A stretch of DNA of 64,000 nucleotides from Malurus cyaneus samueli (taxonomy: Eukaryota > Chordata > Aves > Passeriformes > Maluridae), in NCBI GenBank assembly GCA_009741485.1, contig CM019216.1, positions 42,132,872 through 42,196,871 of the forward strand. Direction: 5' to 3'. Under the pieces are notes generated by a model. That model was not told the DNA's origin. It ran no database searches and saw nothing but the letters and a program-made list of their open reading frames with translations. Position numbers and translations under genes: made by a program. Below are positions 1 to 64,000 of the stretch, one piece after another. Each line of letters opens with the position of its first letter. Position 1 is the stretch's first letter.

Positions 1-1712
1 TGGGGGCCAGAAAAGAATCTCTTCTTCCCCTTCAAGCTCTTACTTCCTTTTCCTGCAGCACTACTGGAAAACTCCTAACCTCCTCACTCAGTAACAGGAA
101 GCTTCTTGCCCCTTTCATTTCTTTAAAAATAAAACCAAAACTAAACTTTTGAGAGTTTTTCCTTCACATCTTATCTGCAAGCTTGGCAAAAGCTGTCATC
201 TATTTCTCTCAAACACAACCTCTTCTACATCTTACTGACCACCTTTCCTTCTCAAGATCCTACTGCTACCACACCACCTTTGTACTTGCCACAGTAGCAG
301 ACAGAACATCAGCCAAATGCTATTTGCTTTCTGAAAGGTGATGATGGGCTTTACATCTCATTTCTTAGTTTCAGGGAGAGTAACAGAGGAAACAACAAAA
401 TAGCCATGGGAAAGACCATATACAAGAGTCTGTGGGAAGCACTAAAAATTACTCATCACCACTTGCACTATCCCCTTGGGCAGGAAGCAAAGGCATGGTT
501 TAGTTGCAACAGCAGCTCTCATTAAGGCACAGATATGAAGTACTAATTATCTCTTCCTAGACTGGGGACTTTTCTATTAGAATGCATTGCAGGCAACTAG
601 TTAGACAGGTTTGGTTTAGCTCTGCTGCTCTTCACACATATTGAGAGCATTCAGTGGTTAATATTTTCAGGATTTGCAAGTAAATCTAGTACTTAGGTTT
701 CCTTAGCTTTTGAGAGATTTTAGCAAGGCATGAACACCTTCAGCCATTCTACCTTCCTCAAGATAAGAAGCTTCATCAGGAAAAAAATTATAAAAGTGGA
801 AAGTAAACGACAGCTTTTCAGATACCATAACTGAAAAGAGATTTTCTTGCAGAGAGAATGAATTGTTCAGGATCAACTACATTGTGTCCTGACTTCAGTC
901 AATAATTCTGTGATTTAGCCTGTCACAGGTTTATATCAGTAAACAGCAACTACAGTCCAACACTCTACTTACATTCAAAATAATATCAAATAGAGGAAGT
1001 AAGAAAATGTAAATATATAAATTATTATAGACTCTCAAATATCTTACAAGTATCAACTTGCACTGGTACATAACATTCCAGTTTCACATTCAAGAGGGTA
1101 TAATCCTCCTTGCCACATCACTGAGTTGCCTTTCTTTTATGAGTAAATGCAACTGCAGTACAAATGCACTCATTCCCCTGTGATTTTACCACCAACGTTG
1201 TTCATTCACAGCACTTAGCCAACTTGAGTGCAAGCTTCCTCCCCTGACACACTCTTGCTATATAACTTAAGTAACTTAAGTTCTACGAAATAAGAAGATG
1301 GGGAGAACAGTACACAAATTAATCAGTAGACAAACAGTGATTTAAGAGATCAAGCAGATTACCATCTCTACATTTAAGAGTTTTCTACCACCACAGTGAC
1401 CTGAGCTACCACCATTAGCAGATGCAACCTCTGAACAATGTAATGATATTTGCAGAAACCCCAATACACCAAGCTGCCCCAGGAGAAATTCTGTTTTTCT
1501 AATAGAACCTGCTTCATAGCAGGCTATTTTTTCCCTCTCTTACTTATTATTTTCACACTTCTGCTTCAAACAAACAAGATCCATTAAACAAAAAAAACTA
1601 AAATAAATAGAAGTTTGCATGGCCAGAACCACAAGCAGCATACCTGTGTCAGATTACATACTTGCCTTGGCTATGTACTTCATCCTTCTTTCTCTTCCAA
1701 TGTCCTATCTTT

Positions 1713-1866
1713 CACAGAACCATAGAATGGTTAGGATTGAAAGAAATTGAAATATCGTCTAGTTCCACCCTCTGCCACGTGCAGGGAAACCTTTCATTAA
1801 ACCAGGTTTCTCAGAGCACCATCCAATCTGGCCTTGAACACTGCCAGGGATGGGTCACTCGACTCT
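1713..1866 (-). repeat. CR1 LINE fragment (3' end, antisense)
   Basis: Read on the minus strand this is the 3' end of an avian CR1 retrotransposon. The plus strand shows the diagnostic reverse-complement order: a CATAGAATGG terminus, a TTAGGATTGAAAG block, a CTAGTTCCACCC block, then CCATCCAATCTGGCCTTGAACACTGCCAGGGATGGG. It is diverged and truncated at its 5' side, as usual for CR1. It lies inside CDK19 intron 1. Confidence 0.85.
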
Positions 1867-4800
1867 TATGTGGACTTGGATGCTGCAACTTAAGAACTTT
1901 ACATTAATGATTCTTCACACCAATAATCAGTCCAAGGAGGAAAACAGACTCTCTTCTTGAGTTTCAAGCTTACAGTACTGAAAAATAGGGGAGAGAACAG
2001 GGAAAGAATATTTCATTTGTCTTCCCTTTCCTATGCCTGTATTCCACAGTAATGTTTTTGGACATGCATCACTGTTGCCCAATTTTCAATAGGGAATTCC
2101 ATGTTTTGCAACTAAGGTAAAATCTGTTTTATACCAACTCTCTTGTTTAAAAGTTGCAGGTACAGTAACAAAGTATCTGACAAGTTACAATTAATGATTT
2201 TCTTTCAAAAAAAAAGTGTATTAGTACTGCAGCATATAAATCTACATACTTGCTTCAGCTGAAACATTGTACAGTACAGGGCAGTGCCAAATCTTATATC
2301 CTTGCCAAAGGATAACATGGCAGGAGGGTCTGCCAGGGCAGCACCAGCTACTGAGCTGGCAGTGAGCCTGGGAGCTGCCCAGGGAACAAATCCTGGCCTT
2401 TCTACTGCCATTGGTTTGAAAGCTGATAACTCCATATTTCTATAATTCCTTCAGTAACAAGATTAAAAAGCACATATTTGCTTTTTGAAAGGTGTTCTGA
2501 AATATACAGATTTAAATAAAATTACAAACCTTTTTTTCTTTCCAAGTAGCTATATAAGCAACATTTATAATAACCTCTGCTGACCAACTGCAGGTAGTGA
2601 GTAAAAGAAAAATAAAAAATAAAATAGCCATATATTGAGAAAAAGCAGCCAGTTCAATTGTTTGTTTACAGAAGGAGAGTAACTAGAAGCAGCAATAACT
2701 AGAAAGGTTTTATTCAGTGAAGATTTTAGCTTTTGCAAGTGTTGCATCTGCTGTTGCTGCTACAGAATGAAGAACAGAGTGGCCTATTTTCTGCTTGACT
2801 CAAGTATCCCACTATTCCTTGCGCTCCCGACTAACCAGCAGTGGTATCTTTTCAACTTGCTGACTCATGCAAACATCCACCTGCAGGTGGACTGACATCC
2901 TGGTGAAGGAACACAAATATTCTGTAGTGGCCTGGACTCAAAGACTGATAGTTTTGAAAGAGTAAAGGAAAATAACGCAGGCATATACAACAAACAGAAT
3001 TTCAAAACCTCACTCACCCTACAACTTGCCTCTCATATGAGCAGGAGATACAAGAAGTGAAACAACTAAGCACAATGCTGAAGCTTAAAATGTGATCAAA
3101 GAAGTGGCAAGGAACATAATGAGGGAAGGTAAAGCGTGAAACAAAACTACATATTCCTAACCATGACTGGAAAAGCTGCAATTTTTGCTGTGCTTGACAG
3201 ACGTGAATGTATCCCAAAAAATACTTAGCAAAAGTCAACATGTTGCTTTGAAGCAGTACACAAACAAAAAAATTGAAACCGATTTTCTGGCTACACAAAG
3301 AGCTAAAAACTTAATACTGATGACTGAATTGCAATCATGAGGCTTATATCATTATCTCCCCCACCAAAGCCACTGGTCCAGTTTTAGTGTATACGAAATA
3401 AAGCATTAGAAAGCTCATATAAATACCTATTTTCTATCCCTTGTGGACTACAGACATATAAATGAAAGTTACGTAAACCCAGGTGCCAAATTTTGCTACA
3501 TGTATAATACAGGCAGTACCTCCAGACCTCATCAGACCATACCAACACTACTGAATTAAATAGAAGCTGCAGGTGCTCAACATCTTTAAAAACATAATCA
3601 TGCAGTGTATTCAAATGTCACACCAATATTGTTCTAATCTGACTGTCTATTTAAAAAAGAAGAAGTCTTTTGACTTGCATAGAAACTGGTCACTAGAAAC
3701 ATGCCCAAATGATATTCCACTCTAGGCTGAAAAAGCCAAACTAAGCTGCTACTTTGTCAAAAAACTGCTTTTATGCACAAGCCATTCATGGAGATCTAAG
3801 CAACACAACCACTTTTTTTACAAGCACTTTATCGAACAGCTTGCCAAGCTCCATATAAACACATTTTACTATTTCATAAAATTCATATGCCAACTTTTTG
3901 AAACATGAAGTGACAAGCTCTCAGTGGAATTTCTGCAGAGTTATAAGGTTCTTATAGCCCTCAGCCTCCTGAGACTGTAAATTGGCTATATGAAGCAAGA
4001 AGCCAGAATCTTTTTCTTTTATATAGGAATGCCTTGCAAATTAGAATACTGAAACGGTCTCCGCAATCAGTTAAAGAAGAATTCCTTTACATGAGGCTCC
4101 AAAGCCCTCAGTGATCAGCACACAATAAATATGCACCCTGCGAGATTTCTTTCATTAAAATCCTCCGAAAGTTAAGAGCTAATGCTAAATATCCTCCAAC
4201 CTGCAGATATACTTTAGCTAGGTGTTTACATAAAGAAATCACCTTATATTAATGATCTTAGTTGGTTTCTAATTTTCCCTACATTGTTCACACTTACTTT
4301 CACCCAAGTTACACAAAAGCAACTGAGTGAACTCACCAATGTCAAAAAAATTAAGACCAAGAAAAAAAGAGAAAGAATAAGCCACTTTCTAAGCTTCGTG
4401 AAGTAAAACCTCTGAGTATATAGCACAGTTGAATTTGTGCCATGCTATATGGCATGTCAATCTATCTGGCAGCACTGAAACTTTGCACTTCCTTTTACCG
4501 GTTAGTTTTCTTACAGCTCAAGGTCTCCCTTTGATTATTCCCAGCTCTGACACATTAGCTATCTTTTTATCATATTTACTTTTACTTTACTACCCATTTG
4601 CACTTGTCATGCTGGTATTATTGCAGGGATTTTGAAGATATGTCCTTTCAATGCTTTGTGGTAGCAACATAATTCCTGTGACGGCTTTCCATTGCAGATG
4701 ATGGAAATAAAACAGGTAAGTTAAAAACAGACATCAATTTTTTTTTTCATAAAACAGTAACCCCAAAGCACTGCCTTTTTTATGCTGTTCTTACAAGCAG

Positions 4801-4910
4801 CAATTTTAGGCTTACTATATCAAAGAACAGCAAAAAACATGTAACTAGCATTTTTGGTGTTTTTATTACCACTTCCTTTCATTCCTCTCTCACTCTCATC
4901 CATGTATGAT

Positions 4911-4951
4911 GTAGTGTGTGTGTGGAATATATATATATATAATCTATATAG
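4911..4951. repeat. TG/TA dinucleotide microsatellite
   Basis: A short (TG)n run is followed by (AT)n at about 4927-4942, then further TA-rich sequence and a second short TG run near 4963-4973. It is a simple repeat in CDK19 intron 1 and may be length-polymorphic. Confidence 0.8.
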
Positions 4952-6289
4952 TCGTAATATGGTTGTGTGTGTATACATATATTTAGAAAAAGAAGAAACC
5001 ATGACCACTTAACTCAAAATACTGGAACATCTCAGTGGCAGCTCCAATTCCTGGAAAAGCTTCAATATTTCAAGTTAGCTACACTCTATTATTCCTAAGG
5101 CCGCAGAGCAAGCGAGTCAGAATCAGAGCTCATTTCCTGGTATTGAATCCTCCACTGGAATTAGCATCTACTTTTCAGTTATTAATCACTTTCATACTAC
5201 AACCTCTTAATTCTGAGTTTAAATTTTCAAGACACACATGAATGCCATTAACACACATGAATGCTTCATACTCCCACTGAAGAAGCCCTGGACTTCTCCA
5301 CTAATCTAAAGCAGCAACATTCCCCTAAACCACTTTCAAAATTTTATTTAAAAGTTGTCATTTTCCCACAATCAGTCTCTTCTTTTTCAAAGTTTCAGAT
5401 GGTTATAATGGAAAGTTATTCCCTTGAGCATTCCGAGAGAAAGGAATCACCTCTGATTCACAGGTATATCTTAGCCAATCTGACAGTATGCTTAGAACAC
5501 TCTGCAAACACAGTCCATGTTTGTGCACCAGGCACAACCACAGTGAAAAAGTGCTCAATGGCCCTTCTGAAAGCAGAAGATTCTATTTGGAACCCACACC
5601 TGCACAAGAGCCTTGCTCAGCCCTCAGGATTGCTCCCCCTTCAACAACTGCAGGCCGGCCAAGCAATCCCAAATTGCAGCCCTCGTTCTCCATCACTCTC
5701 TTAACCACAGTACCATGAAAATGGCATCCATGGGATACCTATCCCTTGGTGCCAGCCATCTCTTCCCCAGGGAATAGAAGACACATCTTGTTTAGCCAGC
5801 AAACATGGGCTTAATGGCTGAAGGACCTCTCTGGATCAAGCCACCAGCCAGTGTTAGGGGACAGGGACATGTATCCTGCTCTCTCACAGGAAACTGATGG
5901 AGACACACCTGTGCGACGGTACTGGACAGAAGCCACCAGCTCTGCCTGCAAGGAGCGTCCCACACAGGCCATCCAGCCAAGCCTGCCCGGCACTGGGGTC
6001 AGCAGGGAACCTGGGGCTGGGGACACACCAGGGACCAACACACGCCCTGGGAGCTTCCCGGGCCGCTCGGGAAGGAGCAGCCGGGGAGGGGCGATCGGGA
6101 GCCAGGTACTACTCCTCGCTTCCCAATGTCAATCTGCAAGTAATCGGAACACAAAGTAGAAGTGCGGACGCGGTCACACAAAAGACGAAAGTGACGAGCT
6201 GCAACACGGCGAGAAAAGCAAAGGCGACCGCAGGGCACAGCCTGATGACACCGCACCACCAGGGATGGCAGGGGGAAGCGGGACAGAGA

Positions 6290-6512
6290 GGGACGAGCTT
6301 AAGGCTGGACATTAGGTAGAACTGCTTACATAAAGGGTGATTAGACATTGGAACAGATTGCCCAGGGACATGCTGGAGTCACGGTCCCTGGAGGTTCTTA
6401 AGGAAAGGTTGGATGTGGCATTTAGTGCCATGGTCTAGTTGAATATGGTGATGTTCGGTCATAGGTTGGACTCTATGATCTCAGAGGTCTTTTCCAACCT
6501 AATTGATTCCGA
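6290..6512 (+). repeat. CR1 LINE fragment (3' end, sense)
   Basis: The segment follows the CR1 3' region in order: a GCTGGACATTAGG block, ATTGGAACAGATTGCCCAGGGA, GAGTCACGGTCCCTGGAGG, the TTTAGTGCCATGGTCTAGTTGA block, then GGTTGGACTCTATGATCTCAGAGGTCTTTTCCAACCTAATTGATTC at the terminus. It ends about 190 bases from the CDK19 exon 1 donor, at the edge of the CpG island. Its 5' border is approximate. Confidence 0.9.
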
Positions 6513-7570
6513 CCCGAGAAGCCGGGCACCGATCCGCGGGGCCGGGGCCCGCTCCCGGCGCTGGGCGGGGGATACCGGAGCGGGCTCCGCTCTCCGGCCC
6601 CCGCGCTGCCAAGAACTTCCGAGGAGGGAGGGCGGGAGGGGAGGAAGGAGGGAGGCGCGGGTGCGGGGGGTCGGAGGGGGTTCTCCGGCGCGGCCTTACC
6701 CGTCCTTGCGGCGGGCCTTGTAACGTGCCCGTAGGTGCCTCTGCCCACTTCATCCCTCGTACTCGAACAGGTCCTCCACCCGCTCGCGGCTCGGCCGCCA
6801 GCTTCGACTTGAATCGTAGTCCATGTCTCGCCCATGGGCGGGGAGGACGGGGCGGGCAGGGGGACGCGGCGGCCGGATCAGCACTCGCAGCTGGCGGACC
6901 CCTCCCGGCCGCCGCCATGTCCGAGGCTCGGCGGGGGCGGCGGGCGAGGGGTCGGGGGGGGCGGTTTGTTTTGTTTTGGTTTGGGGCTTTTCGGCGGGGG
7001 GAGGGGGCGCGCTCCGCCGCCGCCACCGCTTCAACTGGCCTCTCTCGCGGCGCGCGCGAGGGGTGCCGGGAGTCGTAGTGCGGCTGCGGGAGCCGGCCCC
7101 CGCCGCAGGCGGGACGCCGTAGCGGCAGAACTACAACTCCGGCATGCCCGGGCCGCCCCGGCCGGGCGGCGTCGGCGCACTGCCCTCCCGGAGACACGGA
7201 GTGTTTCAGCGGCCGCTGGGAACTTGCTGACTCTTCACATTGCGGGCAGAGGCGGGAGCGGCGAAGCGCAGCCGGACGCGGCGCCTCTGGCTGGCAGGGA
7301 GCGAGGGAGGGAAGAACAGAGAATGGACTGCGGACACGCGCTCCATGCTGCGGGGCGCCGAACAGTGCAGCGACTTGTTTATCTCGCCAGCTGCCATTCA
7401 CTGGCGCGGCCCCGCCCCCCTGCGGGATGCTGCCCTCTGATTGGTCAGTGCCGCCCCGCCGTGCGGCGGGCAGGGCGGGGCCGAGCCGGCCCCAGGGCCT
7501 TGGCGCTGCGGGTCCATGTTGGAAACGGGAGCGGTGGGCGGAGCGGTACGGGCAGATGCTACTGAATAAA
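6500..7570. promoter_or_regulatory. CDK19: CpG island and promoter of CDK19
   Basis: Base composition switches abruptly to very GC- and CpG-rich sequence here and back to AT-rich DNA near 7570. The island contains CDK19 exon 1 and its upstream region on the minus strand. Visible promoter elements include a CCAAT box in minus orientation (ATTGG on the plus strand, 7440-7444) and an Sp1-type GCCCCGCCCCC tract near 7409-7419. There is no clear TATA box, as expected for a CpG-island promoter. The transcription start cannot be fixed from sequence. Long open frames on both strands inside the island are GC-composition artefacts. A divergent non-coding transcript on the plus strand is possible but not shown. 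Confidence 0.85.
6700..6824 (-). CDS. CDK19: CDK19 coding exon 1 (Mediator kinase N-terminus), frame broken by indels
   Basis: CDK19 is a cyclin-C-dependent kinase of the Mediator kinase module (with MED12 or MED13), acting in the nucleus on RNA polymerase II transcription. The minus strand from the ATG at 6824 reads MDYD, then pieces matching the family start: FKSKLAAE, then ERVEDLFEYEG, then VGRGTYGH (the glycine-rich loop), then YKARRKDG. The exon ends at 6700 before a GTAAGG donor. ARRKDG favours CDK19 over its paralogue CDK8 (AKRKDG), and AMD1 next door agrees with human synteny. The pieces lie in different frames: relative to an intact exon one base is missing before FKSK, one is extra after AAE, two are missing after EYEG and one is missing after GTYGH. 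The exon measures 125 bases where 128 are expected. Local sequence error is likelier than decay, because start, donor and CpG island are intact. The remaining exons lie beyond the left edge. Confidence 0.88.
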
Positions 7571-7877
7571 CCCATCGTTCGCAGAAGAACATATTGTGTT
7601 TGCGCTCAGATGCAGCCCCGGCGTTTTGCTGCAGCTATGATCGGATGCCGTAGCAATGCTGTGCTCCTCCTACCCCAAGCACAGAGATCTTTAGACAAAT
7701 GCCGTGCTGCTTTGGGGTTCAGATTTCATCGAAGTACGTTGAGATCACAGAAGCATTTAGGCCTCTTAATATTATGTCTCGGTCTGACACTCGCAGATTT
7801 TTTTTTGTGGAAAGCATCACTCTGTGAGCTTACTTGCATTATGGAAGTGCCACGCAGAGCTGACCACATACAAAGTC

Positions 7878-8225
7878 ACACAGAATCACGCAGTCAATTA
7901 TTTTGGGAAAGGCCTCTGAGATCATCGAGTCCAACCTATAGCCAAACACCACCATATCAACTAGACCATGGCACTAAGTGCCGTGTCCACTCTTGCCCTA
8001 AATACCTCCAGAACTGGTGACTCCACCACCTCCCCAGGCAGTACATTCCAATGTCTAATGACCCTCTCTGTAAAGCAATTCTTCCTTAATGTCCAGAATA
8101 AACCTCCTGTGGTGCAGCTTGAGACATTCTCCTCTCATCCTGTCACTTGTTGCCTGGGAGAAGAGGCTGACCCCCACCTCCAGCTTCCTTTCAGGGAGTT
8201 ATAGGGACTGTAAGGTCAACCTTGA
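7878..8225 (-). repeat. CR1 LINE fragment (3' end, antisense)
   Basis: The plus strand shows the reverse complement of a CR1 3' region: CACAGAATCACGCAG terminus, GGCCTCTGAGATCATCGAGTCC, CTAGACCATGGCACTAAGTGCC, a CAGGCAGTACATTCCAATG block and AGAAGAGGCTGACCCCCACCTCC. It looks related to the copy at 6290-6512 but lies in the opposite orientation on the other side of the CDK19 CpG island. A plus-strand open frame through it is a by-product of the repeat. Confidence 0.9.
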
Positions 8226-11119
8226 TGCTATCTCATACAATCTGCAGGTCTCACCCAGCTCTAGAAGCAAGGGACAATACCCATCTTATGTATTCAACCT
8301 TAGATTATTACTGCCAGCAGCAAGTGAATGAAGCAGAATTAAATTAGAGGAGGGGAGAGTAAAAATGGAATCTGTCCATATGGAGAAACCGTCTCAGTTC
8401 ATCACCTGCCCTGCCAGCATTAGTTACCTCAATGGAAAGTTTTTCCACATGCTGGATGGGAGGGGTAGAGGAGCTGATGAGAAGCTGTCGCTGCTGACAA
8501 AGCACAGGGAGGTGTCAACTGCACGATAAGGTATGGTGCTATATATGATTACTAGTGCATAGCTAAGTCATGAGATCATAGCCAGAAGTTTGTTTCTCAA
8601 GGAAAGGCAGGAGTGTAACCATTTTGAGGTGATTATTTCTTCCAGGAGGCAACAGATGATTCAAAATTTCCCTTGGGCCAGGTAGCTAGCAACTGAAATT
8701 CTCAGAAAACTTCATCACCTCTTTGCCAAAGTAATATTTTCCAGAGAACTGCAAATGCTTTGCTTTGCAGTTGCAGATGTGGATCTTTCTGAGCAAGGCC
8801 TGATCACAAGCTGGCAATTTTCCTGAACAGGAGGAAGAACATCATTGATCTTTCAGTGTCAACATTAAAGACATTTGCTAAAATTAGAGCTAACCATTTA
8901 AATTTTGCAAAGCGTTCACATCTTTGGTCACCTAGTAAGCAAAGCCAACACTGAGAAGAAAGGGATACAAGAGACTTGAAAAAGAAAACTTGTCTGTAGG
9001 TTATCCTACCCAGATTTATTCTGCCAGTTTTAACATCAATAGGAATAAGGACTACCTTGCTGTTAGTAATAATAAACTCTTAAAGTAGTTCCCATTGCCC
9101 TAATTGACCAAGAAAAATAACCATTATTGCCCATTTTCATCACTAAGGTGTTTGTTTTTACCCTTTCAATTCTACAATGTAGATGTCTTTGACAAGATAT
9201 CAGTGACAAGACTGTCATTTATTATTTTATACATTTTAAGTGCACGGCACTAATGAGAGAGGGCTAGCAGCACCCCCATTATGGTAACTTGGCATTTGTA
9301 AGCCAAGGCAGCATAATTTCCCCTCCACCCTACACTGTACACAGCTCCCTAGTGTTGCAAGCAGCCATTTTATCCTTTCTTCTGTAAATTAATTGTGCTT
9401 TGCCAGTGAATTTTTTGGCCCTCACTGCTGCTACTGGGAGGCTGTCCGAGAGAAACCTCTCTAACAGCTGGAAGCCTTTTAAAAATGTCAAACCTACATT
9501 TCCTTGTGACCAGTCCATGTCCATCTTTTCTTCCTGTGCAAATACTGTCCTGAAGTAGCCTTTCCCGGTCTCCTGTGTGTACCCCTGCCAAAAGTATTTA
9601 TAGACCACAGTCTCATCCCCACACAGCTTTTATTTTGCTGGACTAATCAAGCCATGCTCTTCTCATTCCCCTCATGAGCCCTGCCAGTAAAAGCTGGACT
9701 GGTACAAAGCTGGTCATGAAAAACACAGAATGTGATCTGTGCCCTGATTCCTTCTCTCGTGACATAGCCCTATTTCGAGTTTCTGAATCCGTATGTTGGC
9801 CACACAGAAGCCACTGAAAGTGTAGAACCAACTAAGCAGCTTCAATCATAGGCCAGCTCAGAGGCTGGTAAGAAGGACGCTACCATCTCATTTGTGCAGA
9901 ATTTTTATTGATTCAGTTAAAAGATGGAAATGGGCACATTTGTTTCTTCTGGAGTACATGGCAGGATTCCATTTCAAGTTCATAAAGGTGGAAAAAACTT
10001 TATTTGGGCACAAGCTGTCAGGCCTGCTGGAAAACAGCATCTCCTGGCATCTCCTCTGCAGGTTGGTCCCAGAGAAGAAGTAGCAGCAAACAGTCATTTA
10101 CAGGCAAATCATTCAAGAGAAAGAGACCGAACAATAATGTGACTTTTCCACTGCTCTTCCAAGTTAGCAGAATGGTCATGGTACCAGTAAAACATAGTTA
10201 ATAGTATTCATGTTTTCTTTTAAACTGTTTTACTTAATTGTATTACTCATTTCTGGTCAGAAGAGAGACGACTGTAACATTTTTAATATGTAGTGCCATC
10301 TCATTTGTTAATTGTGCTGATGAAGAAAGCTTGAGTAGCCCTAGCAAAGAAAACAGAAAATGATGGGCTTGCAGATTGCAAGCAGGACTTTTTTCACCCT
10401 GCCAGCCTAACTGAAGATGCCACATTGTCACTCATTAGAATCACCATTTCTTCTAAATCTCAAGTCACTGTGGTATAGTTTCACTGGAAGTGAAAGGTGT
10501 ATCAAGCAAGACTGAAAGCTGAGGAATTAAGTATTCTCGCTATTTCTCTAAACAATTCTCTGACACAGATAAGACATGAATTTCTGAAGTAAAAGGAAAA
10601 ATTTGGTCTTTAACATTTCAATGTCAAGAAAGTAATGCATGCAGAACATTTTTTCTTTTTTTTTGTAGATTGCATTGCATTTCAAATACACTCTTTTTTT
10701 TCTTTCTAGTTTGCTTCATTCCAAGGGCAATCTCTTAGAATTCTCTCTTCATTTGTTAATGAGACCAAAAGATAAGTGGTGGCTTTTTTTTTTTATTTTT
10801 AGGCCACATTTGGAAGTAGCAGCACTTTTTCTTAACTCTGTCTCTCTGTAAGCTTTTACTTGTCAATCTAAAGGGAAATTTTTGATTCTTCTAAATCAAA
10901 TTGTCAGTCTAATGGGAAAATTTTGGTGCTTTTAGTGATCAAGAGAGCATTTTTTCCAGTAGATCTTAAGTTGGATATTAATAAACATATGCGGTCAGTG
11001 TTAACTTCTGTCTGTCACATTTAAAGCCAATGTTGCTTTACTTAAGAGTGGAAGGATGACTCTCAGAATTCTGAGGGATACAAGTAGAGAAACCTTAGAA
11101 TGAATAGAGGTCTCACATT

Positions 11120-11158
11120 AACTGTATCATCTCTACAGAACTGTATTATCTCTACAGA
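11120..11158. repeat. Two-copy tandem duplication, 20-base unit
   Basis: Two adjacent copies of the unit ACTGTATCATCTCTACAGA, differing by one base (C to T in the second), lie head to tail. It looks like a recent replication-slippage duplication. Confidence 0.8.
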
Positions 11159-12767
11159 AGCAGAGAAAAACTAATGGACCCATTCCAGAATGTGTAGAGA
11201 TGTATTTGGGATTTTTAAACATAGTAGTGTGAATGTGAAGAGCCTAATGAAAGTGGGACAGCATACCAGAGGATTTCTAATAGGGTTAGATTAGAAAGTC
11301 TCTAACTGGTTGTAAGTTCATATGTTATGATTCCTAGTAAAACTCTGAATTTTTGAATCTTTTATGTCAATTAACTTCTAACCCCCTATAGTAAAAGTAT
11401 TAACCTTGCTATATTGGTTTAAAATAACAAAGAACATAACTGAGGGGCTCTATCAAGATTTTACAGTAAATCATGTAAAATGCTACAGAGCATGGTAGGA
11501 GTGGAAGAAGGGAGTGCTGACTTCTGCACTCATGATATAATTATTTGGCTAGCTCTGTTTTGTTGGGGTGTTTTTAATTCATTTTTATAGTACCATAATC
11601 CAAATAGTACTAAACCAGAAACCTTGTGCTGCTTTTCTTGAGTATAATCCAAGAACCTGGTCCCAGAATAGTCTGTACTGCTTTATACCACTGTTTTTTC
11701 CTGAGAAAAAGAGAATTCTTGCAAAAGCTGTTCCTTACCTTCTCTTTACAGACTAGCAAAATGAATTTGACAAAATCAAGATAATTCAGCAACTAAAAAG
11801 CAGTAGAAGACAGCAAGGTAAAATCGTTTTTTTTAATGTGAAATAATAGTGATTAAAGTGAATGAATTAAAGTGAAATAGTTCTGCGTTGCTCAGTGTGC
11901 TAGAGTTCATCATTATGCCTCTATACCTCAATCTTATTGCTCAAGCAGTGTAACCACATATATGTCTTTCTTAGGACATCCACTTACTCGCTGTGTATTG
12001 TGAAGCAAAATGCACAAGCTTATTTCATTTGGGGAGCAGCATGCAGTACTGTGGGCTGGCTTCAGTTTGTCAGGAAAAAAAGAAAACCTAACAAAAAAGC
12101 CAGAGGATACTATTAACTAATGTTTTCGTGCTCACATTTGAGAATCAGTATGACAACTGGTTTAGAGGGCAAGCCAGTATCTCCAAAGCAGATGTTTAGA
12201 GAAAGCCTTGAATTCCAAAAATGTAGAAGTTGCCCATAATTATGGAGAAAGCATAAACTCTAATTCTGAATATAGCAATCTAAAATGCTATCTTTTGGAG
12301 CTGCACAGTGTAACTGAGTTTCCTTGTCTTCATTGGTATACAGGGTTTCAATTTTTCTGCATTGTTGGCATTCTTATCCTAGCACCATCATATTCCATCT
12401 ACTGTATTTCCTTGTCAGTTGTTAATGTTTTTGGAAGTAAAGTAATTCTAAATTTTGCTTTTAAATCCGCTGGAAAAGACAGTACCATGTAATGAAAAAG
12501 GAAAGATGTTTCTTTGCTTACCCTTGAAGTATATAAAGGAGAATACAGCTAAACTGCTCTTTCTGATAGCTTTCAGCTGTGAAATTCATTCCCACAGAAG
12601 AAACAGAATTGTGCTAAAAAGATAACCTGAACCGCATCAAGTTCTACTCATAGGTTTTCAACTTTTTCCTTGGTTATAAAAGGTTTTATACCCCTGTATT
12701 GGCAGAATCCATCCTAAATGCAAGCTACAGAACAGTATTTGATGACAGGTCTATACAACAGACATAA

Positions 12768-12794
12768 TATATATAGAATATATATAGAATATAT
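12768..12794. repeat. Short TATATATAGAA tandem repeat
   Basis: The 11-base unit TATATATAGAA is repeated, followed by a partial copy, in AT-rich intergenic DNA. Confidence 0.7.
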
Positions 12795-15036
12795 CTTATT
12801 CTTTAGTGTTGATCCTAGCTTATCAGATTGTGATGTCCTATTGCAAGCATTTTCAACCGCAAATGTTCATAAGGGCATCAATAAATCATCTTTGGGTAAG
12901 AGACATAGGACAAGGAATAACAAACATCAGCTGTACCCAGTGAAATGTATATATAGGAAAACCTTTCCATGATGAAGGATAAAGACAATTACATAATTAA
13001 TTGTCTGAAGATACTGTGTAATCATTAAACTAAAATTAAAATCAGATATTTTTAAGAAAAGGTTAGATAAACTTCTGTCAGAAATTCTGTAGGTAAGGTA
13101 GCATTAATGTGATGAGAAATTAGATTTCTTGTTTTCTTTTGCAGACCTATTTCCCCATGTCTCTGTTATTCTACCTGGCATAAGAATGATCCTCAGTTCC
13201 TGGGCTAACCAGTTAAAGACAAAAGACAGAAGACAAAACTAAACCGTGAGTTTTCATGACAGAAAGGTTATCCCACAAGGATTCATACTTAACACTGAGC
13301 TGTTCACAGTTCATCAGTGAACTGGGAAAAGGCATGACTGATGATGTGACAACAATTGAAGAACATATCTAATAATTCAGGTCTGAAGTTGATTGAAAAG
13401 TACTGCAAGAAGCTTCTACAGCACTGTGTGAGTAGTAGTAGTTGAAAATCAGTGTTCTGAAGCACAAAGCAGCATAATGCACAAGGGGGTAAAAAGATAC
13501 AGACATGATCAACTCTAAAAGCTAGTGTCAACCAGGAAAAGCCTTGCAATCACAGTGAGTTGTTCCCTGAACAAAAGCATAGTGCTCAGAAGTCATTAAT
13601 AACATGGGAAAGATTAACTTTTTTAGGAAAGGGATAAGAAAACATAATGTAAAACACATTTAAAACACATTTATAGTGCAGTGCACTACTTGCATGTTGC
13701 TTTCAGTTCATTGGGCCTCTGGTCTTGTCTACTACAGCCATTCTTATGCTCCTTTGAGGAGAGGCTAAATACATTTGCATTTGTTAGCTGGGAGGATAAA
13801 AGATTGGTGGGGGTGGAGTGATAAGTGGTAACAAATAAATTGAGGCAAAAGGCATGTTTGATTAATATTGTGTCATTTGCAGTTATTGTATGCTATGGTC
13901 CAGAGGAAACTTCCAGCGCAGGAATTTGCTAGAACACAGTTTGTTAGATTATGAGGTGCTGTGCTAACAAAAGAAACAAGTGATCCAAGAGCTAAATCCC
14001 TCCTGTCTGTGAATGATTTTGTGTAACTATGGTGGAATTAGATTTAGAAAAACCTAAGAACTCCTATTCTGAGAGCCTCAATATGTTGCTGAAGTTCTGG
14101 TTTTCTTATTTCCACCCTAATTTTATTATTTCCTAACTCCATCTGTGCCTCAGTGGCAAAATCCTAAATTATCTAGATTCCAGAACTGTATTTACAGCCA
14201 AATAGGAAATGACAGCATTGGCTGCTGGTTCACGATTCTGAAGAAGTTGAGCAACTCTGAATTTTAAAAGAAAGCCAGATGGTCTAATGAGAGCAGTAAC
14301 CAGAAGTTCCATTGTCCTGCATGGTAATATTTCTTTGAGGAGCAGGTTTTCTCCCTATAATGCAAGGTAGAATATTTTCCCATCTTTCGGAAAACTTCTG
14401 TAGTAAAGTGTTACTAAAACTATCAGTTAGCTTTACTAGCTATGCCCATCAACCAGTAAAAGATCTGCACACAGGCAAATTTCAGTCAGCCTAAAAAAAG
14501 AACTGACCAAAATCTTTTATATTTTAGGCTACAGTATTGCCAATACATCTCAGGAAAAGAAAGATATTATCCTTTAAGAGTCAAATTCCTGTTGTTAATG
14601 CCATATATAGAAAAGACTTAAGCTCTGAATGCTGAAGAAAAAAAGTATTTTTTAAGCCCTTACTACCAGACCTCAAAAATTTCACTGTCAAATCCCTACA
14701 GTGCTTTTGGCTAGATGAAGTATCAAAGAGAAGGTGACTGTGACTTTGGCCTCACAGCAGATACAGAAACAAGACTAGATGCAGGGGAAGCATGGGGATG
14801 ATGCATCTGCGATCACTCTTACTACAGAATATGAATGTCCTCACTGTTGAGTAACTTCTTATCGCTAGCTTCTGTCTTACCATCACTCCAATTTTACACA
14901 GTCACTCAGTAAAATCAAGACAATCAAAAATTTTAAATCAATGCACCTACCTAAGCTGAATTACGTTCAACAGCCACCTTAGTGTGTTCTTGAAGGACAA
15001 AGTGCCCTTGGTTTCCTGTAGCCTCTGCTAGTATAT

Positions 15037-15536
15037 TGTGTCTGGTTGGGAGAGGGTTAGGTGTCCTCCCAGCAGCCTGTGTGGTGCTGTGTTTTAGATT
15101 TGTGACCAAAGCAGTGTTGATAACACACCCGTGTTTAAGCTGCTGCTGAGCAGTGCTCGCACATCATCAAGGCCTTCTCTGTTTCTCACTCTGCCCCCAC
15201 AGCACGTAGGCTGACATGAGCTGACCAAAAAGGTCTTGCACACTGTGTACCATCATGCCCAGTTATGAAACTGGGGGGGAGGCTTTGCAAAGTTGCCATT
15301 GCTTGCAGACTGGCTGGGCATCAGTCTGCTGGTGGGAGGTGCTGAATGCCTTTCCATCACTAACTTCTTTTTCTTCGTCCTTTGTCTTTTGCTGCCTTAT
15401 GAAACTGTGTTTATCTTGACCCATGCCTTTTTCTTTCTTTTGCCCTTTCGATTGTCTCCCCCATCCCACCTCAGGGAGAGGATGGAAGAAGCTGGGTGGG
15501 TGTTTAGTGGCTGGCCAGTGTCAAACCACCACCCAC
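15037..15536 (+). mobile_element. Degraded solo LTR of an avian endogenous retrovirus
   Basis: This roughly 500-base block has the layout of a long terminal repeat common in bird genomes. It opens with TGTGTCTGGTTGGGAGAG and runs through a GTGGTGCTGTGTTTTAG block and TTGTGACCAAAGCAGTGTTGATAACACACC. It then passes TTTCTCACTCTGCCCCCACAGC and a pyrimidine-rich part with GAAACTGTGTTTATCTTGACCCA, and ends near GGCTGGCCAGTGTCAAACCACCACCCA. No gag, pol or env similarity flanks it, so it looks solo. I see no convincing target-site duplication. Substitutions and probable small deletions indicate an old copy. The family assignment rests on recognition of these blocks and is not a database match. The plus-strand open frame at 15293-15751 is incidental. 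Confidence 0.75.
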
Positions 15537-18500
15537 AGAAAAGCTCTGAGGAAAGAATGGGAAGTTATGGGGATGTGTCTTACTGGCCTAATTGCTTTGC
15601 CATGGCTCTCTTCTTCAATGCTGTAGGTGGGAGCAACAAAATGTTATTGGTAGGGACTGGGTGGAAGGAGTTACAGTTCATTTTCTCTCTTCCATCTGCT
15701 GGTGCCAGCAAGAAGACAGTATGGATGTCAAAGGGATTAACAAACTGGTAATAGTTCCTGTTGTGTAAACCAACCAAACAAAATGTGCTGTTTCTTCCAA
15801 CCTCTAATGCAGGCACAGGCAACCTATAGTTCATATGTGGCTTCTGCAAGAGCTACACTGTGTGACAGATGGATAGCAGGCAGTGCAGCTGTGGAAGTTC
15901 CTGCACTTTCTGTATGTCCAGGTGCCAGAAAAAGCAAACACGTCAAGACCAGTAAAGCCAAAATAACCCTGCCACCTTGGGCCCAGCTCTACTCTTCATC
16001 AGAATTCTTACCAACAGCCTATAACATAATTTTAAAGTTTGACGTCTCCTTAGTGTGATGGGGTGCCACATGAACTTGAGCTTTCATCTCTCATCTTCCT
16101 TAATCTGAAACTATTGTGTTTGATTCTGCACAGCTCCAGTCTGATACCATGACAGCCAAACCAAAATTTTCCCCTGACTGAAGTTTTCCTGTTGTTGGGT
16201 AAACCTATGGTAAAACAAGCTCCTCCACTAACCCTGAGACTTCTTAGGAATTTGGGTTCTACACATACATGAGCTGTTGGAAAGCAAAAAACATGGAAAG
16301 TGTTTTTTGTTTGTCATCTCAGAGTAAGGAGACTCAAATTTTAGGAATGCATTTAATACCCTCTTTAAATAGAGCTTCAATTGCAAGTTAATGGTGACAT
16401 ATTTACCTCAGAGTCTGTTTCAAACCACTTTGTTAGCATTGGAAAAAATGCATTGTATGTGTTTCAGTTCTTCTGGATGTAAGGTGGGAACAACCACAGG
16501 ACTGTCTCAAATCTAATTGGTAAGTGTGGGCACTCTGAGTACAAACCATTCCTCTATAATTAGTACTTTATTATTGCGAAATGATAGCTGCTAGTGCAAA
16601 CAAAGCTTTCTTCATACAACCTATTGAGCCCATCACTTGCAATGGATTCGCTGGCATAAGACTAAATACTGGGAGCTGTAACTTTAGCATGCTTGTTATG
16701 GAAGCAAGCATGCTTGAAATAGAAATATTTATGCTATCAATGGTAACAGAAACAATAACAGTAGACTGGCATCAGATTACAAACTGTTCTCAGTAGTGCA
16801 ATCCTGAACTGTATGTAGAGAACTGGATGCTTAAGGAAAAGCAGATAAACTAAGATATAGAAAACTTGTTAAAATGGTGACTGTTGTGCTTTTTACACTA
16901 AGAATCCATTTAGTGCGCTGAGCTTGCTTCAGTCTGCTTAATTTTGATGTGTTGCTTTTGAGTCCAGGCACTCCCAAGTAGAGATCAAGTTCTACTCTTA
17001 AGAAATGAAAAGCCCTGGCTTCTTTGGATCTGTGCCCCATTCCTCATGCTTTCCCCATGTCCACACCTCAGGTTCCCTGCCCATCATCAATCTTCCCTTC
17101 CCCCAGTGTTCACAGCTCCCTCCTCCTGCCTCCCAGCTACCAGCTGGGTGAGAACCAAGGGAATGTGGCTGCTTTTGAGCTGGGCATGTGCTGGCTGCCA
17201 GCAAACTCAACATAATAAATAACCTTTGAGCTCAGGCAGCAGACTTTCAGTCACGGTAGTAATTTGAAGGAAGTAGTCTTTCCTTTACTGAGCTGTTATG
17301 TTTCTTAAAACTTGGAAGAATTTCATAGCCTGAAGTTTTCTGTTTCTGAGCCAAATGTAACTGAAATGAACTTATGGATTCAAATGTTATTAGAGAGGGT
17401 CTGACAAGATATGTAGGCACATAACGTATCACCTAAGCCTTGTTGCCTGAGGTTTACAATTCCAGAGAAGTATCCTTGGAGGATGTAATAGATACAGTTC
17501 CCAGAAGTTTATAAATAAGGTTTAATGATGGAAGGTATGGGCAATATGCAAAATATTGGTCTCTGGAGTTTCCGTACCACTTACAATCCTCAAGGGAAAT
17601 CTCCAAACCATTTAGCAGAAAAAGTACAGTGGTTTTGATTTATTTGGATTAATACAGAAATCAGTAGAGACTGGGAGCACATTCAGAATATGTGTCCTTG
17701 TTCAATGTCTCTGCTCCAGCAGTTGGGCGTCATTTCCCAAACAAATATAATTGTAGTTTATTGTCAGAACATAGACAAGGTTATATATAAATTACCATAT
17801 AACCCTACTGAATGAAAGATTTCCACTGCATTTAGGACTTACTGCACACAAAAGATCTTCTACTTGAACAGATGAGAATCATAGACAGTGTATGTATGAT
17901 TGTATTTTCTTCTTTTATTAAGTGCCTTCTTTTTGCACATTTTGAGCATCCTAGGCTGTATCTGACCTGAGTTCAGATGCAAAAAGAACTGGGCTTGGCA
18001 CAGCTCAGGTAACATGATACCTATTCTAAAGCCTGATAAAATTGCATGCTTTTCTGTGTAATCTCTTTTCCTTGATATCATTTGAATATTGATACCACAT
18101 GTCATCCTTATCCCTTCCAAAACACACTAAAAGTGAGGTCAGACACAAATTCACCTTGATATGACCTTGATGGAAAGAAGAGAAAGACATGTGCTGAACT
18201 CAGGGACATTATTAATGCATTTATTTATGACTGGCAATAATTTGGATTGCAATGAAAATATGTCAGGTCCCTGAAATAGTAGAAAAATCCATCTAGTGTC
18301 AAAAACACGTTTGAGAAGAACTTAATGTCTGAAAGCATTCTGATGATCCTACCAGTTCTGGATAAAGTGAAAATAGAGGAGTAAATTTGGTAAATAACTG
18401 ATGGGTAAATAATATGCAGTGACTGTAGCTCATAGTGTTCAGGCAGCAGAGCACATAATACACTTTCACAGAGAAAGGGGCTAATAGAGAAGTTCTGCAC

Positions 18501-20186
18501 AATATATATGAGAAACAACATTGGAAATATAGATAAAATATGGAAGAAAACCTCAGAACATGGGAAATTAGATTTTGGAGCTCAAACTGATCATGCGTAA
18601 AATGCAGATCTAAGTGCTGTGCCCTGACCACTGCAAAGCTTTCATCAGGCAGGTCACATAAAATCCCCTTCAGGACTTTTTTCCTACATAGAGAAGCTAT
18701 ATGGACTTATTTCATGCGCTATTAACCAAAGAAGTTCAATTTTGTGTGTGGTTTCTCTTACATCGACTTCGAACTGTTTTTATCTGTTGGTTTATGACTA
18801 TGCATTTACACCATGAACACAAGTTTGCAAACCTTTGCTCCATTCAGAGTCATTACTTCTCCCCAGTCCTTTATTACTGACCATTTGCAAAAGGCCATTT
18901 ACCCCCACAGCTCTGCCAGACTGACCCCTAACAGGTCCCTGGTGCCAGCAAGGCTGGTGAACAACCTCCAATGAAGTATCCAAGGGAATGAGCCAAAAAG
19001 CACCTCCACAACAGGTGTGGGTGCAGTAATCTGGTGGTGGATGGTGACAAGCAGTGAGGTGCTGGATCTTCACCAGTTCCAGCTACATTGGGAAAGAAAC
19101 ATCAATCTGCTGCCCTGCTGACACCTAAGCCAGTATAAACAGATCTAAACCATGCTAAAGCCTTGACTGCACACAGCCTTGTGTAATATACTTGCTATAT
19201 TGATTGAAAAATCAATAATGTTAAGCAGGAAACCCCCCGGTGCTCGGGTGTTTATAGCATTCTAAAGGATTTTTTTTTTCACTGATGTGATATTCCTATA
19301 AATTTCCCTCTAATACAATAAGTAATTTTATTATAATTTACAGCACTAAGTAGTGTTGCATCCTGAGCCAATCTAGAAACTTAAAAGGTGAGTTTTTTAT
19401 CTATCATCTCACAAGGCTGTTTTAATTTCATCTTATCTAATTGCACTGCAGAGTAAAATAGTGCAATTTTAAAGTAGTTTTAGTATGCCTTTATTAGCTA
19501 AACAAAACAAAAGGAAGGAAAAACCTACTACTGAGCAGGGTGAAATGAAGCTGCAGGATAGCTGGGAAGGTCGGGCTCTAAGTTGTTATGTTATTCTCAT
19601 GCTGAGTGACATGGAATGTGCCACACTGAGGGGTGCTGATAGCCCCCGGCTGTAGCCAGGGCTCCTCAATGCCCTTTGGTGGTATTTGAAGGGATACAAC
19701 TTGAAACTAAGTAAAACAGCAGAATAAATTGATAATTTCTGATATTAAATTCCTTCAATCACAACATTTTATTTATTATTCAGTGTATTTTAAAATTATA
19801 CCCCTTATTTAATATGGGTTATGAAACCTAGACAGAAGTCATTGTGATATGCAAATATATATTGAATGCATAAAATTACACATAAAATTATCTTTTTCTA
19901 CATTGACACGAGAAAGGCTGCTTACCTGCTTTGATGCTTCTATCAGTACATTCACTTTGTGGAATAACTTTTTGATGCAGTTTAGCACCACGACTTCTGC
20001 GTGTTTATGTTCCATTGTAAAGGTTTGCTCTTCCCTTTCCCTTCGCCTGGATCACGCAGTCCTCAGGATTTACTGTCCTGCCAAGTTGTAAAGCTGTGTA
20101 CCAGCACAGTCGATCTGGAGAACCAAAACCTGCAGGCAAGCAATGCATATTGAGCACTTGCCAGTGCCCATGGCTGCAGCCACATG

Positions 20187-20229
20187 GTGGGCAAGTAATC
20201 CCATACTTGCCTGTGGGCAAGTAATCCCA
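20187..20229. repeat. Direct repeat, 17-base unit with 26-base period
   Basis: The 17-base string GTGGGCAAGTAATCCCA occurs twice, at 20187-20203 and 20213-20229, separated by ATACTTGCCT-like sequence. This is a 26-base period tandem duplication. Confidence 0.85.
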
Positions 20230-23200
20230 CGCTGTGTGTGTCACCCACTCAAATTTCTAATAGAGTTAAGAACTGAATGACAGTCTTCCCAAAGGCAGCA
20301 TCAGAGTTAGAGAGTTCAGAAGTGGCTTAATACTTGGTAAAAGCTCCACCTAGGCAATCCACATGTCTTAGGAATGAAAATATTTTGCAGCACTCTGATC
20401 CTGGTAGGAGGTTTCTTCTTTGTAATTTTATAACAATTCTAAATCCAATCATTTTATCCTGTGGGACAATTTCTGCATTAAAATAGCAAAGTCAGATATC
20501 TTTCTTAGTCAGAGGATTTGAAGCTGAAGTCATTCTGAAAGCTCCACTGTAATTAATATATATATAATTTTGTATAAATATATTTATAAAAAAAGAAATA
20601 GCATGCTAATATAAAAAAAAAATAGCAAGACCAGCATATAAAGGCAAGAAGTTTAATTCTTTGACTTAAACAATTCAGACACAGCATTAAAAAAGCTTCA
20701 TATGAGATTTAAGAAAGGTCATATGTTAAGACATGAATCCATCTACTATTTCTAGATTCCATTTACTGGAATAAGAACATTTGGGCAGGTAAGTACCAAA
20801 CAGAAGTAGGACCTGATCGCCCAATAATGAATTTTCTTGGAGTATCCCAGAGCAGGACAAATTCTGGGCCAGCACATTGACAGCCATAACAATTATGTAA
20901 TCCATCTGGAGTTAATGGGATTGTGGCTACCCTTCCCTGATTTTCCATTAGAATAACCTTGTATAACAGAGTGTGATGGAAGACGTGTATTTCCCAGCTC
21001 AGAAATCAGAAACCTGTGAGAAGGACCCTGAACACAAACTACCCCTATTGAAAGTCAAGACACAGAGCAAACAAGTACACCCTTCAGAAAAGATTTGGTA
21101 AAACATGACTCCAAACTCCTCAACAGCTCAAAACAACAGGCACCATTTGATGGGCAGGCTGAAGTAGGGCCCATTATCTCTGCACTCTCTTGTGTAGCCG
21201 AGGCCACCTTGAGCCATCACCCTTGTTGGTGGATATTTTTTTCCAAAACACATGATCTCAACTCCTGGCACAGAGCATTTCACATGTGTTCCTCACAGCC
21301 CTGACTTCAAGCAGATAAACAGTGGCTGTGCTGTACCACGGACTGCAGACCCTGCCTTCACATTATCTCAGTGAGATGCCTATCTGCTACTGCTACTGCA
21401 TTGATGCAGAAAATGCAGGAATGCCCCGCTACTGGTCCAAGGTGTGTCCCTGAACAGACACAAATATCTTGTAGTTATTTGCATAAAGTCTCACACACTG
21501 TGAGACAATCAGTACAGAGAGCACAAGTCCTGGAAGAACTAAACAAACCTGATGTTTAGAAGCCAAATTTGTGGCTTAAAAGAAGTTGCTTTAAAGGTAG
21601 GGTTTGACAGGAAGATACTCTGTCATTTCATTGACAGACTTAAGGTTTGTGTGAGATCCAGTTGTGACTTTTGAGAAATTTAGCATGCAATACAGAGAAT
21701 AACGAGTTTGTCATCTCTATTGCTTTTTGAACCGATGTAGCTCCTGAGCTGTGCATGGCATGTATTCAGAATGTTTTCCACCCTCTTATAGTCCCCTTAT
21801 TATAAGTTGCAATTACATGGCAAAGTTAACCACTCGCATACTAAGAATGCTACCTTTGTATTATGTTTATTCCATTACCTTATATATTGTTAATAATCAT
21901 ACATACTCTCGCTTTTTTTTAAATACAAATGTTTTCCGTTAAATACTCTTGTGTCACTTTAAAAAATCAATAGCTGTATTATCTTCAGATTGCCTCATGC
22001 ATTGTGGCACTGTAAGAAACTGGGTGTTGGAAATAAAATGTTAAGCCACCTAAAGCCACTGCAGTTAATCATATTTAACACCTGACTAAACTGGGCTCAC
22101 TCAGAGCTTTTGGTAGAGTCCTGCTCAAGTAATTCTGTTGTATTACGTGAGAGAACATTATTAACTGCAGCTTCTATTAAAGCTGGGTGTAATTCTAAGA
22201 AGGCAAGGGCCTTGTTTAAGTTTAAGGATATTTAGTATCTTGTTTCTCTGGTACAACAGGTCTTGGGAGGGTTCATAGTTTATTTTTCTATGTCATACAA
22301 ATTGACTATTGATCATAAATCTGTTTGCTTTTAATTAGTCTTTCATCATGAAAAGCATATAAGAGGACACTGAGGAGAGTATATTCTGCCTGTCAACCTC
22401 CATAGTGGTGCCTAGTGCTGAGTGGCTTTTTATTTACTCTCTTGAACCTATAAAGAATACATCCTCCATAGTAATCAAAGTGTTAACTTTTGTCATCTCT
22501 ACCCATATTTCCACCACAAAAGTGATGTGAAAACTCAGCTTTTGTGGTGCCTGAATAACATCATTCCCCCAAACAGTTCACACTTGAAATGCATCAAAGA
22601 CCCCAGCTCTGAAGAGCAAGCAGAGTGCAGAGTGTTAAGGCAGGGCAGGAATCAGTGTGGAAAGACATTTTTTTGAAACAGGGTGGGATTAGAGACTGAT
22701 TTACAAAGAGTCAAATACACCAAGGAGAGGGGATAGGAGCTCAAGGATGTCCTACTGCATATTATTTTAAAAGGTATGCTTTTTCTTTTGTGGGAATGCT
22801 TGAACTTGCCTTTTTTCACTTGAAAGGAAGAGCCTTTTCTTCTGTCTCTTAGCATAAGAAAGGAATAGGCTTTTAATAGTAGTTTGATTTTCTTCGGCTT
22901 GCAGACAAAGGAAAAACTTTGATTTCCTCAGAATGTATTTTTTTTCTATAGAAAAATGGCCCTTTTATCCTCCTGGGTCCTTTTTGATCCCTCCACATGA
23001 TTTTCTTAGGTTCCCAAGCTTCTCTTCACTCCATGAAGATATGCCCTTGGGTCATCCCAGTACATATGGTTGGGAACCTGCAATGGTGTGTACTTGGGCC
23101 TTTGTCACTGCTGGGGACATTACAATGGTCAGAATCGCTGCTTGCTGTACTGTTTGACACTGACTACACTGTTCCAGTCCTCCTACTTTAAGATCCCCTA

Positions 23201-24202
23201 CATCAGTTCCCCTTTCATAGGACTCACAGGCAATCCCCAGCAATTTAACTTCCCTGCAGCAATGCCTTTACCCAGAGCAAGCTGTTTGGAAAGGGACAGA
23301 AATTCCTGCAGGAAAAGAAGTCTCAGGATTTTCCAAATCCCTTCTCCTTTCTTGTTACCAAGCAAATCTAACAATCTCTCCTTCGATGGAAGGTCCTAGA
23401 AAACTGCAGCCTTCATAGCTGCTGAAAGAGAGATGTAGATCAAGGGGGAAAAGGGTTAAACAAGAGATAATACACTTCCAGAGCCTCTTTATTCCACAGA
23501 GAATGCTGACCAGGAGTATATACAGTAAAGGGAGAAATATCCCGGGGAGATCACAGGAAAAATCCTGTTGCAGGGAAACAACATGCTTCAATGAAAACAG
23601 AAAGGCAGATAGGTGCATCTGTTATCAATCAGCTCTTTAGACAAGTTGAGGAGTCATGGAGCAAAAGAAACAAGCTTTCCTTCAGGCTCAAATTCCTCCT
23701 TGAAATTTCTCAGATGTCCATGGCTGCAGAGCTGTAATTCCCGGTCTGTCCTGGGAACAGCAGCTATTTCCACTTTCTTTACCAGCCTCTTTACCCAGCC
23801 AGAGAAACCAGCAAAATTCTGTCTACATGGTTTCTGCAAAGCAACCTTGCTGGCTCGCTGGAAAAAGGCAGATTTAGCCCCTTAATCTAAAAAGCCAAAA
23901 AGTGTTGAGAAATTCTTGATCACATATATACTCAGTCATTGCTTTTTTTGTTAGTTTACTTTCAATAAGGATATTTAAATAGCAAAATTAACTTCCTGTG
24001 AAGTTGTTCTATAGTACCAATTCAGCTCTTCTCCCTGAGAATGGAAAACTGCAGAGCACATTACCGATGTGCTGAGTGCCCATATACTAATGTTAGCAGC
24101 ATCCAAACCCCAGCAGTTTCCTTAGCATAAGAATAGGTTTGCTTTGTGATGACAATGCTGACTCAAAAACAGATGTTTCTGTAAAAACACTTGCATTTAA
24201 AG

Positions 24203-24257
24203 CTTGACCACATGTCCTTGTACAACACAAACTTGACCACATGTTCTTGTAACACAC
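24203..24257. repeat. Two-copy tandem duplication, about 29-base unit
   Basis: The unit beginning CTTGACCACATGTCCTTGTA is followed at once by a near copy (CTTGACCACATGTTCTTGTA). The two differ by a single C/T change in that stretch. It is a local slippage duplication in intergenic DNA. Confidence 0.85.
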
Positions 24258-24377
24258 CCTCATCCTTAGGGCTCTCAGTTCTGGCTCCCAGCCCCCTCCT
24301 CAATCCTGGCTGCCCTTAACACCCATACACCTCGTCTCTAACTCCAGGCAATCCCATCTGCCTTGTCCTTTACTTGT

Positions 24378-24440
24378 CACAGAATCACACAAAATCAACT
24401 GAGTTGGAAAAGACCTCTGAGATCACTGAGTCCCACCTTG
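24378..24440 (-). repeat. Short CR1 3' end fragment (antisense)
   Basis: The plus strand carries CACAGAATCAC, then GAGTTGGAAAAGACCTCTGAGATCACTGAGTCC, the reverse complement of a CR1 3' terminus. Similarity fades after about 60 bases, so only a stub is supported. Confidence 0.75.
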
Positions 24441-27400
24441 TCCTTCCTGACTGAGTGCAGGCAGGGTGGTTCCTGCCACTTGCCCTCTGACACTATGCTC
24501 CCTGGCAGTTCAAAAAGAGCAGGGTCTGAAGTGATGAATTTCTACGGGCAGGAGAGATGAGAAGGGAATTCAGGAAAATGTTCTAGCTTTGTATTGAGTA
24601 CATACACATTATTATTTTGGTTTGGAAGGTCTTTTTTTCTTCAGATCTCTTCCTAGAGGTGTGCACTTAGATTGTGTATGGCAGCAAGAGGAGGACTCTT
24701 GCAGAAGTATCCTGCATCCATGCTACATGTTCTCTTTGCTTCCAAAGTGTGTTCTTGTCCTCCTGGTAATTTCCAAACCCTTCTCTAGCCTCTGGACTCT
24801 GACCTTAAACCAAGGAGAATTCAGTAATGAATGTAGTTAATTTGAAACCGATTATTGTTTCCAAGGTCAATAATGGGAAAACTGACATGAGCAAACAGCC
24901 CTCCTGAGAGCTCAGCTCCGAAGGGATCCTATGTTTCCCTTAACCAAACAATGCCATAGAAACTAACCGGATGTTTGCCTACTCAACCTACCAATCTAAT
25001 GCTTTTCCCATTGCTTAACAAGCAGGCCTCACATGACCTAAAAGTATGCAGCAGTCACAGCAGCACACTTTTTTTCACTCAGACCAGGCTTAACAGGGTG
25101 TGTTGCTTCTGAATTTTGAGTAAATCAACCCCATTCATCTTGCATTTGCTGAAACAAAAGTTGAATCTCTTCTTTCGAGTTTCTGCATTTGGGAAGCAAA
25201 GGCCAAGTTTCACTATCCACCCTTCAATAAAAAACAGTCAAAGAAAATTGTTTCCTACGAGTATTGTGAATCTTCCTTGATCAGTCAAGGTTTACATCAT
25301 GGACAAATTTGCCCATTTGTATTCAGAGGATGCAGACTCAGGATGCGCCCAACCTACTTCCCTACCACAACTTCGTCATCCCCCGCTTCAGATTCCTCTG
25401 TTCCCCAGGCACCACCCTGATTCATAATCTCAAGAAAGTAGGAGATGCTTGATGATCTTGCAGACCTGCACAACAACTGTTTTCACTGTGGATTTTCCAA
25501 CCCAATTGATTGCCCACTGTCTGGCAAGCTGGCTTTGCTTGCTAACCTCTAGAGCATGAATGTTGTTTGCTTATCTGTCATCAGAGTGGCTCTCACTTTG
25601 GTTTCTCTTTGATGAAGGCCAGGGCCACCACCTCTTCAGCATGCAATTTCATTTATGTGGCTTTCTTCACTCTGAATTTCTTCATCCAGTGCTAGTCACG
25701 CAAAACCTGCAAAACAGTTTCACCTCCTGGTCCAGTGGTTTTTAGGCCCAGAAGAATTATTCCATAGCATTGTTTTTTTCAAAATTAAATAATTCTTTTC
25801 CTATCATGAGTCATCATTTTAGAAAGACTTGCTTAAGTTCCATGTATATGAAAGATGTGCAAATGAGAAATGCAAGCTACATCGTCTTTTACAGATCTTG
25901 TGCTGACAGAAAGTTGCAAAGTATGGATTTTTTTTAAATAGAAAAAGAAAATTAAAACTGTGCAATAGAGAAATGTGTGAAACTGATCCTAATGATGGGA
26001 ATGGAAAAATCCTGTGCAGAGGAGTGTGGTGCAAGTTAGCACAGGGTGACATCACATGTTGATGAGGCTCCACCCTGTACAATCACACTTGGTGAAGCTA
26101 GTTTGTGTCAGGCTGAGCAGCCCTGCATGAGTGTACTCTGATGTTGCAGTGTCAGCTGTTGCAGGCTGAGAGCAGAGTTTTTCATGGAGCCACATCTATG
26201 AACCCTGGGGTGGTCAGTTACCAACTCTGCTTTGACTCTAAGTCTAGAGATCTAGCTCAGATGCAGATGTCAGTACTTCAGACATGTTAAGTTAGACAAT
26301 GCAAATTCCAGTGCTGATGCTGTAAAGATGGAAGACAAATGGTCTCAGGCCCATGTTCAGCAGGGGTTTTTCTTAACCATTCTTTAAAAATTTTCTAAGA
26401 AACTTATTAATACTTTCTCTTCAGTAAAGATACATCAGTCTTTCAATCCTTGAAACAGCAAGGCACGCTTTTTATGCAGTCGTTTTTTCACACAGTCTAT
26501 GTGCAAAATTCTTAGTAGTTTAAATAAATTACATTAATAAAATTAATTATTCCATAGACTATGATATATTATAACGTAGTTTGTAGTGTTCCTGAAAATG
26601 AGTAATAAAACTGTTGCTATTGCTGCACAGGTGCTTCAGTTCTCTGCTCACTCATCTCAGACTGGACACACAGTTTCATTGCCACACTTCCACTTACTCT
26701 TCCAGTAGAACAAGTAGATCCTTTGGTGTACCAAAAAAATGTGATGAATCCTTGTCTATAATAAGGTGGGTGATTCATGCCCCAAATTGACCTATTCTGC
26801 TACACTGACCACCAAGGGAAGCCCCAGGTGACACATCGTAGTTATCAACATCTGCATTGCATATGTAGGAATTAAACGAGATTCATATTTCTGGTGGTAT
26901 CTGTAATTATTTCAGACATTTCCTAGTAAAACTCTCATCTTTCAAAGATCTAAAATACATGGTTCTTTGAAAGCCAAGAAAGCACTTGAAAGTCACTTGA
27001 CCAAATACTGATCAGCTTGCCCACAAATCTTTTTGCCACAGAGTAATTAATGTCTTAAAACAGTCCACAAAGTAAATGTATAGACACAGGTAAGAAGAAT
27101 ACACCAACAGGGAAACATGCAGAAATCTGGATCCAGTGCACTGAGGTAGAGAAAGCAGAACTGGACAGGACTTACTGATGTTCTATATAAATAATGTTTT
27201 CTAGTTTCTCATGTAAAACCCAGTATGGAAAGTTTAGTATCCTGACTAGACTAGAAAATTAAACTGAGAAACATAAAATATTCATCACTTTAGTAGTCCT
27301 GTCAAATGGATAGTGTAAGCATGCTGAATTATGTTATTTTCCTGACTTAAACAGACATGGATACTAAGGAAGATAAATAAATTCTTAGATTACCTGTCTA

Positions 27401-27790
27401 AATCGTGGCATTCCTGTTATAAAACTAGAGATTGAAGAGACTGTCTGAATTAATGTCTTATTTTAGACCACAGAAACCTGAAGTATATGTATTTGCATAT
27501 ATGGTGTTTACAGTTTGAAGAACTATTTTGGAGTTATCAACCTCTTGTACCCCAACTATGTCAGGTGACTGTAAGTCAAGAAAATTGGTACTACATCCTA
27601 TCATTGTTTATGTGGGTCACAATTCAGTTATAGAATCAGCAGAATTCTTCAGATGAAAAGCCTTGACCCCTTTGTTGACACATGTATTGAAGAGACCAAA
27701 GAGACGTTAGATAGGAGAAGAACAAATTTTTTTTAATATGTAAAGGCAAGTTATATTTTGACATTGTCTCACATGAAATATTTGTCTCAA
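24441..27790. other. Intergenic DNA, no gene seen
   Basis: AT-rich sequence between two CR1 copies. I found no exon-like segment, RNA gene or further transposon. Confidence 0.6.
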
Positions 27791-28834
27791 AACTGGAGAG
27801 ACATGGATTTGTCAGATGGCCCACTCAGTGGATAAGGAATTGGCTGGATGGCCACACTCAAAATTGCTCAATGCCACAGTGATGAGTGGTGTCCTCATGG
27901 CTCAGTATTGGAACCAGCACTGTTTAACATCTTTGTCAGTGACAGGGACAGTGGGATCAAGGGCACCCTGAGCAAGTCTGCCAGTGACACCAAGCTGGGT
28001 GGGTGGGTGGACATTCTGGAAGGAATGGATATCATCCAGGGAGACCTTGGCAGGCTTGAGAAATGGGACTTTGTGAATCTTGTGAAGTTCAACCATGCCA
28101 AGGGCAAGATCCTGCACCTGGGTCAGGGCAATCCCAAATGCAAATACAGCAGCCCTGAGGAGAAGGACTTGGGAGTGTTGGTTGGCAAGAAGCTCAGCAT
28201 GACCTGGCAATGTGTGACTGTAGCTCAGAAAGCCCACTCTGTCCTGAACTCACCCAAAGCAGCGTGGCCAGCAGGGCAAGGGAGGGGATTCTGCCTTTCT
28301 GCTCCACTCTTGTGAGACCCCACGTGGACTGCTGCACCCAGCTCTGTGGACCCCAGCTTAAGACATGCACTTGCTGCAGCAGGTTTAGAGGAGGGGCACA
28401 AGGATGATGAGAGACCTGAAGCATCTCTCTGTGGAGACAGGCTGAGAGAGCTGAGGTTCTTCAGTCTAAAGAAGAGAAGGTTTTAGGGACATCTTAGAGC
28501 ACTCCCAATACTTAGAGAGGGTTATGAGAGAGCTGGAAAGGGACTTTTTGGAAAGGCATGTTGTGACAGGATGAGGGGGAATGGCTTTAAACTGAAAGAG
28601 GGTGAGATCAGACTAGATATCAGGAAGAAATTTTTTAATATGAGAGTGGTGAGGCACTGGAACAGGTTGAGGAAGTTGTGGATGCCCCATCCCTGGAAGT
28701 GTTCAAGGCCAGGTTGGATGGGGCTTTGAGCACCCTGGTCTAGTGGAAGATGTCCCTGCCCCTGGGAGAGAGTTGAAACTAGATCATCTTTAAGATCCCT
28801 TCCAACCCAAACCATGCTATGATTCTATGATTTT
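27791..28834 (+). repeat. CR1 LINE, 5'-truncated, with decayed reverse-transcriptase remnant
   Basis: The longest retrotransposon copy in the window. Its start carries the CR1 ORF2 region around GGATAAGGAATTGGCTGGATGG. The plus-strand frame at 27848-28315 still reads reverse-transcriptase-like pieces: GSVLEPALFNIFVSDRDSG, then DTKLGG and KILHLGQGNP. The catalytic ADD motif of the family reads ASD here, and the frame is not continuous to the expected ORF2 end, so it is inactive. The 3' untranslated part follows in order and ends near 28834 with ATGATTCTATGATT-type repeats, which are diagnostic for CR1. CR1 copies are normally 5'-truncated, as here. Confidence 0.93.
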
Positions 28835-29243
28835 GTGTTATATCTTGCAAACAATAAGTTTTAAAAAAAATCAAATTATTATAATTAAACTGACATATGC
28901 TTAAGATGTGTCTTTTCATAACCAGGCAGCGTATATTCCATAATTGCACACAGACTGAAATCACCAGTGACAGATACTCTGTTGATCAAATGACAAAAAT
29001 GCTCTGCACCTGCAGTTAGCAGTAAGTGTATAAAAGTTGAGTGCACATCTTCCACCACCACCACGTTGGTGTAGCTGGTGCACAAATTCCAAGCTGCAAT
29101 CAAAGACAGTTGTGCAATTTAGACCTTAGCCAGTATTTTGAAAACACAGAGGGAGGGGCAGTATTAAACTACTGAAGAAATACTTCTGAGAAGTAAGGGC
29201 ACAAAGTAGATTCCTGTTCAATCAAGGACTACTGATCCATAGC

Positions 29244-29269
29244 AAAAAAAAAAAAAAAAAAAAAAAAAA
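29244..29269. repeat. Poly-A tract, 26 A
   Basis: An uninterrupted run of 26 A residues. The sequence upstream shows no recognisable processed transcript, so a retrocopy tail is not supported. Confidence 0.9.
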
Positions 29270-32200
29270 GTAAGTTATGTAAAATTATTATATTTTTGGA
29301 TAGCACCTTGTTGGGTTTTACGATGAGCTCTGCTTATGCACGACAATGTGTAAAAGCTTTGCCTTCCAATCTCAAAACAGCCAGATCGCTTTTCATATCA
29401 TCCAGAAATTTGCTCTCTGCAACAATTTATCTTAGAGAAACCTTCAGAAATGAGTCACAACCTTTGTTTAAAGGCTTTATTTTTGAAATGCTGACAGCAG
29501 CTTAGCTCTAGCATTGTCTACAGTGAACACTACTATGGAGAGACTTAAACGACGCTGTCACGTAGAATAGAATAAATTATTTCAATTGTAAACCCGCTAA
29601 TTACACATGAAATCTGGTACCTGCTCCTCTTTGATATAAGAAAGCTTTTTTCTTGCTCTGGATGAAATATAGCAATGTGCCCAAAGCTGTATAATGAGCC
29701 ATTTTGTTTTAATCCTATCAGTATCACTCAATTTAAGATTTGTATTTCCAGTCATGTGATAGCCTCAAGTTTTCTTTTCACTTCATTTTCAGAGTTTTGA
29801 AATTTTCAATGTACACATTGACAATACCCCAGAGGCCAAATTCCAATTTATTAAAGTCTGAAATCTCATTATTTTTTCATAAATCTCATTAGTTTAAGAC
29901 CTAACTGGTGATTTTTTATGCTTAGGCTTATTAAAATGATGATAATACAACCAATGTAAATCCCTTCTTTATATAAATGAGCAATTAGAAACAATGTAAG
30001 CAATTACAAGCTGTATGAATATTTTGTCATTACTTTTCTGATAAATATGATGAAATTTTCCCTGTGGAAGGCAGGTTATAAATCAGTCAGAATCAAATGT
30101 CTCTGCAGAAGTTACCAGTATGAAGACAGCCTGGCTTTCCTCAATCAAGTAAAAAAGGAATGAACTTGCTTTACCTCGAAGACAGTCTAAGTGAAAACAA
30201 AAGAACATAATTTTAAACTGAATATACCTAGGTACTGTTGAGAGAAATATTCAGTGTTGTCTCCCCAGCAATCCTTTTACCTTCTACCATAGGCCTTGTA
30301 AACGGGGTCATAAAAAAAGAGATGCGTCTTTGTTAACTGTATGAGCAAAACTCCTCCAGGTGGTTGACATCCTATCCTTCCCAGGCTGGTCCCTTCAAGC
30401 AAAGTTCTCTATATAATCCCAGTCAGGTATTTGAAAAGTTGGAGCTTTGCCTGCTCTTTAAAGCATAAAAACCTTTTTGGGTTTGGAGTGTTTTTTAGCA
30501 AATTACTTGTTTTCCCTTTGCCTACTGCACCTTTTGTAGTTTAGCTGCTTATCAGAAGATAATGGAAAGGTCTCAGATATGAACAGTTTACAATCTACAT
30601 CAAGGAAACAAGACACAGAAACTTTTAATAAAGATCTCTCATATGTTCATTCAGTATTTAGCTATGGGATGTGCCAAAGCAATTAATTAATTTAACTAAT
30701 ATATCTAATTATTTGTGATGTTTCTATTGGTCTCTTACCATGGGCAGATGGAGGGAAGAAGGTAGAGCACATGGCAACATGAATTCCTAGTGTAAAAATA
30801 AGCAGAAAAACAATTTGGTTTGACAAAAGCAGTCATAGATGAGAAGAAAGGGCACAGTTAATTTTCCTCCCTGGTACCCCTCTCTGGAAGTCACTTCTGA
30901 TTATTCTGCACCCTGGTGACAGAAGACAGTAGATAATACTGTAAATTGCCTTTCCTTCCTTGCAAAAGAGCTAAGGGGAGTCCGCTTCTCATTCTGTCAT
31001 GCCTGCCAGTACTTTTGTACATTAATCACTTCATAGATTTCTGTATTTCTATTGTCCTCAAATTTAATTTTAAAGTTAAATGTGGAAGTGTTTGCAGGAA
31101 CAAAGCCTTAGTTTGTATGCTGACTTCCTTTAGACTGGACTAAAATGACCGATATGACCAGGGGCTTTTGGAGGTTATGGAAGGGGAGGAAGTATGAGTT
31201 TTGCTCATGTGTGTATTGTCTTGTTTAGTAAAGCAACCTTCTCAGGAAAATATGAGTCTTTTCATTTTCAGGAACACAACTACAAGACATCTCAAGCAAC
31301 AGTTTCCATTTACTTTTTAATTATCCACATGTAAGGACTGAAAAAATTACACCAATAAGAAAAAAGAAGGATTATCCAATTCCATTTCTTCAGTCCCTCT
31401 TTGAAGATCAGCTGTAACTGGCTTAGATTTTGGTTGAATAATACTATATATATAGTAAATCAGATACAAATAAAAATTGAAGGTAACTACAACTGAGCTA
31501 AAATAATCTTCATAGATATAGTAAGTAATGTTCATAGATAAAGGCAAAATTTTCATGCTGTAATTGTGAATTAAATTCATTATCGCATTCATTGCATTAT
31601 ATTCATTAATCAAATGCATTTGAAAACCTATGTAGGCATGATAGTAATTGCATTGCCATTGACTAATGACAAAAGAGTGCTTCAACAGATATACAACAAT
31701 TTGATTAGGTAAAAATCAAACTGGGGAAAGATTCAAAAGCACACAATAGTCTGAATTTCAAAAAGACAAGCTTTGAGAAACCAGAGAACTTGCTTGTGAA
31801 TTCAGGGGCTAAGGAATTCAAATATTGAGGTTAATATAATTATTGAAAGTGAAAAGGATAAAAGTATGTGGACTTTGTCTCAAGAAAGCAGAAGAAGTTT
31901 TGCTGAAGAGAGCTAGTTGAATAAAAAACCACAAGCAAAACCCAAAACATTTGCAAAATGGCAAAGAGGCTTAAGCACAAAGGAAATGTTATCTGAGGGA
32001 TAAAAAAAAGGAAGGACAAAGTGAGAATTGCCAAAAGTCAAGCTGAATTAGACTTTCAAAAAGATATCAAAAGCAAACAACCAAAAAATTCTTCATCCCA
32101 ATAAACAAAAGACAATAAAGAAAAGAACTGTAGAGCTATGGAATACAAAATGCAGAGAAATGGAAGATAATCTTGGCAAAATATAAACGGCACGTTGCTA

Positions 32201-35200
32201 TTGATCAGGAATTAATCCTTTGCCTCAGATTTTAACGGGTACATTGACTGGTCATGGGAGCAAAGACAGTTTAGAAAATGGCAGGAGTGTGTGGCAAAGC
32301 ATCATTCAGAACGAAGACAGAACAGAGCTCAAGAAAATGAATGCAAGACCCTGCATGTTCTCCACCCCGTTTCTGAAAGGAACTGGTGCTTGAGCTCATG
32401 GGTCTACTGCCAGGTGATTGGAGAGGAGCAAATTTTGCATCACTAAAATGCTGGTTGGTTTCAGCAGTGGAGATTTTATGGCCCATCACCATGACATTCA
32501 GGCCTGCAGAACACACATAAACTAGCAGCAAGTATAACTTAGGTCAAAATTGAAATTCCTTATTATTTAATTCATCTTTTCCAAATGTAATCAATGGATT
32601 ATTCCATTGGCCAAATATTTGCAGCTGGATCTGCAAACTAAACCTTAAGAAGCTTCAGTAATTTAATATTTTTAATATTAATATTTAACACACTGCCCAA
32701 ATATTAAAGTTATGCTACTTCTACTATACAATTTCACACACACAGAATTATACAAGAGTTACTTAATTGTCAGCACTTCCTTTTTTTTTTTTTAACAGCA
32801 AGTATAATTTATCAGGAGATAATTCATATGGATGGCAGCATTATACTTAAACTATCAAATCTGAACTAACTGCAGAGGAAACCATAATGGCACCCTGAAA
32901 ATTATTTCACAGGACAATTCTTCATATTTACTTTCCTCATTTAATTTAGAAGGATATTTCCCAGTTTGAAGGAACTTTCTGGTTTGGTTTTTTTTTTTTT
33001 ATTCAGTAGGGAATAACAACATTAGGTGCTGAAATCAGTACTTTGAGCTAAAAATAGCTCCCATTACTGAAAGATCATTTCTGCTTTATATTATGACAGT
33101 TTACAATATATACCATGTAGCAGAACAGCCCACATTTGATGAGAAATTCTGTTGAGACCTTTGACTTTCTGAACTGTGAATCTGGCCGTGGTTGCTGTCC
33201 TTTCTGTAAGCAGAAACCTGAGAAGCAGGGCAAATAAATCGAAATGGGAACAGAGGAGCAGAGCCAGGTTGGCAACAGTTGAGATGAGTGCTTTTGTTTC
33301 TAAAAGAAGGGAAAAATGCCTTAAAAGTCATGCATTCTCTGTGCCTACGCTGACTCGCAGCAACTTGCTTTTCTGTTCCTTTTGTTACAACCATTGAAGC
33401 ACTTGGGGAAGACACTGAGAGTGCTCCTCCTCATAGCACACTACCTTTTTTGCTTTTCGTGGTGACATAGCAGAGATGCATAGAATTAGCATTAATACAA
33501 CTTTTACATAAATATTGACAAGGAATGTTCTCCACAAAGAGTGAGCACGATCTGTTGCTGCCTGGTGGGTGGAGGGCTGGTAAAGGCAGCTTTAATTCCA
33601 CACTCGAATCTCAATTTTTCTTGGCAATGCTTCTCGTCCAAGTTGGCCTCTCTAAATGACTTTGCTGCCACAGCCTCCTATGGATCATTCCAGCTGTTCA
33701 AAATAGCTGTTCAAAGTGAGGAAACCTCTACACAAAGAGTATTCCCTAGAAAGAAATTTCAAGAACTCTACAACCTCTCTGTGCTACTGGAAAAGTGTAC
33801 AGAGACTGGATAAGAATTCAGAATTCAAAATTGTCCTTTCTATACAATAAAGCATTCATACTTTCTCATCTTTCTTTCTTTCTCATCTTTTGATTATTTT
33901 TTGACGCCAAGCTTACCCTGTTCAAGACTATGGGTAAGAGCAAAGATTCCTTCACACCAACTCTGTGAGCTCTGTGCTCTGCAGCTGGTGTACCAGTGAA
34001 AATGGGGAGCAGCTTCAGCACCATACAGGCTTGCATTCAGTTTCTGACTACCCCAAAGCTCTGTCTTGGTGTGCAGAAACTCTGAAACAGTCTGACTGTT
34101 GGGCTTGGTTACACACCTAACATTGGAAATAAATAAAAAAAAAAAAATTAACAACAATAGTCACAACAGTTTTGTTACAACATTGAATTTCCTCCTGCAC
34201 ACAGGGGAATGTACCTGGCCAGTTACAGCCTGCTGCACCAGCAGATTACTACAAAGGAATCAGATCATAAACAATTTTTGGCTCTGTGTCTCACAGTCCT
34301 GTGATGATACCTGAGCCTTCCTTGTCTTCCCAGGCCATTCTTCCTCCAGATTCAAATGCCTGATTAATGTTATTAAAACAATTTCAAAACTGGTCTAGTT
34401 AAATTAGTGCAAACCATTTGAATGGACATTTCCAAACCTGCTGGTCCTTCAGCTCCTGTCCTGCCCTTTATCTCTGGGTAATCTCAGTTGTAAACATGAA
34501 TTCAGCAAGCATCTTTCCAACACTGACTCACAGAACCTCCCTCTAATCCAAAACAATCTCTTTTTGTCCTTCCTGAAACCTCAGCCTGTCTCTCAGACAA
34601 TACTTTGTTCATGTCTAGTTGTCAGTCAAGTTCAAAAAAGAGCTTTCACTGTTTCCCTCCTTTCCCTCCTCCACCTGTTTTTTGTGTATCTGTCAGATAT
34701 CCAAACTCCTGTGAAGGAAGGTCTGCGGCCTCCAGCATAATAACAAATCTCTTTTTATATTATATCCATACTCCCTGGCGTCAAATATACAGCATCACCA
34801 TGCTACTTTTCTAACACATCAGAAAAAGTACTATTTCATCTTACTCAGCGTTGAGATCATTTCCCTCCTCATGTCAGCTGGTGATACTGGGATATATTGT
34901 CCCTTGTTAAACTCTCAAACAAACACCTCACATGGTTTCGTAGGTTATTCTTCCCGCTGAGAAGCTTCCCAGAAACAAAAAAGAATGTATTCATTTTTTT
35001 TTTAATCTTGCCTTCCTCTGAAATGTGTTACAAACGTTTTTAAGGGCAAATGATGTGCTTTTAAACCAAGGGACAACAGTCACAGCTAGTGGGCTAGGGC
35101 CACTTCTGCTATAGTGAACTCTGTCTGGTAGCAAGAGCAAAGTCCCAAACTGGAGAAGTCAGAAAAAGAACAAGTTGAAGAGGGCAGTCAAGGGAACAGT

Positions 35201-35980
35201 CAGACTTCAGGAAATGCTGAAATCTGTGAGCACATAGTCCAAGACACACCATGAGACCACATCATAGTCAAGATCAGGAAGTCAGAAACTCCATGTAAGA
35301 CAGGATCTGTAACAAGAAAAAGCCATATCTGGCTGGAGCAATGTTACACAAATCACTTGCAAACAGCAAACAGAATAAAACATCGGAGTGAAAACCAGAG
35401 AAAACATTAAATTAACAGAACTCAAGACTAGGAACTAGTAATGCACATCTAGAAAGAAAGACAGGTGGACTGTTATTAAAATTAAATGTGGAATATGGCT
35501 GGACAAGTCCACAAACTCTCAACTCTAGTTCTCTTAGCATTTTAAGCAGATTTAATCCATTGTGGCTATTGAAACTAGTGGTCCTGCACTAGTAATTTTA
35601 TGTGCATGCCCAAGCACAGCTTCTTATTTATACCAATACAAGCATCTATGTAGCTGAGACATGAACTGGCTTGGGAAACGGATGTAAATTAAAGTTGATC
35701 ACAATTAAAAACTATTAACCATCATTAAAACAAAGTAGCTAGCATTAAGCCTGATGCCGTCCCCTACATAACCACGTAAGTGCTTCTACTGGAACAAGGA
35801 AGGATACAGCATGGAGGAACAGACAAACGGCTGAGGAAGGAAGACCTTTTTTTTAGGGCAGTCACAACTCACCCATAGTTTATACAAACCAGTGGAGCCC
35901 CAGCACCGGAGAACATGGTTCTCTGCCAGCTGTTAGGGCTGTGCCATGGGAGCGTACAGCGGCAACCAGCACCTAGGCAA

Positions 35981-36029
35981 TGATTCACGTCCAGCTGCCT
36001 GGGGAATGACTCACTGGCTCAGTGACTCA
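35981..36029. promoter_or_regulatory. Cluster of AP-1/TRE-like sites upstream of AMD1
   Basis: Two perfect TGACTCA motifs (36007-36013 and 36023-36029) sit 16 bases apart, with a one-mismatch TGATTCA at 35981-35987. TGACTCA is the consensus for AP-1 (Fos/Jun) and the core of MAF/NRF2 elements. The cluster lies about 1.0 kb upstream of the inferred AMD1 start, just before the CpG island. Functional use is inferred. Confidence 0.45.
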
Positions 36030-36971
36030 CTCCTTCGCTGGTGGACAGAGCCCACTGCCTATTATGCTGTCCGATACTATCTCACTGTCTCCTAGTAGGG
36101 ACTCATTCATCTGTCCCCAGCCATCTGCTGCTGCCTGTCCCATGTAGCGCAAATTCCCTAGGCTCATCGGGGAAGACGGGATTTTCTGTTCTTCATTCGG
36201 TCAGTAGTGAACCTTTCCTCTGACTACGAAGTATTGCAACACTGACCTTATAATGTGCTATGGTGTCATAAAAAATTGCTTCTAAAGCAACCATAAATCT
36301 ATCTGGTTTTTAATAATATCTTCTAAATATCAGAAAAAAAAAGTCGTAGGTCATCAAATAAGGATCCGCGCACACAGATCCGCGGTCCCTCCTGTGCGCG
36401 CCCACAGCCGCACATGCCCTGCCCGGTCACTCGCTCCTTGGGCCACACACCCGCGGACCACTGACTCCCCGCTTCTCGGTCCACACGCTGGGCTCCTGGA
36501 AGGGGCGAAGGGAATGGAAACTGCGCCTGAACGCTCGGCTGTGCTCCTCTTTACGAGCGAGGGAAGCGCCTTACAGCGGGCGCAGAGGGAAGGATTGCCG
36601 GGTGCGGGCGCAGCGCTGCCGCCGCGGTCCGGGAAGAGCCGGAATTCTTGTGCTCGCCCCTTGCTACGCGCCGAATGGTTTCGGGGGATTCTCCCGCGCA
36701 GTCCCTAGGCCATGTTCAGCCCTGCTCCGCCTGGCACAGCTCACTGCCGACCACAGGCCGTGCTTCCCACCCATGCTCGGGGCGGCACGGTGCGACCCCG
36801 GTGCGGTCACCACACAGCGGCCCCGAGCACTGCCCTAGCCCCAGCGCCGCCGCCGCCCGCGCTCCATCTCCCGCTCCCTGCGGGCGGACGGGCGGGCTGC
36901 AGGCAGGCGGGGCCAGAGGAACCGGCATATGCCTCAACAGACATCGCCGCCGCCCTATGGAAAGCAGGGAA

Positions 36972-37043
36972 GGGCGGGCCGGAGCTGCGGCCGCCCAATG
37001 TGCAGCGCGACCCGGCGTGATGCGGGTACCTGTGGCATATAAA
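36972..37043 (+). promoter_or_regulatory. AMD1: AMD1 core promoter (GC box, CCAAT box, TATA box)
   Basis: In order on the plus strand: a GGGCGG GC box at 36972-36977, a CCAAT box at 36995-36999 and a TATAAA box at 37038-37043. The TATA box sits 29 bases before the inferred start at 37067. A TATA box inside a CpG island is the arrangement known for mammalian AMD1. The spacing of about 70 bases from CCAAT to the start is canonical. Confidence 0.85.
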
Positions 37044-37066
37044 GGCGGCTGCGTGCGCACTGGACC

Positions 37067-37471
37067 CTCGCTTACACAGTATGGCCGGCGACATTAGCTA
37101 GCGCTCGCTCAACGCTCTTCTCTGTAACAGGGGAACACACGGACTACAAGGAACCGAACCGCATCGCCCGCCCGCACCCCCGCTCGGACTGTAACCCGCT
37201 CACACACGCTCACGCCGCATCCGCCGCCGCGCACTCCGGGTGGTTTTCGCCCGTTAAAAAAAAAAAAATCCTTCTTCTACATTACCTCTTTTTATTTTTT
37301 TTCAATTAATATTAAGCAAATCCCCTAGAAGGTGAAACCCGCCCGGGACGGACTGGGACCCGGCGGCGGCAGCAGCGCGGCCCGTGCAGCAGCAGCGAAC
37401 GGTGGTGGCCGGGGGCGGCAGTTTGGTTGTCGTTTAATTTCTGTGGTTGTTGGTTGCCGAGTTGTCTCACC
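37067..37471 (+). other. AMD1: AMD1 5' untranslated region
   Basis: The start at 37067 is inferred from the TATA spacing and from the mammalian observation that the uORF begins about 14 nucleotides from the cap. The first bases would then be CTCGCTT, a pyrimidine-rich start. The leader is about 405 bases with no obvious intron. It contains the MAGDIS uORF at its very 5' end, then GC-rich sequence, then a strikingly AU-rich island at 37255-37319 (A13 followed by U-rich tracts), then GC-rich sequence up to the main start. Confidence 0.75.
37081..37101 (+). CDS. AMD1: AMD1 upstream ORF encoding the regulatory peptide MAGDIS
   Basis: The seven-codon frame ATG GCC GGC GAC ATT AGC TAG encodes MAGDIS, identical to the mammalian AMD1 uORF peptide. 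In mammals this nascent hexapeptide stalls the ribosome at its own stop codon when polyamines are abundant. This blocks scanning ribosomes from reaching the main start and so gives feedback control of AdoMet decarboxylase synthesis. The start has a strong context (A at -3, G at +4), but its position about 14 bases from the inferred cap should let some ribosomes scan past. The residues known to matter in the C-terminal half (Asp, Ile, Ser) are present. It lies 370 bases upstream of the main ATG and does not overlap it. Confidence 0.95.
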   Translation: MAGDIS

Positions 37472-37602
37472 ATGAAGGAGAACGGTGCACACTTCTTCGA
37501 AGGGACCGAGAAGCTGTTGGAGGTGTGGTTCGCCCGGCAGCAGCCCGCGCAGCAGGAGCCGCACCAGAGCAAGGGGTCCGGCGACCTCCGCACCATACCC
37601 AG
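37472..37602 (+). CDS. AMD1: AMD1 coding exon 1
   Basis: Encodes the N-terminus from the start Met to residue 43 plus two bases of Arg44, with the family motif [15 protein letters not shown]. The linker [19 protein letters not shown] is five residues longer than in human. It ends at CAG/GTCCGT. The donor opens an intron of about 9.8 kb that contains the assembly gap. Confidence 0.97.
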
Positions 37603-40600
37603 GTCCGTGAATGGTCGGGGCGGGGTGGGGTCGGAGCGGAAGGCGGCAGCGCTGCCTCGGAAGGGAGGCCGTGGGGCGGGAGGGCCCTGAGTGGCCCGGT
37701 GTGGCGGCGCTTCGGGGGCGATGCGGCCGCGCCGGGGAGGCAGGTTCCGGGTGGCCGTTGGGGGGCGGCCCCCGCGCTGCCGGCCGCCTTCCCGCTCCCC
37801 CGGTGACAGCCCCGGCATCTTCCGCTGAGGGTGACCTCCGCCGCCTCCAGAGACCCCCCCGAGCAGGATCTCCGTGGTCCGGCGGCGGGAGGTGGCGTGC
37901 CGGGACGAAGCCATTCCGCGCCGCCACCTCGTGCAGCCCCGGCGTTCCTGCGGGCAAACATTGGCGGAGGGGGAGCCGGAGCGGGCGTGTGCCGCGCCGG
38001 CGGGAGCGCCGCGGGGGAGCGGCCGCCGTGTGCAGTGCCTGCTGCGGGCCGGGCACGGCAGCGGCGCCCACCCTCTGCGGCGGCTCCCGCCGAGGCGGCA
38101 GTTTCGGGATGAGAAGCGTCGGGAAATCCCTGCCGCTGCGTACTGCGGAGAGCGCGGGCTCGGGAATCTCTCGCAGTTAACGAAAGCTGGGAAGGGAGAT
38201 CCCTCTCGCTGTCGCGGCGAGGATTGATGGTTCCCTCACATGGCCGGTTGTGGCGGCGACCTCCGGCACTGCGTGGCCGGACAGGTCCCTAGAGCGGCTC
38301 TCGGCCAGGGAAGCGGGCGGTACCCGGCGGCCCTTGCCGTGTCTCCCTGCGGTGCGGTGGGCACCGGACCGAGGGAGGCACCGGGAAAGGGGGTGCCCCC
38401 TCCTCCCCCAAAAGTGTGGCTGGAGCCGCGGTTTACACGTGAGTGTCCTGGCCGCGCTCCCGGGCCGCGCCGCCGCTGCCGTCGCTCTCCCCCATTGAGG
38501 AGCCGAGGCCAATGGGAGCGGGACGGCGCGGAGGGGCCGGGCCGCGCCCGTCACCCAATGGGCACGTGGGGAATGCGCTGGCGCCGCGCTCGGCGCCGCC
38601 CGGGGCGGGGGAAGGAAGGCCCGGGGCCCGCTCCGCTCCGCTCCCGGCGCACGTGTTCGCACCGGCTCCCGCCGCTCCCCTCCGCGCCGCCCAGGAATGT
38701 GCCTGCGCCGCCTTTGTTAGCTCAGGAGCCGATGGCCACCTGCCGGCACACGGGGCGGCTCTGGAGCCGTGCCGGGCAAGGCGGGCGTGAGGCGGCTGTG
38801 CTGGAGCTTGCCAATACCGTATTTTGTAGGGAGGCAGTCTTCAAACACTAAAACCAGATGATCTTCAAGGCCCCTTCCAACTTAGACCATTCAACCATTA
38901 TGGAATACTTAGACTTCTGACATGGAAGGTCCAGCTGTAGAGCTACAAAAAGTAGTGTTCTGGAAGTGTCAGAAAATGGTAGGTGCAAGCCTTAAGTACA
39001 GAGTAAAATCTGCAGAACTATGCATGAGCTTGTAGTGACAACAAAAATGGTATGTAGGTGGGATTAGCTGACATAGTCGGAAAAGGCAGGCTTGTCCTAG
39101 GCAAACAGGGCAAATCTGAAGGTTGTGATTATGTCAGTAGTTCACCTTCACCATGGTCAGCTGTTCAGCTTTTCAGGTTTGGGTGGTACCTGGAGGATCT
39201 GGCTCCCAATATATTCAGTTCTGCTTCTGCCTATTACTGTTACCCTGTGCCCTCCAGTCAGGGAGTTTGAGCAAGAGAGCTTGTCATAATGTATTTCATA
39301 TTTGGAATATGTTCCGATGGTATCATCTCCATTCCATGATGTATCCTGTTTGTCTTTTCCTTGGTTTTGATATTCCTCAGTGAATTTCCCAGATGTATGT
39401 TCCGGTAGAGTTGGCTATTCACAGATCTGAATTGGCAGTGAGCAGATAACCACCTTTTCAAAAAATAATGAATAGCCCATGTTGTGTGTGCGTGTCTGCA
39501 TGTTCATGGTTAGTGGAGGCTTCATTTCTTCTGTACAAGAAACACTGATCTGTTGATGTAATGAGGTAATTTGCTCATGTAACTTTGACTTGTGACGGTA
39601 TTTAGACCTCTCTCAATCATGTAGTTAACATGGAAATCATCAAATTTGTTTTTTATGGCTTGAGGCTTAGTGGTGTAGCAGATACAGGGTAACAACTTGT
39701 ATGGTTGAGGTCTAGGCAATCCTGGAAGGAAAATCCCGGCTGAAGTACTTGCAGATGATGAACTATGTATGGACTTCAGGAGTCCTGTAGTGTTTGACTT
39801 TAAATGTGAAAGTTTCCAAGAGTACTCGTTTGACTTCGTGTTAATGTGCAGATGTAGTTTAGAGATGGCATTCTGCAAATGCTTTCCTCGCTGACACATT
39901 CGTGCTCTCTGGTGATCCATTTGTCGGCTCAGAGTCGCGTTTGCGAAACTGCAAACTTAACTTTTAAATTGCTCAAGAGCATTTAATGTAATTGCAGTGT
40001 AGGTACTGGGACAGTTCCTTTGTGTGGTTTAGATATGGCTGTAAAGTTTTAATAGAGTAGATAAAAAACTGTTAACTGTTGAACGCGTGGTCTTTAACAC
40101 AGTGTCGGAGCTGTGAGCAAGCTTTGAAGACTTCTGTGTTAATTGGCTCTTAATGCAGCATGTTAATCGAAGTTGCTTGCTTTTTTTTGGTAGGAAGCTG
40201 TAACGTGTGTAAAAGTGCCATTAACCTGAGTCCGCTTGTAATTATCAGTGATAGTGTGTTTCTAGAATTAAATTAACTTGCACAAACATTCCCTTTTGGA
40301 AAAAAACTGTCAGAATTAAATTACCTGGTACGGCTGATAGATACAAATGGAAGTTCTGAATACAATGCATCCTGCTATGCTAATTCTGTAAAGGTGATTG
40401 AATAGGCTAGTTTATGTTGAACAGAACCTGAAATCAAAGCTGAAACCGTAGAACAATAGCTAAATTAGAATCAAGTTGCAAACCAGTTGAGCTTGCCTTT
40501 TGTATTGTAATACCTGCTTAGTAGTGAAATGTGAACCATTCATATACCGAATGACTAAGCTGGTGTTCAAAGCTAAAAATTTCCATGTTGCGTGCCCTTG

Positions 40601-43600
40601 TTAGGGATTAGATATTTTAAAGTCTTTGCTGGATATCACCAATGAAAAAAGTTCTTGAGCTGATGCAATTAAGATATTTCTTTTCCACATTTTTTCCCTC
40701 CTGTGGGCAAGCCTGCATTCTAGATAAAAGTTTGGATTAGGTGTAATGTATTTCAGGAAGATCTCTGACTATTATTTTAATTATTCAATAAATGTCTCAA
40801 CTAAAAAGTGTTGAACTTGGGGACTTTACTCTGTTGTTAAATTTTGGGGTGGTTTTGCTCACTTGTTAGTGAGTTATGCAGAAAGATCTTGTGGTTGCAA
40901 TAGTTAGTGGCAAGCATCTAAATGTGCTTACCCTGCTTATATTCAGCAGTGGAATTAAGTTAATGTTTTTGTGGTCTCAAAATAATTTGCTTTAATTTTA
41001 TTGCTTGTTCTCACTTAACGCTTTGTAAAGCATCTTTTTTCTAAAAAAATAGCCTTAAACTCTGTAAAGAAGACGGAGGATTTGCTGAAAATATGATGAA
41101 CTTGCTGCAAGCCCTGGATTTCCATGGTGACTGTGTAGTGCATTCTCTATCCCCACAATAAAATAAGCTATTTTTTCCTACAGATTATGTGTAGCTATGC
41201 ATTTTCTATCTCAAGGGTTATCAGGATCTTGAATGTACAGAAGTTTGAAACCATAAATAAATGATGCCAGTGTTAAAAGCTTGTACCTCAAGTATTCAAC
41301 CCTGAAGAATTCTCTGAAATTAAGTTTTATTTATGGGCTTTTAATCTGCTTCCTATTTGTCTTATATTACGTGGAGACACAGGCCGAAGAAAACTGCAGC
41401 AGTATGGGATAACAGTGATACAACATTCTGATCCTGTGCTACAAGGAAGCTCCCAGGCTTTCCCAAACGATACAGTCAAGGATTTGACAGGAGTCCTGTA
41501 AATCCTTGCTTTGTGCTGCACCCTGTAGCCTGAGTCAGCTCAGTGCTGCAGTGCCGCTGCACCTCTGCCCCTTTCCCCCGTCCGGAGTGGTGTTACCTGC
41601 CTGTTTGCTCAAACACTGAAGCTACAAGGAAGCTGGGCCACGAGCCCTGCTCTGCTCTTACTCCTGCAGTGCCTCAGAGCACAACTGAGGGGACTCTGGA
41701 GAGAAGGCAGGGCTGTACTAAGATAAAAGCTTCTGTCCCTGGGTCCTCGCTGAGCTTTTTTTTATGCAAGGTTATCTGGAGAACTTTGCGTAAGAGTGCA
41801 GTCCTCCCCTCATCAAAATGGATATTAAATCAACAAGATTTTAAATCTACAAAATAGTTCAAAACTACGAGGTAAAATGTTTTCTTTTAACTCAAAATTG
41901 TAATTAAAGAATGGTTTCACACAAAGGAGCCAAGCCCTTTTATTCTCAGTACTGCTGATTCTGATACTGCTTGGTGGAAGTGAAGACTTAATGTTGAAGG
42001 CTTTCTGACATTTTCCCACCTTACCACTGAAACTGCTGAATCTTTGGTTAGTCATCTTCTGTCAAAGGTTCAGGGCTATTAGAGAGACTGTAGAAAATAA
42101 ATATGCTGCTATTGGTATGTTCCTCGGGCTTTCCTAATGGTTGTTTGCTCAGTAGGAGCAGGAAGACTTGGGGCTTTTGCTAGATACTTGGCTTACAGTA
42201 TGTTCCTCCTTCTGGAGAAAATTACACTCAAATTTGCCCTGAATCTTGCTTATAAGTCCTGTTGTGCCTTGTGGTTTTTCTAAATACTTTGGATGTCCCT
42301 GGATATAAAAGACTTGGGAATTGAGTATCTTTGGACATAAAGGATGGAATCCCCGTTCCATGAAACTGCAATAGTGGTATGAGGCCTGCAACAGGAGAAA
42401 TATGCCGCCTTCAGAGCATATCTGTGGCCATCTTTGTGCCATTGCTGAAATGTCTTGGGTTTCATTTGAGAATTACGCTCTTGAGGAGTTGTCTTGGGAC
42501 TTTCTAGGTAACAAGGATTCTGTGAGGAATACTGCATTAGAATCACTTTTGATGTAGGTACAATTTTTCATTCAGGTGCCTGTCTTTCAAGATTAAGTGC
42601 ATGTCAAGGGAAAGCTTCTTAAGTTTAAGATAAGGGAGATGTGGACAGTCTCTCTGTGTATCTGTGCTCAGAGCATACAGAGGGTGTGACTTTTGTGCAC
42701 CCTACAGATACTGCCAAAGTCAAATTATCAAATTGCAAGTGCCTTGCACCTAAACTCAGGCTGTGTAAGTTGTTCAAGGTAATCTATCTTAAACAGCAAT
42801 TTATAAATTAAGTTGTATTTCTGACAGGAAGTAATTCACCTCCAGCTGTCTGCAGAGAAATATATGAGCTGCTGGGAGTTGTTTAGAAATGCTCATGATT
42901 TTTGCGTGGCACCTTCCTGTTGGAGGATGCTTTGAAACCAAGGTTCCAGCTCTGCTGACACTGACACCTAGCCAAATAGGAATTTGCCTGTTTACCTGTA
43001 GCCTGCTAATGAGGTAACTGATATTTACGTGGCTCCTAAAAATACTTAGTAGGTAACAGGTGAGGGACAGAAGATTGCTCTACAGTTGAATGCTTGATGT
43101 TAAAATAGAGTCTTATAGTCAAGATTCAAAGGCCTGTCACTTGTGGTACTACAGAACTGACAGCTGTTATATTTTAATGGAAAGCTATGCAAGAGTACAT
43201 GTATGGCTTAAGCTGTCTTTAGGAGTTCCATATGGTTTATTTCGTAAATATTCCTGCCCTACTGCAAAACGGCTTTTCTTCCCAGTGCTGACTGCCTTAG
43301 CCGAGGTGCTGTTACTGGCATAGTGTTGTAGTGTGCTTGAGGAGGCTGTTGGCTGCTGATAGGAATGAGTTTTTGATCTCTTCAAATTGCGGTTAGCACG
43401 TTCCCAGCTGGCCTGAAACAGCAGGGTTGTGCCAGGTATACTTGACTCTTGTTAAGAATGTGTTTTACCCCTGAAGGTAAAGGCTCAGAAGAGGCCAATA
43501 ACTTGCATGCAAAAGCATGGTTTATCTGTCAAGGAAAGCTTCCATCTGAAATAAAGGGGCAAATATGATGCTTTGGAACTTGGTTGAGGGGGACTGTTGA

Positions 43601-46600
43601 CTATTTGTTATAGACATGAAGCATACTTCCTACAGGTAAGCTACTTCTTAGTGATATTAGCTTTTCCCTACTGGCATAACTGGTTGGCAGTTTGAATGGA
43701 AGTTATTTGTGCTCTGGTAACAAGTCTGTTTGCAACACAGGAATAGGAGTAGATTGCTAAACCTGATTTTTTCCCCTGCTTTTGGCATGTTCTGATAGTC
43801 AAGTGTCGAACAAACAGCTTTTTACCATTCAAGCAAGGACAGTTCTTCACACTTGAGTAGATATAGTCCATTTTCATTTGCTGTTCTCTGAGAAGGTGCA
43901 GTGATTTAAGGTGCATCATGCTTGCCCATTCGAGAAACTCATTTGACTCTGGCTAAGTGACATTTATTTGAAAATTTAGAAATGGATTCTTACAACTTTG
44001 GAATGAAGTGGTCAATAAACCCACATGAGTAGGAAGTCAGTCACAAGTGTGTGTTTGCAGGTCCGCTGTAGAACTTGCTTCCAGTTTGAGCTGTCAATGA
44101 TTCTCATGGATCAAATTCTGCTATGCTTTTGAGTATAGGAGAGCAGTTTCCAAACTGGCATTATCCTGATATCTGGCTATGGAGAATAATTTAGGAAATA
44201 GTAATGCCCTTGCACATTGATCATTGAAGGGGGAATTTTGAAGAGTGGGAGTCCACAACAGCACTTTATTGAGAATTAGTCTTACTTGGTTACCCTTTCT
44301 CAGTTGGAGGCTTTGCTTCCAAGTTTAAACTTAACTCAGTTATGACACAAGTATTCTCAAATACTGGAGTTACTGAGTAGATTCTTTACTGAGTAGCTGT
44401 AATAAATGTAGTAATAACCACTGACAATTCAACTGATTTAAAAAAAAAGGAAGAAATGCAAGAGTTAGACTTGGTGAACTTAATCTGCTTGGTACAAAGT
44501 AGTCCCAGATGTTCTTCCTTAGCTATGCTTTAAACAATGGAACAAGCCAAATACTAAGGTCATCTTGTTTAAATAGATTATGTTGGATCAAATCCAGCCT
44601 TTCTTTAGTTTTCTGCACTGAACTTTAAAATGCAGATAGATACAGGCCAGTATCTCTGCAGAACTTCTCCCTGACGCGGCCAAGTCTCATCCTGGGTGCT
44701 GCAACCCTTTGTTGTCTATGTACGCTTCTAGAGCGAGCCTGGCATCTTGTCAGTTTCTAAAGTTGCAGGGTTTTTCCTTAATGCTGCTCTAAAGAGATCA
44801 AATCATGACCTTGCCCTTTATTTCTGTAAAGGCTGAACACAGCATTTAGTGTATGCTTAGCTATGGTTTCTGTAGTTCAATGGTGACAACTTGAGCAAAG
44901 CTGTGATATGCAGAGGTCTTGTGCAACAGCAGGTTTCAGCCCTTGTACCGAAATACCAGCTGTGGCACCAACAAACCTAACAGGATATCCTTTGCATCGT
45001 GGGCAGTGGACTTAACATGCAGTAGTGTGTTGTTGATGCTATACTGACCACTCACTGGACTACCAAACTTGTTACATTTTCCTCTGCTAAGTGTCTGAAA
45101 CTGAGACCAGCCATTTCCCTCAAATGCGTGCACAGAACTGCACTATTTAAAGTGTCACTTGCCTGCATGAGGCTGAGGTTTTGGCTGTCTGACCAGGTAA
45201 GAAGCTTGTGAAGGCTGAGACGTGTGCTCTTGCAAAGCCGAAGATAGTTACATGCCCATTAATACTTAGACAAGTACAAAATCAGATTTGTAGTGATGTG
45301 CAAATGGGGTTAGTACAGCTCAGCATTGGAGGAACTCTTTGTCACCTTTCACAAATGCAATGTCAGATGCTGGTGTTTATTTAATGGCAGATGAAATGTC
45401 ACTAGGGATACTGGCATGATTTGAATAGTCTAATACATTCCCTTGTTCAATTTACAGGAAGAGTGGCCAGCAAACTTATGCTGGTGTGCTTTAGCCAGAG
45501 AAAACAAAATCCTTTAGTATTTGTATAAGAAAAAGAGTGTGATTTTTCCAGGAGCATTTGGAAGATAGCCTATATTATATCTATTTCACTCTTCTCGTTT
45601 ACCAGTCTTTTTAAAGTGAGCAGCCACTTGCATTTTCATGTACACTTTAAGTTTTAGGAACAGAGCTAAATTCAGTCAGTGACATAAGTGTAGAGCTGAA
45701 TAAATGTGTGGGACTTGAGCTGAGCATTAAAAAAAACCTTTTTAATTAGACATGCAGATTGGAGTGTCTGTGCTGTCATGTCTGTGGTTGTAGAAGAGCA
45801 TTTCATCAAGGGTCACTAACTGGGATAAACCTCACTTTGATTTTAAGTATCTAGTTATATCACAGAATTCCTCAGCTTGTTCAGATGTGCACTTGATTAT
45901 GTGGGTTTTTTAAATGCATAGAATTTTCTTAAACACATTTTTAGTATCGTCAGTCTCATTTAAAAGGAGGGTATAGTGTGAGTCTGTAAGTGAACTATGT
46001 TCTGGTTGAATCACATACAAATATTACTGTTCTGGTGTAATATATACTTTAAATGGGAAAATCCTCCAATGTTAGTAATAAAGGTACAGAATTCAGTTTC
46101 AGGAGGCATTCTCCTGAATGACTGAATTCATTGAGGGGGAAGTTAAAGCATTTATTTGCTGGAGTGTTCAGAGAGGCTAAAGAATATCTGGCTATTTTAA
46201 TTATACATACACAGAATGTAGAACTTAATCTTCACAAACTGATCAGTTTTCTAAATGGAGACACTGGTGGCTGCAGGAGGAAACCTGCTGATGGAATTAA
46301 CAGTGAGTGCTCTGTCGTGGAGTACAGCCACAGGGCTTTTGCAGTGTCAGTAAGGGGTGAGAGGTCTGACTCCTGAGGAAGGATTAGGCTGACAGTTTTA
46401 CATGGGCAAGCTGAGCTTGCTTGGTGACAAAATATTGGCAATTGTTTCGTGCTCCCAGCTCCAGCAGTTATTCCAGCTCTGCTGATGGGCAGCTTAGTTT
46501 TATGCTGGGTTAGTAAATCTCTTGGCTCATGACATCTCCAAGGACAAGAGCCAGCACAAACCTGCAGGTGGAATATGCTGCGGGAAGGGAGAAGTAGGAC

Positions 46601-49600
46601 AGCTGGCAGTCTTGTAGTTTTGTGACGTCAGGAAGCTGTAACTGTTCCTGTCTTATTTATAGCAAAATTGACTAGATTGGATTCTACTAATCTGGTGTAG
46701 ACACAAGACTGAAGTGATAACCAAAGTAGTTTTTTGCAAGTCCGTCATTTCTCCTCAGTACTTGGAAGTCTTTTGGCTTAATTTGAGCCCTTGGGTTTTT
46801 GTTTGGCTNNNNNNNNNNTTCCTTGTAAAATGAGTAATAATAGTAAAGAATTGAAATATTAAACTTCTGCCACCGTACTGAATTCTAGCACTGTAGCTAC
46901 AATTTGCACTGTGTGAAAGAGTTCTGTGATCCTAATTGGTCAAAGAGGAATTCAGGCCATTGAAATTTATTAGTTTTCAGGTTTTCAGTTAAATTATGAG
47001 CTTGACTCTGAACTGGTCAGTTAAAACATCTGAATGCTAACTTGCTGGTTTATTACTCTAGTAGCTGCCAATGACTGCTGTGGTTGAACTGCACAGAGGT
47101 CCGACCTAAAGTATACCTTAAGTTACCAAACAATTAATTTTCTCTTAGTGTACATATGGGATGCAGGATTTAAGGTTTTTCTGACTCCCCTGTTTGGCAG
47201 TTGTTCTCATTCAGCAAATCATGGTAACAGATTCTGAGGAATTGTGATCCATCAGGAGCTAAGAATTGAGTATTACTGATTGTGAGAAACAGTCCATATA
47301 TGAAAAGTCTTCCCATTTTGTGCTCTCAGATCCAGTAACTCAAGACAAGACTCTTGTCTTTATTGGGCTTTTTACCTAGGTCTCCAGCAGGCTTTGGTTT
47401 GTTTAACCTGTTGTTTGTTCTCTTCTATAATTTCTTCACAGGATTGAGTGGGACAAACTTCTGGAGAATGTGCATTGTTTGATCATAAGTGTGACAAAAA
47501 CTGACAAGCAGGAAGCTTATGTACTCAGGTAAGGCACTGGCTCATTTCTTTTAGTACCTAACAGGAAAAAAGTGAATACTGTCATATGTGATCCACTTGG
47601 CTGAGAATCCAATCCTGAGTTAATGTGCTGCAGATGATGGCTACAACTTGCAGGCATCTGCTCATCATGATACTGTCATGCTTCTGTTCAGAGGTGCAAA
47701 TCTCTTCATAGTTGTCCATGTTTGTCTTTTTTCCTTTAACTAGAAGGATCAACAGAGCTGGAGTGGCTTTGTTGCTTATCACTGAATTTTGTCCTTGGTT
47801 AAATAAGTGTCCCCAATACAGAATTCTGAAATAATTTCAGCGGAATAGGCTATAGATGTCACTTACAGATCAGCAGAAAAACCTTATAGGTAGATCAGCT
47901 TTAACTGCAGATAACACAATCAACTGGAACATCTCTTGCAGCCAACCTAAGGGTGTCTGTAAGACTGTAGCTTTCCTGAAACCCTGGAATTTTTGCTTTG
48001 TGCAGCAGATAGTTGTAAGGACGCTACTTCACCATATGTTTTTCATCTTGCAGAATACTTTCTTGCTTTTTCTACGTGAACTTCACAGGCACATTTGACT
48101 TCTCTGGTTTACTTCAGATTAAAAATACTGAAGCTTTTGTATACTGAAAGACTGCCTTGAGGGCAATGTTGTGCTAAGAGCAAGCTAGTCAAATGAGCTG
48201 TGCTCAAATCTTGTTTCTTCAAGCTCCATATATTTAAAACAAAATTCTGGAAAGAGTAACTAGTTGTACTGCATCCTGGATGAAATTTAACCTTGATTTT
48301 GAATTTGCAAACAGCATTCCAAGTTGAGTTATTTAAGCCAATTTCCACTTCCATTGTTCAGTTATTTGATGAAAAGATACTTGTTAAGAATCTTTGAATA
48401 TTCTGGATGTAGTTAGTATCAAAACCTATCTCCAGTTCACTTGGGTTCTAGTTAAGTATCTGTGTAGTTAATATCTGTGTCTTATTTATATAAAGGCATC
48501 TCATATAGCTGTGCCTGTGAGCTCTCCTCAAGCATGTTTGTGTTTCTGAGATAGTTTGAGGGTGTCTAATGTGTGTGCTTTTTCCTGTGGTGTGACAGCT
48601 CTGTAATGTCGTGCTTGGTGCAGGTATTTGTTTTGTAATATTGTAACAGCTCCCAAATGTTGGCTGCATTCTCTTGGCTTGATCCATTTGCTAAGTATGT
48701 TTATGTGCCATATGCTGAGTGTTCACTTAGAGTAATGCATTTGGTTGGAGTAAGAACCAAGACCTAACAACTCTTTCCTGTATAGTTTTATGTAGGGAGT
48801 ACTTAATATATTCTTTATACCTCTTTTACAGTGAGAGTAGCATGTTTGTCTCCAAGAGACGTTTCATTTTGAAGACGTGTGGTACCACCCTCTTACTGCA
48901 AGCACTGGTTCCCCTGTTGGAGCTTGCTAGGGAGTACAGTGGGTTTGACTCAATTCAGGTAAGGTGTCAAAAGTGCTGCATCTTCCTTGGAATGTGCAAA
49001 AAGCTTTTTTACTGCTATTTTGGATTCACTTCTTTTATTAACTATTCTGAAATTAGGACATTTATGTATGGTTCCCATAAAGGGAAAATTGCAATGTAAG
49101 ATTGCTCTGCTGTGGCATTTGCCCTTTTTTTTTGTCTCTTAATGTGTGCTAACAAACAAATCAGCTATTGTGCTGAGTTACTTAAGAGTAACTGTGCCTG
49201 TGCTGTGTAGTGGAAAACAAGTTTGGAAGTAAGTTGTCTCCTGAAGCTTAGAAATTGAGGTAGGAATGATCATGTGCTTCTGAAATAGGAATGCTGGTAG
49301 GAGTGTTTCTGACAATGAAAACTTAGGTCCTGGGAAAAGTTCATGATAAATGCTTGCATTTTTCTAAATTCTTAGATTCAAGATGGTTGGATATACTCAA
49401 CGCCTAAGATGCACCTTTATTTTTTTCAGAGCTTCTTTTATTCACGTAAGAATTTCATGAAGCCTTCCCACCAGGAGTACCCACATAGGAATTTCCAGGA
49501 AGAAGTAGAGTTTCTTAATGAAATTTTCCCAAGTAAGTTCACGAAACTTGAGCAAAGTTGGGTGAAGGGTTGATGTTACGTGAGAAGTGACGAGCAGTAC

Positions 49601-50252
49601 AATAGGTACAGGCTGCCAGGCCAAGCATTCAGCAGTCCTTGCATAAAAGCCAAAAGCTAAAAATACTTATTTTCTGAATTTCTGACATTAACTTGCCAAA
49701 TTTTAATCATGCTAAACTTTATATTTGAAGTTCAAGACTTACAAGAAGAATCTCAAATTTTAAAAAAATGACAGAGTTTTGAAGGAACATGGAAGCTGTG
49801 ATACTCAGATGAGTTATTTGAAAATAAATTATAATCGTAAATGTATTTAATAGAGGCATTAAGAGTACCAGGGTTTCTCTCTGTGCATAGCTAAAGCTGT
49901 AATACCAATTTCCTGATAACAGCCTCTCAGTTGGGGTGTCCAGACCCGGTTCTGAGGGAGTTTGCTTTTCTGATTATTAACTTTGCATTCTTGAAGTTAA
50001 ATGCCTGGTTATTTGATACAGCTGCTGACTGCTTCAGTGAACCTCATGGGGTTCTGTGAAAAGCCCCGGTCTTTAAATATGAAATGAATGTAATATTTTA
50101 CATAAATGTTCAGCTTTGGTAGATTAACTGGAGACTTTTTGTGTTGTCTAGATGGAGCAGCTTATTGCATGGGGCGTATGAATTCTGATTGCTGGTACGT
50201 ATGTGAAGGGTTTGAAGTTTCTGGGGGTTTACAGTAGAACTCAACTTGGTGC

Positions 50253-50283
<31 letters not shown>

Positions 50284-52888
50284 TACATATTTGGTTTATA
50301 CTCTGCGTAGGTACCTGTACACCCTGGATTTCCCAGAGAGTCGGATATCCAATCAGCCTGATCAGACACTGGAAATTCTGATGAGTGAGCTTGACCCAGT
50401 AGTTATGGACCAGTTCTACATGAAAGATGGTGTTACTGCAAATGATGTCACTCGTGTACGTTTGCATGAATGATATTTGGGGAATGGTGGAAATCAGGCA
50501 ACAAAATGCTTCATTCACTTACTTTTTAATACAAGGTTTATTTTGTGGTGGGAGAGATGTCACACAAAGTGTCAGGTTAATGCTTTGGGAATAAAATTGA
50601 TTTAACTTTAGAATGTTTTGGGGAATATAACTTCATGTTTTCAAAGCCCGTCCTTTAGTGAAAGAAGTGATAAGCAGTGCTTTAGATGATTGGAGGCTTT
50701 TAGTCTGAAGAATGTAGAAGTGGGAATAAAACCACAATTAAAGTAACTTCAAAGGATATAGATTACAAGGAGTAAGGTTTAGAGTGGAGCTAAGGACTGC
50801 AAAGCTTAGGCAGATATCAAAATTAGGGTTAAATCATGGAGCCATTTGGATGATGGAAAAGGCAGACTTGGGGTCTAAGCATAATTTGATGGGTTTCTCT
50901 CGATTTCCCATTTTCCAAATGGGGAAATCTTGTGACATGGACAAATTTTTCTGACAAGTACACTGACTTAATCTTGTTTTCCATCTTAGGCTTTGATTCT
51001 CATACTGTATTTGCTATTGAGATTTGGCTGTAGCTCAGGTACTGTGGTAAATCAAAACGCTTGGGATTGCATTTCTTTCTAGAGTATTTAGTATATCCTT
51101 ACTCTGGAGTAAACGTAAACAGCCTTCACTTTGTGGCTAATGGTTGAAGAGAAGCTCCATTTTTCATTTCAGCAGCAAAAGCAAATATGTTTTGGAATTG
51201 TAAGTTGTTTTCTTCTCTTGGATGGATGCAGGGGCTCTGTAAGAGGCGGTGTGATAGCTTGCATGCAGCTTGTCACTGCCATTTGTGTAGTGACAGGATG
51301 CAAAGCAAGTTCATCTACAGTGGTGCAAGTAATCAGACTGACTTGTTTTTGGGAGAATTCTGGTATCCTGTTTGTGAAGTAGATATTCATTCTGCCTTTG
51401 AGTTAAATCTGAACAGGTGTAAAGATGTATGGTAAACAGAGCTGTTTTAACTTCGTTTCAGATGAGTGGAATTCGTGACCTGATACCAGGTTCTGTTATT
51501 GATGCTACAATGTTCAATCCTTGTGGGTATTCAATGAATGGGATGAAATCGGATGTAAGTTTTACACTCAATAATAATAATCATTGATAACTGAAAGAAA
51601 GAAATATTTGGTGCTAATAATACCTTAATTTATTTTTCAGGGAACTTACTGGACTATTCACATCACTCCAGAACCAGAGTTTTCCTATGTTAGTTTTGAA
51701 ACAAACATAAGTCAGACCTCTTACGATGACCTGATTAGAAAAGTTGTAGAGGTTTTCAAGCCAGGAAAATTTGTGACAACTCTCTTTGTTAATCAGGTGA
51801 GTTTTCTTGCTTGCATTAGCTTATCAGCTGATGAAATACATATAGACACAAATGAAGCAAGGTGTGAGATTTTTACTGGAGATTTAACAGTTTCCAGTCT
51901 GTCTCTCTATTTGGGTGTAGTTTCTTTGCAGTAAAAATTTTCTTCAGTTTTGCTTTGGCATGTACTAAATCTGAGTTTCAGAAAACTTCAGAAACAGTAA
52001 TGTGAGGCATCCTAGTCTCAATATTCTAATGACTTCCTGTGTAGTTCTGTATGGGCATAATTTCATGCTTTTGCATTTTTCTGGATTTGCCTACACCTCT
52101 CAGTTGCATAACAGCTGCTGTTAATGGTGTTGCTCTCAGCTAATTGTAGAACCATAAAATTATTTGGGTTGGAAGGGACCTTAAAGATTATCTCGTTCCA
52201 ACCCCCTACCATGGGCAGGGGCACCTTCCACTAGAGCAGGCTCCTCAAAGCCCCATCCAACTTGGTCTTGAACAGTGCTGGGGATGGGGCATCCACAGCT
52301 TCTCTGGGCAGCCTTTCCAGTGCCTCACCACCCTCCCAGTGAAGACCTTTTTCTTAATCTCTACTCTAAACACACCCTCTTTCAATTTAAATCTGTTAAC
52401 CCTTGTTCTACCACTACAAGCTCTTGTAAACAGTCCCTCTCCAGGTCTCTTGCATCCCCCATGAGGCACTGGAAGGTGCTGTAAGGTCTCCCCAGAGCCT
52501 TCTCCAGGCCGAGAACCACAATTCTCTCAGCCTGTGTCCATAGGAAAGGTGCTCCACCACCCATGGTGGTTCACAGTACTATATGTAGGGAGTAGAATCA
52601 CTCCTTGTGAATGAAACTTCCTGCACCATGGTCAAGAAGAGTTTTAAAACATATTGGTTTTAAGAATCATACATGAAATAAAGTGTGCTAATCTATCTCT
52701 AAATGACGGCTTTAAAAGTAACTTTCACCTTTTTTTTTGTTTTCCAGAGCTCTAAATGTCGCACAGTGTTTTCCTCTGCCCAGAAAATTGAGGGGTTTAA
52801 ACGTCTTGATCACCAGATTGCCCAATTCAGTGATTATAATTTTGTTTTTACCAGTTTCACAAAAAATCGCCAGCAACAGCACAGTTGA
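37472..52888 (+). CDS. AMD1: S-adenosylmethionine decarboxylase proenzyme (nine coding exons)
   Basis: AMD1 decarboxylates AdoMet in the cytosol, supplying aminopropyl groups for spermidine and spermine. Joining 37472-37602, 47442-47528, 48832-48958, 49430-49532, 50152-50194, 50311-50455, 51462-51554, 51641-51796 and 52748-52888 gives 1026 bases, 341 residues plus UGA, with GT-AG introns and no frame break. Human is 334 residues; the seven extra lie in exon 1 (two near the N-terminus, five in a Gln/Pro-rich linker). The self-cleavage site is LSE/SSMF, with Ser75 becoming the pyruvoyl group (human Ser68). Catalytic Cys89 (human 82), processing Ser236 and His250 (human 229, 243), Glu10 and Glu13, substrate-stacking Phe230, and putrescine-site Asp181, Glu185 and Glu263 are all present. 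The start ATG has context CACCATGA. Regulation is by the MAGDIS uORF and probably by the readthrough extension after the stop. Confidence 0.98.
38436..38655. promoter_or_regulatory. AMD1: E-box and CCAAT cluster in AMD1 intron 1
   Basis: Three canonical CACGTG E-boxes (38436-38441, 38563-38568 and 38650-38655) and two CCAAT boxes (38509-38513 and 38555-38559) lie within 220 bases, about 0.8-1.05 kb downstream of the first coding exon but still in the CpG island. CACGTG binds MYC/MAX and USF-type bHLH factors. The polyamine gene ODC1 is a known MYC target with E-boxes in its intron 1. A MYC-responsive enhancer or an alternative intronic promoter is inferred. Confidence 0.5.
38845..38903 (+). 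repeat. CR1 3' end stub (sense)
   Basis: The segment AACCAGATGATCTTCAAGGCCCCTTCCAACTTAGACCATTCAACCATTATGG is the terminal 60 or so bases of a CR1 copy. It lies directly at the downstream edge of the CpG island in AMD1 intron 1. Confidence 0.85.
38904..47441 (+). other. AMD1: AMD1 intron 1, main part
   Basis: AT-rich sequence between the CpG island and exon 2. Apart from the gap at 46809-46818 I saw no transposon, RNA gene or extra exon here. Open frames are short and carry no recognisable protein segment. Confidence 0.7.
46809..46818. other. Assembly gap, 10 N
   Basis: Ten undetermined bases inside AMD1 intron 1, about 620 bases before exon 2. A round 10 suggests a placeholder, so the true length is unknown. 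No coding sequence is expected to be missing because the spliced frame is complete. Confidence 0.99.
47442..47528 (+). CDS. AMD1: AMD1 coding exon 2
   Basis: Encodes Arg44 to the first bases of Ser73, including [15 protein letters not shown]. The acceptor is TTCTTCACAG and the donor is AG/GTAAGG. The processing site Glu-Ser lies immediately across the next splice junction. Confidence 0.97.
48832..48958 (+). CDS. AMD1: AMD1 coding exon 3 (self-cleavage site and catalytic Cys)
   Basis: Begins by completing Ser73, then Glu74-Ser75, the proenzyme cleavage bond, followed by [20 protein letters not shown] with catalytic Cys89. It ends at Gln115, in phase 0, before GTAAGG. Confidence 0.97.
49430..49532 (+). 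CDS. AMD1: AMD1 coding exon 4
   Basis: Encodes [20 protein letters not shown] and following residues through IFP plus one base of Asn150. The acceptor is TTTTTTCAG and the donor is A/GTAAGT. Confidence 0.96.
50152..50194 (+). CDS. AMD1: AMD1 coding exon 5 (43-base microexon-like exon)
   Basis: Encodes the conserved [14 protein letters not shown] and two bases of Trp164. The reading frame fixes the donor as TG/GTACGT, since the next exon supplies the G that completes Trp. It is followed by an intron of only 116 bases containing a TA repeat. Confidence 0.95.
50257..50283. repeat. (TA)n microsatellite in AMD1 intron 5
   Basis: A 27-base pure TA run occupies nearly a quarter of the 116-base intron 5 and ends 27 bases before the exon 6 acceptor, in the region where the branch point and pyrimidine tract should lie. 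Confidence 0.95.
50311..50455 (+). CDS. AMD1: AMD1 coding exon 6
   Basis: Encodes [20 protein letters not shown] and following sequence to DVTR (residue 212), including the putrescine-site acids Asp181 and Glu185. The acceptor is TCTGCGTAG, with a weak pyrimidine tract because a TA repeat sits just upstream. The donor is CGT/GTACGT. Confidence 0.96.
51462..51554 (+). CDS. AMD1: AMD1 coding exon 7
   Basis: Encodes residues 213-243, [20 protein letters not shown] then [11 protein letters not shown], including substrate-binding Phe230 and processing Ser236. Residue 213 is Met where human has Glu. The following intron is only 86 bases. Confidence 0.96.
51641..51796 (+). CDS. AMD1: AMD1 coding exon 8
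   Basis: Encodes residues 244-295, starting [20 protein letters not shown], with processing His250 and putrescine-site Glu263, and ending VTTLFVNQ before GTGAGT. Confidence 0.96.
52147..52556 (-). repeat. CR1 LINE fragment in AMD1 intron 8 (antisense)
   Basis: The plus strand shows the reverse complement of the CR1 3' region: AGAACCATAAAATTATTTGGGTTGGAAGGGACC, then CCATGGGCAGGGGCACCTTCCACTAGAG, GGGGCATCCACAGCTTCTCTGGGCA and further blocks to the ATAGGAAAGGTGCTCCA part. It fills over 40 percent of intron 8 and is fairly well preserved. Confidence 0.93.
52748..52888 (+). CDS. AMD1: AMD1 coding exon 9 and first stop (UGA)
   Basis: Encodes residues 296-341: [20 protein letters not shown], then DYNFVFTSF and the variable Gln/His-rich C-terminus RQQQHS, followed by UGA at 52886-52888. 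The frame continues open beyond this stop (see the extension at 52889-53266). Confidence 0.97.
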
Positions 52889-53266
52889 TTAAGAATGAAG
52901 AAAAAGCGCAAAAAGAAATCCCATATAGAAGGTGGTGGTTGCTTTCTAGTTAATGATTCAGGGGGCCATGCTTTCCACTCCCACCACCTTGTAGTTGTGG
53001 AAAGCCCTAGGTGTAACCATAGTATAACCATTTTGAATTGTATGCATTATTATATCAAGGAGTTAGATATCTTGCATGAATGCTCTCTTCTGTGTTTAGG
53101 TACTCTATGCCACTCTTGCTGTGAAATTGAAGTGCATGTAGAAAAATCTTACTGTATGAAACTTTACAACACTTGTAAAAATGATTCAGGTAGAATTACA
53201 CACAGTATAGTTTTTCTCCAAGTATCACCAAAAATTCCCCACAGACAAGGCTTTCGTCCTCATTAG
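52889..53266 (+). CDS. AMD1: AMD1 readthrough extension ('tail'), 125 codons in frame after UGA
   Basis: Directly after the AMD1 UGA stop the same frame stays open for 125 codons to UAG at 53264-53266. It starts LRMKKKRKKK, a strongly basic cluster, continues with a Gly- then His-rich part and Cys-containing middle, and ends QGFRPH. A conserved frame of nearly this length (127 codons in human) has been reported downstream of vertebrate AMD1. There, rare readthrough ribosomes stall near the second stop and queue back toward the first, limiting the number of proteins made per mRNA. The retained open frame here agrees with that role. The product is probably not an abundant protein. The internal AUG at 52895 is not thought to be used. 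Function in this species is inferred from the family. Confidence 0.85.
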   Translation, partial: LRMKKKRKKKSHIEGGGCFLVNDSGGHAFHSHHLVVVESPRCNHSITILNCMHYYIKELDILHECSLLCLGTLCHSCCEIEVHVEKSYCMKLYNTCKNDSGRITHSIVFLQVSPKIPHRQGFRPH

Positions 53267-53505
53267 ACTTCAGCCTCAACCGACTCACTGGGGACAGTTC
53301 TCTGTTAAATTGTCACTTTTTTTTTTTATCTATGTTGTGATTTCAGTCTGAAACAGTTTTTGATGAACTTCTATGATTTCTAATGAAACTGATTCCTAAT
53401 TAACACTTTCATGTTTGGAGGAAGTTCTTTAAACAGTTACAAATTGTTTTGCTACTACAGGTGGTGGTTGATTTATTTTTAAATCAGACTGACTTTTCAT
53501 GCTCT

Positions 53506-53511
53506 AATAAA
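53506..53511 (+). terminator. AMD1: Proximal AMD1 poly(A) signal (AATAAA)
   Basis: Canonical AATAAA about 620 bases after the stop codon. With a leader of 405 bases and 1026 coding bases it predicts a transcript of about 2.1 kb before tailing, matching the shorter mammalian AMD1 mRNA. It lies 240 bases beyond the extension's second stop. Confidence 0.8.
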
Positions 53512-54888
53512 GCTTCTAGGGATTGGCTCATCTCTCTTGGAGCACTGGGCTAATGCATCAGTCATTAACCTTTAGTAACTTGGGTATCGGTACTAGTGCA
53601 GGCTAAAGTTTGTCTTACCTTAATGCTCGTTTCTCTGTCCACATCCCAAGCTGTCACACTGCTACGCAATGGCAGAATTTGATGAAGGTCCAAGACTTGG
53701 TAGGGGAAAAGCTGAGCCAGGCTTCAAGTGCTTTGGCAGGATTGTGTGACAGCTTTGCGAAATGCGAGTTCGTGTTGGCACCAGACGTTTTCTGTCCTAA
53801 TCACCTGTTATGTCAGAGCGGGAAGCTGGTGCTCCTGAGCACTGGCAGGTGGGGCTGGTGGAAGAGTGGAATTTGCCAGTCTGGGTGTGTTGAGTGGTTT
53901 GGATTATTCCCAGTAAAACCTGTGACCTGCCACTTTGGACTGTAAAGAGTGCTTCTAAACTGGTCCAGTGTCACTTCATTTTGTTGTTCCAAGCAAAGCT
54001 AATGCCTCTGTCTTGTGACAGTCCTGTGACATTGTTGTGCATGTGACTTACATTGTACTTGAGTGTTGTGACTTCATCTGTTTTTTCCTCCTAATTGCTA
54101 AGGTGGTTTCTCTTACTGTGACTTGAGGGCATTAAGTGAAGGCATAGAACAAGAGCTGTCTGGGACACCTGGACAGAAGTGAAGTAGAATGCTATTCATG
54201 GAGCATGAATAAGTGTATAAATCAAAGTCACTTTAATGAGTATTGACTGAAATGCAGGCTTTGAAAAGCTGGCACACTTTCAGCTATGTTTGTTTGCAAA
54301 TACTGGGATTTGTAACAGCTGGGAGACCAGCATGTTAACAGCAAAATTGAGACTATTTTCCCCCTCTTGTCCTTGCAATGATTTGACTCTTTCTGGTTTG
54401 ATGCAATGGTTCTTTTGTTCCTTCTGTATTTATAAATGAAGCACTTTTTCAGTGCTTCTAAACTAAAGTCTGCTTGATTAGAAATCAAGTGGTTGGAACA
54501 TTTTGATTTTTTTTTTTTATTTTAAGCATATTATTGATGTTCTTTACCAATGTTATCAATTACATGCTGTAAATGGCACTAATGCTTTTTGTTGTTAACA
54601 TTGAGGACCAATATTTCAATGGGGTTTTTTTTTTGTTCTTGCGTTGTCCCAAATGTTCTGACATTTTTTGGCTTGAGGTCCTTTAAGTTGACTGAAGATC
54701 CCTTTTCAAGTAATACTGAAAGAAAGCATCTTACAAAAAGAAGTATAAGCCTCGTCTGTGAAATGAAAGCTGTTGAATGGGTTATTGAACTATCTGGGTG
54801 ATCAGGATGGGGGGAGTATGGTGTTTATAATTTCTGTGGTGTTAGACTTTGATCATTTAAAAATATCTGTACCACAACTTAACGCTTC

Positions 54889-54894
54889 AATAAA
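54889..54894 (+). terminator. AMD1: Distal AMD1 poly(A) signal (AATAAA)
   Basis: Canonical AATAAA followed within 25 bases by a TTGTTTGTAGTGATGG GU-rich element. It predicts a transcript of about 3.4-3.5 kb, matching the longer mammalian AMD1 mRNA. Confidence 0.85.
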
Positions 54895-54915
54895 AGTTCG
54901 CTTAAATTGTTTGTA

Positions 54916-55710
54916 GTGATGGTCCAGCAATTCTACCCTTCGCTGTCTTCATGCTTTTTGGTACCAAATGGTTTAATTCTGAAATAGATTTATGTTCTTG
55001 CTGTCCTAATTGGCTCTGCCCTAGTAGGGGATGCATCTGAGTGCACTGGTAGTTTAAAATAAGGCAGCATGTGAAACGAAGCCAAATGAAAATGTTGCGC
55101 TGTTCTTGAGGCTAAAACTGTTTCTCTAAATGAACACAAAAATTTCTTGTCTTCGTTTAACCTGCGTGGTTTTTTTTGAGCATTAACTATTCTAAATAGT
55201 CCTCTGAATTAAGACAACTGCTTCTAAGTTACAACGGGCATACATTTATGGTACTTAGGGCTTAGACTGGCTTTGAGGGTTCAAGGTGAGATTTATCTCT
55301 TCATATAAAGTAGCATGGACCTGATTTGGATAGTAACCTAGACCAGAAGCTGGTGGCTAGGAATGTCAGTGCTAAGCAGATGCATCTAGCACAATTGAAA
55401 ATTCCTTGAGTTTGTATGCCAAGCCCTACAGGAACAGCAGCTGCAGTTTACGCGTACGTGCAAAGCTCTAGCAATGCCGGTGTCCCCCAAAATCACCTCC
55501 ATAGGGAAACCTTGTGTTATCATTGAAGGTCTAAAGCCTTTCAATGGTTTACTTCTGAATACAAGTTCCATTAGTCACCCAGAACCTGATCTTTGATATT
55601 ACATGCTTCTAATGATGTTCTGGATACTAAATCATAACTTCTGGTTATTTCAGATACTTAGGACCATTGAAAATGCCTGATTAATTATTCTATGAAAATA
55701 AGTTCAAAAC
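54916..55710. other. Intergenic DNA downstream of AMD1
   Basis: Non-coding sequence between the distal AMD1 poly(A) site and the next CR1 copy. Nothing recognisable was seen. Confidence 0.6.
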
Positions 55711-56056
55711 CTGTGGGAGACGGGTCCTGATTGACCAACCTGATCTCCATCTGTGGCAAGCTGACTCACTCATTGGGTGATGGAAAAGTGGGTGGTGTCC
55801 CTCTGGACAGTAAAGCATTAGATTCTGTGTCACAACCTTCTGGAGAAACCGGGTGCACTCTTTGCTGGGTAAAAAAACTTGACTGGGTCATCAGACCCAG
55901 AGGAGGGGGGTGAGTGGTGCCACATCCAGCTGCTGGCTGGTCACCAGGGGTGTTCCCCAGGGGTCTGTCGTGGTTGCAAAGCTGGGGCTGTCTCATTCAG
56001 TGGTAGGGGAATCTTTAAGGTCCCTTCCAATCCAAACCATTCTATGATTATATGTT
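55711..56056 (+). repeat. CR1 LINE with large internal deletion
   Basis: The left part carries CR1 reverse-transcriptase sequence (GGGAGACGGGTCCTGATTGACCAACCTGATCTCC, then a CTTTGCTGGGTAAAAAA block and GTTCCCCAGGGGTCTGTCGTG). It then jumps directly to the 3' terminus (AATCTTTAAGGTCCCTTCCAATCC, ATTCTATGATT). Roughly the distal half of ORF2 and most of the 3' untranslated part are missing between these, and the reading frame is disrupted. Confidence 0.9.
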
Positions 56057-57617
56057 AGACTGGGGATGGTCTGCATCATCTTAGGGCAGGCAAGAGGATT
56101 AAGGCAGTTCTGTGCTTTAGCACTCTGTTTCAATGCAGGGCAGAGAGGGAAAAGCTGCTGCTCCAATGCTGGAATCAAGCCACTTGAATAGGCATTAAAA
56201 GCCAGTGGTTTTCAGTCCTAGACCTTTACTGTAGTGTGATGATGGCAAAGAGATGACAGCTCAGTGTGGGATGACTCTAGAAACAGGTACTGGCTGTCAG
56301 TTTGGCTGCTGCTTTGGTGGTCCAGGACTATGTGCTGGCAGAAATATTGAAGCTTGCCAGCTGGGGTGGTCTAAGTTCAGGTTTCCTTAGGGATTATTGC
56401 AAAAGCAGTGCCACCAATACCCAAGTGCACAAGACTTGGAAACAATGCTGAGGATATGTTCCTGAGGTATGGAGTTTTCCCAAGCTACTCAGGTGAAACT
56501 ATATTAGAAGTGGAAAAAGTTGCTTCCAAATACATTTTGTATAAACTGAATCCTGCTGAAGTGTTAAAGCCAAGCCTGTGGCCAAAGCCTGGGAAGAACA
56601 GGATAGTTCAGTGCTGATCTGTTGTGCTCCCATACAACCACAGTAATGACAATTCAGTAGAAAGGTTAATGGCCAACTGAGGAGCTGCCGTGGCAGCTAC
56701 ACGGAGCTAAGCAAATGGGATTCATGTGTTCTCAAACATGTTCAAAAACTTAATTTCAAATGCTTGTGGAGCCATAGTGCGAATGTACCTATAGACAAGC
56801 CTGGGGAAGAGAGCACTGTCATCAGGAAACTGCTGAGACAGGCATTTCCCCACAGTGTTCCATTGACTTTCAATTAAGTGTTTAACTTCAGGTTAAGTTA
56901 GACTTGCACTTTTTCATCCCTCTTAATTCCATTCTGTGGGATTAGTGGTGGTGTGGTCCATGGGGTACTCTGCGTATTGTTTGCAGTTCAGACAGACCTC
57001 TACTGTTTGGAGAGATTGGATTAGGGTTAAAATTGCCTATAATGTTTGGTGTTAGTATACTTCCTGCCTACAAGGAAGCACTGCAAAATAATTTATAACC
57101 AAATTTCAGGCTAACTGTTCTATTTTCTTCTATTGCTTGTTATACACTGTACTTACAAAACTGGAGCTGCTGTTATATTTAATTTTTAAAAAATAAAGCA
57201 GGCCCTAGAGAGTCCTGCTTCTGCAGCTGCCTGAGAGCCGTATCTTTATATGAATTTTACATTCTCTATAATGGGCTTAGTTCTGCCTTTGGCAACTGCT
57301 ATTAATTTTAGATGTATGTTTACAAGTGAAATACGTACAGTCACATTTAGGAGCAAGACCAGGCACATGGATACTGTAATCTCAGCATTTTTCATTCCTG
57401 GATTAACCCAAACATGAACACACATTTTTGTGTCATGTAATTCTTAATGTGGATACTTCACCTAATCCCTAACTCTAAATTATGTCATTTATAGCCTTCC
57501 TGTTATTTTCTCCACATCTTTTTATGGCTTATATTGATCCTCTCAGTCCATCACTCTAAATTTTTCTTGAATACTAAGATTTCAATATAGCATGCAAGGC
57601 ATCCACCCATCTGAAGA
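56057..57617. other. Intergenic DNA, no gene seen
   Basis: Unique-looking sequence between two CR1 copies. A 69-codon open frame at 56408-56617 has no recognisable similarity and no promoter or splice context. Confidence 0.55.
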
Positions 57618-58523
57618 CATAGAATCACAGAATCATTTGGGTTGGAAGGGATCTAAAAGATCACCTGATTCCAACACCTTACACTAGACTGACTTTCTTA
57701 AAGCCCCTTCCAGCCTGGCCTTGACCACTTCCAGGGATGGGGCATGCCCAATTTTTCTGAGCAACCTGTTCCAGTGTCTCACCATCCTCACAGTAAAGAA
57801 TTTCTCCCTAATACCTGATCTATACCTTTGCTCATTCCCACTCGTCCTGTCACTACATGCTCTAGTAAATAGTCTCTCTCCATCTTTCTAATAGTCTCCC
57901 TTCAGGTACTGGAAGGCTGCAAATAAATCACTCAGAGCCTCTTTTCCAGGCAAAAAAATCCACATTTTGTCAGCCTTTCCTCAGAGGAGAGGTGACACAT
58001 CAGTAATAAATTTGGTGTCCCTCTGGACTCACTGCAGCAGGTCAATGCCCCTGCCGTGCTGAGGACCCCAGAGCAATTTGCAGCACTCCAGGTGAGGTCT
58101 TGCCAGAGCAGAGGGGCAGAATCCCCTCCCTTGCCCTGCTGGCCGTGCTGCTTTGGATGCAGTCCAGGACATTTTGGCTTTCTGAGCTGGGAGTGCTCAT
58201 GTCCAGCCTCTCATCCACCGGCAGCCACCAGTCCTCAGCAGGGCTGTGCTTGATCTGTTCATCTCCCAGCCTGGATTGATAGGAGAGTTACCCTGACACA
58301 GATGTGGTGACTTGGACTTGGTCTTGTTAAAACCTCATGAGGTTCCCATGGCCGACTTCTTGAGCTTGTCCAGATTCCTCTGGATGGCATCCCATCCTTC
58401 CGATGTGCCAGCCACACCACTTAGTTTTGTGTCATCTGCAAATTTGTGGAGGGTGCACTTGATCCCTTCATCTGTGTCATTAATGAAGATATTAAATAGC
58501 ACTGGTCCCAATATGGGTGCCCC
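57618..58523 (-). repeat. CR1 LINE, 5'-truncated (antisense), with reverse-transcriptase remnant
   Basis: The minus-strand element has its 3' end at 57618 (plus strand CATAGAATCACAGAATCATTTGGGTTGGAAGGG) and runs up to about 58523. Its upstream end on the minus strand translates as [20 protein letters not shown] followed by [10 protein letters not shown], which contains the ADD motif of the CR1 reverse transcriptase. The frame is soon lost, so the copy is dead. At about 900 bases it is the second longest CR1 in the window. Confidence 0.93.
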
Positions 58524-61500
58524 AATATTGCCTTCTATATTAGAAAGGTGCAAAGTTGTGGTTTGAGTTTGCAAAGTAACCATAGACATGGAACTTCTGA
58601 CTTTTATTTCCACTAGAAATGGACTTCTGGCTCCACTGTCTAGTTTCCATCTATTAAATTTCATTGTCTTACTTTATGGGCAAAATTTAAGTATTTGGTA
58701 CTTGTTTTATGCTATTAAAAGTGCTGCACCAACAAAGCTGTAAAAAGACAAGGAAAAACCAGCATAGGATTGAACAGAGTTGCAAAATTGCAGTTACAGG
58801 GCTAAGTTTCAGATTCTGTGTGTGGGCAGGAGTTACACAGATGTAAGAGAACAGGACAAAATGTTCCCAATCCATTGTTCTTGCTCAGAAACTTAGAGGA
58901 ATTTGGTGCCCCTTCATCATTTGCTTCCTCCAGAAGAGGAAGCCCTGACCTCTGTGCCTGCCAGAGATTATTTATTGGAACACACCCTATGACAGCTTCA
59001 TCAACACACCGGCCCCTGTAGCTTTACAGCCCTCTCTAGTCCCTAAATTTGGACTTATTTCTTTCGAAGAGGAATTTGCTAAGTATCTGTCATCTTCACT
59101 AGATTCATCTTTAACAGCACTGACCTTAAGAGTTAGAAAATATTTAGCTAAATACAAGGTTAGATTTCAAATACAAAGTTAGAATCCTGGCTATAAAAAG
59201 GTAAATAAAGCCAGATTGTACTTAACTAAAGGATTCCTTCTTAGCTGCTGTGTTATTTTGCACTCAGAGCCCCTAACAGCCTAGGCAGCAGTTACTTAGG
59301 TATTCTGTGCTATTTCAGGATGCAACTTAAAATTAACCAGAGGGACTTAGCCCTTGAGGGCTGTTTTTTAACAGTAACCCTCTCCAAATTCTCTTTTTGT
59401 TAAATATGCTTCTCTCCTGTTTTTATTTCATGGTGCTTTTCTAAGGCAAATAAAGTGCTGTTGCATTATCTGAGAGTAGAGGGACGAGTGCATTGTTATT
59501 CAGTTGTTAAAGCATCCTCAGTACTGTTACAATATCCTGCAAGGCATGTGTCATCAAGTCTGCCCATATATTCACTAGACTTGGAGACTTGGGTACTTTC
59601 TATGCTGCGTATTGTCTAAAGCCACATTATCAGCTACATTGTAGGTAGGATGCTCTACCCAAACCATCTTTCCCGCTGCCCAAATTTGCCAGTTTTAAGG
59701 GTTCTTACTGTCATGTATTTTACAGACACATTCAGATAGTGCAGAGTTGTTTTTCGTATTTGATGATTTAATATTTAGTAATCTCTAATTCTCAAATCTT
59801 AATATCTTGTTTAGAGTGAAAATCTGATATAAAACCAAAATTGTTGATAAAGTTGCTGGCTTAAATAAAGACCTGATTTATTTACTCCCCTAAACTGTTA
59901 TGAAATATGGGGGGGCTTAGCGGAGGAGGACGGAAAAATAAGAAAATTACTCATTCCCATTATAGAAGATGTATTTTCCCTAGTGTGCTGTAGAGAAAGC
60001 CAACATACATGAGAACAAGATAAAGCTCCAAAGGCTTCAGGGTGTAATTGCTGAGGCTACACTACCTACAGCGAAAGGATACTGAGTATGAAACTAGTGG
60101 GAAAAGGCAGTAAACCAAACAGACAAACAGCCATTGTTGTAATTGTCTGTTGTTTTCTATGACTAATATTGGGGTTAATGTTAGTATTTAATTCATTCAG
60201 CTGTGCTTTCACTGGTTTTAGGCAGATACTCAACTGCAAATTCATAGTTTTAAGCATGGTAAAAATTTTACTTGTAATTGTACTCTGTTGTTAAGTGCCA
60301 TGACATGAAAAAGCTGAACAATTTATATTTGTGCTTTTCAGTTCTTCCATTTAGTGTGTTGCTACATAACAGAAAGATGTTTTCTAATTACCTGCTCTCT
60401 TAACATTGTAATCTCTTAAATACTTCATTCCTGAAATATTTAAACTATGCAGACCACCCAGAAGGGCCCAGCAGACAAGAAGTTTCAAACCAGTGATTTT
60501 TTTTCTTCAACTCCTCATGTTACTGTGTCAAGCAGTAGGTGAGAAATGAACCAACTGCTCAAAAAAAAGGTATGCAGTTTGATTTTTCACGAAGAAAATA
60601 GTCCAGAGATATGCAGAAATCACATTTAAACAAGCTTTAATAAAATTGTCTTAACTCCTCTTTAAAGAATTGTAATCCTAGCTATTCTTACTAAATTTGG
60701 ATAACTGCAATCTCACTGAGCCACTTCTCAATTTCTTACAGTAGCCAAGGAGAATTAACAGACAAAAAATAGACAGCTACAGAAACAAATGTTCAGTCCA
60801 TACTGAATATCTCAAAATATTCGATTTTTTCCAGTTCATGTGGTGCTAACTCAAGAAATTTTTACAATGTATCTATTCCATGTGTAATACACATTTTAGA
60901 TACAAAGTAAATACACACTGGTATATATTTATATATGTAAATATAGAAGACTATAAGTGATACCTAAAAAAATAAGCAGTTCTAGACTACCATTTTTGTA
61001 ACAGTTTCTCAAGTTTGATTATTTTGGAATCCTTAATTTTCAGGATTGTTTAAGACTCTGAAGGCACTTTAAATTATTTTGATCTCTGCAAATCTAACCA
61101 AATTGCCCTCTAGCAGTAGAGCCTGAGTTCTGTTGTTCCAGGAACCATACATCCCATACAATTTCTTAATGGACCTCTACCCATCTACAGAAAGATAAAT
61201 TTTTAAAGCATTCTGGGGTGAAATGGGAAGATTTGAAGTCAGGCCTTTTTGCAGATGCTGGATCATTCCTCCCACTGCCTCAGGGACTCTGTTGGAATCA
61301 GAGGAATGGTTGCTTGCATACTGAGGAGAATAGAAATGTCACATGCATCTCCCCCTTAAAAGGATGTTCTGTTGCCATACAAAAAACAAAAAGCCATGCA
61401 GTATTTTACTGTCCTGATAAGCAACCCAGAATGAAGCTAAATCTGATGTGATCTGAAACCACACAGAAGACAAACAACTGCCTCTTTAAATACTTTAAGG

Positions 61501-64000
61501 ATCAAGTGGGAATGATACATGACTTACAGATCTTCCTCTTGAGGCTTGGACCTCCAGTGAGTCATGAGGATTGCATGCAGGAATGGAAATCCATGCTCTT
61601 TTCATAGTCCTGTAAACCAGTTATACAGTGTGGAAATAATGGTGTTTACTTCATTGCACAGAAGCACCAGTGGCAACTAGAATGTTGGAAAAGGTGGGAA
61701 TGTGGAGAGAATGTGGAGAGGCTGAATGAAATGATCCTCCATTGGTAATTACCCTGATTCCACAATATTATGAGGATTTTTTTTTTTAATAATGAAATCT
61801 TAAGGCTACATAAGAATAAATATGTATATTGTAAATCAGGTCAAGAGGTTTGAACTACTCACCCTCTTCTGAGTAACCAAAATGACACTGATTAAAGACA
61901 CCAGTATAGAGATTGAATAGTGTAGAAGTTTAATTTTTTTTTGTGGTTTTTGCTGTCTCCAGCAGTGAAAATACTCATCACAGTATCTCTTGTTTCAGTG
62001 CTGGATTAGGATTAGTTTTGCAGTTTCTAAAAATCTTGAGGAAAAAAAAGAAAAGAAAAAAGGATGCAGTTGGAGAATTCCAGAGAGGCAACAAAGCCAA
62101 CTAAATGAATAACTTACTGCTGGTCACTTTGTGTATCTGCTAATATGGGAGGAAGAGCTGATTGGAATAGCACAGAAGAAGGAAAGAGAAAATTATTTGT
62201 TGCTTCTAGTCACAAATTCAAGGCTGTTGCCTGTTAATTCTGAGCTGATTAGAGAAACTGAAGTAAAAGAGAGAAGTTGGCAGTGACCACTGCTGTCAGC
62301 AGTGCCAGATCTGGCCATTCTGTAGCTCTTGCCAAACACACAATCCCTTGCCCAGACTGGTCCAAAGCTGGTCTTTCCAGCAGAATCTTTCCATCTGGAT
62401 TGCTCCCAAAATGAAGATGACAGAAGGGTATTTGTAATCCTTGTAATGCTTTGCCTTGCCTTTTCTGGTTTCCAGAGCAGTGCTGGCTGGAGAAGCTTAA
62501 AGGAACTGAAATGGTGCCAGTTACACATCATTATGTGTTTTAACACACTGAATATAAGGGAGAGCAAGTCTAAGGTGTTACTCTGTAGCTTCTACAAGGG
62601 GAAAAACTTTCGTGCTTCCAAGGGCATGCTTTCATGCACAGAGGAAGTATAGAACATTATATAACTCTTAAAGAGAAGACAGAAAGTCTTGGGGTTTACC
62701 ATAATATCTTCTAAAAATTTGTCCTCTTCAAAAATAAAGTATTTTTGTATCTTGAAGTTGGTACCCGGCCTTTTTTTTTCATGAGAACATATGTATCTAA
62801 ATGGCAACATAAGCTTCTATTAAAACAAGGGGTTCTGAGCCCATGATAGATATTAATGATTGATCTTATGGGTATGATGTTCAAGCCTGACATTTGTCAT
62901 GCTCAATTCTTTAAGGAAGACAAAGCAAAAATACTGGTTTGGAATAGAGATACGACAGTTTGAAATTATGGGCATCTTCTCTCATCTCCTAGAATTGTGT
63001 TGTTCGATCACAGCACTAAGACCCTTCCAGATAAAACAGTACTTAACAGCAATCTTCTTTTAAAAAAACTCATGTAGCACATGTTCAGATTAATGTACTT
63101 TAGCATCAGTCACCATTCAATCAATAACATTTTGTTCAGTACAAGCTCCTCAGAATGCAAGAACTGCAATGAAAAGTTATGAAATTAGATACAGAAGAAG
63201 GTGTTAGAAGGTGTTGCACTGGGGACTTAGATCATATAAAACACATGCTTGTAAAAGTAGAAATAGGAACAGAAAGTCCTGAGTTAATTATGTGTAGAGG
63301 GTATTTATGTGTTGCTACTGACTGTAAAAGATGATCCTTAGTGTAAACAACATGCCTTCAGAATCTCCAAGAGAGCAAATAAAGAGAGCTAAAAAGGTCA
63401 ATGCTATCAGAATTCAATATTTTCCATTTTCATTACAGACTTGTAGAAGGTGCCTCAAGACTATCCACCATTTGGAAATACATATGAGAAAGTATAAAAT
63501 ATTCTCCTCTCGGAGCAGATCTCTATCAAAAAGGAAAAAAAAAAAAAAAAAAAAAAGCAACCAAAAAACAAAACAACAGGAAAAAGGAATTGCATCAACA
63601 GTAAGTGCTGCTGAGGCATTTTCAGACAGCTAATAATCCCTCCAGAGCTGCCTAAGTCCAATTTGGAATTTGAGCTGACAATTGTATCTCCCTCTCTTGA
63701 TTGCCTGCTGGGAAAAAAAAAAAAAAAACAGCTATGCTTCACTGCAAAGGTAAGTAATAAAGGATAGTAAGGTCTTCAAGCCTTAAGGCTAATAAAGCTT
63801 TGGTTTTTAAAGGTTGTTCACCTGCTTTTTTAGGGAGAAAAACACCCCAACAGATTTAAATTATTATTATTAAAAAAAAAAAAAATTGATATAGGTTACA
63901 AGTAAAAGGTGTACATTTGTACATACTGAAAGTATCATGAGCTTACTGCAAACTAAATGAGACAATTGTCAGCAGTAAGTTTTTTTAATAAAAGTGAAAA
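58524..64000. other. Intergenic DNA to the right edge, no gene seen
   Basis: AT-rich sequence with many simple A or T runs, including A22 at 63535-63556, A16 at 63713-63728 and A14 at 63872-63885. In human the next gene after AMD1 is GTF3C6; I found no exon of it here, so it would lie beyond the window if synteny holds. Confidence 0.6.
63535..63885. repeat. Cluster of poly-A tracts
   Basis: Three long A runs (22, 16 and 14 bases) within 350 bases near the right edge. They are not associated with a recognisable retrotransposed transcript. Confidence 0.8.

Follow-up and report, generated by a model that had tools for sequence, protein, structure and literature searches.

The question raised by this locus is whether the long open frame that follows the stop codon of AMD1 in Malurus cyaneus samueli is a translated element and, if so, how ribosomes reach it and what it does to expression of the gene. 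The analysed stretch of 64 kb (the window) contains the whole coding sequence (CDS). An arrest peptide in the C-tail of vertebrate AMD1 was reportedly described by Yordanova et al. in 2018. The features of the gene and its tail, all on the forward strand, are as follows.

37081..37101, + strand: upstream ORF from ATG to TAG with the exact translation MAGDIS*, the polyamine-responsive 5' stalling peptide of AMD1 (PMC13025110)
37472..52888, + strand: AMD1 CDS, nine exons with GT-AG junctions, 341 codons, matching human AdoMetDC
37472-37602, 47442-47528, 48832-48958, 49430-49532 and 50152-50194, + strand: AMD1 exons 1 to 5
50311-50455, 51462-51554, 51641-51796 and 52748-52888, + strand: AMD1 exons 6 to 9
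52886..52888, + strand: UGA, stop codon of the main CDS
52889..53263, + strand: AMD1 tail, 125 sense codons, with 75 homologues and a single locus in its own genome
52895..52897, + strand: ATG (tail Met3), 6 nt past the UGA, with A at -3, candidate reinitiation start
52895..52918, + strand: Lys/Arg (K/R) block MKKKRKKK, mean 3.14 bits in 55 sequences
53063..53143, + strand: conserved central core LDILHECSLLCLGTLCHSCCEIEVHVE, at residues 59-85 of the tail, mean 3.55 bits
53210..53263, + strand: putative arrest peptide VFLQVSPKIPHRQGFRPH, matching 9q7q, with the mechanism taken from PMC13025110
53231-53233, 53243-53245 and 53252-53254, + strand: clamp codons K115, R119 and F122, within the arrest peptide
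53255-53257, + strand: Arg hook codon R123, within the arrest peptide
53264..53266, + strand: UAG that closes the tail, where the stall is expected
53506..53511, + strand: AATAAA hexamer read directly from the letters, likely poly(A) signal 3' of the tail

The AMD1 CDS in the window is intact. Its nine GT-AG exons give 341 codons with a single, terminal TGA, and the best match is human AdoMetDC (1msv, E=3.3e-202). An initial annotation had reported 125 further codons without a stop beyond the UGA, and this holds: the TGA at 52886-52888 is followed by codons 52889-53263 and a TAG at 53264-53266, and the translation starts LRMKKKRKKK and ends in QGFRPH, as had been described. The remaining two forward frames of this stretch contain 12 and 11 stops. 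Recomputation also reproduced the chance given for an open run of 125 codons, 0.25% with all four bases equally frequent, and its expected fall at real composition (0.017% with the base frequencies of the tail itself). Frame length by itself is nevertheless weaker evidence than it sounds, because 45 of 3819 overlapping forward frames of 125 codons, sampled across the whole window, are also open. We regard homology as decisive for the tail being real. The tail lies in frame directly past the stop of a genuine AMD1 gene, and in the bird's own 1.07-Gb genome it matched at one locus only, where both matches are pieces of this tail.

Comparison with known proteins indicates that the tail is an orthologue of the published vertebrate AMD1 C-tail, and it is therefore already known as an element. 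Residues 105-125 (the last 21) match a PDB chain named "AMD1 C-tail" (9q7q, E=2.5e-6), and in that alignment the clamp residues K115, R119 and F122 and the Arg hook R123 are all present; their numbers in the human tail are K117, R121, F124 and R125 (PMC13025110). Of 78 candidate proteins, 75 proved to be homologues of the tail at a limit of E<=10; every one of them reached E<=3.8e-4, and some look frameshifted. The identification of this segment as a conserved vertebrate AMD1 tail thus stands on the 9q7q match, the 75 homologues and the complete set of arrest-linked residues. Gene, position after the UGA, size, clamp and hook are shared with the vertebrate tail (PMC13025110), as are the stop directly after FRPH and the MAGDIS ORF upstream. 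The tail has 125 sense codons here; for human it is given as 127 residues (PMC13025110), and the available part of another report describes a 125-codon ORF (PMC8831848). The spacer residues differ from those of the known vertebrate tail.

Conservation was measured in an alignment of 55 sequences, in which the tail of this bird was joined by 54 of the 75 homologues; 21 extended, frameshifted or truncated calls had been dropped beforehand, among them P0022 with R119K and P0038 with R123C. After these exclusions R119 and F122 are present in 55/55 sequences and R123 in 54/55. The arrest segment averages 3.85 bits, compared with 1.76 in the spacer upstream of it. The central core (residues 59-85) averages 3.55 bits, compared with 1.73 and 1.76 in the spacers that flank it, so its conservation appears nearly equal to that of the arrest peptide. 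The clamp lysine is more variable. Among 82 recovered arrest ends, tallied with a pattern in which the clamp phenylalanine had to be F and the clamp arginine could be R or K, its position held Leu in 40 and Lys in 36, and fish-like tails lack this lysine. No recognisable arrest end was present in 12 of the 94 proteins collected. A conservativeness test, which compares substitutions with random single-base changes as a protein-level stand-in for dN/dS, did not reach significance over the whole tail (P=0.148 for sequences with the clamp lysine and 0.686 for the others); by region, P was 0.043 in the central core, 0.010 in spacer 2, 0.388 in the K/R block, 0.688 in spacer 1 and 0.39 in the arrest segment. 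The construct found to stall in vitro leaves out 18 of the 27 core residues, and this suggests that selection acts on more than stalling. The conserved core, the variable clamp lysine and an invariant Met3 accompanied by two out-of-frame relatives appear to go beyond what is known of the tail. A constant position of the core just outside the exit tunnel was rejected because the spacing is not fixed (HSCC to the last residue is 42-53 residues in 67 sequences, but 33 were counted in P0083). AlphaFold2 gave no confident fold for the tail (55 sequences, mean pLDDT 42), and a Pfam search of the tail, P0083 and P0045 returned no family at E<=1. A pattern search for the tail in viral contigs and genome contigs gave matches without any confirmed relative. 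A wider protein search, in which the 7989 candidates sharing most words were scored, gave P0087 (E=1.2); in it the end of the CDS was placed after a tail start, which is the wrong order.

The best explanation, to which we assign a probability of about 0.9, is a translated 3' arrest element, orthologous to the AMD1 C-tail, that combines readthrough, stalling and lowered output. It is built on the frame, the gene, the arrest residues and their conservation, all observed here. A small share of the ribosomes finishing AMD1 would pass the UGA, chiefly by stop-codon readthrough, translate the 125 codons and halt at the UAG. The nascent peptide would fold back inside the exit tunnel through the clamp K115/R119/F122, and this fold would drive R123 into the peptidyl-transferase centre, leaving eRF1 unable to release the chain. 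The stall would reduce output from its own mRNA, and collision-based quality control together with loss of the extended protein is a likelier cause of the drop than a long counting queue. Readthrough, stall, clamp and hook are taken from papers on the human tail; that the same mechanism operates in Malurus cyaneus samueli, and the way in which the stall lowers expression, we infer. Arrest of the human tail traps eRF1 and ABCE1, and stall peaks are present in most vertebrates with data (PMC13025110). The arrest-linked residues were defined by cryo-EM and alanine scanning; clamp mutants have a three- to fivefold lower stall-to-release ratio, and a hook mutant leads to release (PMC13025110). Nascent chains of the XBP1 and hCMV arrest peptides likewise remodel the peptidyl-transferase centre, but in conformations distinct from that of AMD1 (PMC13025110).

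Entry of ribosomes into the tail by readthrough is published for mammals and would hold by analogy in this species. G418 increases the AMD1 stall peak in mammals, according to the available part of the report (PMC7089771), which fits readthrough feeding the stall. There seems to be no conserved strong readthrough context, because the base after the UGA, as implied from the next residue, varies among relatives. In two relatives the tail and the CDS are in different frames; readthrough offers no account of this, and it counts against the best explanation. Ribosomes might instead enter, wholly or partly, by termination and reinitiation at the AUG at 52895 and make a free 123-residue arrest peptide without an AMD1 fusion. 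We consider this unlikely, and give similarly low odds to the broader idea that readthrough does not account for the tail, or accounts for it only in part, and that a conserved AUG adjoining the CDS stop opens it as a second cistron. In 18 aligned sequences (the window and 17 relatives) a tail-frame ORF crosses the CDS end. Met3 is the sole invariant residue of tail positions 1-63 in these, and in crossing frames it cannot be an artefact of start-codon calling, although the peptide or the stop context may be what preserves it instead. The codons from stop to AUG vary (LR, LRK, LGK, LEN, GLR, GSR, TSE, GCR, GCV, GCA, GCM), and nine of the 18, with a non-Arg residue before Met, imply a purine at -3, where the window has A. 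In the diverged, fish-like P0083 and P0084 the tail is in the -1 frame of the CDS, with 42/47 and 43/48 CDS residues compatible (at most 0.47 and 0.46 after shuffling) and 17 and 18 of the last 20 (at most 13 in proteins other than P0083-P0086), although the evidence for the shifted DNA comes from translations and not from the nucleotides themselves. Both keep the K/R block, central core and arrest peptide despite the shifted frame. In-frame readthrough could thus not reach these tails, and reinitiation or frameshifting would be the candidate entry; under the second-cistron reading, the tail of one fish-like lineage would have left the CDS frame and be served only by these two routes. Among the 17 crossing relatives in the alignment, 15 have the tail in frame, in-frame ones being easier to recover, and the Met-K/R start is missing in P0085 (18/20), P0086 (14/20) and P0036 (by eye), which all seem to be shifted-frame crossers but lack an arrest end, look degenerate and are outside the 18-sequence alignment. 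P0085 and P0086 were set aside as frame-shift evidence, being out of frame but without an arrest end (P0086 is also weak), and P0036 and P0038 were set aside as degenerate, with a frame that seems to change inside the K/R block (by eye). By eye, a K/R block is missing from both P0085 and P0086, and the upstream region in P0085 resembles joined exons. Coupled reinitiation after long cellular ORFs exists, as the available part of one report describes for CASQ2, whose downstream protein is about 82-fold below the upstream one, and for GAD (PMC5972666). There the AUG of the second ORF is likewise at or near the stop of a long ORF; unlike those cases, the AUG here is 6 nt beyond the stop and in frame. 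Such reinitiation downstream of a long ORF is considered very rare, and the G418 effect also speaks against it; readthrough is the better supported route. Because the AUG shares the frame of the CDS both in the window and in the other in-frame crossing relatives, downstream footprints are blind to the entry route, and profiling could not separate the two. A literature search that did not include the 2018 discovery paper found no test of AMD1 reinitiation. A post-stop arrest peptide in AMD1 is a published case, and the entry route would be the new part; if the conserved AUG is used, the readthrough and queue model would give way to termination and reinitiation.

Other readings concern what the stall, the UGA and the conservation mean. 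The initial annotation was right about the identity of the tail and its arrest residues, but its queue and counter model fared badly. That stalled ribosomes queue back into the CDS and count translation rounds on each mRNA is doubtful, slightly more so than reinitiation, and the "queue counter" reading of the AMD1 tail is weak. A queue was proposed by the discoverers of the tail, and reporter output falls in the presence of the tail when the vector lacks an IRES (PMC8831848, available part). The same part of that paper attributes the drop first used as support for a queue to the readthrough context in the IRES vector, and Wangen and Green, in the portion of their paper at hand, observed the peak of stalled ribosomes without a queue, although readthrough had been strongly raised (PMC7089771). 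A UGA followed by a long open frame could also be read as selenocysteine. Rfam includes SECIS models, but no family reached the gathering score in the 64-kb window, and human AMD1 terminates at the same place (1msv match); this reading is almost certainly wrong. Conservation of a 3' UTR RNA or DNA, with the open frame incidental, is only slightly less improbable. It would agree with a conservativeness test that was mostly not significant and with a 381-nt RNA that folds somewhat better than its shuffles (z -1.89, 1/100 as good). Against it, the C-terminal 21 residues correspond to an arrest peptide of solved structure (9q7q), and the conserved blocks hold one frame though the lengths between them vary, with 22 different distances from the K/R block to HSCC in 58 sequences and nine from HSCC to the end in 67 (a protein search favours open frames). 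Rfam gave no RNA family in the window. As for an RNA structure that might stimulate readthrough, the fold of the 120 nt starting at the UGA is scarcely better than that of shuffled sequences (z -1.20, 24/200 as good). A GGUGGUGG/CCACCACC stem starts about 40 nt past the UGA.

AMD1 lies on the forward strand, and the predicted protein matches human AdoMetDC over residues 5 to 341 (E=3.3e-202), with the same end point in both. Exon 1 (37472-37602) carries five residues more than the human enzyme, near a 16-residue stretch.

Ending at TGA 52886-52888, forward strand: AMD1, nine exons with GT-AG junctions, 341 codons and a single terminal TGA.
37081-37101: MAGDIS upstream open reading frame, intact.

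The AMD1 frame continues past this TGA for 125 codons without a stop, up to TAG 53264-53266, as the initial annotation had read it, and the resulting tail matches a single locus in the bird's own 1.07-Gb genome. Length alone is suggestive of more than chance: the chance of 125 open codons is 1.7e-4 at tail composition and 2.5e-3 at equal base frequencies, but 45 of 3819 overlapping 125-codon frames sampled in the window are likewise open. Homology places the tail beyond chance. Its last 21 residues match PDB 9q7q, "AMD1 C-tail" (E=2.5e-6), and relatives were recovered from 5.8 billion predicted proteins (75 in the first search, 94 in total after two profile searches). Named sources among the first 75 were two fish, Cirrhinus molitorella and Ataeniobius toweri; the labels tetrapod-like and fish-like were assigned here by resemblance. 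Recognition of the known vertebrate AMD1 tail was thus correct, and by sequence homology the window tail is an orthologue of it. The element itself is already known; the new part, offered as a lead and not a demonstration, is a conserved AUG just after the stop together with one lineage that has the tail out of frame.

Conservation is concentrated in blocks. In an alignment of 55 sequences the Lys/Arg block (residues 3-10) averages 3.14 bits of information, the central core (59-85) 3.55 and the arrest segment (108-125) 3.85, against 1.73 for spacer 1 (11-46) and 1.76 for spacer 2 (87-107). The distance from the K/R block to HSCC takes 22 distinct values (65-97 residues) in 58 sequences, and that from HSCC to the end is 42-53 in the 67 sequences, out of 76, where it is measurable. 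Conserved blocks share one frame despite the variable spacers, a pattern toward which a protein search is itself biased, as it favors open frames. Over the whole tail, substitutions were not significantly more conservative than random single-base changes (P=0.148; P=0.686 in sequences without the clamp lysine), and by region low values came from the central core (0.043) and spacer 2 (0.010) alone; this test, made on the relatives' proteins, does not prove codon-level selection. AlphaFold2 modelled the tail at a mean pLDDT of 42, with no confident fold. A GGUGGUGG/CCACCACC stem starts about 40 nt past the UGA, inside GGG and HHL codons that many tetrapod-like tails keep, as judged by eye; folding of this region (52886-53005) was not significant versus shuffling (z -1.20).

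According to PMC13025110, ribosomes arrested by the human tail have eRF1 and ABCE1 bound; the arrest works through a clamp of Phe124, Arg121 and Lys117 together with an Arg125 hook that holds the eRF1 GGQ loop off. All four residues are present in the window (F122, R119, K115 and R123). Among the 82 of 94 proteins with a recognizable arrest end, the clamp-lysine position holds Leu (40), Lys (36), Arg (4), His (1) or Gln (1), whereas the hook position is Arg in 79, Cys in two and His in one; the clamp lysine is therefore not universal and the hook nearly so. Tails with Leu, Arg or His at the clamp-lysine position appear to be of the fish-like kind. Clamp Arg and Phe occur in 55/55 of the filtered set, and P0022, a relative left out of it, has Lys for Arg. 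The last residue is His in most relatives and Pro in five (P0006, P0010, P0016, P0017 and P0078), which would place proline at the stalled P site. The central core is conserved nearly to the level of the arrest peptide, although 18 of its 27 residues are dispensable for stalling in vitro, given that the construct described in that source started at CCEIEVHVEK (PMC13025110).

The queue acting as a counter, proposed for the tail in the initial annotation, is weak as a model. No queue was seen even at high readthrough (PMC7089771), and the authors of the initial reporter evidence have revised it while still finding the tail inhibitory (PMC8831848); Wangen and Green propose quality control at the stall instead (PMC7089771).

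Entry into the tail could be by stop-codon readthrough, the better supported route, or possibly by reinitiation at its third codon. In 15 of the 94 proteins, the called ORF continues in frame across the CDS end, with Trp at the UGA site; the caller had thus decoded UGA as Trp, so genes with other stops could not appear. Two further relatives, P0083 and P0084, cross it in another frame. Met at position 3, directly after the stop, is the sole invariant residue among the first 63 in these 17 proteins and the window, and it is not an artefact of start-codon calling, since their starts are upstream. The codons separating stop and Met vary among crossing sequences. With a one-base shift, the AMD1 C-terminus is compatible at 42/47 residues in P0083 and 43/48 in P0084 (shuffled maxima 0.47 and 0.46), and a two-base shift gives no fit (15/35 and 19/48). 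Codon possibilities indicate that their CDS frame can hold a stop 2 nt before the tail AUG or overlapping it. The two proteins are 80% identical in alignment; they agree at 8/8 columns of the K/R block, 22/28 of the central core, 8/22 of spacer 1 and 21/49 of spacer 2 plus arrest segment, where 27 columns are P0084 run-on past the end. Such agreement in blocks relative to spacer suggests that the tail blocks are still under selection.

As their translations read, in-frame readthrough cannot yield the tail in this lineage, which may instead reach it by termination-reinitiation or -1 frameshifting, again a lead and not a demonstration. Termination-reinitiation occurs on cellular mRNAs at a low level, as reported in PMC5972666. 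Counting against this reading, three other relatives (P0085, P0086 and P0036) also seem shifted across the CDS end but have no Met-K/R start; they are read as degenerate because none carries the arrest end. In the window the AUG is in frame two codons after the stop, so profiling sees both routes alike. The word "reinitiation" is absent from the main text of PMC13025110 and PMC8831848, in the form available, and appears twice in a longer PMC8831848 text, perhaps in reviewers' reports; where the word occurs in the passages covered from PMC7089771, PMC9841425 and PMC11146595 (12 of 14 places in the last), it does not refer to the AMD1 tail. Nothing further on reinitiation at the tail was found in the literature searched, a scope outside which the 2018 Nature discovery paper falls.

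Two further features lie on either side of the gene.

6720-6840, minus strand: CDK8/CDK19-like first exon, MDYD...RERVEDLFEYEG (PDB CDK8, E=0.0026).
58338-58673, minus strand: reverse-transcriptase fragment (Pfam RVT_1, E=0.005, under the curated cut-off), probably an old LINE piece.

The frames of the CDK8/CDK19-like exon are broken in a way that resembles single-base loss or gain, possibly from assembly errors in GC-rich DNA, and its place near 6.8 kb on the minus strand agrees with the human gene order.
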